Positions 1-64,000 of a DNA stretch of 64,000 bases are shown in pieces (within the stretch, counting starts at the first letter, position 1; each line of letters opens with the position of its first letter). The translations under genes and the position numbers were made by a program. The notes beneath the pieces were generated by a model that had not been told where the DNA came from, ran no database searches, and was given only the letters and a program-made list of their open reading frames with translations. The DNA is taken from the NCBI GenBank assembly GCA_030681835.1, contig JAUXRN010000193.1:1-64000 (forward strand). The letters are read 5' to 3'. The stretch is from Actinomycetota bacterium (lineage in GTDB: Bacteria > Actinomycetota > Actinomycetes > S36-B12).

Positions 1-2130
1 GCCCGGGAGTTCGCGCGCAACGCCGAGGAGTCCAAGGGTCGCTCGATGATCCTGATGGGGGCGGGCACCAACCACTGGTTCCACTCCGACACGATCTACC
101 GGACGTTCCTGACGCTGACCACGCTCTGCGGCACGCAGGGGATCAACGGCGGGGGCTGGGCGCACTACGTCGGGCAGGAGAAGTGCCGGCCAGTCACCGG
201 GTGGGCGCAGCTGGCTTTCGGCCTGGACTGGTCGCGCCCGCCGCGCCAGATGATCGGCACGGCCTTCTGGTACGTGCAGACCGACCAGTGGCGCTATGAC
301 CGCCTGGGGGCGGACCTGCTCGCCACGCCGCTCGGGGAGGGCCGGTTCGCCGGCACGTCGATGATCGACGCGCTCGCCCAGTCGGCCAGATCCTGCTGGA
401 TGCCCTCGTATCCGCAATTCGACCGGAACTCGCTGCACCTGGTCGCCGAGGCCGAGGCCGCCGGGCAGGAACCGGCCGCCTACGTGACGGACCAGTTGAC
501 GAGCGGCCAGCTGAGGTTCGCCATCGAGGACCCCGACGCGGAGGAGAACTGGCCGCGGGTCCTGACGGTCTGGCGGGCGAACCTCCTGGGCTCGTCGAGT
601 AAGGGCAACGAGTACTTCCTGCGGCACCTGCTCGGCACGAGCAATGCCGTCAGGGCGGAGGAAGCCCCCGAGGGGGAGCGACCCAGAGACGTGACCTGGC
701 GGGACGACGCGCCCGAGGGCAAGCTCGACCTGCTGGTCAGCATCGACTTCCGGATGACGAGCACGGGCCTCTTCGGCGACATCCTGCTCCCGGCCGCCAC
801 CTGGTACGAGAAGCACGACCTGTCGACGACCGACATGCACCCGTACGTGCACGCCTTCACCCCGGCCATCGACCCGCCGTGGGAGACCCGGAGCGACTAC
901 GACATCTTCCAGGACCTCGGCCGAGCGGTATCGGCCCTGGCCCCGGGGCACCTGGGCGTGGTCAAGGACCTCGTCGCCGTGCCACTCCTGCATGACACAC
1001 CCGACGAGATGGCCGTGCCCGGTGGTGTCGTGCGCGACTGGAAGTCCGGGGAGGTTGACCTCGTCCCCGGCGTCACCGCGCCGAAGTTCGTCGTCGTGGA
1101 GCGCGACTACACGACCATCGGCGCGAAGATGTCCGCCCTCGGCCCCCTGACCGCCAGCGCGGGGATGCTCACGAAGGGCGTGCCGTTCTCGCCGGTCGAG
1201 GAAGTCCAGATGCTGGCCGCCAAGAACGGGGTCATCCCCGACGGCTTCGCTGCCGGGCGCCCGTCCCTGGTCACCGACATCCACGCCTGCGAGACCATCC
1301 TCGCGCTGTCCGGAACGACCAACGGCCGGCTCTCCGTGCAGGGGTTCCTCGCTATGGAGAAGCGCACCGGGATGCCGCTGGCCGACCTCGCGATCGAGGA
1401 GGAGGGCAAGCGCATCACCTTCCCGGACACCCAGGCGCGGCCGGTCCCGGTGATCACCAGCCCCGAATGGTCCGGCAGCGAGCACGGCGGCCGCCGCTAC
1501 ACGGCCTTCTGCATCAACGTGGAGCGGCTCAAGCCCTGGCACACCCTCACTGGGCGGCAGCACTTCTTCCTCGACCACGACTGGATGAGTGAACTGGGGG
1601 AGGGGCTGCCCACGTTCCGGCCGCCGCTGAACCTGCACCGGCTGGACGGCGACCAGCGAACCGGGGCGGGCAAGGAGGTGACGGTGCGCTACCTGACGCC
1701 GCACTCCAAGTGGTCCATCCACTCGGAGTACCAGGACAACCTGTTCATGCTCTCCCTCTCTCGTGGCGGGCCGGAGATCTGGATGAGCCCGCAGGACGCG
1801 GACGCCATCGGGGTCAAGGACAACGAGTGGATCGAGTCCTACAACCGCAACGGCGTCGTGGTCGCGCGCGCGATCGTCTCGCACCGCATGCCCGCAGGCA
1901 CCGTGTACATGTACCACGCCAAGGACCGCACGGTCGACGTCCCCAAGACGGAGACCTCGGGCCTGCGCGGAGGCATCCACAACTCGCTGACCCGCCTGAT
2001 GATCAAGCCCACGCACATCGTGGGCGGCTATGCGCAACTCTCCTTCGCCTTCAATTACCTGGGGCCGACAGGAAACCAACGCGACGAGATCACCGTGATC
2101 CGCCGCCGTTCCCAGGAGGTCGATTACTGA
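1..2130 (+). CDS. narG: respiratory nitrate reductase alpha subunit, C-terminal part (5' end outside window)
   Basis: Frame open from base 1; NarG-like ILMGAGTNHWFHSDTIYRTFL...; followed by narH, narJ, narI. Confidence 0.95.
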   Translation, partial: AREFARNAEESKGRSMILMGAGTNHWFHSDTIYRTFLTLTTLCGTQGINGGGWAHYVGQEKCRPVTGWAQLAFGLDWSRPPRQMIGTAFWYVQTDQWRYDRLGADLLATPLGEGRFAGTSMIDALAQSARSCWMPSYPQFDRNSLHLVAEAEAAGQEPAAYVTDQLTSGQLRFAIEDPDAEENWPRVLTVWRANLLGSSSKGNEYFLRHLLGTSNAVRAEEAPEGERPRDVTWRDDAPEGKLDLLVSIDFRMTSTGLFGDILLPAATWYEKHDLSTTDMHPYVHAFTPAIDPPWETRSDYDIFQDLGRAVSALAPGHLGVVKDLVAVPLLHDTPDEMAVPGGVVRDWKSGEVDLVPGVTAPKFVVVERDYTTIGAKMSALGPLTASAGMLTKGVPFSPVEEVQMLAAKNGVIPDGFAAGRPSLVTDIHACETILALSGTTNGRLSVQGFLAMEKRTGMPLADLAIEEEGKRITFPDTQARPVPVITSPEWSGSEHGGRRYTAFCINVERLKPWHTLTGRQHFFLDHDWMSELGEGLPTFRPPLNLHRLDGDQRTGAGKEVTVRYLTPHSKWSIHSEYQDNLFMLSLSRGGPEIWMSPQDADAIGVKDNEWIESYNRNGVVVARAIVSHRMPAGTVYMYHAKDRTVDVPKTETSGLRGGIHNSLTRLMIKPTHIVGGYAQLSFAFNYLGPTGNQRDEITVIRRRSQEVDY

Positions 2131-3770
2131 TGCGCGTCATGGCCCAGATGGCAATGGTGATGAACCTCGACAAGTGCATCGGCTGCCACACCTGCTCGGT
2201 CACCTGCAAGCAGGCGTGGACCAACCGCGCCGGCGTCGAGTACGTGTGGTTCAACAACGTCGAGACGCGCCCAGGCCAGGGGTACCCGCGCACGTACCAG
2301 GACCAGGAGAAATGGAAGGGCGGGTGGGTCGTCCGGCGCGGCAAGCTGAGGCTGCGATCGGGCGGGCGCCTCAAGCGACTGGCCCAGATCTTCAGCAACC
2401 CCAACCTGCCGACCATGCAGGACTACTACGAGCCGTGGACGTACGACTACGACATGCTGCTCTCGTCGCCGCTGGGCGAGCACACGCCTGTCGCCCGCCC
2501 GAAGTCGCTCATCTCCGGCAAGAACATGAAGATCGAGTGGTCGGCCAACTGGGACGACGACCTGGCCGGAGGGCCGGAGCTGGCGCCGAAGGACCCGGTC
2601 CTAATCAAGATCAAGGACCAGGTCAGCGACCGGGTCAAGATGGAGTTCGAGCAGGCCTTCATGTTCTACCTGCCGCGGATCTGCGAGCACTGCCTGAATC
2701 CCGCGTGCGTGGCGGCTTGTCCTTCCGGCGCGATGTACAAGCGCAGCGAGGATGGCATCGTCCTGGTCGACCAGGACCAGTGCCGCGGCTGGCGCATGTG
2801 CGTGAGCGGCTGCCCGTACAAGAAGGTGTACTTCAACCACCGCACGGGCAAGGCCGAGAAGTGCACGATGTGCTACCCGCGCATCGAGGTCGGGATGCCC
2901 ACCGTCTGCTCCGAGACCTGCGTGGGGCGGCTGCGGTACATCGGCCTGTTCCTCTACGACGCCGACAAGGTCACCGCCGCGGCCGCAACCGAGAACGAGC
3001 ATGACCTGCTGCAGGCGCAGCTCGACCTGCTGCTCGACCCGAATGACCCTGAGGTCCTCGATGCGGCTCGCCGCGACGGGATCCCGGAGGACTGGCTCGA
3101 GGCGGCGCGGCTCTCGCCGGTGTACCGGCTGGCCAAGGTCTACAAGGTGGCGCTGCCCCTGCATCCGGAGTACCGCACCATGCCGATGGTCTGGTACATC
3201 CCGCCCCTGTCGCCGATCGTCGATGCCCTGCGCGAGACCGGCAACGACGCCGAGGACGCGGGGAACCTGTTCGGGGCGCTGGACTCCCTGCGGATCCCCA
3301 TCGAGTACCTGGCCGAGCTGTTCACTGCCGGCGACGTCGGCCCCGTGCGGGCCTCGCTGGCCAAGCTGGCCGCGATGCGCTCGTACATGCGCGACGTCAA
3401 CCTGGGCCGCGAACCGCGGCCGGAGATCCCGGCAGCGGTGGGCATGGATGAGGAGTCGCTGTACGAGATGTACCGGCTCCTCGCCATCGCGAAGTACGCG
3501 GACCGCTACGTGATCCCGATGGCCCACGCGGAGACGGCCCGCGACCTCGAGGAGCTCGCGTGCGCCGTGGACTACGCCGACGACTCGCTGTCTGGCGGCT
3601 CTGGCCCCCGCTCGGGGCCCTTCGGCGAGGCGTCCGGCCGCCCGGTCCCTGTGGCGGTCGAGACCTTCCACGCCCTCAAGCAGCGCCAGACCACCGAGGT
3701 GATCATCCCGGTGGAGTCGCTGCGCGTGAACCTGCTCAACTGGGACGGGCTCGGTGGCCGCGATGAGTGA
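2130..3770 (+). CDS. narH: respiratory nitrate reductase beta subunit (Fe-S)
   Basis: CIGCHTCSVTCKQAW, CEHCLNPACVAACPSGAMYKR, CRGWRMCVSGCPYKK motifs; ATG overlaps the narG stop. Confidence 0.96.
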   Translation: MRVMAQMAMVMNLDKCIGCHTCSVTCKQAWTNRAGVEYVWFNNVETRPGQGYPRTYQDQEKWKGGWVVRRGKLRLRSGGRLKRLAQIFSNPNLPTMQDYYEPWTYDYDMLLSSPLGEHTPVARPKSLISGKNMKIEWSANWDDDLAGGPELAPKDPVLIKIKDQVSDRVKMEFEQAFMFYLPRICEHCLNPACVAACPSGAMYKRSEDGIVLVDQDQCRGWRMCVSGCPYKKVYFNHRTGKAEKCTMCYPRIEVGMPTVCSETCVGRLRYIGLFLYDADKVTAAAATENEHDLLQAQLDLLLDPNDPEVLDAARRDGIPEDWLEAARLSPVYRLAKVYKVALPLHPEYRTMPMVWYIPPLSPIVDALRETGNDAEDAGNLFGALDSLRIPIEYLAELFTAGDVGPVRASLAKLAAMRSYMRDVNLGREPRPEIPAAVGMDEESLYEMYRLLAIAKYADRYVIPMAHAETARDLEELACAVDYADDSLSGGSGPRSGPFGEASGRPVPVAVETFHALKQRQTTEVIIPVESLRVNLLNWDGLGGRDE

Positions 3771-4392
3771 GCGCACAGCGGCCGCGCGGCTGGCGGCGGC
3801 CTGGCTGCTCGGATACCCCGACGACGCCCTCATGGCACGTCTCGAGGACATCGCCGATGTCGTCATGGACCTGCCGCCCGAGACCGGCCGGCCCCTGCAG
3901 GCCTTCCTGGACCACCTATCCGGCACGCCGCTTGCCGAGGTGCAGGAGCACTACGTGGCGGTGTTCGACATGAAGCGCAAGGCGTGCCCGTACCTGACCT
4001 ACTGGACCGACGGCGACACCCGCAACCGTGGCCGGGCCATCCTGCGCTTCAAGCAGGCCTACCTCGAGGCCGGCTTCGACCTCGGCAGCGAGGAACTCCC
4101 CGACCACATGTCCGTGGTGCTGGAGTTCGCCGCCATCGGGGACACCCTGACCGGCGAAGCGTTGCTGGCGGAGCACCAGGAGGCCATCCACCTGCTGCGG
4201 GACGCGCTTGCGCGGATGGAGTCGGCCTACGTGCACGTGCTCGACGCCGTCGTCGCGACGCTGCCGCGGATCACGCCGGAGATCCGGGAGCGCATGGCGC
4301 ACATCGCGGCATCGGGCCCCCCGGTGGAATCCGTCGGCCTTGAGCCGTTCGGTGTCAGCGTCACGATCGACCCGATTGGAGCACGACGATGA
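3763..4392 (+). CDS. narJ: nitrate reductase molybdenum cofactor assembly chaperone
   Basis: NarJ-like protein between narH and narI, MSERTAAARLAAAWLLGYPDD; start chosen at 3763. Confidence 0.92.
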   Translation: MSERTAAARLAAAWLLGYPDDALMARLEDIADVVMDLPPETGRPLQAFLDHLSGTPLAEVQEHYVAVFDMKRKACPYLTYWTDGDTRNRGRAILRFKQAYLEAGFDLGSEELPDHMSVVLEFAAIGDTLTGEALLAEHQEAIHLLRDALARMESAYVHVLDAVVATLPRITPEIRERMAHIAASGPPVESVGLEPFGVSVTIDPIGARR

Positions 4393-5123
4393 CCGCCCTC
4401 GACATCCTGCTGTGGGTCGTCCTGCCCTACGTGACGATCGCGGTGTTCGTCACCGGGACGGTCTGGCGGTTCCGCTACGACAAGTTCGGGTGGACGACGC
4501 GCTCCAGCCAGCTGTACGAGCGCAAGATCATCCGCATCGCCAGCCCGATCTTCCACATCGGTATCCTGGCCGTGCTCGTGGGTCACGTGATGGGATTGCT
4601 CATCCCCGAGCAGTGGACCCACGCGGCCGGGCTGAGCGAGGATGCCTACCACCTCATGGCGGTGGGGATCGGCGCGGTGGCAGGTGCCTGCACGCTGTTC
4701 GGTGTTGCCATGCTGATCTACCGCCGCCGCACCACCGGCCCGGTCTTCATGGCCACGACGAAGAACGACAAGACCATGTACGTCTTCCTGGTGGCGGCCA
4801 TCTGCCTCGGCCTGCTCACGACCATCGTCGGGTCCGGGGTGATCGGCGACGGCTACAACTACCGCGAGACGGTGTCCCCGTGGTTCCGCTCGATCTTCCT
4901 GCTGAACCCGCAGCCGGAGTTGATGGCCGAGTCACTGCCGTCCTTCCAGGTGCACGCGGTGGCCGGCATGCTGCTCTTCCTCATCTGGCCGTTCACGCGG
5001 CTCGTGCATGCGTTCTCCGCGCCCATTGGCTACCTGTTCCGGCCGTACGTGGTCTACCGCGACCGCGGACCGCATGGGTCGGGCAGCCAGGCACCCAAGC
5101 GCGGCTGGGAGAAGGTCGGCTGA
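4389..5123 (+). CDS. narI: respiratory nitrate reductase gamma subunit (cytochrome b)
   Basis: Multi-TM NarI-like protein, last gene of narGHJI. Confidence 0.95.
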   Translation: MTALDILLWVVLPYVTIAVFVTGTVWRFRYDKFGWTTRSSQLYERKIIRIASPIFHIGILAVLVGHVMGLLIPEQWTHAAGLSEDAYHLMAVGIGAVAGACTLFGVAMLIYRRRTTGPVFMATTKNDKTMYVFLVAAICLGLLTTIVGSGVIGDGYNYRETVSPWFRSIFLLNPQPELMAESLPSFQVHAVAGMLLFLIWPFTRLVHAFSAPIGYLFRPYVVYRDRGPHGSGSQAPKRGWEKVG

Positions 5124-5135
5124 CCCTCCGTTGAG

Positions 5136-5184
5136 CGGCCAGTCGTGGGGGCCCATCGCGCGGCGCAGCCCCCACGACTGGCCG
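5136..5184 (+). terminator. hairpin downstream of nar operon
   Basis: Perfect 16-bp inverted repeat CGGCCAGTCGTGGGGG / CCCCCACGACTGGCCG with 17-nt loop, 13 nt after the narI stop. Confidence 0.7.
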
Positions 5185-5243
5185 TTCGCAGAGGATGGTG
5201 GGCCCCCGCTAACGTGGACGGCAGGCGGAATGCAGGGGAGCAG

Positions 5244-6035
5244 GTGGCGCACGTGGGATCCCAGGTCGGCCGCGCGACGCTTCGGGACGATCTCGGGGCG
5301 CCGGTGCCACTGCGGCATCCCGCCCGACGTGTCGTGTCACTGGTCCCGTCGCTCACTGAGGCGATCGCGTCGGTTGACCCCGACCTCTTAGTTGGGATCA
5401 CAGACTGGTGCGAGTTCCCAGCGGACCTTGGCGCCGCTCGCGTGCGCGGGACCAAGAACCCGGACCTGCGCCGGATCATCGCCTTGGCCCCGGACCTGGT
5501 CGTGGCCAACATGGAGGAGAACCGAGAAATCGACGTACGACGTCTTCGCGATGCCGGGGTATGCGTCTGGGTGACACGGATTGAGTCCGTCGCTGAGTCG
5601 CTGACGTCGATGGCACGGTTGCTGCACGACGGTCTCGAGCGCGACGAGCCAGAGTGGCTCGGCTCGGCTCGGGACATCTGGGAGGCGCCGATCGTCGATC
5701 TGGGAATTCGCGTCGCGGTGCCCGTGTGGCGCGACCCCTGGTTCGTAGTTGGTCCAGGCACCTTTGCGAACGACCTGCTCGCCCGCTGCGGGTTCCACAA
5801 CGCGTTCGCGGTTGCGGGTGCCCGGTACCCGAAGGTGACCGTCGACGCGATCGTGTCGTCGGACGTCGACCTCGTCCTGCTTCCGGACGAGCCGTACCGA
5901 TTCGACGCCACCAACGGCCCCGACGCACTGCCGGTCCGAACGGCATTGATCCCCGGCCGATCCCTCACCTGGTATGGACCTACGCTGCTCAGCGCGCGCG
6001 AGGGGATCGTCGGCCCGGCCCTGGCGGCCTTCTGA
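5244..6035 (+). CDS. helical-backbone metal receptor / BtuF-like substrate-binding protein
   Basis: RRVVSLVPSLTEAI...DLLVGITDWCEFP...KNPDLRRIIALAPDLVVA, BtuF/FhuD-like; GTG start at 5244. Confidence 0.8.
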   Translation: MAHVGSQVGRATLRDDLGAPVPLRHPARRVVSLVPSLTEAIASVDPDLLVGITDWCEFPADLGAARVRGTKNPDLRRIIALAPDLVVANMEENREIDVRRLRDAGVCVWVTRIESVAESLTSMARLLHDGLERDEPEWLGSARDIWEAPIVDLGIRVAVPVWRDPWFVVGPGTFANDLLARCGFHNAFAVAGARYPKVTVDAIVSSDVDLVLLPDEPYRFDATNGPDALPVRTALIPGRSLTWYGPTLLSAREGIVGPALAAF

Positions 6036-6098
6036 CACTGAACGGCAGGAGGGGCGCTGTCGCAGCGATTTGACCTGCGAGAGCGCCCCTCCTGTCAG

Positions 6099-6185
6099 CG
6101 GTGGCGGTGGGATTTGAACCCACGGTGAGGTTGCCCCCACACGCGCTTTCGAGGCGCGCTCCTTTGGCCGCTCGGACACGCCACC
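6099..6185 (-). tRNA. tRNA-Ser(CGA)
   Basis: GGTGGCG/CGCCACC acceptor, long variable arm, T-arm GGTTCAAATCC, anticodon loop CTCGAAA. Confidence 0.95.
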
Positions 6186-6266
6186 GCGGACGAGGGTATA
6201 CGCCGAAACTGCGTCGGCCCACCGGGGGTCCGGCGGGCCGAGGCGGTGCACGGGTGAGCGTGCTGG

Positions 6267-6351
6267 CGGAGGATACGGGATTTGAACCCGTGAGGGATTG
6301 CTCCCAACACGCTTTCCAAGCGTGCGCACTAGGCCACTATGCGAATCCTCC
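6267..6351 (-). tRNA. tRNA-Ser(GGA)
   Basis: GGAGGAT/ATCCTCC acceptor, long variable arm, anticodon loop TTGGAAA. Confidence 0.95.
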
Positions 6352-6411
6352 GCGGAGGAGGCTACCTCCCGACTGCCGGGAGTCTTCGGGCCGCCCCGTA
6401 CAGTTGGGCCG

Positions 6412-6500
6412 ACCCCTCGTGCGGCGTCATCGCGTGAACCCCCCCAGGGCCGGAAGGCAGCAAGGGTAAGCGGGCTCTGGCGGGTGCGCGGGGGGTCCCT
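6412..6500 (+). ncRNA. ffs: small bacterial signal recognition particle RNA
   Basis: SRP core GGGCCGGAAGGCAGCAAGGGTAAGCGGGCTCTGG flanked by complementary arms; ends approximate; upstream of dnaX. Confidence 0.88.
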
Positions 6501-6530
6501 GCATGTCCGGAGCCCGACTAGGGTTCCCCT

Positions 6531-8390
6531 GTGTCCATGGCCCTCTATCGCACCTACCGGCCGGCGGTGCTCGACGAGGTCGTGGGCCAGGAGCACGTCA
6601 CCGGCCCCCTGAGACGGGCCCTCAGCAACGACCGGGTCCATCACGCGTACCTCTTCTCCGGCCCGCGGGGCTGCGGCAAGACGTCCACGGCCCGGATCCT
6701 CGCCCGCTCGCTGAACTGCGAGCAGGGGCCCACGGCTGATCCGTGCGGCGTGTGCCAGAGCTGCGTCGACCTTGCCCCCAACGGCCCGGGGTCGATCGAC
6801 GTGATCGAGCTCGATGCGGCCAGCCATGGTGGCGTCGACGACACCAGGGATCTGCGCGAGCGGGCGATGTTCGCGCCGGCCTCCTCGCGCTACAAGGTCT
6901 ACATCATCGACGAGGCGCACATGGTCACCACGGCCGGCTTCAACGCGCTGCTCAAGCTCGTCGAGGAGCCGCCCCCGCACGTGCGGTTCATCTTCGCCAC
7001 CACCGAGGCCGAGAAGGTCCTGCCGACCATCCGCTCGCGCACTCACAACTACACCTTCCGGCTGGTGCCCGCCCGCACCCTCCAGCAGCACCTCGCGCAC
7101 ATCTGCGAGTCCGAGGGGGTCGCTGCGGAGCCGGCGGCGCTGGCCCTCGTGGCGCGCGCCGGTGCGGGCAGCGTGCGCGACAGCCTCTCGATCCTCGGGC
7201 AGGTCATCTCCGGATCGGGACCCGACGGCGTCACCTACCTCGAGGCGGTGGCCCAGCTCGGCATGACCGATGCCACGCTGCTCGACGGCACGGTCATGGC
7301 CCTCGCGGACCACGACGGGGCTGCACTGTTCACCGTGATCGACCAGGTCATCGATGCCGGGCACGACCCCAGGCGCTTCGTCACCGACCTGCTCGAGCGG
7401 TTCCGCGACCTCATCGTCCTGTCCAACGTGCCCCAGGCCGCGGAACTCGGCCTGGTCGACGCCCCCGAGGACCAGGTCGTCCGCGAGATCGAGCAGGCCG
7501 GGCGCTTCGGCCCGTCGGAGCTCACCCGGGCTGCCGACGTCATCAGCCAGGCACTCAGCGAGCTCAAGGGGGCCACCGCGCCACGCCTGCACCTGGAGCT
7601 CATGGTGGCCCGGCTGCTGCTGCCAGGCACCGACCTCGACGAAGCCGGGCTGCGGGCCCGGCTGGACCAGCTCGAGCGCCGGGTGGCGTCCGCGGCGGCT
7701 CACGCCCCCGTGGCCGTTCCCGTGCCGGTATCGGTGCCGGCCGCCGCGAATGAGCCCGCTCCTGCCGCTGAGCCAGCCCCGGCGCCGCCGGCACCCGTGC
7801 AGCAGGCGGTGCCGGAGCCACCCAAGCGACGGTCCGAGGTCGCACCACCCACGGAGCCCGCCGCCAGCACGCGGGCACCCTCGGCTCCGCCCAAGCGGCC
7901 GACCCCGCGGCCGGCCGTGGCCGAACCCGTCGCCGAGCCCCCGGCGGCTCCCGCGGCCAGCACGGCGACGCTTGCCGACTTCGTCACCATGTGGCCGGCC
8001 GTCCTTGACGTCGTCCGATCCTCCGGCCGGGTGGCCTACACGCTGTTCAGCCCGTCCGCTCCGGTGTCGCTCGACAACGGGATCCTCGCGGTCGCCGTCG
8101 ACCAGCCCGGCAAGGTGAAGAACATCAAGGACGGCGGCCACGACGAGCGGCTGCGCCAGGCCATCCTCGACGTGCTCGCCATCGACGTGCGCATCGACGT
8201 CGTCCCCGACGCGGCGCGTGCCACAGGGGCCGCCGTGGCGGCCGACGCCGCCGTGGCGCCCGCGCCGCCCGCCGCCTCCGCCGAGCCCGACGCGCCCAGC
8301 CTCGATGACCCCGACGTCGACCCGGTCGGCGGCGTCGACCTCGCCATGCGCGAGCTGGGTGCGACCCGCATCGGCGAGATCGAGCACTGA
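6531..8390 (+). CDS. dnaX: DNA polymerase III subunit gamma/tau
   Basis: [20 protein letters not shown], Walker [16 protein letters not shown]; Ala/Pro-rich C-terminal linker. Confidence 0.96.
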
Positions 8391-8989
8391 TGTACGAAGG
8401 GATCATTCAGGACCTCATCGACGAGCTGGGCCGCCTGCCCGGGGTCGGGCCCAAGAGCGCCCAGCGCATCGCCTTCCACATCCTCGCCGCCGACCCGGTC
8501 GACGTGCTGCGGCTGGCCGACGCTCTGCGCGAGGTCAAGGAGAGGGTCCGGTTCTGCAGCATCTGCGGCAACGTCGCCGAGGAGGAGCAGTGCCGCATCT
8601 GCCGCGACCCGCGGCGCGATCTCACCGTGCTGTGCGTCGTCGAAGAGCCCAAGGACGTCGTCGCGATCGAGAAGACCCGCGAGTTCCGCGGCCGCTACCA
8701 CGTCCTCGGCGGTGCCATCAGCCCCATCGACGGGATCGGTCCCGACGACCTGCGCATCCGCGAGCTGTTCGCCCGGCTCTCCGAGAGCGCCATCACGGAG
8801 GTCATCCTGGCCACCGACCCCAATCTCGAGGGCGAGGCGACGGCCACCTACCTCGCCCGCATGATCGCGCCCCTGGGCATGGCGGTGTCACGATTGGCCA
8901 GCGGGCTGCCTGTGGGCGGCGACCTCGAGTACGCCGACGAGGTCACCCTCGGGCGGGCCTTCGAGGGCCGGCGCCGACTGAACGCGTGA
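8390..8989 (+). CDS. recR: recombination mediator RecR
   Basis: [32 protein letters not shown]; zinc finger [16 protein letters not shown]. Confidence 0.97.
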
Positions 8990-9026
8990 CCGAGGCCGGG
9001 TTTTCGCGCGGGTAGACTCGGTGCCC

Positions 9027-11347
<2,321 letters not shown>

Positions 11348-11368
11348 CGGCCGGTCCCTAGGCCCTGC

Positions 11369-12148
11369 CTAGCGGACTGGTTGCGCGTAGCCCAGGTCGG
11401 CGTAGTCGCGCTCGTACATCGCCGCGACGCGGGCGAGCAGGTCGGGCGTGTAGTACTCGGCCATCCGAGCCCGAGCGCCGGTGGAGTTGCGGCAGAAGAA
11501 CTGCTCGAGCAGGTCCGGCGTCGACGTCAGCTCCCCGATGAGCGCCCACGAGGAGTCGAGGTCCTCGAGGTGGACGACGGCGTCGTACGCCACGATGCCC
11601 AGGCCGAGGTGGTCAGCTTGCCGACGCCAGTGTGGGTCCTGGTCACGTGATGGCTGCGCGGCGACGATCTCGATGAACTGCGGGAGCGTGATGTCCTGCG
11701 GCTCGACCTCCTCGCCGGTGGCCGCCTTCCAGTCGTCGACGATCGCCGTGCTCTGCTTGAGGCCCTGGCCGATCTTCTCCAAGTAGCCCGACAGCAGCCT
11801 CGAGGCTGGCTCCCGGACCACGGTGAACCGGCGGAATCCGGGCGAGGTGAGCACCTCCTCCAGCATTGAAGGCGGCAACTGGAAGGGCTTGACGAAGGGG
11901 GTGGCCGCGAGCCGGTTGTGCGGGGCGGCCTGGACCCGCTCGGCCATCGCCGGTCCCATGCGGGCGGCTTCCATGCCGCCGAGGGTGGCCTTCATCGTCC
12001 CGCAGCCGGCCTTCGGGACCTCGACGTAGGCGTACCGGTTGACCAGCGAGATATGGGTGTGCAGGTTGACCGATCGCCAGCCCATCGCCCGCACGTACTC
12101 CGCCGTCACCGGGCCGAGGTCGGCCTTCCTGGGGCGACGATCGTCCAC
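11369..12148 (-). CDS. sulfotransferase family 2-like protein
   Basis: YVEVPKAGCGTMKATL 5'-PSB-like loop and FTVVREPASRLLSGY 3'-PB-like motif. Confidence 0.75.
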   Translation of the reverse strand: MDDRRPRKADLGPVTAEYVRAMGWRSVNLHTHISLVNRYAYVEVPKAGCGTMKATLGGMEAARMGPAMAERVQAAPHNRLAATPFVKPFQLPPSMLEEVLTSPGFRRFTVVREPASRLLSGYLEKIGQGLKQSTAIVDDWKAATGEEVEPQDITLPQFIEIVAAQPSRDQDPHWRRQADHLGLGIVAYDAVVHLEDLDSSWALIGELTSTPDLLEQFFCRNSTGARARMAEYYTPDLLARVAAMYERDYADLGYAQPVR

Positions 12149-12230
12149 GGGGCTCCTGCCTCCTCGTCGGGGTGATCCTTCGACCTCGTCGGGGTGGTCG
12201 GCGCTGCGCGCCTACGACCCCTTCCTCGTC

Positions 12231-12266
12231 GGATGGAGTGAAAGCGCGAGCGCTTTCACTCCATCC
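12231..12266 (-). terminator. 16-bp perfect hairpin downstream of tRNA-Pro
   Basis: GGATGGAGTGAAAGCG-CGAG-CGCTTTCACTCCATCC, 7 nt beyond the tRNA 3' end. Confidence 0.65.
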
Positions 12267-12272
12267 TCCTCG

Positions 12273-12346
<74 letters not shown>

Positions 12347-12414
12347 CAGGCCGTCGGCGAGTCTAACCGAGTCGGGGCTAGGGTCCGCACGTGGCCCCGA
12401 ATGGAAGGACTGCC

Positions 12415-13425
12415 ATGGGACTGGAGGACTTTCCCCGCTATCCGCTCATGTTCGGGCCCAGCCCGGTCCACCCGCTGCCGCGGCTGACCGAGCACCTCGG
12501 CGGCGCCCAGGTGTGGGCCAAGCGGGAGGACGTCAACAGCGGGCTTGCCTTCGGCGGCAACAAGACCCGCAAGCTGGAGTACCTCGTGCCCGACGCCCTC
12601 GCGCAGGGGGCCGACACCCTCGTGTCGATCGGCGGGGTCCAGTCCAACCACACCCGGCAGGTGGCAGCGGTCGCCGCCAAGCTCGGCCTGAAGGCCGTGC
12701 TGGTGCAGGAGGCGTGGGTCGACTGGCCCGACTCCGTGAACGACCGCGTCGGCAACATCCTGCTGTCGCGCATCATGGGCGCGGAGGTGCGGCTGGACCC
12801 GGCCGGCTTCGACATCGGCTTCCGGGACTCATGGGAGCAGGCCCTCGCCGACGTCAAGGAGCGTGGTGGCACCCCTTACGCGATCCCGGCCGGAGCATCC
12901 GACCACCGCCTCGGCGGCCTGGGCTTCGCGAACTGGGCATACGAGGTCGCCCAGCAGGAGCGGGAGATGGGCATCTTCTTCGACACCATCGTCGTCTGCA
13001 GCGTCACCGGGTCCACGCAGGCCGGGATGATCGCGGGGTTCGCGGGGCAGGATCGGCCGCGCCGGGTGCTCGGGATCGACGCCTCCGCCAGGCTCGAGGC
13101 CACGACTGCGCAGGTGGCCCGCATCGCCCGGAACACCGCCGAGCTCATCGGCCTCGGCCGCGACCTCCGCGACGACGAGATCACGGTGCTGGAGGGGTGG
13201 GCGGGGGATTACTACGGGATCCCCGTGCAGTCCACCCTTGATGCGATCAGGCTCAGCGGGAGCCTCGAGGGCATGATCATCGACCCCGTTTACGAGGGGA
13301 AGTCGATGGCCGCGCTGGTCGACCTCGTCGCCAGCGGCGACATACCGAAAGACAGCAACGTCCTGTACGCGCATCTCGGCGGGCAGCCTGCCCTGAACGC
13401 CTATTCGGCGCTCTTCCGGGCCTGA
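12415..13425 (+). CDS. acdS: 1-aminocyclopropane-1-carboxylate deaminase
   Basis: [25 protein letters not shown]...[23 protein letters not shown]...[21 protein letters not shown]...DPVYEGKSM...AHLGG; GTG at 12391 is an alternative start. Confidence 0.9.
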
Positions 13426-13458
13426 CGAGCGCCCGGGCGAACGGGGAAGGAGCCAGCA

Positions 13459-14475
13459 ATGCGGGCGATCGTCCAGGAGCGCTACGGCCCGCATGCCGAC
13501 GTGCTCGAGCTCAGGGACATCCCGGAGCCGGTCGCCGGCCCCGGTCAGGTGCTCGTGCGGGTGCACGCCACATCCGTGCACGCCGACGTCTGGCACGCCG
13601 TCCACGGGATCCCTTATGCCTTCCGCCTGTTCGGGTCGGGTCTGCGTCGCCCGAGGCTGGGAATCCCCGGCACGGACCTCGCGGGTGAGGTGGTCGCTGT
13701 CGGCGACGGTGCGACCCGGTTCAGGCCGGGGGATCGCGTGTACGGCGAGGTCACCCGGGGCGTGAACCTGTGGGCCAACGCCGGTACGTTCGCTGAGTTC
13801 GCCGCGGTCGACGAGACCCTGCTCGCGGCGATCCCCGACCACCTGTCGTTTGTGGAGGCGGCGGCCGTCCCGACCGCCGCTCTCATCGCCCTCACGAACC
13901 TGCGCGACGAGGGCCGCGTGCAGGCGGGGCAACGGGTGCTGGTGAACGGCGCCGGTGGTTCGGTCGGGGTCTGGGCGGTCCAGCTCGCCACGGCCTTCGG
14001 CGCGCACGTGACGGCCGTCGACGGTCCGGCGAAGCTGGACCTGCTCCGTGACCTCGGCGCCGACGAGGTCGTCGACTACACCCAGCAGGACTTCACGCAG
14101 GCGGGCATCCGGTACGACATCGTGTTCGACATCGTGTCGCAGGCGCCGTTCCGGCAGGTGCGTCGCGCTCTCGAACCCGACGGCACGTTCGTACTGATCG
14201 GCCACGACCAGTACGGGCGGTCGCGTCACCGCGTGCTGGGCAGCCTCACCCGGATGCTTCCGCTGCTCGCGATCTCGCCCGTCGTCAAGCAGCTTCCGGG
14301 GATCCGGTCGGGACCGCCGCGCGAGGAAAACCTCGCCACCATCACCGATCTGCTGGCGGCCCACCGGATCCGTCCCGTGGTCGATGACCGGACCTTCCCG
14401 CTCGATCAGGCCGTGGCAGCCATGGACCACCTGACGACCGGTGCCGCGAAGGGACGCGTGGTGCTCACGGTGTGA
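13459..14475 (+). CDS. medium-chain (quinone-type) alcohol dehydrogenase/reductase
   Basis: MDR fold: VLVRVHATSVHADVWH, GTDLAGEVVAVGDG, VLVNGAGGSVGVWAVQLA. Confidence 0.85.
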   Translation: MRAIVQERYGPHADVLELRDIPEPVAGPGQVLVRVHATSVHADVWHAVHGIPYAFRLFGSGLRRPRLGIPGTDLAGEVVAVGDGATRFRPGDRVYGEVTRGVNLWANAGTFAEFAAVDETLLAAIPDHLSFVEAAAVPTAALIALTNLRDEGRVQAGQRVLVNGAGGSVGVWAVQLATAFGAHVTAVDGPAKLDLLRDLGADEVVDYTQQDFTQAGIRYDIVFDIVSQAPFRQVRRALEPDGTFVLIGHDQYGRSRHRVLGSLTRMLPLLAISPVVKQLPGIRSGPPREENLATITDLLAAHRIRPVVDDRTFPLDQAVAAMDHLTTGAAKGRVVLTV

Positions 14476-15346
14476 GGGTCAGCAGCGTCGCCTCGGGGGG
14501 ACAGGCGAAGCGCACCGGCGCGTAGGGCGAGGTGCCCAGGCCGGCGGACACGTGCAGGGCGGACTCTCGGTGGCTGGACAGGCCCTTGGCCCGCTTGCGG
14601 TCGATGTCGCAGTTGGTGACGAGGGCGCCCACCCCCGGGAGGCACAACTGCCCACCATGCGTGTGCCCGGCCAGGATGAGGTCGGCGCCGTCATCTGCCA
14701 TGCCGTCGAGGACGCGGAGGTACGGGGCATGGGTGACGCCCAGGCACAGGTCGGCCTCTGGCTCGAACGGGCCGGCGACCTCCGCATACCGGTCTCGGCT
14801 GATGTGCGGGTCATCGACCCCGCGGACGTCGACCTCGCGCCCGTCCACCTTCATGGTGGCGCGCGCGTTGCTGAGGTCGAGCCATCCGCTGGTGGTCAGC
14901 GCGTCGACGAGGTCGCCCCACGGCAGCATCTCCCGGCGGCTCGGCTCGAGCTGGGAGGGGCCAGCGAGGTATCGCGCTGGGTTGATCGCCATGGGCGCGT
15001 AATAGTCGTTGCTGCCGAGCACGAACGCGCCCGGCAGGTCGAACAGGGGATCGAGGGCGTCGAGGACGTGCGGCACGGCGTCCACGTGCGACATGAAGTC
15101 GCCCGTCACGATCACGAGGTCGGGACGCAGGTCGCGCAGCGACCCGATCCATGCCTGCTTCTTCGACTGGCCCGGGACTAGGTGCATATCGGAAAGGTGC
15201 AGCAGGCGCAGGTCGGGCTGGCCCGCCGGCAGGACGGCCGCAGTGGCCCTTCGCAGCGTGTAATGCTGCGCCTCCCACCGGGCATACGCCAGTCCGGCGG
15301 CACCCGCGGCAAGGGTGCCGAGCACGGCGGCGGTCGAACGGCGCAT
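14465..15346 (-). CDS. metallophosphoesterase
   Basis: LLHLSDMHLVPGQ, VIVTGDFMSHV, LGSNDYYAP, LAGHTHGGQLCLP. Confidence 0.9.
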   Translation of the reverse strand: MRRSTAAVLGTLAAGAAGLAYARWEAQHYTLRRATAAVLPAGQPDLRLLHLSDMHLVPGQSKKQAWIGSLRDLRPDLVIVTGDFMSHVDAVPHVLDALDPLFDLPGAFVLGSNDYYAPMAINPARYLAGPSQLEPSRREMLPWGDLVDALTTSGWLDLSNARATMKVDGREVDVRGVDDPHISRDRYAEVAGPFEPEADLCLGVTHAPYLRVLDGMADDGADLILAGHTHGGQLCLPGVGALVTNCDIDRKRAKGLSSHRESALHVSAGLGTSPYAPVRFACPPEATLLTLTP

Positions 15347-15382
15347 GCGACCATGGTCGCACGAATGACGAGAGGCGAGTAG

Positions 15383-15847
15383 ATGAGTCCGCTCAAGCAG
15401 CAGCTGCAGGCCGACCTGACCACTGCGATCAAGGCCCGCGACGAGCTCACGTCCGCGACGATCCGCATGGCGCTGACCGCGATCACCAACGAGGAGGTCG
15501 CCGGGAAGGAGCAGCGTGAGCTGAGCGACGACGACGTCCTGACCGTCCTTGGCCGCGAGGCGAAGAAGCGCCGCGAGTCGGCCGAGGCCTATGACGCTGC
15601 CGCGCGCCCCGAGCTGGCCGACCGCGAGCGGGCCGAGCTCGGCGTGCTGGGCAGGTACCTGCCTCAACCGCTGTCCGAGGCCGAGGTGCAGGCCGTGGTC
15701 GCTGACGCTGTGGCGCAGGTCGCGGCATCGGGCGCGACCGGGGGCCAGGCGATGGGAGCGGTGATGAAGCTGGTCCAGCCGCAGGTCAAGGGCCGGGCCG
15801 ACGGTGGCGCCGTGGCCGCGCTGGTCAAGTCCGCGCTGGGGATGTAG
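15383..15847 (+). CDS. GatB/YqeY domain-containing protein
   Basis: MSPLKQQLQADLTTAIKARDELTSATIRMALTAI; EAKKRRESAEAYDAAARPELADRE. Confidence 0.92.
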   Translation: MSPLKQQLQADLTTAIKARDELTSATIRMALTAITNEEVAGKEQRELSDDDVLTVLGREAKKRRESAEAYDAAARPELADRERAELGVLGRYLPQPLSEAEVQAVVADAVAQVAASGATGGQAMGAVMKLVQPQVKGRADGGAVAALVKSALGM

Positions 15848-15851
15848 TCGG

Positions 15852-18125
15852 TCAGCCCGACGCCGGGGTGCTCGCCCCGGGATCAACCGGTGCAGGCTCG
15901 GGCGGGGCCGGCTCTGCCGACGGCTCGGCGGGCGGCTCGGTCGGCTCCGAGTTGTCGAAGGTGGGCGGGTCGGCTGGGTCCGCTGGGGCCGGATCGTCGG
16001 AGGGCGGCGGTGGCACGTACACGTAGTCGTTTGGGCCGCTCGTGGACCAGCCGTAGCTGCTGCGGATCTCGAAGTCCTCGGGCTCCGTCCCGATGAGGGC
16101 CGCTTCCATGGCGTCGCGCCAGATCGGCCCGGGGATGGTGCCGCCGAACACCTGGGAGTAGTACGTGCCCTTGATGGTCACGGCCTTCATGGGGTACGCG
16201 TACCCGCCGCGCGGGTCGCCGACCCAGACGGCGGCGGCGAGCTGCGGGGTGTAGCCGGCGAACCAGACGGCGGCCGAGTCGTTCGTCGTCCCGGTCTTGC
16301 CGGCAACCTGGCGCTTCTCCAGTGCCATGGCCTGGCCGGTGCGACCGGAGATGCCGCCGTTGACCACGCCGTTGAGCATGTAGGTCACGTTGTCGGCGAC
16401 CTCGCGCTTGATCACGCGCTTGCAGTCCCCGCTCGGGACCGGAAGAGCGTTGCCGTCCCGGTCGCGGATGTCCAGGATGACGACGGGCTTGCAGTAGATG
16501 CCATGCGCAGCGAACGTGGCGTACGCATTGGCCATCATGAGGGGCGTGACCTCCATGGTGCCGAGGGTGAACGAGGGCACCCGCAGCAGGGGGTCGCCGT
16601 TGCCGAGCGTGACGCCCATCGACTCGGCGATCTCCGCGGGCCGGCACAGCCCCACCCGCTCCTCGATCGTCATGAAGTAGGTGTTCGTCGAGTAGGCCGT
16701 CGCCTGGGCCATGTTCAGCGTGCCGGACGTCGTGGAGTTGCGGACCGTGACCGGCTCGAACTTCTCCCCGGTGGTGCAGTTGGTGAAGCCCTCGAAGGTC
16801 TTGGGGCTGTACGCGGAGACGTATTCGTACGGGCTCACTCCCGCCTCGAAGGCGGCAGCCAGCGTGAAGATCTTGAAGATCGACCCCGCCTGCATGCCGA
16901 TGGTGCCGCCCTTGTCGCGGCCCACGTTGTAGTTGTACGTCGTCTTGCCGCGCCCGGACGTGCCCCATTCGCGGTTCTGCGTCATCGCGATGACGTTGCC
17001 GGTGCCCGGCTGCACCATTGAGATCGCGGCAGCGCGACGGCTTGCATCGTTGGTGGGGATATAGCTGGTGACGGTCTCGAACGCCGCCTGCTGGGCCTTG
17101 GGGTCAAGGGTTGTGCGGATCGTGTAGCCACCTCGGCGCAGGAAGGCCTCGCGCTCGTCCGGTGTGGCGCCGAACGCCGCCTCGGACCGGATGGTCTGGA
17201 CGACGTAGTCGCAGAAGAACGGGGCATAGGAGGAGGTGCAGCCGTTGGTGGCCAGTGTGGGGTTGAGGACCTGCCCCATGGGCAGCAGCGAAGCGCGGTC
17301 GGCCTCCTGGGGGGTCACGAAGCCGAGGTCGGCCATGCGCTTGATCACGATGTTGCGCCGGGTGGTGCTCAGCTCCGGGTTGCGCAGCGGGTCGTAGGCC
17401 GTCGGGCGCTGGACGATGCCGGCCAGGGTCGCGGCCTCAGGCAGGGTGAGATCGGCCGCGGACTTGGAGAAGTAGCGGCGCGCGGCGGCCTCGACGCCAT
17501 ACGCGCCTGCGCCGAAGTAGGCGATGTTCAGGTATCGCTCGAGGATCTGCTCCTTGGTGAAGATCTTCTCCAGGCCAAGGGCGTAGCGGATCTCTCGGAG
17601 TTTGCGAGTCGCGCTGTCGCCGCGGGCGGCGTCGAGTTCGTCGGCGCTCGTCGCCTGGTTGACGAGGACGTTCTTGACGTACTGCATCGTCAGCGTCGAG
17701 CTGCCCTGCTCGATCCCGCCGGCATCCACGTTGGACACGATCGAGCGAAGGACGCCGCGCAGGTCGACACCGTTGTGGTCCAGGAAGCGGGAGTCCTCGA
17801 TAGCCACGGTGGCCTGCCGCATCAGCGGGGAGATGCTGGTCAGCGGCACCTCGACCCGGTTCTGGTAGTACAGCGTGGCGAGGACGGAGCCGTCCGAGGC
17901 CAGGATCAAGGAGCGCTGCGGGAGTGGCGGGGTGCTGAGGTCGTCCGGCAGGCTCTCGAAGCTCTGGACGATGTCGCGCGTCACGGTCCCGAAGGCCCCC
18001 ACGAAGGGGGTAAGCATGAGGGCGACGAGAACGCCGGCGAGCACGGCAGCGACAGCCATCCCGGCGATCCGGACCAGGATGGCGATCGGCCCGGGACGAT
18101 GCCCGGGGGGCGCACTCATGCTCAT
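15852..18125 (-). CDS. bifunctional class A penicillin-binding protein (PonA2-like)
   Basis: Transglycosylase IEDSRFLDHNGVDLRGVLRSI; SxxK region (GSIFKIFTL), KTGTTND. Confidence 0.93.
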   Translation of the reverse strand: MSMSAPPGHRPGPIAILVRIAGMAVAAVLAGVLVALMLTPFVGAFGTVTRDIVQSFESLPDDLSTPPLPQRSLILASDGSVLATLYYQNRVEVPLTSISPLMRQATVAIEDSRFLDHNGVDLRGVLRSIVSNVDAGGIEQGSSTLTMQYVKNVLVNQATSADELDAARGDSATRKLREIRYALGLEKIFTKEQILERYLNIAYFGAGAYGVEAAARRYFSKSAADLTLPEAATLAGIVQRPTAYDPLRNPELSTTRRNIVIKRMADLGFVTPQEADRASLLPMGQVLNPTLATNGCTSSYAPFFCDYVVQTIRSEAAFGATPDEREAFLRRGGYTIRTTLDPKAQQAAFETVTSYIPTNDASRRAAAISMVQPGTGNVIAMTQNREWGTSGRGKTTYNYNVGRDKGGTIGMQAGSIFKIFTLAAAFEAGVSPYEYVSAYSPKTFEGFTNCTTGEKFEPVTVRNSTTSGTLNMAQATAYSTNTYFMTIEERVGLCRPAEIAESMGVTLGNGDPLLRVPSFTLGTMEVTPLMMANAYATFAAHGIYCKPVVILDIRDRDGNALPVPSGDCKRVIKREVADNVTYMLNGVVNGGISGRTGQAMALEKRQVAGKTGTTNDSAAVWFAGYTPQLAAAVWVGDPRGGYAYPMKAVTIKGTYYSQVFGGTIPGPIWRDAMEAALIGTEPEDFEIRSSYGWSTSGPNDYVYVPPPPSDDPAPADPADPPTFDNSEPTEPPAEPSAEPAPPEPAPVDPGASTPASG

Positions 18126-18283
18126 CAGACGTTCAGGGTAAGCCGCCGGGTTCCGCGAGAAGGCATCGCGCGCGCCGGAACGGTATATGGCTCGAATGGG
18201 CTAGTTAGTTGTAGCCTTTCTGTCACACACGCCGCAGGCGTAACGTCCGCCGACACATGAGCAGATGAGGGGTGCACATACAC

Positions 18284-18598
18284 ATGTCATTGGACTCCGA
18301 ATGGGCCAGCCAGGCCGCCTGTCGAACCACCGACCCGGACTCACTGTTCGTGCAGGGGGCAGCCCAGAACCGAGCCAAGGCCATCTGCGTCGCCTGCACC
18401 GTGCGCACCGAGTGCCTCGCTGATGCGCTGGACAACCGGGTCGAGTTCGGGGTCTGGGGCGGCATGACCGAGCGGGAGCGCCGGGCCCTGCTGCGGCGCC
18501 GGCCCAACGTCACCTCGTGGCAGCACCTCCTGCAGACCGCTCACGACGAGTACGATCGCCAGCGCATCCTGACCGGCACCTCCGAGCGGGCCAGCTAG
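18284..18598 (+). CDS. WhiB-family Fe-S transcriptional regulator
   Basis: Four Cys (AAC...ICVACTVRTEC) and GVWGGMTERERR; WhiB4-like position next to the ArsA pair. Confidence 0.94.
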   Translation: MSLDSEWASQAACRTTDPDSLFVQGAAQNRAKAICVACTVRTECLADALDNRVEFGVWGGMTERERRALLRRRPNVTSWQHLLQTAHDEYDRQRILTGTSERAS

Positions 18599-18606
18599 CC
18601 GTCCGG

Positions 18607-19800
18607 CTACCGGCCCAGCGCCAGCAGGTTCCCGATCTCGCGGAGCCCGTCGAGGTCGTGCACGTCCTCCGCGAGTGCCGGAACGGAACTCACCGCGACC
18701 CCCGGGTGCGCCGCCGTGAACCGATCGGCCAGATGCCGTTGCCGGGCGGCGACGTCGGTTCGCTGGGCATGCAGCGCCAGGAGGGCGGCGGTGAGTCGTT
18801 GGCTCTCGGCCTCGGCCGACGTCGACGCGCCGGCGAGTTCGGTGAGGGTCTGGCTGCCGGCGGCGGCCTGCTGGCCGCTGAGGTCGGGGTCGTCGAGCCT
18901 CTGCACCCGGTTGAGGACCAGCCCGGCCAGCGGCATGCCGTCGGCGCGCAAGCGCTCGACGAAGTAGGCGGCCTCGCGCAGGGCATCGCGTTCGGGTGCG
19001 GCGATCACGACGAAGGACGTGCCCGAATCCTTCAGGAGGGCATAGGTCTCGTCGGCACGCTCGCGGAAGCCGCCGAAGGTCGTGTCGATGGCCGCGACGA
19101 ACGAGCCGACATCAACGAGCACCTGGGCGCCGAGGATCTTGCTCAGGACGCTGGTGAACAGGCCGAAGCCCATGGCCGCGATGCGCCCGATGCCCTTGCC
19201 CGCGCCGCGCGCCGGCGCCGTGAGGATCCGGATGAAGCGGCCGTCCAGGAAGGAACCAAGACGGGCCGGCGCGTCGAGGAAGTCCAGCGCACTTCGCGAC
19301 GGGGGGGTATCGACGATGATGAGGTCCCACGTGCCCTCGGCCTCCGCGCGGACCCGCAACTGCCCGAGCTTCTCCATCGCCATGTACTCCTGCGTGCCGG
19401 CGAACGACGACGAGAGCGTCTGGTAGAAGGGGTTGGCGAGGATCTGCTGCGCCCGGGCCGGGTCCGCGTGACCCTCCACCACCTCGTCGAAGGTGCGCTT
19501 CATGTCCAGCATCATCGCGAAGAGCGCCCCCGACCCATCGGGTGCGCTGACCCCGGGAACCTGGCGTGGCACGTTGTCGAGCGACGACAGCCCCATGGCC
19601 TGCGCGAGCCGCTTCGCCGGATCGATCGTCAGGACGCACACGTTGCGGCCCTGCTCGGCGGCTCGCAGCGCCAGTGCGGCTGCCGTGGTCGTCTTTCCCA
19701 CTCCGCCGGCGCCTGTGCACACGATGACGTGCAGGTCCTCGTCGGCGAGGATGTCGTCGATCTCCAGGCTCGGCGCCTGCGCGAACGTCGTGCGGGTCAC
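18607..19800 (-). CDS. ArsA-family ATPase, variant Walker A
   Basis: CTGAGGVGKTTTAAALA, LTIDPAKRLAQAMG, IIVDTPPSRSALDFL. Confidence 0.9.
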   Translation of the reverse strand: MTRTTFAQAPSLEIDDILADEDLHVIVCTGAGGVGKTTTAAALALRAAEQGRNVCVLTIDPAKRLAQAMGLSSLDNVPRQVPGVSAPDGSGALFAMMLDMKRTFDEVVEGHADPARAQQILANPFYQTLSSSFAGTQEYMAMEKLGQLRVRAEAEGTWDLIIVDTPPSRSALDFLDAPARLGSFLDGRFIRILTAPARGAGKGIGRIAAMGFGLFTSVLSKILGAQVLVDVGSFVAAIDTTFGGFRERADETYALLKDSGTSFVVIAAPERDALREAAYFVERLRADGMPLAGLVLNRVQRLDDPDLSGQQAAAGSQTLTELAGASTSAEAESQRLTAALLALHAQRTDVAARQRHLADRFTAAHPGVAVSSVPALAEDVHDLDGLREIGNLLALGR

Positions 19801-20831
19801 GGCGTGTCCGCCTCGTTGAGCAGGTCGGCCAGCTCGTAGAGGCCACCGAGGTCGACACCGCCGGGCAGCATTGGCAGCACGAAGGTCGGCAGCCCGAGCG
19901 CCTCGATCCGCTGCATCTCGCGGCGCTCCAGCGCGACGCGCTGGGCATGGTCGGCGGCCTCGGCGAGGAGCGCGGGAAGGATCTCCGTCTCATGGGCGGC
20001 CAGACCGCATTGGGCCAGGCTGGCGCGAATCCCTTCCCGCGGCAGCGTGTCGTGCTCGGCCATGAGCAACTGGGCGTCGGTCAGCAGCGGCGGCCGCGTC
20101 ATGTTGACGAACACTGCTCCGACCGGCAGGCCGTTGGCTGCCAGCTCGGCGAAGCCGTCGATGGTCTCCTGGACGGGCATCTCCTCGAGCAGGGTCACCA
20201 GGTGCACGGCCGTCCGGGGCGATGCGATGACGCCCATGACGAGGTCCGCGTGCTTGTGGATGGGCCCGGCCTTGGCCAGCCCGGACACCTCGGAGTTGAC
20301 GTTGAGGAACTTGGCGATGCGACCCGTCGGCGGCGCATCGATGACGACCGCGTCGTAGACGTCCGACCCCTTCTTCTCCTTGCGCCGCACGACCTCGACT
20401 GCCTTGCCGGTCAGCAGCACGTCGCGCAGCCCGGGCGCGATCGTCGTGACGAAGTCGATGGCTCCCATGCGCCGCAGGGCCGAACCGGCGCGGCGCATGT
20501 TGTAGAAGGACTCGAGGTAGTCGAGCAGGGCCTCCTGCGGGTCGACGGCCAGCGCCCACACTTCGCCGCCGCCGGGCGCGACGGCGACCTTGCGCTCCTC
20601 GTAGGGCAGGGGCGGGGTGTCGAAGAGCTGGGCGATTCCCTGACGTCCCTCGACCTCGAGCAGCAGGGTGCGCCGGCCGTCCCGGGCGAGTGCCAGGGCA
20701 AGGGCCGCCGCGACGGTGGTCTTGCCGGTACCGCCCTTCCCGGACACCACGTGGAGGTCGACGCCGGCCCACCGACTCGCGGCGGTCACGCCCGCATGGC
20801 CGGCCTGAGCCGGAGCGGGGGAGGGGGCCAC
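19797..20831 (-). CDS. ArsA-family ATPase
   Basis: VVSGKGGTGKTTVAAALALAL; overlaps the previous gene by 4 nt. Confidence 0.9.
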   Translation of the reverse strand: MAPSPAPAQAGHAGVTAASRWAGVDLHVVSGKGGTGKTTVAAALALALARDGRRTLLLEVEGRQGIAQLFDTPPLPYEERKVAVAPGGGEVWALAVDPQEALLDYLESFYNMRRAGSALRRMGAIDFVTTIAPGLRDVLLTGKAVEVVRRKEKKGSDVYDAVVIDAPPTGRIAKFLNVNSEVSGLAKAGPIHKHADLVMGVIASPRTAVHLVTLLEEMPVQETIDGFAELAANGLPVGAVFVNMTRPPLLTDAQLLMAEHDTLPREGIRASLAQCGLAAHETEILPALLAEAADHAQRVALERREMQRIEALGLPTFVLPMLPGGVDLGGLYELADLLNEADTP

Positions 20832-20885
20832 CAGTCGAGCCTAATCCGGCTCGGACCAGGTGGCAGGACGGGCTAGGGTCGGGCC

Positions 20886-21047
20886 ATGACGACATGGGAG
20901 TACGTGACCGTCCCGCTGCTGGTGCATGCCACCAAGCAGATCCTCGACACGTGGGGGCAGGACGGCTGGGAGCTCGTCCAGGTCGTGCCCGGGCCGAACT
21001 CGGACAACCTGGTCGCCTACCTCAAGCGCCCACGGGACAACGGCTGA
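20886..21047 (+). CDS. DUF4177-like small protein
   Basis: MTTWEYVTVPLLVHATKQILDTWGQDGWELVQVVPGPNSDNLVAYLKRPRDNG (53 aa, below ORF-track cutoff). Confidence 0.82.
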   Translation: MTTWEYVTVPLLVHATKQILDTWGQDGWELVQVVPGPNSDNLVAYLKRPRDNG

Positions 21048-21048
21048 C

Positions 21049-21510
21049 ATGGCAACGGTCGAGGAGCGGCTGGCCGCCCTGGGGCTGACGGTCCACGAGG
21101 TCGTTCCGCCGGTCGCCGCGTACGTGCCCGCCGTCGTCAGCGGCCACTACGTCTACACGTCCGGCCAGCTGCCCTTCGTCGACGGCAAGCTCGAGGCCAC
21201 CGGCAAGGTCGGCGCCGACGTCACGCCCGAGCGGGCCACCGAGCTGGCTGCCATCTGCGCACTCAACGCCATCGCCGCCATCAAGTCGGTCGTCCCGCTG
21301 GAGTCGGTCGTCCGCGTGGTCAAGGTGGTCGGCTTCGTGGCCAGTGCACCGGGCTTCACCGGTCAGCCCGGGGTCGTCAACGGGGCAAGCAACCTTCTGC
21401 TGGAGGCGTTCGGCGAGGCCGGTGCCCACGCCCGGTCCGCCGTCGGCGTGGCCGTCCTGCCGCTGGACGCGCCCGTTGAGGTGGAGCTCATCGTCGAGGT
21501 GGCACCGTAG
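21049..21510 (+). CDS. RidA/YjgF family protein
   Basis: VEERLAALGLTVHEVVPPVAAYVPAVVSGHYVYTSGQLPFVDG. Confidence 0.92.
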   Translation: MATVEERLAALGLTVHEVVPPVAAYVPAVVSGHYVYTSGQLPFVDGKLEATGKVGADVTPERATELAAICALNAIAAIKSVVPLESVVRVVKVVGFVASAPGFTGQPGVVNGASNLLLEAFGEAGAHARSAVGVAVLPLDAPVEVELIVEVAP

Positions 21511-22263
21511 GTGGCACCTCGTGCGGCAGCGACCGTCATCCTGCTGCGTGACGGGGACGGCGGGATGGAGACCTTCCTGCTGCGCCGGGCAACCACCATG
21601 GCCTTCGCGCCGCGCATGCACGTGTTCCCCGGGGGCCGCGTCGACGCAGCGGACTTCGACGCTCAGGTCGACTTCACGGTGCCCGACAGCGCCGTCGCCG
21701 CCCTCGCCGAACGGGCCAGCACCGATGTCGCGGGATTGCGGGCGCTCTATTCGTGCGCGGTCCGCGAGGTGCTGGAGGAGACCGGGATCACGCTGCCGGC
21801 CATCACCGGCAGCGGAGGCTTCCTCGTCGACCCGGCCGCCCTACCGGTGGCCGATCACTGGGTCACCCCGGACGTCGAGAGCAAGCGCTACGACGTGAGG
21901 TTCTTCATGGCTGCCGTGCCGCCTGGCCAGGACGCGGACCTGCGGACCACGGAGGCGGAGGCGGCCTTCTGGATCTCGCCGCGCGACGCTCTGGCGGGGA
22001 GGCGTGAAGGCACGGTGGCCATGCTGCCGCCGACCGAGGCGACACTGAAGTACCTGTCCGGATTTGCGACCACGAGCGAGGCGCTGGCAGACGGCGCACG
22101 GCGCCCAGTGGTGCCGCTGCTGCCCAAGCGGATCGTTGACGAGGACGGCACCGTGCGCTGGGCGCTGGTCCATGACCGCACGGGCGAGGTGATCGTCGAC
22201 GACGTCCAGGCTCCGCACACGCGTGAGACGGACGGACTGTCCTTCCCCGCGCACCTGCTATGA
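21511..22263 (+). CDS. NUDIX hydrolase
   Basis: FAPRMHVFPGGRVD; CAVREVLEETGITL. Confidence 0.85.
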   Translation: MAPRAAATVILLRDGDGGMETFLLRRATTMAFAPRMHVFPGGRVDAADFDAQVDFTVPDSAVAALAERASTDVAGLRALYSCAVREVLEETGITLPAITGSGGFLVDPAALPVADHWVTPDVESKRYDVRFFMAAVPPGQDADLRTTEAEAAFWISPRDALAGRREGTVAMLPPTEATLKYLSGFATTSEALADGARRPVVPLLPKRIVDEDGTVRWALVHDRTGEVIVDDVQAPHTRETDGLSFPAHLL

Positions 22264-23099
22264 GCGGGCACGTCCTGCCGCTCCAGGGCTCCGTCGACCG
22301 TTGGGCCGGCGGAGAGGTCACGGCGTCGGCGCGGTGCGTCCTCGCGCCCAACCCGTCGCCGTGGACCCTCGACGGCACCAATACCTGGCTGCTCGGCCCG
22401 CCCGGCTCGGGCGCCGTCGTCATCGTCGATCCGGGGCCGGACCACCCCGGCCACCTCGCCTCGGTGCGCGCGACGGCCGAGGAGCGCGGCGGGGTTGCCC
22501 TGATCTTGCTCACGCACGGGCATCATGACCACGCCGAGGGGGCCGGGAGGCTCGCTCGGGAGGTAGGTGCCCCGGTGCGTGCGTGGGATCCGCAGCACCG
22601 GCTCGGCGACGAGGGCCTGGCCGACGGCGACGTCATCGACATGGGTGACTGGCGCATCGACGTCGTCGGAACCCCGGGCCACACCAGCGACAGCGTGTGC
22701 CTGGTGCTCCCGCACGACGGCAGCCTGCTCACCGGCGACACCGTCCTGGGGCGGGGGACATCGCTCGTCGCCTGGCCCGACGGCCATCTTGGCGACTACC
22801 TCGCCAGCCTGCGGAGGCTGCGCGATCGACTCGACAGCGGTGCCCATGACGCGGGCAGCATCGACCGCCTGCTGCCGGGTCACGGCCCCGTCCTGGCGGA
22901 CCCGATGGGCGCTATCGATGCGTACCTGGACCATCGCCTGGCCCGGCTGGCCGAGGTCGCCGATGTCGTGGCCCGGGGGGTCACCGATCCGGCGTCCATC
23001 GTGGCGACCGTGTATGCCGATGTGCCCCGCGAGGTCTGGCCGGCCGCGGAGATGAACGTGCGTGCGCAGCTGGAGTACCTGGGCCTTCAACGGGGCTAG
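22260..23099 (+). CDS. MBL-fold metallo-hydrolase
   Basis: ILLTHGHHDHAEGAGRLA; TPGHTSDSVCLVLP; TGDTVLG. Confidence 0.93.
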   Translation: MSGHVLPLQGSVDRWAGGEVTASARCVLAPNPSPWTLDGTNTWLLGPPGSGAVVIVDPGPDHPGHLASVRATAEERGGVALILLTHGHHDHAEGAGRLAREVGAPVRAWDPQHRLGDEGLADGDVIDMGDWRIDVVGTPGHTSDSVCLVLPHDGSLLTGDTVLGRGTSLVAWPDGHLGDYLASLRRLRDRLDSGAHDAGSIDRLLPGHGPVLADPMGAIDAYLDHRLARLAEVADVVARGVTDPASIVATVYADVPREVWPAAEMNVRAQLEYLGLQRG

Positions 23100-23115
23100 C
23101 TGCGCTCACTCCTCG

Positions 23116-23790
23116 CTAGCGGGCTCGGCGGCCCAGTCGCTCGACGTCCAGGATCAGCACCTGCCGGGTCTCCAGCCGGATCCAGCCGCGCTGGGCGAAG
23201 TCGGCGAGCGCCTTGTTGACCGTCTCGCGGGAAGCGCCGACGAGCTGGGCCAGCTCCTCCTGCGTCATGTCATGGGTGACCATGAGCCCCTCGGGCGTGA
23301 CCGTGCCGAACTTCTCGCCGAGGTCCATGAGGGCCTTCGCGACCCGGCCCGGGACGTCGGAGAAGACCAGGTCGGCCATGGCCTCGTTCGTGCGGCGCAG
23401 CCGCCGGGCCAGTGCCTGGAGCAGCGCTGCCGCGATCTCGGGCCGTCCCGCCAGCCAAGGGCGGAGCTGCTCGTTGCCGATCCCGAGCACGACCGCATCG
23501 GTGAGGGCCGTGGCCGTGGACGTGCGCAATCCCGGGTCGAACAGGCTCAGTTCGCCGAAGTTCTCGCCGGGCCCGAGTACCCCGAGCAGGGTCTCGCGGC
23601 CGTCGGCCGACGTCTGGCCCAGCTTCACCTTGCCGTCGATGATGATGTACATCCGGTCGCCCGGCTCGCCCTCGTTGAACAGGGCCTCGCCCCGGGGCAC
23701 CAATGTCTCGCGCAGCGAGGCTCGCAGGGCCGCCGCGTCCTCGGGATCGAGGGCAGCGAACAGCGGTGCCTGCATGAAGACGTCGTCCAT
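23116..23790 (-). CDS. crp: Crp/Fnr-family cyclic-nucleotide-type regulator
   Basis: cNMP fold GENFGELSLFDPGLRTSTATAL; HTH TQEELAQLVGASRETVNKALADF. Confidence 0.94.
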   Translation of the reverse strand: MDDVFMQAPLFAALDPEDAAALRASLRETLVPRGEALFNEGEPGDRMYIIIDGKVKLGQTSADGRETLLGVLGPGENFGELSLFDPGLRTSTATALTDAVVLGIGNEQLRPWLAGRPEIAAALLQALARRLRRTNEAMADLVFSDVPGRVAKALMDLGEKFGTVTPEGLMVTHDMTQEELAQLVGASRETVNKALADFAQRGWIRLETRQVLILDVERLGRRAR

Positions 23791-23880
23791 GCTGTGCCCC
23801 CTCCCGAAGTGCCGCAATCCTAGTGGGGTGTCGGTCGCCGGCTCGCCGGGAGCATGGGACGTCCCGCATACAGTTGCCGC

Positions 23881-24591
23881 ATGCCCGAAGCGCCCACCGT
23901 CGACCTGGCGACGCGCCGCCGGCGTGCCCGCAAGGTGCTGGGCGTGCTCACGGATACCTACCCCGATGTGCACTGCGAACTCGACTTCACCACCCCCCTC
24001 GAGCTCCTGGTCGCCACCGTCCTGAGCGCCCAGTGCACAGACCAGCGGGTCAATTCGGTGACCCCGGCCCTCTTCACGCGCTACCCAACGGCTGCGGACT
24101 ATGCGTCTGCTGACCTGCTTGAGGTGGAGCAACTGATCGCGCCGACCGGGTTCTTCCGGCAGAAGGCCCGCACGCTGGTCGCGATCGGACAGCATCTGTG
24201 CGCCCGGTTCGGCGGCGAGGTGCCGGCCCGGCTGAAGGACCTGGTCACCCTGCCCGGCGTCGGCCGCAAGACCGCCAACGTCGTGCTCGGCGAGGCGTTC
24301 GGCATCCCCGGCATCACGGTCGACACCCACCTCGGCCGGCTGGCCCGCCGGCTCGGCTGGACCGAGCACGAGGACCCGGAGAAGGTCGAGGCAGAACTGC
24401 AGGGCCTGTTCGCCCGCAAGGACTGGACCCGGATGTCACAGCTGGTCATCTGGCACGGCCGGCGGCGCTGCCATGCCCGCCGCCCGGCGTGCGGTGCCTG
24501 CCCGGTCGCCCGGTGGTGCCCGTCCTTCGGCGAGGGCCCGACCGACCCGGCCGAGGCGTTCCGACTGGTCCGCGACTCCGGACGCGGCTGA
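23881..24591 (+). CDS. nth: endonuclease III
   Basis: [35 protein letters not shown]; Cys cluster [17 protein letters not shown]. Confidence 0.97.
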
Positions 24592-25274
24592 TGACGGAGT
24601 GGCGGCGGATGGGCTCCGTCGACATCAAGGCGCAGGCTCAGTTGCCGGACTGGCTGGCCGGGCTGTCGGGCATGCTCGCCACGACCCGGGCCGAGGACCT
24701 GACTCGCTTCATCCCTCCCCATGGCGAGGGCCGGCACTCGGCCGTCCTGATCCTCTTCGGGGAATCCGAGGCCGGTCCGGACCTCCTCCTGATCCAGCGG
24801 TCGAGCACGATGCGCAGCCATGCCGGGCAGCCGGCGTTTCCCGGGGGTGCCGTCGATGAGGCCGACGAGGATGCGTCGGCCGCCGCTTTGCGCGAGGCAC
24901 AGGAGGAGACCGGCCTGGATCCGGCCGGCGTGCTCGTGTTCGGGGCACTTCCGGACCTCTGGGTCCCCGTCACCGGCTTCGTCGTTACGCCCGTGCTCGG
25001 CTGGTGGCGGGAGCCGTCGCCGGTCCGGGCGCAGGACCCGGCCGAGGTGGAGAGCGTCCACCGGGTGCCCTTCGCCGAGCTGATCGACCCGGCAAACCGG
25101 TGCCGGGTGCTGCACCCGTCCGGCTATATCGGTGCGGGGTTCACCGTGGCCGACCTGGTCGTGTGGGGGTTCACCGCCGGGCTGATCGCTGGGCTCCTGG
25201 ACCGGCTGGGCTGGGCCGTGCCGTGGGACGAGACCCGCATGATCGCGCTGCCCGAGGAGCTGCTCGAGCCGTGA
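24591..25274 (+). CDS. NUDIX hydrolase (CoA pyrophosphatase-like)
   Basis: MRSHAGQPAFPGGAVDEADED; ALREAQEETGLDPAGV. Confidence 0.9.
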   Translation: MTEWRRMGSVDIKAQAQLPDWLAGLSGMLATTRAEDLTRFIPPHGEGRHSAVLILFGESEAGPDLLLIQRSSTMRSHAGQPAFPGGAVDEADEDASAAALREAQEETGLDPAGVLVFGALPDLWVPVTGFVVTPVLGWWREPSPVRAQDPAEVESVHRVPFAELIDPANRCRVLHPSGYIGAGFTVADLVVWGFTAGLIAGLLDRLGWAVPWDETRMIALPEELLEP

Positions 25275-26464
25275 ACCTCGTCGACTGGATCCTCATCGGC
25301 GCCCTGATCGTCTTCGCGATCGCCGGGTGGCAGCGCGGCTTCGTCTCGGGCGCGCTCTCGTTCGCCGGGTTCCTCGGTGGCGGCATCATCGGGGCATTCA
25401 TCCTCCCGCCGATCGTCGCGGCGACCGGGCTGCCCGACCTCGCCCGCGCCCTGATCGTCGCCGGCGGAGTGCTCCTGATGGCCATCGCGGGCCAGGTGCT
25501 CGCGTCGATCGTGGGGCGGATGGTCCGCGGCACCATGACCTGGAAGCCGGTCCGCGTCGTCGACAACGCTGGCGGCGCCGTCCTCAACGTCCTCGCCCTC
25601 GCGGTCGTCACGTGGATCGTGGTGAGCGCGGTCGCCTATCTCCCGTCCTCGCCCGTGTCCCAGCAGTTGACCGCCTCTCGCGTCCTCGTCGCACTCGACT
25701 CGGTCGTCCCGCCTCCGGTGCGCAATGCCTTCGGCAGCCTGCGCGACCTGGTCGGGTCCTCGGACGTGCCCCGCATCTTCTCCGGCTTCGCGCAGGTGAC
25801 CGGGCCGGACGTGCCGCCGCCGGACTCCGACACCGAGTCCGGTGCCATCCAGGCCGTGCGAGGTTCGGTCGTGCGGGTCAGCGGCGACACCCCTGAGTGC
25901 CGCGACGGGGTCACCGGGTCGGGCTTCGTGGTGTCTGCCCACCGCGTCATCACGAACGCGCACGTCGTGGCGGGGGTTCCTGAGCCGGTCGTCCGGGTCC
26001 GCCTCGACAGCCCAGCGCTGCCCGCGACGGTCGTGTACTTCGATGCCGACGTCGACATCGCGATCCTCGATGTGCCGAGGCTTGATGCCGCGGCGATCCC
26101 CTTCGCACTCGAGTCCGCCCAGACAGGCGACTCGGCGGTCATCGCCGGCTTCCCCGGAGGCGGCCCCTACGCGGTCGAGCCAGCCCGGGTGCGCACGACC
26201 GTCACGGCACGGGGCGACGACATCTACGGCAACGCCGGGGTCGACCGCGAGGTCTACATCGTTCGTGGACTCGTGCGGCCGGGCAACTCCGGCGGCCCGC
26301 TCCTCGACCCGTCCGGTCGGGCCCTCGGCGTGGTGTTCGGCTCCGACGAGGAGGAGCCCGACGTCGGCTACGTCCTGACCGCGGCGCAGGTGGCACCCGC
26401 GGTCGAAGCGGGCCGGTCGGCGACGGACCCGGTCGATACCGGCAGCTGCCGCCTGCGCGACTAG
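25271..26464 (+). CDS. marP: MarP-like membrane serine protease (CvpA-like TM domain plus trypsin-like domain)
   Basis: N-terminal TM segments; NAHVV (His), DVDIAILD (Asp), RPGNSGGPLLD (Ser). Confidence 0.88.
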   Translation: MNLVDWILIGALIVFAIAGWQRGFVSGALSFAGFLGGGIIGAFILPPIVAATGLPDLARALIVAGGVLLMAIAGQVLASIVGRMVRGTMTWKPVRVVDNAGGAVLNVLALAVVTWIVVSAVAYLPSSPVSQQLTASRVLVALDSVVPPPVRNAFGSLRDLVGSSDVPRIFSGFAQVTGPDVPPPDSDTESGAIQAVRGSVVRVSGDTPECRDGVTGSGFVVSAHRVITNAHVVAGVPEPVVRVRLDSPALPATVVYFDADVDIAILDVPRLDAAAIPFALESAQTGDSAVIAGFPGGGPYAVEPARVRTTVTARGDDIYGNAGVDREVYIVRGLVRPGNSGGPLLDPSGRALGVVFGSDEEEPDVGYVLTAAQVAPAVEAGRSATDPVDTGSCRLRD

Positions 26465-28011
26465 CTCGGGACGAGGGCGGTCGGCCGGGCCTCGGCGGGG
26501 TGGGCGGCGCGGGCGGGCAGCAGGGCAAGGGCGACGATGGCCCCGGCGAACGCGACCGCAGCCGCCACGAGGGAGCCGGCCGACAGTCCGTCGACGAACG
26601 CAGCCTGGGCAGCGGCGGCGACTGCCGGGGCCACGTCAGCGGGCAGCGTCCCGGCGACGCCCAGTCCGGCCGCGACCGACTCCTGCACGGTGGCGAGCAC
26701 CTCATCGGGCAGTCCGAGGTTGCCCAGGGCATCGAGCACCGCCGCTCCGTACACGCTCGCGAACACCGAGCCGACGACCGCGACGCCGAGGGTGCCGCCA
26801 AGCTCGCGGGTGGTGTCGTTGACCGCGGAGCCGACACCGGCCTTGGCCGGCGGCAGCGCGCCCATGATCGACTCGGTCGCAGGCCCGGTCGTCAGCCCTA
26901 GGCCGACCGCCATCGTCACCATGCTCGAGACGGTCAAGCCGAGGTACGGCGTGTCGACGTCCACGCGCGAGGCCATGACGAAGCCGAGTGCCATCACGGC
27001 GAGGCCCGTTGCCACGACGGACTTCGTGCCGAAGCGGCGGACGGCGACCATCGCCAGCGGCGACGTGACGCCAGTCGCGACAGCGAACGGCAGCGTGCGC
27101 AGCCCAGCCTCCAGCGGCGAGTAGCCCTGGACGAGCTGCAGGTACTGCGTGATCAGGAATATGAAGCCGAAGAGCGCGAAGAAGGCCGTCGTGACGGACA
27201 GGCTGGCCGCCGTGAAGCGCAGGTTGCGGAAGAGCGTGACGTCCAGCAGCGGGTGCGCGTTGCGTCGCTCCCACACGGCGAACGCCGCGAGCATCACCAG
27301 CCCCGTCGTCCCGGCGACGGCAATGGGAGCGGAGGTCCACCCGCGGTGCGGGGCCTCGATGATCGCCCACACGAGCAGGCCGACCCCGGCAGCCGACAGC
27401 ACGAGCCCGAGGTGGTCCATCGGACCGCTCTGAGGATCGCGCGAGGTGGGCACCAGGACTGCGCCCAGGCCGAGGGCGATGGCCGCGACCGGGAGGTTGA
27501 CCAGGAAGATCGAGCCCCAGGAGAAGTGCTCGAGCAGGTAGCCGCCGGTAACCGGGCCCAGCGCGACAGCAAGCCCCGTGCATGCCGACCAGATCCCGAT
27601 CGCGGTGGCCCGTTCGCGCCTGTCCGTGAACACGGTGACGAGGATCGCCAGCGTCGCCGGGAAGATGAACGCGGCCCCGACGCCCATGAGCGCACGCGCA
27701 CCGATGAGCTGCCCAGAGGTGGTGGCGAACGCGGCGAGCAGCGAGGTGGCGGCGAAGAGGACCAGCCCCAGCTGGAGGGCCAGCTTCCGGCCGAACCTGT
27801 CGCCGAAGTGGCCGAACGCCAGGAGCAGGGCGGCGAAGACCAGCGTGTAGGCGTCCACCACCCACTGGAGCTCGGAGATCGAGGCGTCGAGGTCCTCGCT
27901 CAGGGTCGGCAGGGCGACATTCACGATGGTGTTGTCGATGACGACCATGAGCAGGCTGAGGCACAAGACGGCAAGGATCGCCCACCTCCTGCGATGGGTG
28001 GTCTCGTTCAT
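26461..28011 (-). CDS. DHA2-type MFS drug transporter
   Basis: VVIDNTIVNVALPTLSEDL; LQWVVDAYTLVFAALLLAFGHFGDRFGRK. Confidence 0.93.
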   Translation of the reverse strand: MNETTHRRRWAILAVLCLSLLMVVIDNTIVNVALPTLSEDLDASISELQWVVDAYTLVFAALLLAFGHFGDRFGRKLALQLGLVLFAATSLLAAFATTSGQLIGARALMGVGAAFIFPATLAILVTVFTDRRERATAIGIWSACTGLAVALGPVTGGYLLEHFSWGSIFLVNLPVAAIALGLGAVLVPTSRDPQSGPMDHLGLVLSAAGVGLLVWAIIEAPHRGWTSAPIAVAGTTGLVMLAAFAVWERRNAHPLLDVTLFRNLRFTAASLSVTTAFFALFGFIFLITQYLQLVQGYSPLEAGLRTLPFAVATGVTSPLAMVAVRRFGTKSVVATGLAVMALGFVMASRVDVDTPYLGLTVSSMVTMAVGLGLTTGPATESIMGALPPAKAGVGSAVNDTTRELGGTLGVAVVGSVFASVYGAAVLDALGNLGLPDEVLATVQESVAAGLGVAGTLPADVAPAVAAAAQAAFVDGLSAGSLVAAAVAFAGAIVALALLPARAAHPAEARPTALVPS

Positions 28012-28026
28012 GCTGGCTCCTCGTTG

Positions 28027-28041
28027 TAGAACAACGTTCTA
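28027..28041. promoter_or_regulatory. candidate TetR operator in divergent MFS/TetR promoter
   Basis: TAGAAC-AAC-GTTCTA perfect inverted repeat between divergent genes. Confidence 0.7.
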
Positions 28042-28067
28042 GATATGTAGCACGTTATACTAGACAG

Positions 28068-28664
28068 ATGACGAGCGCGCAAGGCCGGCACCGCACCCCG
28101 AGCACCGATGTCACGGACTCCCTCGTCGCGGCCGCGCTTGAGCTGCTGGAGGAGGAGGGCCCCGACGGGCTCACCGTCCGGGCCGTCGCCGCCCGTGCCG
28201 GCGTGGCACCGATGGGCGTGTATTCGCGCTTCGGCGGGAAGCCGGGCCTCGTCGAGGCGCTCTTCGTGCACGGCTTCGACGAGCTGCATGCCACGATCGC
28301 GGCCAGCCGCGGACGCGACGCGCTTGCCCGCCTGCGCAAGGGCTGCCGCGCCTACCGTTCCTTCGCGGTCGCGCACCCGCACCTGTACCAGCTCATGTTC
28401 CAGAAGATGCTGGAGCTGGACCTGTCCGCCGAGTCGCTCGACACCGCTGCTCAGACGTTCACCCAGCTGGCCGACCGCGTGGCCGACGCCATGGAGGCCG
28501 GCCTGCTCGCGCCTGGCGACCAGGTCGAGGTGGCCCAGCAGGTCTGGAACGGCCTGCATGGAGGCGTCATGCTGGAACTGGCCGGGATCACCTTTGCCGC
28601 CGACCCCGAGCGCACCTTCGGGGCGATGGTCGACTCGTTGCTGCGCGGGCTGGCCACGAAGTAG
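28068..28664 (+). CDS. TetR-family transcriptional regulator
   Basis: N-terminal HTH ALELLEEEGPDGLTVRAVAARAGVAPMGVYSRFGGKPGLVEALF. Confidence 0.92.
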   Translation: MTSAQGRHRTPSTDVTDSLVAAALELLEEEGPDGLTVRAVAARAGVAPMGVYSRFGGKPGLVEALFVHGFDELHATIAASRGRDALARLRKGCRAYRSFAVAHPHLYQLMFQKMLELDLSAESLDTAAQTFTQLADRVADAMEAGLLAPGDQVEVAQQVWNGLHGGVMLELAGITFAADPERTFGAMVDSLLRGLATK

Positions 28665-28682
28665 CCCCGGGAGGCGGTGGCG

Positions 28683-29495
28683 CTAGCAGGTGCCGCCGGC
28701 CCCGAAGTTCTGCGCCCAGTAGGTGCCGTACTCGCTGCCTTCCACGGTGGCGAAGCCCACGCCGAGATGAGTGAACCGTGGTTCGACGATGTTGGTGTAG
28801 TGACCGGCTGAGTCGCGCCACGCCGCCATGACCTCGGCAACGTCGGCCTGCCCCGCAGCGATGTTCTCGCCCCAGGCGCGGGCACCGTCGTAGCCGGCCG
28901 CCTCCATGCGATCCCCGGGGGTGGAGCCGTCCGGCCCGTGGTGGTCGAAGTGGTTGCGTTCGCCCATGAGCTGGGCATACGCCTGCGCGGAACGGTTCAA
29001 GGCCGCGCACAGGCGCACCGGATCCGCCCCGGCCTTCGCCCGCAGGGCGTTGACGTCGCCCAGCATCTCGCGCTGCCAATCCGACGGATCGGCGACCGGG
29101 CCAGCCCCGGGGCTGGTGACCTGGGTGGTGAAGAACGGGGCAGTGGCGCGTACCCGCGCGGTCACCACGAAGGTGCCGGCATCGCCGTAGGTGTGCGTCC
29201 CGGTGGCAGCGCAGGACTGGGGCCTGGCGGCCGCCCGGGCCGTGGAGCACGTGCTCCGCAGGACGGCCTTGCGGCCTTCGCCCCACCGCACCGTGACCGG
29301 CCTGCCCCGGGAGATTCCCACGACCGCCAGCGTCAGTGTCGTGCCCATCTCGGTCTCCACGACCGTGTTGCTTGACACCGCCGGGTAGCGGGTCGCGGCC
29401 GTGGCGGGGGCAGGGAGCGTGGCACAGGCGAGCGCTGCTGCCGAAACAGCGACGGTCAGGACGAGGCGACCCACGGATGAGCGCACGGCATCCAT
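28683..29495 (-). CDS. secreted CAP/SCP-domain protein
   Basis: Signal peptide; MLGDVNALRAKAGADPVRL; WGENIAAGQADVAEVMAAWRDSAGHYTNIVEPRFTHLGVGF. Confidence 0.9.
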   Translation of the reverse strand: MDAVRSSVGRLVLTVAVSAAALACATLPAPATAATRYPAVSSNTVVETEMGTTLTLAVVGISRGRPVTVRWGEGRKAVLRSTCSTARAAARPQSCAATGTHTYGDAGTFVVTARVRATAPFFTTQVTSPGAGPVADPSDWQREMLGDVNALRAKAGADPVRLCAALNRSAQAYAQLMGERNHFDHHGPDGSTPGDRMEAAGYDGARAWGENIAAGQADVAEVMAAWRDSAGHYTNIVEPRFTHLGVGFATVEGSEYGTYWAQNFGAGGTC

Positions 29496-29503
29496 CCTCC
29501 TCC

Positions 29504-29893
29504 TCATTCGGCCAGACGCAGGCACGAACGCCGGACGAGGCCCTCGTCGATGCATGGCGGCAGGCTGGCGGCCCCGTCGAGCGTCGCCATCGCCCGCCTG
29601 GCCAGCCGCTGCGCACCGACGCCGTTGCCGCGTGCCTCGTGCGTCAGCGCGGCACCCCATTGCGCCAGTGCGCGCCATGCGTCGCGCTGCGTTCCTTCGG
29701 CCAGCCGCCACCGAAGCTCGAAGACCTCGTGTGCATGGAACGGCAGCCCATGGGACAGGTATCCCATGGCCGCCCGCCAGGCGGCATCGTCGTTGTCCGC
29801 ATCGCCCGGAAGCACCGGCGGCACGGCCAATGCGGGATCCCCGCCAGAGGGCAGCGGCCGGCCGAGCCGGTCGCGTGGCCGCTCCGCGGTCAT
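29504..29893 (-). CDS. DUF309-like protein
   Basis: YLSHGLPFHAHEVFELRWRLAEGTQRDAWRALAQWGAALTH. Confidence 0.82.
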   Translation of the reverse strand: MTAERPRDRLGRPLPSGGDPALAVPPVLPGDADNDDAAWRAAMGYLSHGLPFHAHEVFELRWRLAEGTQRDAWRALAQWGAALTHEARGNGVGAQRLARRAMATLDGAASLPPCIDEGLVRRSCLRLAE

Positions 29894-30810
29894 CCCCTCG
29901 TCACGCCCGGGAGCCAGTCGAGGAGCGCCGCGGTGAACTCGTCCGGCGACTCCTCGTGCGGGAAGTGGCCCGCATCGAGGTCGATCCGCCGGTAGTCGCC
30001 GCGGACGTACGCATCGCTGCCGTCGACCGAGCCGGGAAGGGTCATCGGGTCGGCCTTGCCGTGCACCTGCAGCACCCGCCGCTGGATGGGGGCTTCCATC
30101 AACGACATGTAGGAGAGCCCGTCCGGCCGCACGGAGGACCGAGCGGCCCAGCGGTGATACTCGATTGCGGTGTGGGCCGTGGGCCAGCGCAGGAAGGCGG
30201 ACCGGTAGACGTCAGCGGTCTGCTCGTCGAGCCATTCGTCGCTCGCGCACCACGAGCGGATGAGGTCGACGACGCGCTGCCCATCGCGTGCCGTGAGCCG
30301 GCGTTCGGGAACGAAGGGAACCTGGAAGCCGAGGGCGTACCCCAGCGCGGCGCGTTGGCGGCCGTTTCGCATCAGCGCACGTCGCAGCTGCCGTGGGTGC
30401 GGCATCGACACGGGCACGATCGCGCGCACCGTGTCAGGCTCGACGACTGCCGTGGACCACGCCCCGAGTCCGCCCCAGCCATGGCCCACGATGACGGCGT
30501 CCTCCTCGCCCAGGCACCGGATGACGCCGGCCACGTCCGCTGCCAGCGTTCGGGGGTCGTAGCCCTCAGGCGGGTGGTCGGACCCCCCGTACCCGCGCAG
30601 GTCCATCGCGATTGCCCGGTAGCCGGCGTCGGCGAGTGCGACGATCTGGCTGCGCCACGTCCACCAGAAGGTCGGGAATCCGTGCAGGAAGAGCACGGCT
30701 GGTCCGTCGCCGGATTCGACAATGTGGAACCGGGCCCCGTTGGCGGAGACATCGCGATGGCTCCACGGACCCGCCGCCCGGATCGCCGCGTCGGGGTCGG
30801 GCAGGGTCAC
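29890..30810 (-). CDS. alpha/beta hydrolase (epoxide hydrolase-like)
   Basis: VLFLHGFPTFWWTWRSQI; MDLRGYGGSDHPPEGYD; VGHGWGG. Confidence 0.9.
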   Translation of the reverse strand: MTLPDPDAAIRAAGPWSHRDVSANGARFHIVESGDGPAVLFLHGFPTFWWTWRSQIVALADAGYRAIAMDLRGYGGSDHPPEGYDPRTLAADVAGVIRCLGEEDAVIVGHGWGGLGAWSTAVVEPDTVRAIVPVSMPHPRQLRRALMRNGRQRAALGYALGFQVPFVPERRLTARDGQRVVDLIRSWCASDEWLDEQTADVYRSAFLRWPTAHTAIEYHRWAARSSVRPDGLSYMSLMEAPIQRRVLQVHGKADPMTLPGSVDGSDAYVRGDYRRIDLDAGHFPHEESPDEFTAALLDWLPGVTRG

Positions 30811-30813
30811 GCG

Positions 30814-31257
30814 CTAGGACTCCTGGGGCGACGTAACGGGCATGACGACGGGGTCCGGGGTCATCTCCGGCGCCACCGCCCCCGAGAGCGCCGCCTTGGT
30901 CTTCTCGAACTCGATCATCGTCAGGTTCGGGCCGCTGGCCTTCTCGAACTGCTGGCGGGCCACCAGCGCGGTGATGGTCCCGGCGATGATCAGCAGGACC
31001 GCGACGATGAGGAAGCCAGCCCACTCCGGCAGGCCCAGGGCAGCGATGCCGAGGGCAAGGGTCACCAGCAGGAACAAGACCGCGAAGATGGCAATGCCGA
31101 GGGTGGCGATGCCCAGGCCTGCGCCTGTGCCGAATCGCTGGCCGGAGGCGCTGATCTCGGTCTTGGCCAGCGCCAGCTGGGCATTGGCGAGCCTCTTGGC
31201 ATCGTCGGCGGCCTTGGTGAGCAGGGCCTTCAGGGATGGCTTGGGTTGGGGCGGCAT
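30814..31257 (-). CDS. phage-holin-family-like membrane protein (actinobacterial holin-X type)
   Basis: ALLTKAADDAKRLANAQLALAKTEI followed by two TM segments. Confidence 0.7.
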   Translation of the reverse strand: MPPQPKPSLKALLTKAADDAKRLANAQLALAKTEISASGQRFGTGAGLGIATLGIAIFAVLFLLVTLALGIAALGLPEWAGFLIVAVLLIIAGTITALVARQQFEKASGPNLTMIEFEKTKAALSGAVAPEMTPDPVVMPVTSPQES

Positions 31258-31287
31258 GACTACCTCCGGCTGGTCAGGTACGTCAGG

Positions 31288-32571
31288 CTATCGGGAGTCA
31301 GGCTCGGCATACACGTCCGGGATTCCATCCCCGTCCTCGTCGGCCTGCTCACGGGCATAGACCTCCGCGTAGTGGCGGTTGCGCGTCCGGAGTGCCCCGG
31401 CGGCCAGGACGGCGGCAATCACGGAGGCGACGAGCACTGCCAGCTTGGCCGATTCGAGCTGGCCGGGGTCGCTCATGTAGGCCAACTCGGCGATCAGCAG
31501 GGCGACCGTGAAACCGATTCCCGCGACGACCCCCACCGCCCCCACATCTCTCCAGGCCAGGTCCGGGGCGAGCGAGGCACGGGTGAAGCGCGCCGTCAGC
31601 CAGGCACCGGCGATGATGCCGATCGGCTTGCCCACCACCAGACCGACGATGATGCCGATCGCCACGGGCGAGGACAGCCCCTCGATGAACCCGGTGCTGC
31701 GGAAGTCGACGCCCGCGGCGAAGAAGGCGAAGAGCGGTACGCACACCCCTGCGCTGATCGGGTGGATGAGGTGGGAGAGCCGCTCGGCCGGCGCCTGCGC
31801 CTCGCCAGGATCGGTGCGCACGCGGGTGAGGAAGCCGAACACCACGCCGGCGATGGTGGCGTGGATGCCGCTCTCGTGCGTGAAGTACCAGCCCAGCAGC
31901 ACGAGCGGGACGTAGAGGAATGGTGTCGTCATGCGCAGCCGCATCGCCAGCGCGTAGACGCCGAAGGTTGCCAGCGCAGCGAGGAACCACCAGATCGAGA
32001 ACGCGTCGGAGTAGAAGATCGCGATGACCGCGATCGCCCCGAGGTCGTCGACGACCGCGAGGGTCAGCAGGAAGGCGCGAAGGGCCACGGGAAGCCGACG
32101 GCCGATCACCGCGAGCACGGCAAGGGCGAAGGCGATGTCGGTCGCCATGGGGATGCCCCAGCCCACCGTCGACCCGTCGGCCGCCAGGGAGTTCACGGCC
32201 AGGAAGATGATCGCCGGCAGGGCCATTCCTCCGACGGCGGCCGCGACGGGCACGACCGCGCGCGCCGGCTTCGAGAGGGAGCCGAGCACGAGTTCGTGCT
32301 TGAGTTCCAGGCCGACCACGAAGAAGAAGACCGCGAGCAGTCCGTCCGCCGCCCACACGCCGAGGGGCAGGTCCAGGTGCAGCGAGATCGGCCCGACCTG
32401 CAGGTCGACGAGCGCCTCGTATGTCGCGCCCCAGGGCGAGTTGGCCCACACCAGCGCGACCGCCGCGGCTACGAGAAGCAGGATGCCGCCGAAGGTCTCG
32501 TCGCGCAGTTGCTCGACCAGCCAGCCCCGCTGCGGGAGCGTTGGCCGCTGGAGGAACTCCCGGTCGCTCAC
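31288..32571 (-). CDS. nhaA: Na+/H+ antiporter NhaA
   Basis: GWGIPMATDIAFALAVLAVIGRRLPVALRAFLLTLAVVDDLGAIAVIAIFY. Confidence 0.96.
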   Translation of the reverse strand: MSDREFLQRPTLPQRGWLVEQLRDETFGGILLLVAAAVALVWANSPWGATYEALVDLQVGPISLHLDLPLGVWAADGLLAVFFFVVGLELKHELVLGSLSKPARAVVPVAAAVGGMALPAIIFLAVNSLAADGSTVGWGIPMATDIAFALAVLAVIGRRLPVALRAFLLTLAVVDDLGAIAVIAIFYSDAFSIWWFLAALATFGVYALAMRLRMTTPFLYVPLVLLGWYFTHESGIHATIAGVVFGFLTRVRTDPGEAQAPAERLSHLIHPISAGVCVPLFAFFAAGVDFRSTGFIEGLSSPVAIGIIVGLVVGKPIGIIAGAWLTARFTRASLAPDLAWRDVGAVGVVAGIGFTVALLIAELAYMSDPGQLESAKLAVLVASVIAAVLAAGALRTRNRHYAEVYAREQADEDGDGIPDVYAEPDSR

Positions 32572-32607
32572 TCGACCAGCCTAGTTACGCGTTCGAGATG
32601 CCGATCG

Positions 32608-34569
32608 TCAGTCCTCGGCGGTGGAGGCGGCCAGGCCGCTGGAGATCAGGCCCATGACGGCGGGGTCGGCGAGGGTGGTGGCGTCGCCGAGGCTGCGGTG
32701 CTCGGCGACGTCGCGCAGCAGACGCCGCATGATCTTGCCGGAGCGGGTCTTGGGCAGCTCCGGGACGATCATGACCTGCCGGGGCTTGGCGATGGGGCCG
32801 ATCTCGTGGGCGACGTGGTTGCGCAGTTCGGCGACGATCGCTTCGCCGTCGGTCGCATCGACGTCGGCTCGCAGGATGACGAAGGCCACGATCCCTTGGC
32901 CGGTGGTCTCGTCGGCGGCGCCGACGACGGCGGCCTCGGCGACCTTGGGGTGCGAGACGAGCGCCGACTCGACCTCTGTGGTGGAGATGCGGTGGCCGGA
33001 GATGTTCATGACGTCGTCGACCCGGCCGAGCAGCCAGATGGCGCCGTCGTCGTCCCACTTGGCCCCGTCGCCGGCGAAGTAGTACTGCGGCCAGCGGGAC
33101 CAGTAGGTGTCGACGTAGCGGTCGTTGTCTCCCCAGATGCCGCGCAGCATGCCGGGCCACGGCTCGGTCAGCACCAGGTAGCCGCCGTGGCCGTTGCCGA
33201 CGGGCGTGCCGGCGTCGTCGACGATCGCGGCGCCGATGCCGGGCAGCGGCCGCATGGCCGAGCCGGGCTTGGTCGAGGTGACGCCGGGCAGGGGGGAGAT
33301 CATGATTGCGCCGGTCTCGGTCTGCCACCACGTGTCGACGATGGGGCAGCGGTCGCCGCCGATCGCCCGGCGGTACCACATCCATGCCTCGGGGTTGATC
33401 GGCTCGCCGACCGACCCGAGCAGGCGCAGGCTGGAGAGGTCGTGGCCGGCGGGCAGGTCGTCGCCCCACTTCATGAACGTGCGAATGGCGGTCGGCGCGG
33501 TGTAGAGGATCGTCACCTTGTGCCGCTCGACGATGTCCCACCAACGGTTCTTGCCCGGGGTGTCCGGGGTGCCCTCGTAGACCACCTGGGTCACCCGGTT
33601 GGCCAGCGGCCCGTAGACGATGTACGAGTGGCCGGTGACCCAGCCGATGTCCGCGGTGCACCAGTAGACGTCGCTGTCGGGCTTGAGGTCGAACACGTTG
33701 CGGTGCGTGTACGCGGCCTGGGTCAGGTAGCCCCCCGTGGTGTGCAGGATGCCCTTCGGCTTCCCGGTCGTCCCGGACGTGTACAGGATGAACAGCGGAT
33801 GCTCGGAATCGAATGCATCGGGCACGTGCACCGACGGCTGCCGGGCGACGATGTCATGCCACCACACGTCCCGGCCCTCGGCCCACTCCACTTCCGCGCC
33901 CGTACGGCGCACGACCAGCACGTGCTCGACGGACGGGGTCTCGGCCACCGCCTCGTCCACGGCCGGCTTCAGCGCCATCACCGTGCCCCGCCGGTTCTGG
34001 CCGTCCGCGGTGATCACGAGCCTTGCCTGCGCATCGTCGATCCGGCTGCGCAGCGCCTCCGCTGAGAACCCGGCGAACACCACCGAGTGCACCGCGCCGA
34101 TCCGGGCGCACGCCAGCATCGCCACGATCGCCTCGGGGATCATGGGCAGGTAGATCGCCACCCGATCGCCCGCGACGACGCCCAGCTCGGCCAGCGCATG
34201 CGCGGCCTGGCCGACCTCCGCCATCAGCTGCGCGTACGTCACGTCCCGGCGGTCGCCCGGCTCCCCCTCGAACCGGATCGCGACCTGGTCACCGTGACCG
34301 GACTCCACATGACGGTCGACGCAGTTGTAGGCCACGTTCAAGGTGCCGCCGACGAACCACTTCGCGAATGGCGCCCCCGACCAGTCCAGAACCTCCTCGA
34401 ACGGCTGCTCCCACGACAGGTACCGGGCCTGGTCGGCCCAGAAGCCGAGCCGGTCCGCCTCCGCATCGGAGTACATCCCAGCCGTGGCGTTGGCCTGCGC
34501 GGCGAAGGCATCCGACGGCGGGAAGACACGGTCCTCGTGCGACAGGTTGTCCAGGGCCTCGTGGCTCAC
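32608..34569 (-). CDS. acs: acetate--CoA ligase
   Basis: LFILYTSGTTGKPKGILHTTGGYL; YWCTADIGWVTGHSYIVYGPL; PKTRSGKIMRRLLR. Confidence 0.97.
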   Translation of the reverse strand: MSHEALDNLSHEDRVFPPSDAFAAQANATAGMYSDAEADRLGFWADQARYLSWEQPFEEVLDWSGAPFAKWFVGGTLNVAYNCVDRHVESGHGDQVAIRFEGEPGDRRDVTYAQLMAEVGQAAHALAELGVVAGDRVAIYLPMIPEAIVAMLACARIGAVHSVVFAGFSAEALRSRIDDAQARLVITADGQNRRGTVMALKPAVDEAVAETPSVEHVLVVRRTGAEVEWAEGRDVWWHDIVARQPSVHVPDAFDSEHPLFILYTSGTTGKPKGILHTTGGYLTQAAYTHRNVFDLKPDSDVYWCTADIGWVTGHSYIVYGPLANRVTQVVYEGTPDTPGKNRWWDIVERHKVTILYTAPTAIRTFMKWGDDLPAGHDLSSLRLLGSVGEPINPEAWMWYRRAIGGDRCPIVDTWWQTETGAIMISPLPGVTSTKPGSAMRPLPGIGAAIVDDAGTPVGNGHGGYLVLTEPWPGMLRGIWGDNDRYVDTYWSRWPQYYFAGDGAKWDDDGAIWLLGRVDDVMNISGHRISTTEVESALVSHPKVAEAAVVGAADETTGQGIVAFVILRADVDATDGEAIVAELRNHVAHEIGPIAKPRQVMIVPELPKTRSGKIMRRLLRDVAEHRSLGDATTLADPAVMGLISSGLAASTAED

Positions 34570-34664
34570 GGGCGGTCCTCTCCTCGGCACGGTGACGCTC
34601 GTCAGGCAACCTACCTAAAGGTCCGGCGGTCGCGGGAGGTATCGACGGCCGATACCGTCCCCCC

Positions 34665-35429
34665 GTGCCCGACTCCGACCCGCTGGCCGTGCTGGCGGCG
34701 CGCCCCGAGGTGGCGGCCGCGTCCGCGGCGGCCAGGGCCGAGGTCGACGCGCTGCTCTGGCGACGGGATGTGCGTGCGGCCGCGGCGGAAGTGGCGGTCG
34801 CGTCCGTCGACCGTGGTGGCCGCGACTCCGCCGCGATCGACGGGGCCGATGTCGTCGAACCAGACGACTCCCCGATGGGTCGCGTCCTGGGAGCGGCGCT
34901 GCGCCTGACGGCCGAGGTCCCGCGCCACGTGGACGTCTTCGCCACGGCGCCTCTGCAGGCGCTTGCCCACCTGCATGCGGTCGTGGCCCACGGCTTCCTG
35001 CCGGCCGACGAGCTGGGCCGGCCGCGGGCAGGGATGCAGGCCGACGACCCGCTGCACTTGGGCCCGCCGCCGTCCGCCACGGCCGCCGCCGAGCGGCTGA
35101 TGGCGCTCGCGCAGGTGCTGACCCGTCCGACCGAGGCGCCCGCGACGGTGGTGGCCGCGGTGGCCCACGCCGAGCTGGCGTCGGCCCGGCCGTTCGCCTG
35201 GGGCTCGGGACTGCTCGGCCGTGCTTCGACGCGGCTGGTGCTGGCCGGCCGGGGCGTGGACCCGAGCCTGTTCAGCATCCCCGAGCACGGGATGCTCGAA
35301 CAGGGCCGTCCGGCGTACGTATCCGCGCTGCGCGGCTACGCGACCGGGACGCCCGACGGGGTGTCGGCCTTCCTGGTCTGGCACGCCACGGCTGTGGCGC
35401 TCGGCGCGCGGGCGGCCACGGTCCCGTAG
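34665..35429 (+). CDS. conserved actinobacterial protein of unknown function
   Basis: Complete GTG-initiated ORF next to acs with TACCGT-N6-GTG promoter/start. Confidence 0.75.
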   Translation: MPDSDPLAVLAARPEVAAASAAARAEVDALLWRRDVRAAAAEVAVASVDRGGRDSAAIDGADVVEPDDSPMGRVLGAALRLTAEVPRHVDVFATAPLQALAHLHAVVAHGFLPADELGRPRAGMQADDPLHLGPPPSATAAAERLMALAQVLTRPTEAPATVVAAVAHAELASARPFAWGSGLLGRASTRLVLAGRGVDPSLFSIPEHGMLEQGRPAYVSALRGYATGTPDGVSAFLVWHATAVALGARAATVP

Positions 35430-35445
35430 CCGGCGCGGACGCCGT

Positions 35446-35507
35446 CCGCCGAGACCAGCACCTGGCGTCGGTCCCGCGCACCCGGAACGACTCCAACTGC
35501 TGGTGTC
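35446..35507. repeat. left 62-bp inverted repeat flanking AbiEi/DUF559-like gene
   Basis: Ungapped reverse-complement alignment with 36495..36556: 50/62 identical; no match outside either boundary. Confidence 0.88.
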
Positions 35508-35582
35508 GATCCGGATGGCCCTGCGTCCACAGGGGCGACGTTGGGGCTCGCTGGCCTCGCCGACATGACCGAGGGTGCCGCC

Positions 35583-36509
35583 ATGCCGCGGTACGCCGAC
35601 CCCGATCCGGTCCGAACGCCCCTCCTGATCACCCGGGAATGGGCGCTCGCATCCGGGCTGACGAGGGACCAGATCCGGCAGCGGGTCAGGTCTGGCCGCT
35701 GGGAGGTCGTGGCCCGCGGGATGTACCGGCGCAGCCAGTGGCGGGAGTCGTGCGGGCTGGACGAGCATGCGCTGGCCCGCATCGAGCACGTGCACAAGGT
35801 GGCAGCCGCGGCTCACCGCAACCCGGAGTGTGTCGTCGGCTTCGATAGCGCTGCGTTGCTGCACGGGCTCCCTGTGGCATCGGGGATCCCTCCGTCAGTC
35901 ACGCTCATCGCGCCCGACGGCGCGTGGACGGGTCGACGGCCCGGGATCGTGATGCGGCGGCTCACACTCGGCATGGACGATGTCCTAGAGGGTCCACCTC
36001 GAGTCACCACCCCGGAACGGACCTGGCTCGACCTCGCTCGCGTGAGCCCCCTGGGCGTGGGCCTGGCCGCCGTGGACGCGGGCTTGCGCGATGGCATCCT
36101 CGACGGCAACGCAATGGTGGCCAGGCTCACCGCGCTCGGGACTGCCCGTGGCTGCCGGAAGGCCGCCGAGGCATTGCTGCACGCGAGCCTCCTGCGGGAA
36201 AGCGTCCTGGAGTCGTTGTCGTGGGCGTACTTCGTCGAGCGCAGCGTGCAGCTCCCCGAGATGCAAGTGAAGGTCCGGGACCAGGCGGGTCGGTTCGTCG
36301 CCCGCGTCGACTTCCTCTGGCGGGCGAGACGACTCGTGGGGGAATGCGACGGGCGGATGAAGTACCTATCGGCCGACGATCTCTACCGGGAGAAGCGACG
36401 CGAGGACGCCCTGCGCGCGCTGGGATTCGGCGTCGTTAGGTGGGGGCTGGGCGACCTCGGCACCGGCACCCTGGCGAGCCGCCTTCCCCGCGCTGACACC
36501 AGTGGGTGA
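35583..36509 (+). CDS. AbiEi-like N-terminal domain plus DUF559/Vsr-like nuclease-like domain protein
   Basis: ITREWALASGLTRDQIRQRVRSGRWEVVARGMYRR; C-terminal VDFLWRARRLVGECDGRMKY...RREDALRALGFGVVRW. Confidence 0.8.
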   Translation: MPRYADPDPVRTPLLITREWALASGLTRDQIRQRVRSGRWEVVARGMYRRSQWRESCGLDEHALARIEHVHKVAAAAHRNPECVVGFDSAALLHGLPVASGIPPSVTLIAPDGAWTGRRPGIVMRRLTLGMDDVLEGPPRVTTPERTWLDLARVSPLGVGLAAVDAGLRDGILDGNAMVARLTALGTARGCRKAAEALLHASLLRESVLESLSWAYFVERSVQLPEMQVKVRDQAGRFVARVDFLWRARRLVGECDGRMKYLSADDLYREKRREDALRALGFGVVRWGLGDLGTGTLASRLPRADTSG

Positions 36510-36556
36510 CGTCAATCCCGGTCCTCGGGAGCGACGCCAGGTGCTGGTGTCGGCGG
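36495..36556. repeat. right 62-bp inverted repeat flanking AbiEi/DUF559-like gene
   Basis: Reverse complement of 35446..35507 at 50/62; contains the last codons and stop of the 35583 gene. Confidence 0.88.
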
Positions 36557-36562
36557 CGAAGG

Positions 36563-37390
36563 TCAGGTGCGGGCGCCGCGGCGGCGCGCGTACCAGGTCA
36601 AGCCAAGCGCGACGGCGCCGATCGCCACCGCGCTGCCGGCCGCGACAGCTTGTCGACGATCGGCCTGCGCCTTCATCGCCGTCGGCTTGGCGAAGTCCAT
36701 GATCGGCCAGTGCCGTTCGGTTGCGATGCGCCGCAACTCGGAATCGGGGTTGACGGCCACCGGATGACCGACCACCTCGAGCATCGGCAGGTCGGTGTGC
36801 GAGTCGCTGTACGAGTAGGACGCGGCGAGGTCGTACCCGCGCTCCTCGGCCAGCGAGCGCATGGCCTCGGCCTTGCCCTCCCCGTAGGCGTAGAACAGGA
36901 TCTCGCCCGTGTACTGGCCGTCCTCGACGGCCACCTGCGTGCCGATGGCCAGGTCAGCCCCGAGCCTGGCCCCGATCGGCTCGACGATCTCGGTCCCGGA
37001 TGACGAGATGATGATGACGTCCCGGCCGGCAGCCTGGTGGGACCGCATGAGCTCGACGGCCTCCTCGAAGACGATCGGGTCGACGATGTCGTCCAGGGTC
37101 TCCCCGACAATCGCCTGGACCTGGTCGACGTTCCAGCCGTTCACCAGCTCAGACATGTACACGCGCATGGATTCCATCTGGTCGTGGTCCGCCCCCGACA
37201 TGAGGTAGACGAACTGCGCGTAGGCGCTGCGGATCACGTCACTGCGCCCGATGAGCCCCTCCTTGTAGAAGGACTTGGCGAACACGAACGAGCTCGACTT
37301 GGCCAGGATCGTCTTGTCGAGATCGAAGAACGCGGCCGCGCGCCCGTCGCTCTCCGGGTGCCCTTCGTTCGCCTGGCCCGCGTCGTTCAC
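36563..37390 (-). CDS. HAD-IB family (SerB-like) hydrolase
   Basis: AAFFDLDKTILAKSSSFVFAKSFYKEGL; DVIIISSSGTEIV; YSYSDSHTDLPMLE. Confidence 0.92.
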   Translation of the reverse strand: MNDAGQANEGHPESDGRAAAFFDLDKTILAKSSSFVFAKSFYKEGLIGRSDVIRSAYAQFVYLMSGADHDQMESMRVYMSELVNGWNVDQVQAIVGETLDDIVDPIVFEEAVELMRSHQAAGRDVIIISSSGTEIVEPIGARLGADLAIGTQVAVEDGQYTGEILFYAYGEGKAEAMRSLAEERGYDLAASYSYSDSHTDLPMLEVVGHPVAVNPDSELRRIATERHWPIMDFAKPTAMKAQADRRQAVAAGSAVAIGAVALGLTWYARRRGART

Positions 37391-37550
37391 ATGGACACGG
37401 TAACCGGCCGAGGTGACCGCATCGGGAAGCCGCGTCGGCATTCGCCATCCACAACGCAGCTCCCGGCGCACTGTCCACAGGAGTGCCGTGCACGGTTCCG
37501 CGGCAGGTAGCCCCACGCGACGCTGGGCCTCACCCTCATGTGGAGCGACG

Positions 37551-38591
37551 ATGAACCGTCCCTTGCTGATCAGCGACGACACCGACCTGGTCGACGACGT
37601 CCTGCGCCTGTCCTCGGCGCACGGGGTCGACCTGCACCTCGCACCCGACCCGGAGTCCGCCCGGGCCAGGTGGCCTGGGGCGCCGATGGTCCTCGTGGGG
37701 GCCGACGCGGCGGATGCCGTGGTGGCGGCGCGGCTGGCCCGCCGGCGCGACGTCGTCCTGGTCACGCGCGGCGCGTCCGAGCAGGCCTGGCGTGATGCCG
37801 TGGCCCTGGGCGCCGAGCACGTGGCAGCGCTCCCGGAGGCAGAGCGTTGGCTGATCGACCGGCTGGCCGACTGCGACGAGGGGCCGCCCCGGGCCGGCCG
37901 CATCGTCGCCGTGCTCGGCAGCGGTGGAGGGGCAGGGGCGTCCACCTTCGCCGGGACACTCGGGGTCGTCGCCGCGTCCCGCGGTCTGCGCAGCCTGCTG
38001 GTCGACGCCGATCCGACGGCCGGCGGACTCGATGTCCTCCTGGGCATCGAGGACGTGCCGGGCATCCGATGGCCCGACCTGCTGGAGTCCCGTGGCCGCA
38101 TCGGGGCCGAGGCGCTTCGAGACGCCCTGCCGCAATGCCAGGGTGCGTCCGTGCTGTCCTGGGGCCGGCAGGGGCCGGCCAGCATGCCGGCCGCGTCAAT
38201 CGACGCCGTGCTCGACGCCGGGTCCCGGGGATTCGACCTCGTCGTTGTCGACCTTGTCCGCCAGATCGACCCCACGGCCGAGTCGGTGCTGGCCCGAGCC
38301 CACGAGGCGGTCATCGTCGCGTCAGGTCACGTGCGCTCGCTGGCCGCGGCCGCCCGGCTGGCGGCGCTGGTCGGAGACCGGGCGGCATCGACGTCGGTCA
38401 TCCTGCGCGGCGATGGCCGCCTCGACGACGCCATCCTCGGGGCGCTGGGAGCCCCTGTCCTGGCGCGCCTGCCCGGGCGACCGCGCGCTGCCGCCCACGC
38501 GGATGAGGGCGAGCCGCCGTCGGTGCGCGACGCCTACGCCAAGGCCTGCCTGGCGGTACTGCGCGCCCTGGCGCGGGAGGAGGCGGCATGA
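37551..38591 (+). CDS. Ssd/CpaE-like MinD-family protein
   Basis: IVAVLGSGGGAGASTFAGTLGVVAASRGLRSLLVDADPTAGGLDVLLG; first gene of tad cluster. Confidence 0.85.
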   Translation: MNRPLLISDDTDLVDDVLRLSSAHGVDLHLAPDPESARARWPGAPMVLVGADAADAVVAARLARRRDVVLVTRGASEQAWRDAVALGAEHVAALPEAERWLIDRLADCDEGPPRAGRIVAVLGSGGGAGASTFAGTLGVVAASRGLRSLLVDADPTAGGLDVLLGIEDVPGIRWPDLLESRGRIGAEALRDALPQCQGASVLSWGRQGPASMPAASIDAVLDAGSRGFDLVVVDLVRQIDPTAESVLARAHEAVIVASGHVRSLAAAARLAALVGDRAASTSVILRGDGRLDDAILGALGAPVLARLPGRPRAAAHADEGEPPSVRDAYAKACLAVLRALAREEAA

Positions 38592-39736
38592 CCACGGCCC
38601 TCGTCGACCGGGTGCGGTCGCGGCTCGTCGCGCAGCGGGCGGACGCCACCCCGGGCCTCGTCGCCGCCGCCCTGCGCGCCGAGGGATTGGTCCTCGGTGA
38701 CGATGCCGTCCTGTCCCTCGTGCGTGAGCTGCGGGACGACCTGGTGGGTGCCGGCCCACTCGAGCCGCTGCTGCGCGACGCAGCCGTCACCGACATCCTC
38801 GTGAACGGGGCCAGTGACGTGTGGGTGGACCGGGGCCAGGGGCTGGAGCGTTCGGGCATCCGGTTCCCGGGGGAGACCGACGTGCAGCGGCTGGCCCAAC
38901 GACTCGCTGCGCAGGTCGGCCGAAGGCTCGACCAGGCCAGCCCGTTCGTCGACGCCCGCCTGCCAAGCGGCGCGCGCCTGCACTGCGTCCTGCCGCCGAT
39001 TGCCGTGGCGGGGACGACGATCTCGCTGCGCGTGCCACGCCGGCTGGCCTTCTCCATCGACGACCTCATTCACTGCGGCACGCTCGACGAGCAGGGGGCC
39101 ACCGTCCTGCGCGCGATCGTCGCGGCCCGGCTCGGCTTCCTCATCTCGGGCGGTACCGGCACGGGCAAGACGACCGTCCTGTCGACGATGCTCGGCCTCG
39201 TCCCCGGCGACGAGCGGATCGTCATCGTCGAGGACTCCACGGAACTGATGCCCTGCCATGCGCACGCGGTGTCGCTGCAGTCACGGCTGCCGAACCTGGA
39301 GGGAGCGGGCACCGTCACCCTGCGCGACCTCGTCCGACAGGCACTGCGCATGCGCCCCGACCGTGTCGTGGTCGGGGAGGTTCGCGGTGCCGAGGTGGTC
39401 GACCTGCTCACCGCGATGAACACCGGCCACGAAGGCGGGTGCGGCACGGTGCACGCCAACTCGGCCGAGGACGTGCCCGCACGGCTCGAGGCCCTGGGAC
39501 TGATGGCGGGACTCGACCGGCTGGCCGTGCACGCCCTGGTTGCGGCCGGCGTCGACGCTGTCGTGCACCTGGACCGCCCGGGCGGTGCGACGCGCCGGCT
39601 GGCTTCCGTCCACGTGCTCGAGCGCGGTGCCCAGGGACTGGTCCGCTGCGTTCCGGCACTCGTCCGTGCCGGTGACCGACTGGCCCGAGGGCACGGGCAT
39701 GACCGGCTTGCCCAGCGCTTAGGCGCTCCGCCGTGA
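38588..39736 (+). CDS. TadA/CpaF-family secretion ATPase
   Basis: ISGGTGTGKTTVLSTMLGLV; VIVEDSTELMP; GEVRGAEVVDLLTAMNTGHEGGCGTVHANS. Confidence 0.96.
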   Translation: MTTALVDRVRSRLVAQRADATPGLVAAALRAEGLVLGDDAVLSLVRELRDDLVGAGPLEPLLRDAAVTDILVNGASDVWVDRGQGLERSGIRFPGETDVQRLAQRLAAQVGRRLDQASPFVDARLPSGARLHCVLPPIAVAGTTISLRVPRRLAFSIDDLIHCGTLDEQGATVLRAIVAARLGFLISGGTGTGKTTVLSTMLGLVPGDERIVIVEDSTELMPCHAHAVSLQSRLPNLEGAGTVTLRDLVRQALRMRPDRVVVGEVRGAEVVDLLTAMNTGHEGGCGTVHANSAEDVPARLEALGLMAGLDRLAVHALVAAGVDAVVHLDRPGGATRRLASVHVLERGAQGLVRCVPALVRAGDRLARGHGHDRLAQRLGAPP

Positions 39737-39746
39737 GGTCCCGGCC

Positions 39747-40445
39747 GTGATGCTGCTGGCGGGCTGCCTCCTCGTCGGACTTGCCGCGTGGCTCGCCGTG
39801 CCCCCGGCGGCCGCGGCGCGGCGCGCACGTGTCCTGTCCGTGCCGTCGAAGCCAGCGCGCCGGCACCGAGACCGCGTGCCGCGCGCGCTTCGGGTTGGCC
39901 CGGCCTCCCGTCGGCGGTCCGCGCGCGACCGAGCCAGGACGCTCCAGGCCCTCGGCGCCCTGGCCGCGGAGCTGGCCAGCGGGCAGCCGCCCTCGGCAGC
40001 GCTGGCCGCAGCGGCGGGGGAGCCGGCCGTCTGGCCGGCGGCGCTGGGGGCGTCGGCCTCGGGGCTCGACGTGGCCGCTGCCCTGCGCGAGGACAGCGCG
40101 GCCCGGCCGCCGCTCGCCTACCTCGCTGCGTGCTGGGAAGTGGCCGCCAGTACGGGCATCGGACTTGCCGTGGCGGTCGAGCGTCTCGCCGCGGCGACGC
40201 GCGCAGCGGAGGAGGTGCGCGTCGAGCTCGAGGGACAGCTGGCCGGCCCGCGTTCGACGGCGCGCATGCTGGGGCTGTTGCCCGCCGTCGGCTTGGGGCT
40301 GGGCACCATGCTCGGGGCCGACGCCGTGGGCTGGCTGCTCGGCACCCCTGCGGGCTGGGCCTGCCTCGTGAGCGGCATCGCCCTGACGGTGCTGGGCCAG
40401 GCCTGGACCGGTCGCATCGCCGCCTCGGTCGAGCGGCTGCTGTGA
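39747..40445 (+). CDS. type II secretion system F-family protein (TadB-like)
   Basis: Position after TadA; TM segments and T2SSF-like region ACWEVAASTGIGLAVAVERLAAATRAAEEVRVELEGQLAGPRSTA. Confidence 0.85.
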   Translation: MMLLAGCLLVGLAAWLAVPPAAAARRARVLSVPSKPARRHRDRVPRALRVGPASRRRSARDRARTLQALGALAAELASGQPPSAALAAAAGEPAVWPAALGASASGLDVAAALREDSAARPPLAYLAACWEVAASTGIGLAVAVERLAAATRAAEEVRVELEGQLAGPRSTARMLGLLPAVGLGLGTMLGADAVGWLLGTPAGWACLVSGIALTVLGQAWTGRIAASVERLL

Positions 40446-41167
40446 TCCTGCTCGGTGCTGTCCTCGTCGGCGTCGCCGTCGCCCTGGCGTTCCCCGTGGC
40501 CTCGGGATCTCGGCTGGCGGTCATGTTCCCGGGGACGCAGCCAGCGCGGCCGGCCCGACGCCTCTCGCGGCCGGCGCTGGCGCGCCTGTCGGCAGCAGTG
40601 GCCGCCATCAGCGCCTTCCTGCTGCTCGGCGGACATGTCGGCATCGCTGCGGCCCTTGCCCTGTGGCTCGGGGTGCCGCGGCTGGCTGGCCGACTGGAGA
40701 GCCGGGCCAGTCGCGACCGCAAGGCCCGCCTCCTCGCGCAGGCACCGGTGCTGGCCGACCTGCTGGCGGCGACCCTGGCCAGCGGGGCCGCCGTCGACGC
40801 TGCGGTCGGCGCGGTCGCGGGGGCGGTGGGCGAGCCGGCCGCCGGCGCCCTGCGCCCAGTGACCGGGGCCTTGGCCCTCGGCGCCGACCCAGTCCGCGCG
40901 TGGTCAAGCCTCGCCGGGGACCCGGCTCTAGGCGCGGTCGCCGATGCCTTCGCGAGGTCGGCCGCAAGCGGCGCATCGCTCGCGTCCGTCCTTGCCCGGG
41001 TTGCCGACGACGCGCGCCGCGAGCATGCGGCGGCCGTGGAGGTAGCGGCACGATCGGCCGGCGTGCGGGCCGTGCTGCCGCTTGCGGCGTGCTTCCTGCC
41101 GGCCTTCCTGCTGCTCGGGGTCGTCCCGGTGGTGGCGGCACTCGCCACCGGCACCCTCACCGGATGA
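40442..41167 (+). CDS. type II secretion system F-family protein (TadC-like)
   Basis: Overlaps TadB stop; ADAFARSAASGASLASVLARVADDARREHAAAVEVAARSAGVRAVLPLAACFLPAFLLLGVVPVV. Confidence 0.85.
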   Translation: MILLGAVLVGVAVALAFPVASGSRLAVMFPGTQPARPARRLSRPALARLSAAVAAISAFLLLGGHVGIAAALALWLGVPRLAGRLESRASRDRKARLLAQAPVLADLLAATLASGAAVDAAVGAVAGAVGEPAAGALRPVTGALALGADPVRAWSSLAGDPALGAVADAFARSAASGASLASVLARVADDARREHAAAVEVAARSAGVRAVLPLAACFLPAFLLLGVVPVVAALATGTLTG

Positions 41168-41331
41168 CTGTTGCGGCGGCTTCCACAGCCCACGGTCCGA
41201 CGGCCCCGCGCCCCCAGCCGCTCGACGGCCGCTGCCCCGATCGGCGCAGCAGCGCGACAGTCGCCGCACGGCGCTCGCGCCGGTGCCGAAGGTCGGCACG
41301 ACCGCCGCGGCGGTCCACGAGAGGGGACACC

Positions 41332-41532
41332 ATGGGCAAGGAACTCGCGAAGCGTCAGGCGCTGGCGCGTCTGGCGAAGAAGGACGACGGGCTGTCGACG
41401 GCGGAGTACGCCGTGGGCACCGTCGCGGTGGCGGGGCTCGGCGGCCTGCTGATCAAGCTGCTCACCAGCCCCGAGGTCCGCGACCTCATCTGGAGCGTGC
41501 TGAGCAAGGCCTTCGCCGGCATGTTCGGATAG
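41332..41532 (+). CDS. DUF4244-like Flp-type prepilin
   Basis: DDG-LSTAEYAVGTVAVAGLGG: Gly-1, Glu+5, Tyr+6. Confidence 0.85.
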   Translation: MGKELAKRQALARLAKKDDGLSTAEYAVGTVAVAGLGGLLIKLLTSPEVRDLIWSVLSKAFAGMFG

Positions 41533-41970
41533 ATGCGTGAACCTGGGCGCGGCGCCAGCACGGCGGTCCGCGCGCGGAGACGGGAGCAGGGACGGCACCA
41601 CAGTGCCGTCCCTGCCCGGCAGCCGGGCCCCGGCGACCGGGGCAGCGTGCTCCTCGAGACCGTCCTCGCCATCCCCCTGCTGGTGATGGTGGCCGCAGCC
41701 CTCGGCTGGGCCGTGTCGCTCGGGGCGACGACGGCCGCCGTCGGCGACGTGGCCCGCAATGCTGCACGCTCCATCGCGCGGGGGGATTCGGTCGAGGTGG
41801 CCATCGCAGCAGCGCTCGACGGCGACCTCGCTTTCGTGATCACTGTCGCCGAGTCGGAGCACGCCGTCGAGGTGGCGGTCGAGAAGGCCGTCGCCCCGCC
41901 CCTGCCCTTGTTCGCGGGCCTGGCCATCACGGTGAGCCAGCGGGCCACCGTCCTGCGCGAATGGCCATGA
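41533..41970 (+). CDS. TadE-like pseudopilin
   Basis: RG-SVLLETVLAIPLLVMVAAALG prepilin-like segment with Glu+5. Confidence 0.8.
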   Translation: MREPGRGASTAVRARRREQGRHHSAVPARQPGPGDRGSVLLETVLAIPLLVMVAAALGWAVSLGATTAAVGDVARNAARSIARGDSVEVAIAAALDGDLAFVITVAESEHAVEVAVEKAVAPPLPLFAGLAITVSQRATVLREWP

Positions 41971-41980
41971 GGCGGGTTCG

Positions 41981-42337
41981 GTGAGGGCGTCGGACGACGG
42001 TGCCGCGACGATCTGGGCGGTGGCCCTGCTCGCGGTCTTAGGCCTGGTCGCCACGGCCTCGGGCGGGGTCGCTTCCCTCGCGGTCGCACGCCAGCGGGTG
42101 GCCCTTGCCGCCGACCTCGCCGCCCTTGCTGCGGCAACGTCGTGGTCCGATGCGTGCACCGCGGCCGCGCGATCTGCCGAGGCCAACGGTGCGTTGCTGC
42201 TCTCGTGTGCCCGCGACGGCCCAGACGTGCTGGTCGCGGTTGCCGCCCCTGTGCCACCCCTGGCCGGCCAGGTGTTCACGATGCTCGGACACCCCGTCGA
42301 GCAGGTCACCGCGAGCGCGCGGGCAGGGCCCTCCTAG
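41981..42337 (+). CDS. TadE/TadG-like small secreted protein (Rv3654c-like)
   Basis: GTG start; DDGAATIWAVALLAVLGLVATASGGVASLAVARQRVALAADLAALAAA. Confidence 0.75.
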   Translation: MRASDDGAATIWAVALLAVLGLVATASGGVASLAVARQRVALAADLAALAAATSWSDACTAAARSAEANGALLLSCARDGPDVLVAVAAPVPPLAGQVFTMLGHPVEQVTASARAGPS

Positions 42338-44661
42338 CCGTGGCCGGCGAGCGCACCGAGCACGACGTCGAGCAGCACGACGGCCAGCGACTTGTCGAGC
42401 GGCTCGTTGCCGTTGCCGCACTTGGGCGACTGCACGCACGACGGGCAGCCGGCTTCGCACGTGCAATCCGCGATCGCGCTGCGCGTGGCGCGCAGCCACT
42501 CCAGCGCAACGTGGTAGCCGTGCGCACTGAAGCCGGCTCCACCGGGGTACCCGTCGTAGACGAACACCGTGGGCTGCCCCGTGTCCTGGTGCAGCGCGGT
42601 CGAGACCCCGCCGAGGTCCCATCGATCGCACGTGGCGAACAACGGAAGCAGGCCGATCGACGCGTGCTCCGCGGCGTGGGCCGCGCCGGGGATGTCGGGC
42701 GCGGATACTCCGGCCGCGATGACGACCGCCTCCGGCACGGTCCACCACACCGCCTCGGTGCGCAGGTCCTGCACGGGCAGGTCGAGGAGCTGCTCGCCGA
42801 GCGACTCCCCGGTGGCCCGCCTGCGCTGGAACGAGACCACCTGGGAACTCACGTCGACCGTCCCGCTGCACAGGGCAAGCGGCCCGTGCGTGCGCACGTG
42901 CTCGGTCGCGACGATCCGGATGTCGCTGATGGAGCGGGCCACGGTGGTGTAGTCGACCTCCCGCTCGACCACGGCGGCGACGCCGTCGTCCAGGTCGAGC
43001 ATGGTGACGACATGCGTCACGCCTTGATGCACGTAGACGGCTCCCTCATGCACGGTCGAAGCGGCCGCGGCGCGGTCAACAGTGCCGAGGAGCCGGCCGG
43101 TCCCGTCCTCGACCACCCGGACCGGCGGGCCGCCGGACCCGCGCAGGTCGGTGAGGTCGCTCGCTCGCTCCTGCCGCGTCCAGAACCACCCGCCGGGGCG
43201 CTGGCGGAGCAGCCCGTCGGCCACCAGTCCGTCCACGACCGCGCGCGCGGTCGGGCCGAACTGGTCCGTGAGTGCCGGCTCGGCCAGCGGTACCTCGGCC
43301 GCCGCCGCGCACAGGTGCGGGGCCAGCACATACCGATTGGTGGGGTCGAAGACGGTGGCCTCGACCTCGCGGTCGGTGATAGCGCCCGGGTGGTGGACGA
43401 GGTACGCGTCCAGGGGGTCGTCCCGCGCGACGAAGATCGCGAGCGCGGGCACCCCGGACCGGCCCGCCCGGCCGAACTGCTGCCACAGGCTGGCCCGGGT
43501 GCCGGGCCAGCCGGCGGTGATGACGACGTCGAGGCCGCTGACATCGATGCCCATCTCCAGGGCGCTCGTCGTGGCCAGTGCCCGCAGGCTGCCATCGCGC
43601 AGCCTGCGCTCGAGGTCGCGCCGCTCCTCGGGGAGATAGCCGCCGCGGTACGCCGACACCTGGCCGGGCAGGGCGGGGTCCACGCCGGCGAGCACGTCCT
43701 GGGCCATGAGCGCCGTCGCCTCCGCGCCGCGCCGGCTGCGGACGAACGCCAGGGCCTGGCGGCCCTCGATGACGCAGTCAGCCAGCAGATCCGCCGTCTC
43801 GGCGAGCGCGGACCTCCGCCCGCCCCCGACTCCCGACGTGCCACCCGCCGCAGGGCGCTGGAGAGGCGGCTCCCAGAAGCCCATGGTCAGGCCCGGCCGG
43901 GGCGAGCCGTCGCGGGTGACCGCGCGCACGGCGTCGCCGATGAGTCGGGCCCCGGCCTCGTCCGCGTTCGCCATCGTTGCCGAGGCGATGAACAGCGGCG
44001 GCCGACTGCCGTAGTGCTCGCACAACCGCCGCAGCCGGCGAACGACCGCCGAGACATGCGCGCCGAGCACGCCACGGTAGGCGTGCGCCTCGTCGATGAC
44101 GACCAGGCGCAGGCGACGCAGGAACGGTGCCCACGAAGCATGCCCGGGCAGCATCGAATGATGCAGGAGGTCGGGGTTGGTGAGCACGTAGTTGGCGTGG
44201 TGGCGCACCCAGGCGCGCTCCTCGGGCACGGTGTCGCCGTCGTAGGTGGCGGCGCGCAGCCAGCCGATTCGCAGGCCCTCCAACGACTGCAACTGGTCGT
44301 TGGCCAGCGCCTTGGTGGGGGACAGGTAGAGGACGGTCGCGCCGCGGCCGTCGGGCGCGTGAGTGCCTGCCGCGATGGCAGCCAGGGCGGCCATGCCGAA
44401 CGCCAGGCTCTTGCCGGACGCAGTGCCGGTGGCCAAGGCGACGTGCTCGCCCGCGTGCACCGCCTCGGCCGCCTCCACCTGGTGCGACCACGGGGCCACG
44501 ATGCCGGCACGGGCATACGCATCTTCCGCCTCGACGGGCAGCCAGGCCGGCCACGCCTCCACGGCCGCAGGCCGGGACGGCACGTCGTGCACGTGCAGCA
44601 GGCGGTCGGCGCGCCCGTGGGCCAGGCGCGCGAGGAGGTCGCGCGCAGGTTCGGGGGCCAT
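42334..44661 (-). CDS. DEAD/DEAH-box helicase with DUF1998-type C-terminal Cys cluster
   Basis: VALATGTASGKSLAFGMAAL; VVIDEAHAYRGVLG; QQFGRAGRSG; CTCEAGCPSCVQSPKCGNGNEPLDK. Confidence 0.94.
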   Translation of the reverse strand: MAPEPARDLLARLAHGRADRLLHVHDVPSRPAAVEAWPAWLPVEAEDAYARAGIVAPWSHQVEAAEAVHAGEHVALATGTASGKSLAFGMAALAAIAAGTHAPDGRGATVLYLSPTKALANDQLQSLEGLRIGWLRAATYDGDTVPEERAWVRHHANYVLTNPDLLHHSMLPGHASWAPFLRRLRLVVIDEAHAYRGVLGAHVSAVVRRLRRLCEHYGSRPPLFIASATMANADEAGARLIGDAVRAVTRDGSPRPGLTMGFWEPPLQRPAAGGTSGVGGGRRSALAETADLLADCVIEGRQALAFVRSRRGAEATALMAQDVLAGVDPALPGQVSAYRGGYLPEERRDLERRLRDGSLRALATTSALEMGIDVSGLDVVITAGWPGTRASLWQQFGRAGRSGVPALAIFVARDDPLDAYLVHHPGAITDREVEATVFDPTNRYVLAPHLCAAAAEVPLAEPALTDQFGPTARAVVDGLVADGLLRQRPGGWFWTRQERASDLTDLRGSGGPPVRVVEDGTGRLLGTVDRAAAASTVHEGAVYVHQGVTHVVTMLDLDDGVAAVVEREVDYTTVARSISDIRIVATEHVRTHGPLALCSGTVDVSSQVVSFQRRRATGESLGEQLLDLPVQDLRTEAVWWTVPEAVVIAAGVSAPDIPGAAHAAEHASIGLLPLFATCDRWDLGGVSTALHQDTGQPTVFVYDGYPGGAGFSAHGYHVALEWLRATRSAIADCTCEAGCPSCVQSPKCGNGNEPLDKSLAVVLLDVVLGALAGHG

Positions 44662-44709
44662 CCGCACATTGTGGGGCGGCCCGCCGACGGCCTGTGCCAC
44701 AGTAGGGAC

Positions 44710-45045
44710 GTGGAGTTCACGGTGGCGACGACCCAGCTTGACGGGATCACCGTGGTCGCCGGGGAGGGAGAGCTCGATGCGCATGCCGCGCCAGGCCTCC
44801 AGGCGGTCCTCGAGCCGCTTTCGCAGCAGAAGGGCATCGAGCTCGTCATCGACCTCAGCCGGGTGGGCTTCATCGATTCCACCGGCTTGGGGGTGCTCGT
44901 CGCGGCCCTCAAGCACGTCCGTGAGTCGTCCGGCCGGCTTGATGTCGTCGTGGTCGCGCCACGGGTCCTGAAGGTATTCAGCCTCACCGGGCTCGATGTG
45001 GTCATCCCGCTGCACGCGACCCTCGACGAGGCCCTCGCTCGCTAG
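44710..45045 (+). CDS. STAS-domain anti-sigma factor antagonist
   Basis: VIDLSRVGFIDSTGLGVLVAALKHVRESSGRLDVVV; GTG start. Confidence 0.9.
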   Translation: MEFTVATTQLDGITVVAGEGELDAHAAPGLQAVLEPLSQQKGIELVIDLSRVGFIDSTGLGVLVAALKHVRESSGRLDVVVVAPRVLKVFSLTGLDVVIPLHATLDEALAR

Positions 45046-45209
45046 CAGCCCCGGCGCCGATTCCATGTACGCGCTTCCAGTGCGGGGGCCGGTTTTCGCC
45101 GGGACCTGTCGTGCGTAGACTCCCCCCACCGCGGCGCCCGTCTGGACGCCGCGGTTCCATGAGGCGGCTGGTTCGACCGGCCTGAAGCGCGCCCTACTTG
45201 AGGAGTCCC

Positions 45210-47519
45210 ATGATCGAGTTGACCGGGAGCAACCTGACGATCGTCGTCGTGGTTGCCATCATCGGCCTGGCCGCCCTGGGGGTCGCGGCCCTGCTCGTCC
45301 GCGAAGTCCTCGCGGCCAGCGAGGGAACCGAGAAGATGAAGGAGATCGCAGGGGCCATCCAGGAGGGCGCCGCCGCCTACCTGAGCCGGCAGTTCAAGAC
45401 CCTGTCGGTGTTCGCGGTCATCGTCTTCTTCGTCCTGTTCCTGCTGCCGGCCGACACGACCAGCGAGCGGATCGGGCGCAGCATCTTCTTCCTGATCGGC
45501 GCGGTCTTCTCCGCGACGACGGGCTACATGGGCATGTGGCTCGCCGTGCGCGGCAACGTGCGCGTGGCTGCCGCGGCCAGGGACTCCAGTGAGCAGAAGG
45601 CCATGAAGATCGCCTTCCGCACGGGCGGCGTCGCCGGCATGTTCACCGTCGGCCTGGGCCTGTTCGGCGCCGCCCTCGTCGTCTTGGTCTACCAGGGTGA
45701 CGCTCCCAAGGTTCTCGAAGGCTTCGGCTTCGGTGCTGCCCTGCTCGCCATGTTCATGCGAGTCGGCGGCGGCATCTTCACCAAGGCCGCCGACGTCGGC
45801 GCTGACCTCGTCGGCAAGGTCGAGCAGGGCATCCCCGAGGACGACCCGCGTAACGCCGCCACCATCGCCGACAACGTCGGCGACAACGTCGGCGACTGCG
45901 CGGGCATGGCGGCTGACCTCTTCGAGTCCTACGCCGTCACGCTCGTCGCGGCCCTCATCCTCGGCATCGCGGCCTTCGGCTCGCTCGGACTGGTCCTGCC
46001 GCTGGTCATCCCGGCCATCGGCGTGATCACTGCCGTCATCGGCATCTTCGCCGTGGCGCCGCGCGCCAAGGACCGCTCGGGCATGTCGGCCATCAACCGC
46101 GGATTCTTCATTTCGGCAGTCATCAGCGCGGTGCTCGTCGTCATCGCCGTCTTCGTCTGGGTGCCCGGCACCTGGGAGGAGATCGAGTCGATCGGCGGCA
46201 TCGCCGCCAGCCAGACCGGCGACTCGCTCAATCCGCGCGTGTTCGTCATCGGCGCTGTCTTCATCGGCATCGTCCTGGCCGCCGTCATCCAGCAGTTGAC
46301 CGCCTACTTCACCGAGACCAACCGCAAGCCGGTCGACGACGTTGCCAAGAGTTCGCTCACCGGCCCGGCGACGGTCATTCTCGCCGGCGTCTCGCTCGGC
46401 CTCGAGTCCGCGGTCTACTCGGCCCTCCTCATCGCAGTCGCCGTCTACGGTGCGTTCCTCCTCGGCGGTGGCGTCGTGCTGCTGTCGCTGTTCGCGATCG
46501 CGCTGGCCGGCACCGGCCTGCTCACCACGGTCGGCGTCATCGTGTCGATGGACACCTTCGGTCCGGTCAGCGACAACGCGCAGGGCATCGCGGAGATGTC
46601 CGGCGACGTCCAGGGGGAGGGCGCTGCGGTGCTCACCCGCCTCGACGCCGTCGGCAACTCCACCAAGGCCATCACCAAGGGCATCGCGATCGCCACGGCG
46701 GTGCTGGCGGCTACCGCCCTGTTCGGCGCCTTCCGCGACGCGATCATCGGCGCCACGGAGTCGGCGGGCCTCGACCTGGCCGCCGGCATGGGGAACATCG
46801 CGGACAGCCTGCAGTACCTCGGCATCCTTGACGTCGCCTCGCCGGCGAACCTCGTGGGCCTGATCATCGGCGCGGCGGTGGTGTTCCTCTTCTCGGGGCT
46901 GGCCATCAATGCGGTGTCGCGGGCGGCCGGCTCGGTCATCTTCGAGGTGCGCCGGCAGTTCCGCGAGCACCCCGGGATCATGGACTACACCGAGAAGCCG
47001 GAGTACTCCAAGGTCGTCGACATCGTCACGAAGGACTCGCTGCGCGAGCTCGTCACCCCCGGCCTGCTGGCCGTGCTCACGCCCATCGCCGTCGGCTTCG
47101 GCCTCGGCGTCGGTGCCCTGGGTTCCTACCTTGCCGGCACCATCGCCACGGGCGTGCTCATGGCCGTGTTCCTGTCCAACTCCGGTGGGGCCTGGGACAA
47201 CGCCAAGAAGTTCGTCGAGGACGGCCACTTCGGTGGCAAGGGCTCGCCGGCGCACGAGGCAACGGTCATCGGGGACACCGTCGGCGACCCGTTCAAGGAC
47301 ACCGCAGGCCCGGCCATCAACCCCCTGATCAAGGTCATGAACCTGGTCGCGCTGCTCATCGCGCCCGCCGTCGTGGCCTTGTCCATCGGGGAATCCGCGA
47401 ACACCGGCCTGCGCTGGGGGATCGCCCTCGTGGCCGTGGCCATCGTCGTGGTGTCGGTCGTGATCACCAAGCGGCGCCCGATCGCGGTGGGAGACGTGCC
47501 CGCCTCAGTCGGGAGCTGA
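45210..47519 (+). CDS. hppA: membrane H+-translocating pyrophosphatase
   Basis: FTKAADVGADLVGKVEQGIPEDDPRNAATIADNVGDNVGDCAGMAADLFESY; GNSTKA. Confidence 0.97.
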   Translation: MIELTGSNLTIVVVVAIIGLAALGVAALLVREVLAASEGTEKMKEIAGAIQEGAAAYLSRQFKTLSVFAVIVFFVLFLLPADTTSERIGRSIFFLIGAVFSATTGYMGMWLAVRGNVRVAAAARDSSEQKAMKIAFRTGGVAGMFTVGLGLFGAALVVLVYQGDAPKVLEGFGFGAALLAMFMRVGGGIFTKAADVGADLVGKVEQGIPEDDPRNAATIADNVGDNVGDCAGMAADLFESYAVTLVAALILGIAAFGSLGLVLPLVIPAIGVITAVIGIFAVAPRAKDRSGMSAINRGFFISAVISAVLVVIAVFVWVPGTWEEIESIGGIAASQTGDSLNPRVFVIGAVFIGIVLAAVIQQLTAYFTETNRKPVDDVAKSSLTGPATVILAGVSLGLESAVYSALLIAVAVYGAFLLGGGVVLLSLFAIALAGTGLLTTVGVIVSMDTFGPVSDNAQGIAEMSGDVQGEGAAVLTRLDAVGNSTKAITKGIAIATAVLAATALFGAFRDAIIGATESAGLDLAAGMGNIADSLQYLGILDVASPANLVGLIIGAAVVFLFSGLAINAVSRAAGSVIFEVRRQFREHPGIMDYTEKPEYSKVVDIVTKDSLRELVTPGLLAVLTPIAVGFGLGVGALGSYLAGTIATGVLMAVFLSNSGGAWDNAKKFVEDGHFGGKGSPAHEATVIGDTVGDPFKDTAGPAINPLIKVMNLVALLIAPAVVALSIGESANTGLRWGIALVAVAIVVVSVVITKRRPIAVGDVPASVGS

Positions 47520-48047
47520 CCCAGCGTCATCGATGAGGGACTGGATCATCGCGCCGTAGCGCTCGATGATCCAGTCCCTCTCGGATTCCAGCAGGCCCAG
47601 GGCCCGGACACCGGCAGCGAGCCCGACGAGCATCGATGCCATGAGCTCGGCCGCGGACTCGTGCGCCGGGTCGTCGCCGAGGCGGCGCACGAGCGTGGCG
47701 ACGTAGTGGTCCCGGAACTGCCTGCGGGCGTCGGCCGGCCGCGGGGAGTCGAGGACCCCCATGAGCGCCTGCAGCCACGGCTCGGCCGCCTGCCCATCGC
47801 GCCGGTCGACGAGCCGGCGGACGAGCTCGCGACCGACCCGGTCCTGCGGCCAGTCGGGGTCAAGCGGTCGCGGGTCGGGCGGCGTCGCGTCGGCGTACAG
47901 CCGCTGCTTGCTGATGCCGAGCTTCATGACCAGGGCGGGGGATACCCCGGCCTCCGCGGCGATCTGCCGGATGGTCACGCCCGGGTAGCCGCGCTGGGCG
48001 AAGAGCCGGCGGGCGGCGGCGAGGATCGCCTCGCGGGAGTCAGTCAC
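47505..48047 (-). CDS. TetR-family transcriptional regulator
   Basis: AILAAARRLFAQRGYPGVTIRQIAAEAGVSPALVMKLGISKQRLYADA. Confidence 0.9.
   Translation of the reverse strand: MTDSREAILAAARRLFAQRGYPGVTIRQIAAEAGVSPALVMKLGISKQRLYADATPPDPRPLDPDWPQDRVGRELVRRLVDRRDGQAAEPWLQALMGVLDSPRPADARRQFRDHYVATLVRRLGDDPAHESAAELMASMLVGLAAGVRALGLLESERDWIIERYGAMIQSLIDDAGSAPD
47535..47580. terminator. 17-bp perfect hairpin just after hppA, inside the convergent tetR 3' coding region
   Basis: GAGGGACTGGATCATCG / CGATGATCCAGTCCCTC with 12-nt loop. Confidence 0.7.
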
Positions 48048-48066
48048 ACTTTGCCGCCCCTCCTTG

Positions 48067-48086
48067 GGGTGAACAGGCGTTCACCC
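48067..48086. promoter_or_regulatory. candidate TetR operator
   Basis: GGGTGAAC-AGGC-GTTCACCC perfect inverted repeat 20 nt upstream of the tetR start. Confidence 0.65.
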
Positions 48087-48220
48087 TGCCACAGCCCTGT
48101 GGGCTTGGGCAATCCCGGGCCTACGGCCCGCCCTCACGGGGGGTGGCCTGCATTTGACACGGACCGCTGTCCTACCGTCAGACTCCGGCCCGACAGTCGG
48201 ACAAGGACGGAAGGACGTGC

Positions 48221-50896
<2,676 letters not shown>

Positions 50897-50898
50897 CG

Positions 50899-51525
50899 AT
50901 GGACGGGCCGCGGGGGTTCTTCATCGCCTTCGAGGGCGGCGAGGGGGCGGGCAAGTCCACCCAGGAGTCCAGGCTGGCGCGTGCGCTGGCCGAGGCCGGG
51001 CACCGCGTGGTGCGCACCCGGGAGCCAGGCGGTACGCCGGCGGCCGAGGCCATCCGGCACGTCGTGCTCAGCCCGGAGTTCGACGGCCTCGACCCGCGCG
51101 CCGAGGCGCTGCTGTTCGCGGCGGCCCGCGGGGAGCACGTGGCCCGGATCGTCCGTCCGGCCCTCGAGCGTGGCGACGTCGTCGTCTGTGACCGCTACCT
51201 CGATTCCTCGGTGGCCTACCAGGGCTACGGCCGCGACCTGGGGGCTGAGCACGTGCGCGACCTGAGCCTGTGGGCCACCCGCGGCCTGCTGCCCGACCTG
51301 ACCGTCGTCCTCGACGTCGATCCGCAGGTCGGCCTGGCCCGCGTCGACGACCCGGACCGGCTCGAGGCCGAGCCGCTTGCCTACCACCAGGCGGTGCGGG
51401 CCGCCTTCGTGGACATCGCCGCCCAGGATCCGGGCCGCTACCTGGTCCTTGACGCGAACGGGCACGTCGATGCCATCGCATCCGCCATCCTCGACCGCGT
51501 GACGACCGACCTGGCTGGGCGATGA
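50899..51525 (+). CDS. tmk: thymidylate kinase
   Basis: FFIAFEGGEGAGKSTQ; VRTREPGGTPAAEAIR; VVCDRYLDSSVAYQG. Confidence 0.97.
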   Translation: MDGPRGFFIAFEGGEGAGKSTQESRLARALAEAGHRVVRTREPGGTPAAEAIRHVVLSPEFDGLDPRAEALLFAAARGEHVARIVRPALERGDVVVCDRYLDSSVAYQGYGRDLGAEHVRDLSLWATRGLLPDLTVVLDVDPQVGLARVDDPDRLEAEPLAYHQAVRAAFVDIAAQDPGRYLVLDANGHVDAIASAILDRVTTDLAGR

Positions 51526-52718
51526 CCCCGGTCTGGGAGCGGCTCATCGGCCAGCAGCACGTCGTCGACGACCTCTCCCGCGCCGTAGTCGATGCCGAGC
51601 ACATCCGCAGGGGCGAGCCCGGGCCGGCGATGACGCACGCGTGGCTGATCACCGGGCCGCCCGGGTCGGGCCGCTCCACCGCCGCCGGTTGCTTCGCCGC
51701 CGCGCTGGTCTGCCCCGAGGACGGTTGCGGGGTGTGCGACGCCTGCCGCACCGCACCGCTCGGTGGGCACCCCGACGTCGAGATCGTTTCCACCGACCGG
51801 CTGTCGTACGGCGTCGACGATGCCCGCGAACTGGTCCTTCGCGCGTCGATGGCACCGATCTCGAGCCCGTGGCACGTCATCGTCGTGGAAGACGCCGACC
51901 GGATGACCGAAAAGGCAGGTCCGGTGCTGCTCAAGGCGCTGGAGGAGCCGCCCCCGCACACCGTCTGGGTGCTGTGCGCCCCGAGCGTCGAGGACGTCCT
52001 GCCGACCATCGCCTCGCGCACCCGGCTCGTCCCGCTCATCACCCCGACGACGGCCGACATCGCGCAGTTGCTCGTGGAGCACCACGGGGTCGACCTCGCC
52101 TTGGCCTCGTTCGCCGCGCGTGCCTCGCAGGGGCACATCGGCCGGGCCCGGGCGCTTGCCAGCGACGAGCACGTGCGCATGCGCCGGCAGGAGGTCATGC
52201 GGGTGCCGTTCGACCTGGCCGACGTGCCGTCATGCTTCGTCGCTGCGGCCAACCTCCTGGCCGCCGCGACCGACGACGCCAAGGCGATCACCGACCCGCT
52301 TGACCAGGCCGAATCCGCCGGGCTGATGGCCCAGTTCGGCGACCTCCTCGACGCGGCCTCCAAGGCACGGGCCAAGCGGCTCACGTCGGCGGCGACCACC
52401 GAACTGGTGAAGAAGCAGAAGACCCGGCGCACGCGCGCGGTGCGCGACCAGGTCGACCGCGAGGTGGTCGACCTCATGGGCCTGTACCGCGATGTCCTGG
52501 CCATCCAATTGGAGGCGCCGGTCGGCTTGGTCAACGAGGAACTGAGGCCGCAACTGACCCAGCTCGCCGAGCGGAGCATGCCCAACGACACCGGCCGCCG
52601 GCTGCAGGCGCTCGCCCACGCCCGCCAGCAACTGGTCGCCGCCGTCGTGCCGTTGCTCGCGCTGGAGTCGCTCATGGTCGAGCTCAAGGATCCGTGGATC
52701 CGGCTGGCTTCCGCCTGA
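51522..52718 (+). CDS. holB: DNA polymerase III subunit delta'
   Basis: AWLITGPPGSGRSTAAGCFAAALVC; VVEDADRMTEKAGPVLLKALEEPPPHTVWVLCA. Confidence 0.93.
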   Translation: MTPVWERLIGQQHVVDDLSRAVVDAEHIRRGEPGPAMTHAWLITGPPGSGRSTAAGCFAAALVCPEDGCGVCDACRTAPLGGHPDVEIVSTDRLSYGVDDARELVLRASMAPISSPWHVIVVEDADRMTEKAGPVLLKALEEPPPHTVWVLCAPSVEDVLPTIASRTRLVPLITPTTADIAQLLVEHHGVDLALASFAARASQGHIGRARALASDEHVRMRRQEVMRVPFDLADVPSCFVAAANLLAAATDDAKAITDPLDQAESAGLMAQFGDLLDAASKARAKRLTSAATTELVKKQKTRRTRAVRDQVDREVVDLMGLYRDVLAIQLEAPVGLVNEELRPQLTQLAERSMPNDTGRRLQALAHARQQLVAAVVPLLALESLMVELKDPWIRLASA

Positions 52719-52743
52719 CCGTGCCGGGTCAAGCGGCCCTGGT

Positions 52744-53499
52744 TCAGGCGGGCCCGGCCACCCTGTCGACCAGGGCCAGCACGTGCTTCCAGGCGTCCGC
52801 GCTGGCATCGGCCCACTCGTCGAAGTGCCGGTCGAAGAACGAGTGCGGCGCCCCGTCGTAGACCACCACGGTGACGTCGGCTCCGGCGGCGCGCATGGTG
52901 TCGGCCAGATCGACCTGCGACCGGCAGGTGCTGACCTGGTCGGCGCCCGCGATGAGCATCAGCGTCGGCTTGGCTGCACGCGCGGCCGCCTCGCCCACCG
53001 CTGCCGCCTGGCCGTAGAACCCCACGCACGCGGCCAGGTCGAGCGCCGATGCGGACTGCCGCCACGCGTTGCTCCCCCCGAAGCAGAAGCCGATGGTGAT
53101 GACGGGAAGGCCGTCGCGCGTGCGAGCGCGCAGGAAGTCGATGGCCGCTGCCGAGTCCTCGTCGATCTGCGCCGGGGTGGTCTGCTCTCGGTGGGCCTGC
53201 CAGGGGAAGGCGTCGTCGCGCGTGCCGTCGAGGGCCGGGCCCGCCGTGCGCACGTAGAGGTCGATCGCCACCGCCGCCAGGCCGGACTCGGCGAGCCGCT
53301 CGGTGAAGGCCATGTAGTAGGGATGCAGGCCGCGCACGTCAGGCAGGACGACGACGCCGGCCCGCGCCGGGCCGTCGGGAAGGCAGTAGTAGGCGGAGAC
53401 GGGAGTGCCGTCGGCCGAGACCACGTCGATGCGGCCTTGCTCGGCGACCGCGCCGACGACGGGGGGTGAGGGTGGCCGGCTTTCATCGCTGTGGCACAT
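52744..53499 (-). CDS. dienelactone hydrolase family protein
   Basis: GVVVLPDVRGLHPYYMAFTERLAESG; ITIGFCFGGSNAWR. Confidence 0.92.
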   Translation of the reverse strand: MCHSDESRPPSPPVVGAVAEQGRIDVVSADGTPVSAYYCLPDGPARAGVVVLPDVRGLHPYYMAFTERLAESGLAAVAIDLYVRTAGPALDGTRDDAFPWQAHREQTTPAQIDEDSAAAIDFLRARTRDGLPVITIGFCFGGSNAWRQSASALDLAACVGFYGQAAAVGEAAARAAKPTLMLIAGADQVSTCRSQVDLADTMRAAGADVTVVVYDGAPHSFFDRHFDEWADASADAWKHVLALVDRVAGPA

Positions 53500-53538
53500 G
53501 GACGCACCCTAGACATGCGTCCGGGCGCCCCCGTGGCC

Positions 53539-54387
53539 CTATAGGTCGGCGGCGCGCTGCAGCCCGTGCGCATAGGCCAGCATGGCGTTGACCGCTGGCC
53601 CGAGGATCGCGGCCGTGCTCCGGTGCGCATCGGGCGCCGCGAGCAACCGCGCCGCTGCGGCCAGCAGCTCGTCGTACGTGTCGCAGCCGTCGGCCAGGCG
53701 GCCGCGCACGACGTCGGCGGAGGCGGACGCCTGCCGGGCCGCCGACGTGCCGGGCAGCTCGCGCTGCAGCTGGTCGAGGACGACGAGCCGCTCCGCGAGG
53801 GCGGTCAGCGGACCGGCCGCCTCGGCATCGGCGCGCCGCAGCTCGTCACCGGCGCCCGGGTACAGCCGGTCCAGTGCGGGCGCCATCGTCATGACCTGGA
53901 CTCGGACGGACGTCAACCGCGAGACCTCCTCGGCACCCATGCGCCCGCGCGGCAGCGATGGCGGCGGAGCGACTGGTTCGACGACATGCGGCTCGGGGCC
54001 GATGCGATGCAGGCGCATGCGGCCCCTGATGGAGACGAACAACCCGAGGCCCGCCGCGCCGAGCCACATCCAGGCCGGGCCGGGTGCGCCACTGCTGGCG
54101 GTCAGCTCCGCGATCACGTCGAACAGCCCGACCGCTCCGCCCACGCCAGCGACCACGGCGCCGCCGGTGACCTGCGACTGAGCGGACTGAATCTTGGCCC
54201 GATGCTTGCGCAGGCTCTTGCGGTTGGCCTCGAGCTCCCTGCGGTGCTGGATGGCCAACGCCTTGACCTGGCCCTTGGGCGCCTTGCCCGTCGCGACGCG
54301 CCACGAGTCCACGAGGTCCAGGCCGCGCGCGACCCCCTGCTCGATGAGGGCGGCCAGCTCGGCTGGGTCGCGGCGGCTCTTGCTCAC
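53539..54387 (-). CDS. hypothetical membrane protein with coiled region and two TM segments
   Basis: Complete ORF; GGAVVAGVGGAVGLFDVIAEL and WMWLGAAGLGLFVSI TM-like stretches. Confidence 0.7.
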   Translation of the reverse strand: MSKSRRDPAELAALIEQGVARGLDLVDSWRVATGKAPKGQVKALAIQHRRELEANRKSLRKHRAKIQSAQSQVTGGAVVAGVGGAVGLFDVIAELTASSGAPGPAWMWLGAAGLGLFVSIRGRMRLHRIGPEPHVVEPVAPPPSLPRGRMGAEEVSRLTSVRVQVMTMAPALDRLYPGAGDELRRADAEAAGPLTALAERLVVLDQLQRELPGTSAARQASASADVVRGRLADGCDTYDELLAAAARLLAAPDAHRSTAAILGPAVNAMLAYAHGLQRAADL

Positions 54388-54405
54388 CGTATTACGGTAC
54401 GACCC

Positions 54406-55923
54406 ATGGCCCCTTGGCGTCCGATCGCCGCCCTACTCGCCTCGACTGCGCTCCTGGCCGGGTGCAGCACACTGGCCAGCTTCTCCTACGAGTCGCATCC
54501 TCCCGAGCCTCGCGGACCGCTGCCCACGGCCAGCGGCCCACTCGCGAACTACTACAACCAGGACGTCGACTGGCACAGCTGCGGTGACGCGGACTGCGCC
54601 ACTCTCACCGTCCCCATGGACTACGAGGATCCGGCTGGCCGGACCGTCGAGCTGGCGATGCTGCGGGTGCCGGCCACGGGGGAGTCGTACGGGACCCTGT
54701 TCGTGAATCCTGGCGGCCCGGGCGGCAGCGCCGCCGACTACGCGCGTGCGGCGGACTACATCGCCAGCTCATCGATCCGAGAGCACTACGACATCGTCGG
54801 CGTGGATCCGCGCGGGGTCGCCAACAGCGACCCGGTGCAGTGCCTCACCGGCGAGCAGGTCGACGGCTTCATCGAGGCCGATGGCACCCCGGACTCGGCC
54901 GCCGAGGAGCAGGAGGCGATCGAGACGTCGAGCGAGATCGGGCAACTGTGCGCGGAGGAGGCGGACGAGATCTATGCCCACATGGGCACCGTCGACGCGG
55001 CCCGCGACATGGACATCGCCCGTGCCGCTGTCGGCGACGAGAAGCTCACGTACCTCGGCAAGTCGTACGGGACGATGCTCGGACAGACATACGCGCAGCT
55101 CTTCCCCGGGAACGTGGGGCGGATGGTGCTCGACGGCGCGCTGCCCACGAGCCTCGACATCGTCGAGACGAGCAAGGGGCAGGCGGACGCCTTCGAGGTG
55201 GCCCTGCGTGACTTCGTGAGCTACTGCCTCGGCCAGCAGTACTGCCCGGTCGCCGGGACCGTCGATGAGGCAGTCGCCCAGTTGCGCGACTGGCTGTCAG
55301 CGCTGGACGCGGCCCCGCTCTACGACGGTGACCGCATCATGAACGAGCCGGTGGCGATGTTCGCGATCCTCTCCTACCTGTACTTCCCGCCGTACGACTA
55401 CCAGGAACTGATGCCGGCGCTCGCCTCGGCGATGCAGGACGGCGATCCGAAGCCGTTGCTCAACCTGCTCGACGCACGGATCAGCCGCAACCCCGACGGC
55501 ACGTACGCCGACAACTCCACCGACGCCTTCTATGCGGTGTCATGCCTCGACCGGCCGTTCACCGGGACCGTCGAGGACGTGCGCCGGTACGCAGAGGAAT
55601 GGGCGGTGAGCTCGCCGACGTTCGGCGAGGGCCTGGCCTGGGGCCTCCTTCCGTGCAAGGACTGGCCCGCGACGGCGGAGGCACTCGCCGACACGAGCGC
55701 CGAGGGGGCGGCGCCGATCCTCGTGGTGTCGACGCGCAATGACCCGGCCACGCCGTACCAGTGGGGCGTGCAGATGGCGGAGGAGTTGCCCGGCGCCGCG
55801 CTGCTGACGTGGGAGGGCTACCAGCACACCGCCTACACGCAGGGCTCGGATTGCATCGACGACGCCGTCGATGCGTACCTGCTCGACGGTACCCTTCCTG
55901 CAGAAGGCACCATCTGCGAGTAG
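54406..55923 (+). CDS. secreted/lipoprotein alpha/beta hydrolase (tripeptidyl aminopeptidase-like)
   Basis: Lipobox LLAGCS; LFVNPGGPGGSAADYA; HYDIVGVDPRGVANSDPV; TYLGKSYGTMLGQTYAQLFP. Confidence 0.92.
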   Translation: MAPWRPIAALLASTALLAGCSTLASFSYESHPPEPRGPLPTASGPLANYYNQDVDWHSCGDADCATLTVPMDYEDPAGRTVELAMLRVPATGESYGTLFVNPGGPGGSAADYARAADYIASSSIREHYDIVGVDPRGVANSDPVQCLTGEQVDGFIEADGTPDSAAEEQEAIETSSEIGQLCAEEADEIYAHMGTVDAARDMDIARAAVGDEKLTYLGKSYGTMLGQTYAQLFPGNVGRMVLDGALPTSLDIVETSKGQADAFEVALRDFVSYCLGQQYCPVAGTVDEAVAQLRDWLSALDAAPLYDGDRIMNEPVAMFAILSYLYFPPYDYQELMPALASAMQDGDPKPLLNLLDARISRNPDGTYADNSTDAFYAVSCLDRPFTGTVEDVRRYAEEWAVSSPTFGEGLAWGLLPCKDWPATAEALADTSAEGAAPILVVSTRNDPATPYQWGVQMAEELPGAALLTWEGYQHTAYTQGSDCIDDAVDAYLLDGTLPAEGTICE

Positions 55924-55932
55924 GGGCACACC

Positions 55933-56115
55933 ATGTGGCGGATCAACCTCGCGCTCATCGCAGCGCTGCTCTTCCTGCTGGCGACGATCTTCGGGGTCGT
56001 CTCCATGGTCACGGGCGACGGCGGCTGGCTGCCGATCGTCTTCCCGGCCATCGCCTGCGTCGCGTTGTTCGTGTACTGGGTGCAGTTGCGCAACCGCGCG
56101 TCCCGCGGCCAGTAG
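55933..56115 (+). CDS. small membrane protein, unknown function
   Basis: 60 aa with two hydrophobic segments directly after the hydrolase gene. Confidence 0.6.
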   Translation: MWRINLALIAALLFLLATIFGVVSMVTGDGGWLPIVFPAIACVALFVYWVQLRNRASRGQ

Positions 56116-56254
56116 GCCGCCATCCCTTAGGGACGTTCATCCGTCAGCGAACAGCCGCGGCGGCTGTTTGCGCGTTCAACTTTCCCGGCACTACGGTTCA
56201 GGTGCGCGTCTAGGTGACCCCGTCCGGCGCGCTTCCCGAGCACAGGAGACCCCC

Positions 56255-57754
56255 GTGACTGCCACCGACCCCGCCGCGACCTCGACCGCCGCCGACGCAG
56301 CCCCGGCTGGGCTCGAGCCGGATCCGCTGCGCTGGAAGGCGCTCATCGTCATCGCGATCGCCCAGCTGATGGTCGTGCTCGACGCGTCGATCGTGAACAT
56401 TGCGCTCCCGTCGATCCAGGCCGACCTCGGCATCAGCGACACCGACCGCCAGTGGGCCATCACCGCCTACACGCTGGCGTTCGGCAGCCTGCTGCTGCTC
56501 GGCGGCCGCATCGCGGACTTCGCCGGCCGCAAGCGCGTCTTCATCATCGGACTGATCGGCTTCGCCGGGGCCAGCGCACTCGCGGGCCTGGCCACCACTC
56601 AGGGGCTGCTGTTCGCCGCCCGTGGCCTGCAGGGCGTCTTCGCGGCACTTCTCGCGCCTGCCGCCCTCTCGCTCATCAGCGTCACGTTCACCGACTCCAA
56701 GGAGCGGGCCAAGGCGTTCGGCGTGTACGGCGCCCTCTCCGGCGGCGGGGCTGCCATCGGACTGGTCGTCGGCGGCATCCTGACCCAGTACACGTCGTGG
56801 CACTGGACCATGCTCATCAATGTCCCGATCGCGATCATCGCGGTGCTCCTGGCCATCCCCTACGTGCGGGAGTCCCGTGCGCACGGCAACACCAAGTACG
56901 ACATCCCCGGCGCGATCACCGCGACTTTCGGCCTGTTCTGCCTCGTGTTCGGCATCTCCAAGTCGGAGACCGACGGCTGGAACGGCACGACCACGATGAC
57001 GTTCCTGGGGATCTCCGTCGTCATGCTTTTCCTCTTCCTGTTCATCGAATACCGCTCGACGCACCCGCTGCTCCCGCTCAAGATCGTGCTCGAGCGCAAC
57101 CGCGGCGGCGCCTTCCTCGCCTCGTTCTTCGTCGGCATCGGCATGTTCTCGATGTTCCTGTTCATCTCCTACTTCTTCCAGGCCGTCCTGCTCTACTCCC
57201 CGCTCACCAGCGGCTTGCTGTTCCTGCCGTTCTCGGCCGGCATCATCGTCAGCGCCGGCATCGCCAGCCAGTTGCTGCCACGGTTCGGGCCCCGCTGGGT
57301 GACGTTCACCGGCTTCATCCTCGCGATCATCGGCATGGCCCTCTACCTGCGCATGACGGCGGAGACGACCTACATCAGCGGGATCCTGCCGTCGATCATC
57401 ATCATGAGCCTGGGCATGGGCCTGATCTTCGTCCCGCTGTCGGCCACCGCGCTGTTCGGCGTCGGAGACCACGATGCGGGCGTTGCCTCGGCGGTGCTCA
57501 ACACCAGCCAGCAGATCGGCGGGTCGATCGGCATCGCCTTCCTCAACACCATCGCCGCCGGTGCGACCGCGGCTTTCGTGGTGGCGAACAACCTGCAGGC
57601 CCCGAGCGCCGAGGCCCTCGTGGAGGGCTTCACCACGGCGTTCATGTGGAGCGTGGGGATCATGATCGTCGCGGCGATCGTCTGGGTGACGCTCGTGCGC
57701 ATGAGCAAGGACGACATGGCGGCCAACGACGCGGTCCCCGCCGTCGGCCACTAG
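56255..57754 (+). CDS. DHA2-type MFS transporter
   Basis: VVLDASIVNIALPSIQADLGISDTDRQWAITAYTLAFGSLLLLGGRIADFAGRK; GTG start. Confidence 0.93.
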   Translation: MTATDPAATSTAADAAPAGLEPDPLRWKALIVIAIAQLMVVLDASIVNIALPSIQADLGISDTDRQWAITAYTLAFGSLLLLGGRIADFAGRKRVFIIGLIGFAGASALAGLATTQGLLFAARGLQGVFAALLAPAALSLISVTFTDSKERAKAFGVYGALSGGGAAIGLVVGGILTQYTSWHWTMLINVPIAIIAVLLAIPYVRESRAHGNTKYDIPGAITATFGLFCLVFGISKSETDGWNGTTTMTFLGISVVMLFLFLFIEYRSTHPLLPLKIVLERNRGGAFLASFFVGIGMFSMFLFISYFFQAVLLYSPLTSGLLFLPFSAGIIVSAGIASQLLPRFGPRWVTFTGFILAIIGMALYLRMTAETTYISGILPSIIIMSLGMGLIFVPLSATALFGVGDHDAGVASAVLNTSQQIGGSIGIAFLNTIAAGATAAFVVANNLQAPSAEALVEGFTTAFMWSVGIMIVAAIVWVTLVRMSKDDMAANDAVPAVGH

Positions 57755-58857
57755 GGGCGCAGCGCGGCCCGGGCGAACGGCGCGACGGGCAGCGCGACCA
57801 CGAGCGGCGCCTCCTGCCATGCGGTGGTGTCCTCGTCGAGGAACCGCAGGACGCGCGGCGCCCCGACGCTCTTGAACATGCGGCCGAACGCCTCCTCGAC
57901 GGAGTCCGGGTCGTGCTCGATGACCCGGAGCAGCACGTCGTCCAGCCACCGGCTTCGGGGACGGGACCGGGCAGCGACCCTCGGGTCGCGGTCCTCGACG
58001 AGCGCCCTCACGATCGCCGCGCTGTGCCGCTGCACCCGGTCGAATGCGTAGCCGGTCGATGGCTTGAGCCGGCCGGCCCGCCGGCCGATCGGGACCACGC
58101 GCGGGGCCGGTCCCTGCAGCATCGGCCGCAGGGGCAGGCGCCCTTCCTCGCGGGCAGTGATGGCGTGCCCAGCAAGGCCAAGGACGTCCGTGCAGTACCG
58201 GGCCAATCGAGCGGAAGCGTCATTGACCGGCCGCCACGTGATCTCGGCCACCTCCACCAGCGCCTGCCGCGGGCCGAACGGCAGCAGGTAGGCGAAGGCC
58301 AGGCGGCCTGGCTCCGCGACGCGGAAGTCCATGAAGGTCGCAACCGCCGGATCGAAAGCATCGGACTCGGACTCAATGTGCCAGCCCAGGAAGGAGAGCC
58401 ACGGGCCGACACCCTCGTCCGGCGGCGGGCGGCTGTCGAAGGCCCACGACGCCGTGTGCTCCCTGCCGTCGACCACCACCGTGGCACGGCCGGGACCTCC
58501 CACGACGGCCTCCGCATGACCCTCGACCGATGCGAACCCGGCTGCGGCCATCCGAGCGCGGGCGACACGGGCAACCTGCCTGCCCGAGATGCAGTGGTAG
58601 GAATAGGGCGATGTCGGAAGCTCCCGCCTGCGGCCGAGCGCGTGCACGGCCAGCCGGTCCCAGGTGCCCCGCAAGGGGACCCGCCGCCACCGTGGATCGG
58701 TGGACCAGAACGCCCAGGAGCAATCGGAGATGTCGCGCCTGCCGTCGTCGACGACCAGCACCCGCCGGGACGCCCAGGGACTCGAGGCGAGGCGGTTGGC
58801 GAGCGAGAGCCCGGACAGGCCGGCGCCGACGATGATCGCGTCGTAGTCGCCGGACAC
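57751..58857 (-). CDS. lycopene beta-cyclase-like (CrtY-type) flavoprotein
   Basis: YDAIIVGAGLSGLSLANRL; DISDCSWAFWSTDPRW; PLRPMLQGPAPRVVPIGRRAGRLKPSTGYAFDRVQRHSAAI. Confidence 0.88.
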   Translation of the reverse strand: MSGDYDAIIVGAGLSGLSLANRLASSPWASRRVLVVDDGRRDISDCSWAFWSTDPRWRRVPLRGTWDRLAVHALGRRRELPTSPYSYHCISGRQVARVARARMAAAGFASVEGHAEAVVGGPGRATVVVDGREHTASWAFDSRPPPDEGVGPWLSFLGWHIESESDAFDPAVATFMDFRVAEPGRLAFAYLLPFGPRQALVEVAEITWRPVNDASARLARYCTDVLGLAGHAITAREEGRLPLRPMLQGPAPRVVPIGRRAGRLKPSTGYAFDRVQRHSAAIVRALVEDRDPRVAARSRPRSRWLDDVLLRVIEHDPDSVEEAFGRMFKSVGAPRVLRFLDEDTTAWQEAPLVVALPVAPFARAALRP

Positions 58858-58895
58858 GGAAGCACCGTAGCGAGGTGCTGGTCACGTACGCGAGG

Positions 58896-59942
58896 TCAGG
58901 CGGGCGGGCCCCCAGCCGCGAATTCGTCGATCTCCGCGAGGATTCGCGCCTTCGTCCCGGGGGGTGCCAAGGAGGCGAGGACCGACTCGCGGGCCAGGCC
59001 GGCCAGCCCCTCGGCGTCGATGCCGAAGACCTCATGCGCGATCGCGAACTCGCGGACAAGGTCGGTATCGAACATCCCCGGGTCGTCCGTGTTCAGCGTG
59101 ACCCGCACCCCCGCGGCCCGCAGGACGGGGAAGGGGTGTTCCGGCAGCGATGCCACGGCACGCGTGCGCACGTTCGAAGTCGGGCATACCTCCAGCACGA
59201 TGCCTCGCTCGACCAGCTCTCGTATGAGGGAGGCGTCCTTCGCGGCGGCGATGCCGTGGCCGATGCGCACGGCGCCGAGGGCGTGGATGCTCTCCCGGAT
59301 GCTCTCCGGGCCCGTCGTCTCGCCGGCGTGCGGGACGCTGGCCAGGCCGATCTCCCGGGCCCGCCGGAAGTACGGGGCGTAGTCCCGTCGAGGGAGCCCG
59401 TCCTCGGGCCCGCCGATGCCGAACCCGGTGCTGCCGGCCGGCATGAACTGCTCTGCCCAGGCGATGGTGCGCTCCGCCCCGGCGTGGCCGTCCATGCCGT
59501 TGATGTCGTACGTGAACGCGATTTCCACGTCGTGCATCGCGAGCGAGTCGGCCCGTCCACGGGTGAGGGCTTCAGCAAGTGCGTCGGGCTCGATCCCGGC
59601 CTGCAGGTGGCTGTCGACCGTCACCGTGACCTCGGCATAGCGGACGTTTACCCGGGCGAGGTCACGACCGAGCCCGGAAACGAGCGACTGGACGTCGTCC
59701 GCCGACTTCACCAGCCTGTTCACGTCCATGTAGACGCGGATGAAGTGGTCGAAGTCGGTGAACCGGTAGAACTCGCGCAGCGCGGCGTCATCCGTCGGGA
59801 TGCCCTCGTGCGGGTGGCGGCGGGAAAGTTCGAGGATCGTCTCCACCGAAGCCCCGCCTTGCAGGTGCACGTGCAACTCGGCCTTCGGCAGGCCGGCGAT
59901 GAAGCCGGCCATGGCGGAGGCACTGGCGGCATGCTCGCTCAT
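58896..59942 (-). CDS. add: adenosine deaminase
   Basis: LPKAELHVHLQGGASVETILEL; PHAGETTGPESIRESIHALGAVRIGHGIAA; TLNTDDPGMFDTDL. Confidence 0.95.
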   Translation of the reverse strand: MSEHAASASAMAGFIAGLPKAELHVHLQGGASVETILELSRRHPHEGIPTDDAALREFYRFTDFDHFIRVYMDVNRLVKSADDVQSLVSGLGRDLARVNVRYAEVTVTVDSHLQAGIEPDALAEALTRGRADSLAMHDVEIAFTYDINGMDGHAGAERTIAWAEQFMPAGSTGFGIGGPEDGLPRRDYAPYFRRAREIGLASVPHAGETTGPESIRESIHALGAVRIGHGIAAAKDASLIRELVERGIVLEVCPTSNVRTRAVASLPEHPFPVLRAAGVRVTLNTDDPGMFDTDLVREFAIAHEVFGIDAEGLAGLARESVLASLAPPGTKARILAEIDEFAAGGPPA

Positions 59943-60061
59943 TCGGCGACCCTATTGCCCGCCGACCTTGAGGTTGGCGCCGCTGCGCGGCGCGAAATCG
60001 CGCGCCAAGCTCAAGGTCGGCCGGCGGGAACCACCGCGCCGCCTCGCCCGTCGGAGGGACC

Positions 60062-60532
60062 ATGAAGCCCTTCCGCGTCCTTGCCCTGGCGATTGCCGCC
60101 CTCCTCGTGCCCGTACTCGCCGCGTGCGGTTCGACGTCGTCGGGCTCGTCCGACGCCGCATCGCCGGACGTCACCATAGGTGCCCAGCCGACCGGTGGGG
60201 CTGACCTGGCCGGCACCTCATGGGTCCTCGCTGACGGACCCCTCTCGACGCAGGACCTGGCCAGCAAGGGGATCACCATCGAGTTCGCCGACGGCCAGGT
60301 CTCCGGCAACAGCGGAGTGAACACCTACTTCGGGGGCTACACGTCCACCATCGACGGCACCCTGGCGTTCGATCCGCTGGCCAGCACGATGATGGCCGGT
60401 GACGAGGCCGCCATGGCCCTGGAGCAGGAGTACCTCGCCGCACTGCAGTCGGCCTTCGGCTACTCGATCAGCGACGGGACTCTCACCATCTTTGGTGCAG
60501 CCGACCAGGTCCTCACCTACACGGCGAAGTAG
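60062..60532 (+). CDS. META-domain lipoprotein
   Basis: Lipobox VLAACGS; LAGTSWVLADG...GQVSGNSGVNTYFGGYT. Confidence 0.85.
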   Translation: MKPFRVLALAIAALLVPVLAACGSTSSGSSDAASPDVTIGAQPTGGADLAGTSWVLADGPLSTQDLASKGITIEFADGQVSGNSGVNTYFGGYTSTIDGTLAFDPLASTMMAGDEAAMALEQEYLAALQSAFGYSISDGTLTIFGAADQVLTYTAK

Positions 60533-60640
60533 AACGCGTCGCACTCTGGCGGCGCTTCAGGGCGGTTCGGATCGCCTGGTGAGGCCTTGTACCATTGGCA
60601 GGCTTCCGGCGAAGGCCGCAAGGAACCACGCGGGAAGCAC

Positions 60641-60712
60641 GCCGCCTTAGCTCAGTGGTAGAGCAACGCACTCGTAATGCGTAGGTCCGGGGTTCAAGTC
60701 CCCGAGGCGGCT
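60641..60712 (+). tRNA. tRNA-Thr(CGT); CCA follows at 60713-60715
   Basis: GCCGCCT/AGGCGGC acceptor, anticodon loop CTCGTAA, GGTTCAAGTCC T-arm. Confidence 0.96.
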
Positions 60713-60717
60713 CCACG

Positions 60718-60746
60718 CGAAAGTTGTTGGTATTAAACAACTTTCG
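60718..60746 (+). terminator. hairpin immediately after tRNA-Thr
   Basis: CGAAAGTTGTT-GGTATTA-AACAACTTTCG, 11-bp perfect stem. Confidence 0.6.
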
Positions 60747-60782
60747 GGGTTCTGAGGTCAAGTTGGCGGAGCGCAATATCTG

Positions 60783-60885
60783 CCTTTCGCCCTTTCTTTC
60801 GCCCTTTCTTTTCTGACCGGGCACCCTTTCGCCCTTTCGGGTAAGGGCGGTGATTCGGCGTGTCCTGGCCGAAAGGGCGAGGTTA
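60783..60885. repeat. clustered CTTTCGCCCTTTC / GAAAGGGCGA motifs (candidate integrase arm sites)
   Basis: Three CTTTCGCCCTTTC copies plus an inverted GCCGAAAGGGCGAGG between tRNA-Thr and the integrase. Confidence 0.6.
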
Positions 60886-61009
60886 GGGCGAAGCCGTGGT
60901 CCTTGACGCGCTGCCGAAGGATCATGGCCAGCGATGGCTGAAAGGCGTGCATCACTCAGTTGGGTGCCGGGGTCTTCACCCTGAGGGTGCGTGCGCTCGT
61001 TCGGTGGTG

Positions 61010-62380
61010 TCAGTCGAACAGGTGGCGTGACTCGTCGGGGTAGGCGAGGGACCATGCCGTCCATAGTGCGTCGATTCGTTCTGCCAGCGTGAGGTTGTGG
61101 TTCACACGCAGGGCTGCGCGAGCGGGATCCTGGCTCTTCTCTGACTGCGCCCTTGCGTAGTAGCGGTTGGTCGTTTGCACGTCGGCGTGGCGAAGGAGGG
61201 CGGCGGCTTCGTAGGGGGTGCCGCCGCTGTCGACGACGACGCTGGCGGCATAGGCGCGCAGATCCTTGATCTTGATAGCCCGGCGGCGGGGGTCCAGGGT
61301 CGGGGCGTTCGGATCGCCGTCGAGCCCGGCGGCCTTCCGGGCGGGCTGCCAGACTCGTTGGGTCCAGTTCGTGTGGTCGATCGTCATCGTGGGCTTGCGG
61401 CCGTGCCCGAACCTTGTGGGCGTGAACAGCAGGTCGCCACCGATGCGATCCTCGATGATGCGGTCCTCGGCCAGGTCGAGCAGCGCCGACCACAGAGGAG
61501 TGGGGAGCGGGACGACATCCGCGTTGCCGCCCTTGACTTCCTCGACGACCCACGCGCCATCGCTCATGCTCCAGGTGAACACTCGGCGCACGCTCAGGCG
61601 CTGCCGGTTTGGCCACACGTCGCCGACGGCCAGGCTGATGGCCTCGCTCCAGCGCAGCCCGGCCCAGGCCATGAGCAGGATCAGGAGCCGGTCCTCGCGT
61701 CGCTCGGGGTGGGACGCGAGCAGGGCCAGCTCCTGCCAGGAGGGCAGCAGCACGGGGTCGACGGTTGCGCGCCGACCTCTGCCTGACTTGGTGGATACGC
61801 GGCGAACTTCGCGGGCGGGGTTGAAGGCCAGCCGGCCTTGCCGGACCTCCCAGGCGAGGGCGGCCCGGACGAGGGCGTAGGCCTTGGTGACACGGGGGTG
61901 GGAGTGCCCGAGGCGATGCAGGTCGCGGAGCCAGGCGTCGAGGAGTGGGCTGTCGATGTCCTTCACGGGGCGCAGGCCGAGGTTGTCCGGACCCTTGCCG
62001 ATTACATTCTTGAGCAGTTCGGTGTAGTCGCGGATGGTGTTGACCGCGATGGGGTCGAGCCCGTCGTTGGCGCGGTCGGTCGTGTACTCGGTGATGAGCT
62101 GGGCGAGGCGCCGCACGGGTCCCCTGTTGGCGGGAGCGGGCTTGGTTGATCGTCCTCTGTCGAGGTCCGCGATGGTCTCGTTGAGAGCGCGGCGTGCTTC
62201 CGTGGCGGACGGGAAGCTGCCCTTGATGGCCCGTCGTGCGGGGTCGAGCCGTGCGGGAAGTCGGGCTCGCCACGACCCGGATCCCTTGGGATCCTCGCGG
62301 ACCGAGCCCTCGGTGCCTCCCTGGCGTCGTCCCATGGTGCTTTCCTTTCGGTTGCTTCGAGGTGTCAAGCACACGCCCAC
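61010..62380 (-). CDS. tyrosine-family site-specific integrase
   Basis: LLMAWAGLRWSEAISL; IKIKDLRAYAASVVVDSGGTPYEAAALLRHADVQTTNRYYARA. Confidence 0.93.
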   Translation of the reverse strand: MGVCLTPRSNRKESTMGRRQGGTEGSVREDPKGSGSWRARLPARLDPARRAIKGSFPSATEARRALNETIADLDRGRSTKPAPANRGPVRRLAQLITEYTTDRANDGLDPIAVNTIRDYTELLKNVIGKGPDNLGLRPVKDIDSPLLDAWLRDLHRLGHSHPRVTKAYALVRAALAWEVRQGRLAFNPAREVRRVSTKSGRGRRATVDPVLLPSWQELALLASHPERREDRLLILLMAWAGLRWSEAISLAVGDVWPNRQRLSVRRVFTWSMSDGAWVVEEVKGGNADVVPLPTPLWSALLDLAEDRIIEDRIGGDLLFTPTRFGHGRKPTMTIDHTNWTQRVWQPARKAAGLDGDPNAPTLDPRRRAIKIKDLRAYAASVVVDSGGTPYEAAALLRHADVQTTNRYYARAQSEKSQDPARAALRVNHNLTLAERIDALWTAWSLAYPDESRHLFD

Positions 62381-62443
62381 GAGAGCTCTCTGAGGCGTCT
62401 GGTGCGGGATCTGTGGACGGCCGGCCAGGTCGTGTGGATGGCG

Positions 62444-62671
62444 CTAGCCGGACTCACCGCGCTCGGATCCGGCGAAGGCAGTGATGTCGGCGTGCGTGTA
62501 CCGGACGAGCCGGCCGATGCGCCGGCAACGCAGGTCTCCGGTCGAGGTCAACTGGCGCACGAGGGTCGGCGAGATCGCCAGGCAGCGGGCCACTTCCTCC
62601 GCAGTGAACAGCACGCGTGGAAGCGTGACCGGGAGTGCATCGTGATCGGGTGACACTGCGGTGCCGGACAT
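62444..62671 (-). CDS. excisionase-like helix-turn-helix protein
   Basis: LFTAEEVARCLAISPTLVRQLTSTGDLRCRRIGRLVRYTHADITAF. Confidence 0.88.
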   Translation of the reverse strand: MSGTAVSPDHDALPVTLPRVLFTAEEVARCLAISPTLVRQLTSTGDLRCRRIGRLVRYTHADITAFAGSERGESG

Positions 62672-62673
62672 CG

Positions 62674-63480
62674 CTACACCGCGATCCGCTGGCCGGCGTC
62701 GATGCCGTCGATGCCCGGCGTCGGGTGGTGCCCGGCGTGGGGGGCGTGCTCGACGGCGCGGGTGCGGGCGTGGTCGAGGTGGGCGAGGGCGTGGGTGTGC
62801 TGGCGGGCGGCGTGGCCCATCGCGGCGACGGCGGCCTTCAGGTAGTCGATGCGGGCGTCGAGCATGCCGGACTGGGGCGGGTCGGCGTCCATGCGGTCCA
62901 GCCAGCCGGCCACGTGCGCCATCGGGGAGTTGGACATCACCCGGGGCGGCAGGCCGGCGTCGTTGCCGATGACTGGCTGCCCGCCGGGGCTGGCTGCCGC
63001 GGCGATGTGGTGCGCGTGGGCGCGCACGGCGTGGCGGGTGGGGGTGATGCCGGCGGCGAGCAGGGCGTGGATGCAGGTGGTGACCTGGGCCTGCTCGAGG
63101 GTGAAGTCCACGCGCAGCCCGGACGCGGCGAGGCGGGTGGCGGCGATGGCCTCGGTCGCGGCGATGCGGCGCAGCAGCCGGGCGGCGTCGGGTTCGGGGA
63201 TGCCGCGGGTGGCGGCGAGCTGCGCGGGGCTGGGGAACGGGTGGCCGGGGGGCACGGCGTCGGCGACGGGCCAGCGCAGCACCTCGTGCAGGAGGGCGTC
63301 GCCGTGGGCGATGACCTCGGGGTGGGGGTGGGCGGCGGTGCGGTCGGCGGCGCCGGCGAGGGTGCGGGCCAGGGCGTCGAGCAGGTGCGGGTCGTGGTCG
63401 GCGTAGATCGCGGCGGCGAGGAGGTCGGGGTCGGCGTGGCGCAGCGCGGTGAGGATGTCGGTGATGTCCAGGGGGTGCAT
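62674..63480 (-). CDS. hypothetical protein of integrated element
   Basis: Complete ORF 2 nt upstream of the excisionase gene on the same strand; AGGAG ribosome-binding site before the start. Confidence 0.65.
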   Translation of the reverse strand: MHPLDITDILTALRHADPDLLAAAIYADHDPHLLDALARTLAGAADRTAAHPHPEVIAHGDALLHEVLRWPVADAVPPGHPFPSPAQLAATRGIPEPDAARLLRRIAATEAIAATRLAASGLRVDFTLEQAQVTTCIHALLAAGITPTRHAVRAHAHHIAAAASPGGQPVIGNDAGLPPRVMSNSPMAHVAGWLDRMDADPPQSGMLDARIDYLKAAVAAMGHAARQHTHALAHLDHARTRAVEHAPHAGHHPTPGIDGIDAGQRIAV

Positions 63481-63581
63481 GGCGGCTCCTGACGAAAGTG
63501 CTCCTGTCAGGTCAACGCGATTGCCCGCTCACTGTGACGCATTCACCGCCCCCGCCTCACGCAGAAGCCATCCCGGCAGGG

Positions 63582-64000
63582 TCAGGAGCCGACCGGGCTG
63601 AGCCCGGCCGCCGCGGCCCTCGCCGCGGCGACGACCGGCTGCTGGACCGGCTGCGGGGTGGGCTGGGGGGTGGGGTGGTCGGGGCGGCGGGGCTGCGCGG
63701 CGGCGCGGATGGTGTCGGCGTCGGTGAGCTGGTCGGGGTCCCAGCGCATGCGACGGGCGATGTCGATCATGCGGCGTTCCTGCCGCGGTGGTGGGGGGAC
63801 GGGGATCTTGGGCTTGGGCGCGATGTGGGAGGCCGTGGTGGTGATGAACACGATGGCCTCGTCCGACCAGCCCCACTCGACCAGCACGGGCACCAGGACG
63901 GGCCAGGCGGCCGGGCCGGTCAGGTCCAGGCGCTGCAGCTCGCTGGGGGTGGGGCAGCCGGGGCAGCGCACGGTGATGCCGTAGCAGCGGGCGAGCTTGT
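63582..64000 (-). CDS. hypothetical protein of integrated element (5' end beyond window)
   Basis: ORF 63582..63971 stays open upstream in frame to the edge (KLARCYGITVRCPGCP...); Cys-containing N-terminal region. Confidence 0.55.
   Translation of the reverse strand, partial: KLARCYGITVRCPGCPTPSELQRLDLTGPAAWPVLVPVLVEWGWSDEAIVFITTTASHIAPKPKIPVPPPPRQERRMIDIARRMRWDPDQLTDADTIRAAAQPRRPDHPTPQPTPQPVQQPVVAAARAAAAGLSPVGS

What the first reader, a model, noticed from the sequence alone, without database searches (positions are those of the whole stretch)
35446..36556. REP-like hairpin-flanked AbiEi/DUF559 nuclease cassette of 1111 bp
Sequence: 35446..35507 and the reverse complement of 36495..36556 align without gaps at 50/62 positions (first 25 bp: one mismatch), and similarity stops sharply on both sides. 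The only gene inside (35583..36509) resembles AbiEi-type winged-helix plus DUF559/Vsr-like nuclease proteins; no transposase is visible. Inference: a single-gene mobile or selfish cassette whose mobility depends on an uncharacterised nuclease or acts in trans. DUF559 proteins are often annotated only by domain, so a flanking-repeat system could go unnoticed.
Basis: partly seen in the sequence, partly recalled or inferred. Interest (0 to 1): 0.78.

Follow-up and report, generated by a model that had tools for sequence, protein, structure and literature searches.

The report
Nuclease genes with private palindrome families
In many actinobacteria, a gene for an untested DNA-cutting enzyme is bracketed by two copies of a long palindrome of its own, and more copies of the same palindrome are usually scattered between genes elsewhere in the genome, which suggests that the enzyme recognises and spreads these repeats.

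Summary
The two repeats are 65-nt imperfect palindromes (35447-35511 and 36491-36555) flanking a 308-aa AbiEi + PD-(D/E)XK nuclease gene. They belong to a family with about 30 copies in this genome. Copies checked in detail lie between genes, mostly within 20 nt of a gene's 3' end.

The arrangement recurs. Of 80 homologous genes from diverse Actinomycetota, 45 carry matching repeats on both sides, against 0.24% of background window pairs and 0 of 28 control genes. Each nuclease lineage has its own palindrome; paralogues in one genome have unrelated ones. Most genomes tested hold dispersed solo copies. No RAYT transposase occurs in the palindrome-bearing relatives.

The Fic/HAD junction holds the nuclease in most species of this genus, is empty in other genera, and in one congener has a single palindrome and no gene. 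The fold combines an AbiEi antitoxin, a family known to bind paired 23-bp inverted repeats, with an I-Bth0305I-like homing-nuclease domain.

My reading: a cognate palindrome-nuclease system that works like a RAYT/REP "REPtron" but with an unrelated enzyme. Binding, cutting and mobilisation are inferred. The gene looks mostly vertically inherited, and the repeats are not simple transposon ends. I found no description in the open literature searched.

The parts
35447..35511 (.). Left palindrome, 65 nt: two 24-nt arms and a 17-nt centre, 17 nt after the stop of the Fic-like gene
   Evidence: CM score 66.7 bits
36491..36555 (.). Right palindrome, 65 nt, between the 3' ends of the nuclease and HAD genes; the nuclease stop codon lies inside its left arm
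   Evidence: CM score 72.8 bits
35583..36509 (+). Nuclease gene, 308 aa: AbiEi-antitoxin-like DNA-binding region plus C-terminal PD-(D/E)XK (DUF559/MTES_1575, Vsr/EDxHD-like) nuclease
35628..36161 (+). AbiEi-like region, residues 16-193, predicted to bind the palindrome arms
   Evidence: PADLOC AbiEi E 3.7e-13 over residues 16-194; Foldseek 6y8q/1zel probability 1.0
36198..36464 (+). Nuclease domain, residues 206-294, with invariant E210, D243, E254-x-D256, K260
   Evidence: alignments A3/A4; Foldseek 3r3p probability 0.97
34665..35429 (+). Neighbour (landmark, not part of the unit): Fic-like protein
   Evidence: PF02661 E 0.0022, below cut-off; conserved next to HAD in many relatives
36563..37390 (-). 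Neighbour (landmark, not part of the unit): HAD-family hydrolase, convergent with Fic and the nuclease
   Evidence: orthologue L250 matches PF12710 E 9.6e-34; found in 32/36 relatives

Best explanation
A two-part repeat system: a chromosomal nuclease gene and a private family of about 55-65-nt palindromes, two of which bracket the gene. The N-terminal AbiEi-like module binds the two roughly 24-nt arms of its cognate palindrome. That would place two C-terminal Vsr/EDxHD-type nuclease domains over the variable 17-nt centre, where they nick or cut. Repair of these breaks copies palindromes to new intergenic sites, keeps the family homogeneous, and occasionally moves, flips or deletes the palindrome-nuclease-palindrome unit. 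It thus works like a RAYT/REP 'REPtron' with a non-homologous enzyme. Shown here: flanking on both sides, cognate pairing, dispersed intergenic copies, absence of RAYTs, the predicted fold, conserved catalytic residues, purifying selection, empty and solo-palindrome sites. Inferred: binding, cutting and copying.
For: Flanking: 45/80 homologues have matching repeats (score >=20) within 350 bp on both sides, against 0.24% of 3723 window pairs at the same spacing in the same loci; 0/28 for the neighbouring HAD gene. Cognate pairing: of 959 nuclease pairs below 50% identity none share palindromes, while 67% of the 9 pairs above 80% do; same-genome paralogues have unrelated palindromes. Dispersal: in most genomes searched, copies of the genome's own nuclease palindrome lie on other contigs, e.g. 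about 20 each in G059 and G060. In this genome 20/22 solos lie within 20 nt of a gene 3' end and none lies inside a gene. No HUH Y1 gene in any palindrome-bearing relative. Fold: AF2 pLDDT 92; AbiEi 6y8q and Rv2827c 1zel (probability 1.0), I-Bth0305I 3r3p (0.97). AbiEi/Rv2827c bind paired 23-bp inverted repeats and do not cross-bind (PMC7319586). A CGTC/GACG core sits 9-11 nt from the palindrome centre in 15/18 genus and family palindromes. Catalytic residues invariant; dN/dS about 0.2. Sites: no palindrome and no gene in G015, G016, G020; one palindrome in G003; gene inverted in G012.
Against: No binding, cleavage or transposition was measured. Most solo copies are shared between the close pairs compared, so movement is rare or old. 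Only one clean empty site was found, with a single candidate 8-bp direct repeat, and there is no target-duplication excess overall. The gene stays at one locus in most of the genus. 35/80 homologues show no matching pair, Gordonia amarae showed only the flanking pair, and three incomplete genomes have palindromes without a close nuclease.
Confidence: 0.6

Rival explanations
1. The palindromes are operators. The AbiEi-like domain binds them as a repressor; the upstream copy autoregulates the nuclease and the scattered copies form a regulon. The nuclease domain acts on something else.
For: AbiEi and Rv2827c autoregulate through paired 23-bp inverted repeats upstream of their genes (PMC7319586). 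The upstream palindrome lies about 60-140 bp before the start in most loci.
Against: A second copy follows the stop codon in the same loci. Solo copies hug gene 3' ends: 11 convergent and 1 divergent of 22 in this genome, where a repressor would do little.
Confidence: 0.17
2. The palindromes are ordinary gene-end hairpins (terminators or RNA stabilisers) amplified by an unknown mechanism, and the nuclease only happens to sit among them.
For: Gene-end position and strong hairpins.
Against: Sequence families are private to each nuclease and unrelated between paralogues of one genome. Flanking on both sides is about 200 times above background and absent for the control gene. Arm sequence, not only pairing, is conserved, with no covariation signal.
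Confidence: 0.08
3. A classical transposon or MITE family with terminal inverted repeats, moved in trans by an unseen transposase; the nuclease is cargo.
For: The unit is bounded by related repeats, and solo repeats could be MITE-like.
Against: Flanking repeats are direct in 29 and inverted in 17 of 46 loci; no target duplications in excess; Y1 transposases absent, although other transposase families were not searched; the repeat follows the nuclease lineage.
Confidence: 0.05
4. A defence or self-marking device: the nuclease attacks DNA according to the presence or absence of its palindrome, and genomic copies mark self or are tolerated.
For: AbiEi homology and PADLOC AbiEi hits; nuclease domain.
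Against: No AbiEii toxin beside it here; neighbours are Fic-like and HAD genes. No match in phages and two weak plasmid matches. Marking does not explain gene-end dispersal.
Confidence: 0.1

Closest known systems
REP / RAYT (TnpA-REP) 'REPtrons'
   Same: A chromosomal, mostly single-copy and apparently vertically inherited enzyme gene bordered by palindromes of its own; cognate palindromes dispersed between genes (definition in PMC8266576).
   Different: The enzyme is AbiEi + PD-(D/E)XK, not an HUH Y1 transposase; no Y1 gene in palindrome-bearing relatives; palindromes are longer (54-65 nt) and the 18 listed palindromes show no GTAG foot tag.
CGTC-tagged REPs (PMC3733652)
   Same: Dispersed short palindromes with a conserved CGTC, no RAYT partner; that paper says they 'apparently lack a dedicated transposase'.
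   Different: There CGTC is an unpaired tag at one end of a small hairpin, mainly in Proteobacteria; here CGTC lies in the stem 9-11 nt from the centre, in Actinomycetota.
AbiE type IV toxin-antitoxin, antitoxin AbiEi / Rv2827c
   Same: Fold of the N-terminal two thirds; paired 23-24-nt inverted repeats as the likely binding site.
   Different: No AbiEii toxin partner here; fused to a nuclease; the repeats are dispersed and flank the gene on both sides.
EDxHD/Vsr-like homing endonuclease I-Bth0305I
   Same: C-terminal nuclease domain fold (3r3p, probability 0.97).
   Different: Not in an intron or intein; flanked by two whole palindromes instead of interrupting one site.

Membership tests
RAYT/REP REPtron | HUH Y1 transposase (PF01797) encoded with the repeats | tested here: not met
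   No Y1 match in G000-G013, G017, G022, G033; control genomes ring
RAYT/REP REPtron | Enzyme gene bordered by its cognate palindromes | tested here: met
RAYT/REP REPtron | Cognate palindromes dispersed in intergenic sites genome-wide | tested here: met
RAYT/REP REPtron | GTAG tag at the hairpin foot | tested here: not met
   Among 18 palindromes only G007, G009 and G012b contain GTAG or CTAC, inside the arm
AbiE type IV toxin-antitoxin | AbiEi fold in the antitoxin | tested here: met
AbiE type IV toxin-antitoxin | Adjacent AbiEii nucleotidyltransferase toxin | tested here: not met
   Flanking genes are Fic-like and HAD; tested at this locus only
Homing endonuclease | Homing-type nuclease domain | tested here: met
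   3r3p probability 0.97, TM 0.64 by target length, though E-value 0.18
Homing endonuclease | Gene interrupts its own recognition site, so is flanked by half-sites | tested here: not met
   Whole palindromes on both sides
Homing endonuclease | Cuts the empty allele and drives copying of its gene | not testable with these tools
   needs biochemistry or crosses
Transposon with terminal inverted repeats | Consistently inverted ends | tested here: not met
   29 direct, 17 inverted
Transposon with terminal inverted repeats | Target-site duplication | tested here: inconclusive
   One candidate 8-bp repeat at L300; no excess over shuffled flanks

The most novel reading that the evidence does not exclude
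A previously undescribed class of prokaryotic mobile-repeat system, spread through Actinomycetota, in which AbiEi-homing-nuclease fusions each recognise and disseminate a private family of palindromes. It would be a convergent, non-HUH counterpart of RAYT/REP, with specificity set by the AbiEi half. In one close pair that half and the palindromes diverged together while the nuclease half and the flanking genes did not.
Probability: 0.6. Interest if true: 0.9.

Novelty: categorically new. Interest (0 to 1): 0.83.

Why it matters
Dispersed palindromes are common in bacterial genomes, yet the one enzyme family tied to them in the papers read is the RAYT group, and some repeat families are reported to lack any dedicated enzyme. 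An unrelated nuclease with its own cognate palindromes across a phylum would show that such systems arose more than once. It would give a role to part of the abundant, functionally unassigned DUF559/AbiEi-nuclease genes, and it offers many natural protein-DNA pairs for testing how specificity evolves.

Tried and rejected
(1) The idea that the finding was only gene-end terminators caught by chance: my first reading, dropped after the flank survey. (2) RNA-level structural conservation: no covariation beyond shuffles and no Rfam match, so no structured-RNA claim. (3) RAYT as hidden mobiliser: absent. (4) Target duplications: no excess. (5) Insertions between this genome and its closest relative G002 (about 95% identical): nearly all copies examined are shared, so uninformative. 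(6) Other closely spaced palindrome pairs in this genome (C48, C24) bracket what look like ordinary genes, not nucleases, so palindromes are not exclusive to nuclease borders. (8) Phage or plasmid origin: no phage match, two weak plasmid matches.

Full report
Observation. The two repeats exist as described: 35446-35507 and 36495-36556 are the strongest inverted pair in the region. Each is itself a strong imperfect palindrome, so the pair matches in both orientations. A nearly gap-free alignment of 14 copies gives a 65-nt unit of two conserved 24-nt arms and a variable 17-nt centre. The gene between them (35583-36509) encodes 308 aa, and its stop codon lies inside the right palindrome.

Copies in this genome. 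A covariance model of 14 copies finds about 30 places in the 3.27-Mb, 269-contig genome, 27 of them with E<1e-5; the 14 used for building match by construction. Of 22 solo copies examined, none lies inside a gene, 20 lie within 20 nt of a gene 3' end, 11 are between convergent genes and 1 between divergent genes (gene calls by third-position GC, so approximate). Taken alone this looked like gene-end hairpins unrelated to the nuclease.

The association is systematic. In genome-search hits, palindromes detected by the model flank nuclease homologues of about 50% identity in other genera (G022, G033), and direct inspection shows long palindromes with other sequences beside nearly all close homologues. 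A scan of 85,462 species genomes gave 80 homologous loci across Actinomycetota. In 45 of 80, the 350 bp before and after the gene contain a matching repeat (local score >=20), against 0.24% of 3723 window pairs of equal spacing in the same loci. The same test on the neighbouring HAD gene gave 0 of 28. Repeats typically lie 60-140 bp before the start and from about 30 bp before to 30 bp after the stop. Match orientation is mixed (29 direct, 17 inverted).

Each nuclease has its own palindrome. Over 45 loci, none of 959 nuclease pairs below 50% identity share a palindrome, while 67% of the 9 pairs above 80% do. The overall rank correlation is weak (0.10, Mantel p 0.04) because almost all pairs are distant. 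Paralogues in one genome have unrelated palindromes (L111, L113, L114; L112, L115), whereas L112 and L114, 96% identical in two genomes, share one. A concatenated query of 14 palindromes against 19 genomes found solo copies of the resident nuclease's palindrome in most: about 20 in G059 and in G060, over 25 in G066, about 8 in G012; few in G061, G062, G065; only the flanking pair in Gordonia amarae (G064); none by that query in G003 and G007.

The site through evolution. The Fic-like and HAD genes are convergent neighbours in many members of the family and some of the order. The nuclease lies between them in G000, G001, G006, G008, G010, G011 and G012 of this genus, and next to HAD in G002 and G005, where Fic is beyond or outside the locus. 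In G015, G016 and G020 the junction has neither gene nor palindrome. In the congener G003 it has one palindrome and no gene. In G012 the gene is inverted, still between palindromes. This fits gain in the genus, loss by recombination between the flanking repeats (G003) and inversion between them (G012); it does not show how the gene arrived. Across these species the orthologous gene keeps flanking palindromes whose sequence differs between species but usually agrees within a species; G005 is an exception with two different types.

The protein. AlphaFold2 on 24 homologues gives pLDDT 92. The first two thirds match AbiEi antitoxins (6y8q, 1zel, probability 1.0) and the C-terminus matches the catalytic domain of homing endonuclease I-Bth0305I (3r3p, probability 0.97, weak E-value 0.18) and the endonuclease-like 3hrl. 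E210, D243, E254, D256 and K260 are invariant in the alignments, and dN/dS is about 0.2 in two pairs and 0.28 in a third. AbiEi and Rv2827c bind paired 23-bp inverted repeats spaced 3 or 13 bp and do not cross-bind (PMC7319586). Two 24-nt arms around a 17-nt centre have that geometry. In 15 of 18 palindromes of the genus and family a CGTC/GACG core sits 9-11 nt from the centre while the outer arms differ. In G060/G059 loci L113/L115 the flanks are 88-90% identical, but the N-terminal half of the nuclease (dN 0.39 against 0.08 in the C-terminal half) and the palindromes have diverged. This hints, from one case, that the AbiEi half sets specificity.

Mobility. RAYT-type Y1 transposases are absent from all palindrome-bearing relatives. 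Close genome pairs share most copies. One clean empty site was found: the solo at L300:9923-9979 is missing in L321, with an inserted stretch of about 77 nt and an 8-bp direct repeat TCGCGCGG. Target duplications are not in excess overall. Spread is therefore inferred from dispersal and family structure, not observed.

Known systems. In anatomy this works like REPtrons, whose enzyme is a mostly single-copy HUH protein without evidence of mobility, with its repeats nearby and genome-wide (PMC8266576). It fails the defining enzyme test and lacks the GTAG tag. CGTC-tagged REPs are reported to lack a dedicated transposase (PMC3733652); any link is a lead only. Searches of an open-access library found no paper linking DUF559 or AbiEi-nuclease proteins to palindromic repeats; subscription papers and most preprints were not searched, so novelty is provisional. 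I marked it 'categorically new' because no known family passed its membership tests; a reader who counts every enzyme-plus-cognate-palindrome pair as one kind would call it a new variant.

Likelihoods. Association and cognate pairing real: about 0.97. Protein recognises its palindrome: about 0.8. Nuclease promotes spread or homogenisation of the palindromes: about 0.6.

Noticed in passing
L219:8968-9459 (G002:C23), compared with L031 in this genome: In the close relative G002 about 540 bp with an HNH-endonuclease-like ORF (163 aa) lies between a palindrome and a tRNA-like gene; this genome lacks it, and a short stretch is repeated at both borders, so it may be another mobile nuclease.
   Followed up: partly
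L113 and L115 (G060/G059), nuclease loci: Flanking genes are 88-90% identical, but the AbiEi half of the nuclease and its palindromes diverged strongly while the nuclease half did not: possible module exchange.
   Followed up: partly
G066 (genome of L169, Microbacteriaceae MAG), e.g. contigs C110 and C196: The cognate palindromes form clusters of copies spaced about 150-200 bp, unlike the single copies elsewhere.
   Followed up: no
L307:6251-9928 (G059:C23) compared with L289 (G060): About 3.7 kb with two large ORFs (calcium-binding-repeat-like and DUF1254-like, judged by eye) lies next to a solo palindrome in one genome only.
   Followed up: no
L293, L300, L310: A repeated stretch of about 200 bp occurs near palindromes at different loci of G059/G060, as if some copies are part of a longer repeat.
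   Followed up: no
window 37413-41532: Downstream of the HAD gene lies what reads as a tad/Flp pilus cluster (CpaE-like, CpaF-like, TadB/TadC-like, Flp-like), judged by eye from the translations.
   Followed up: no
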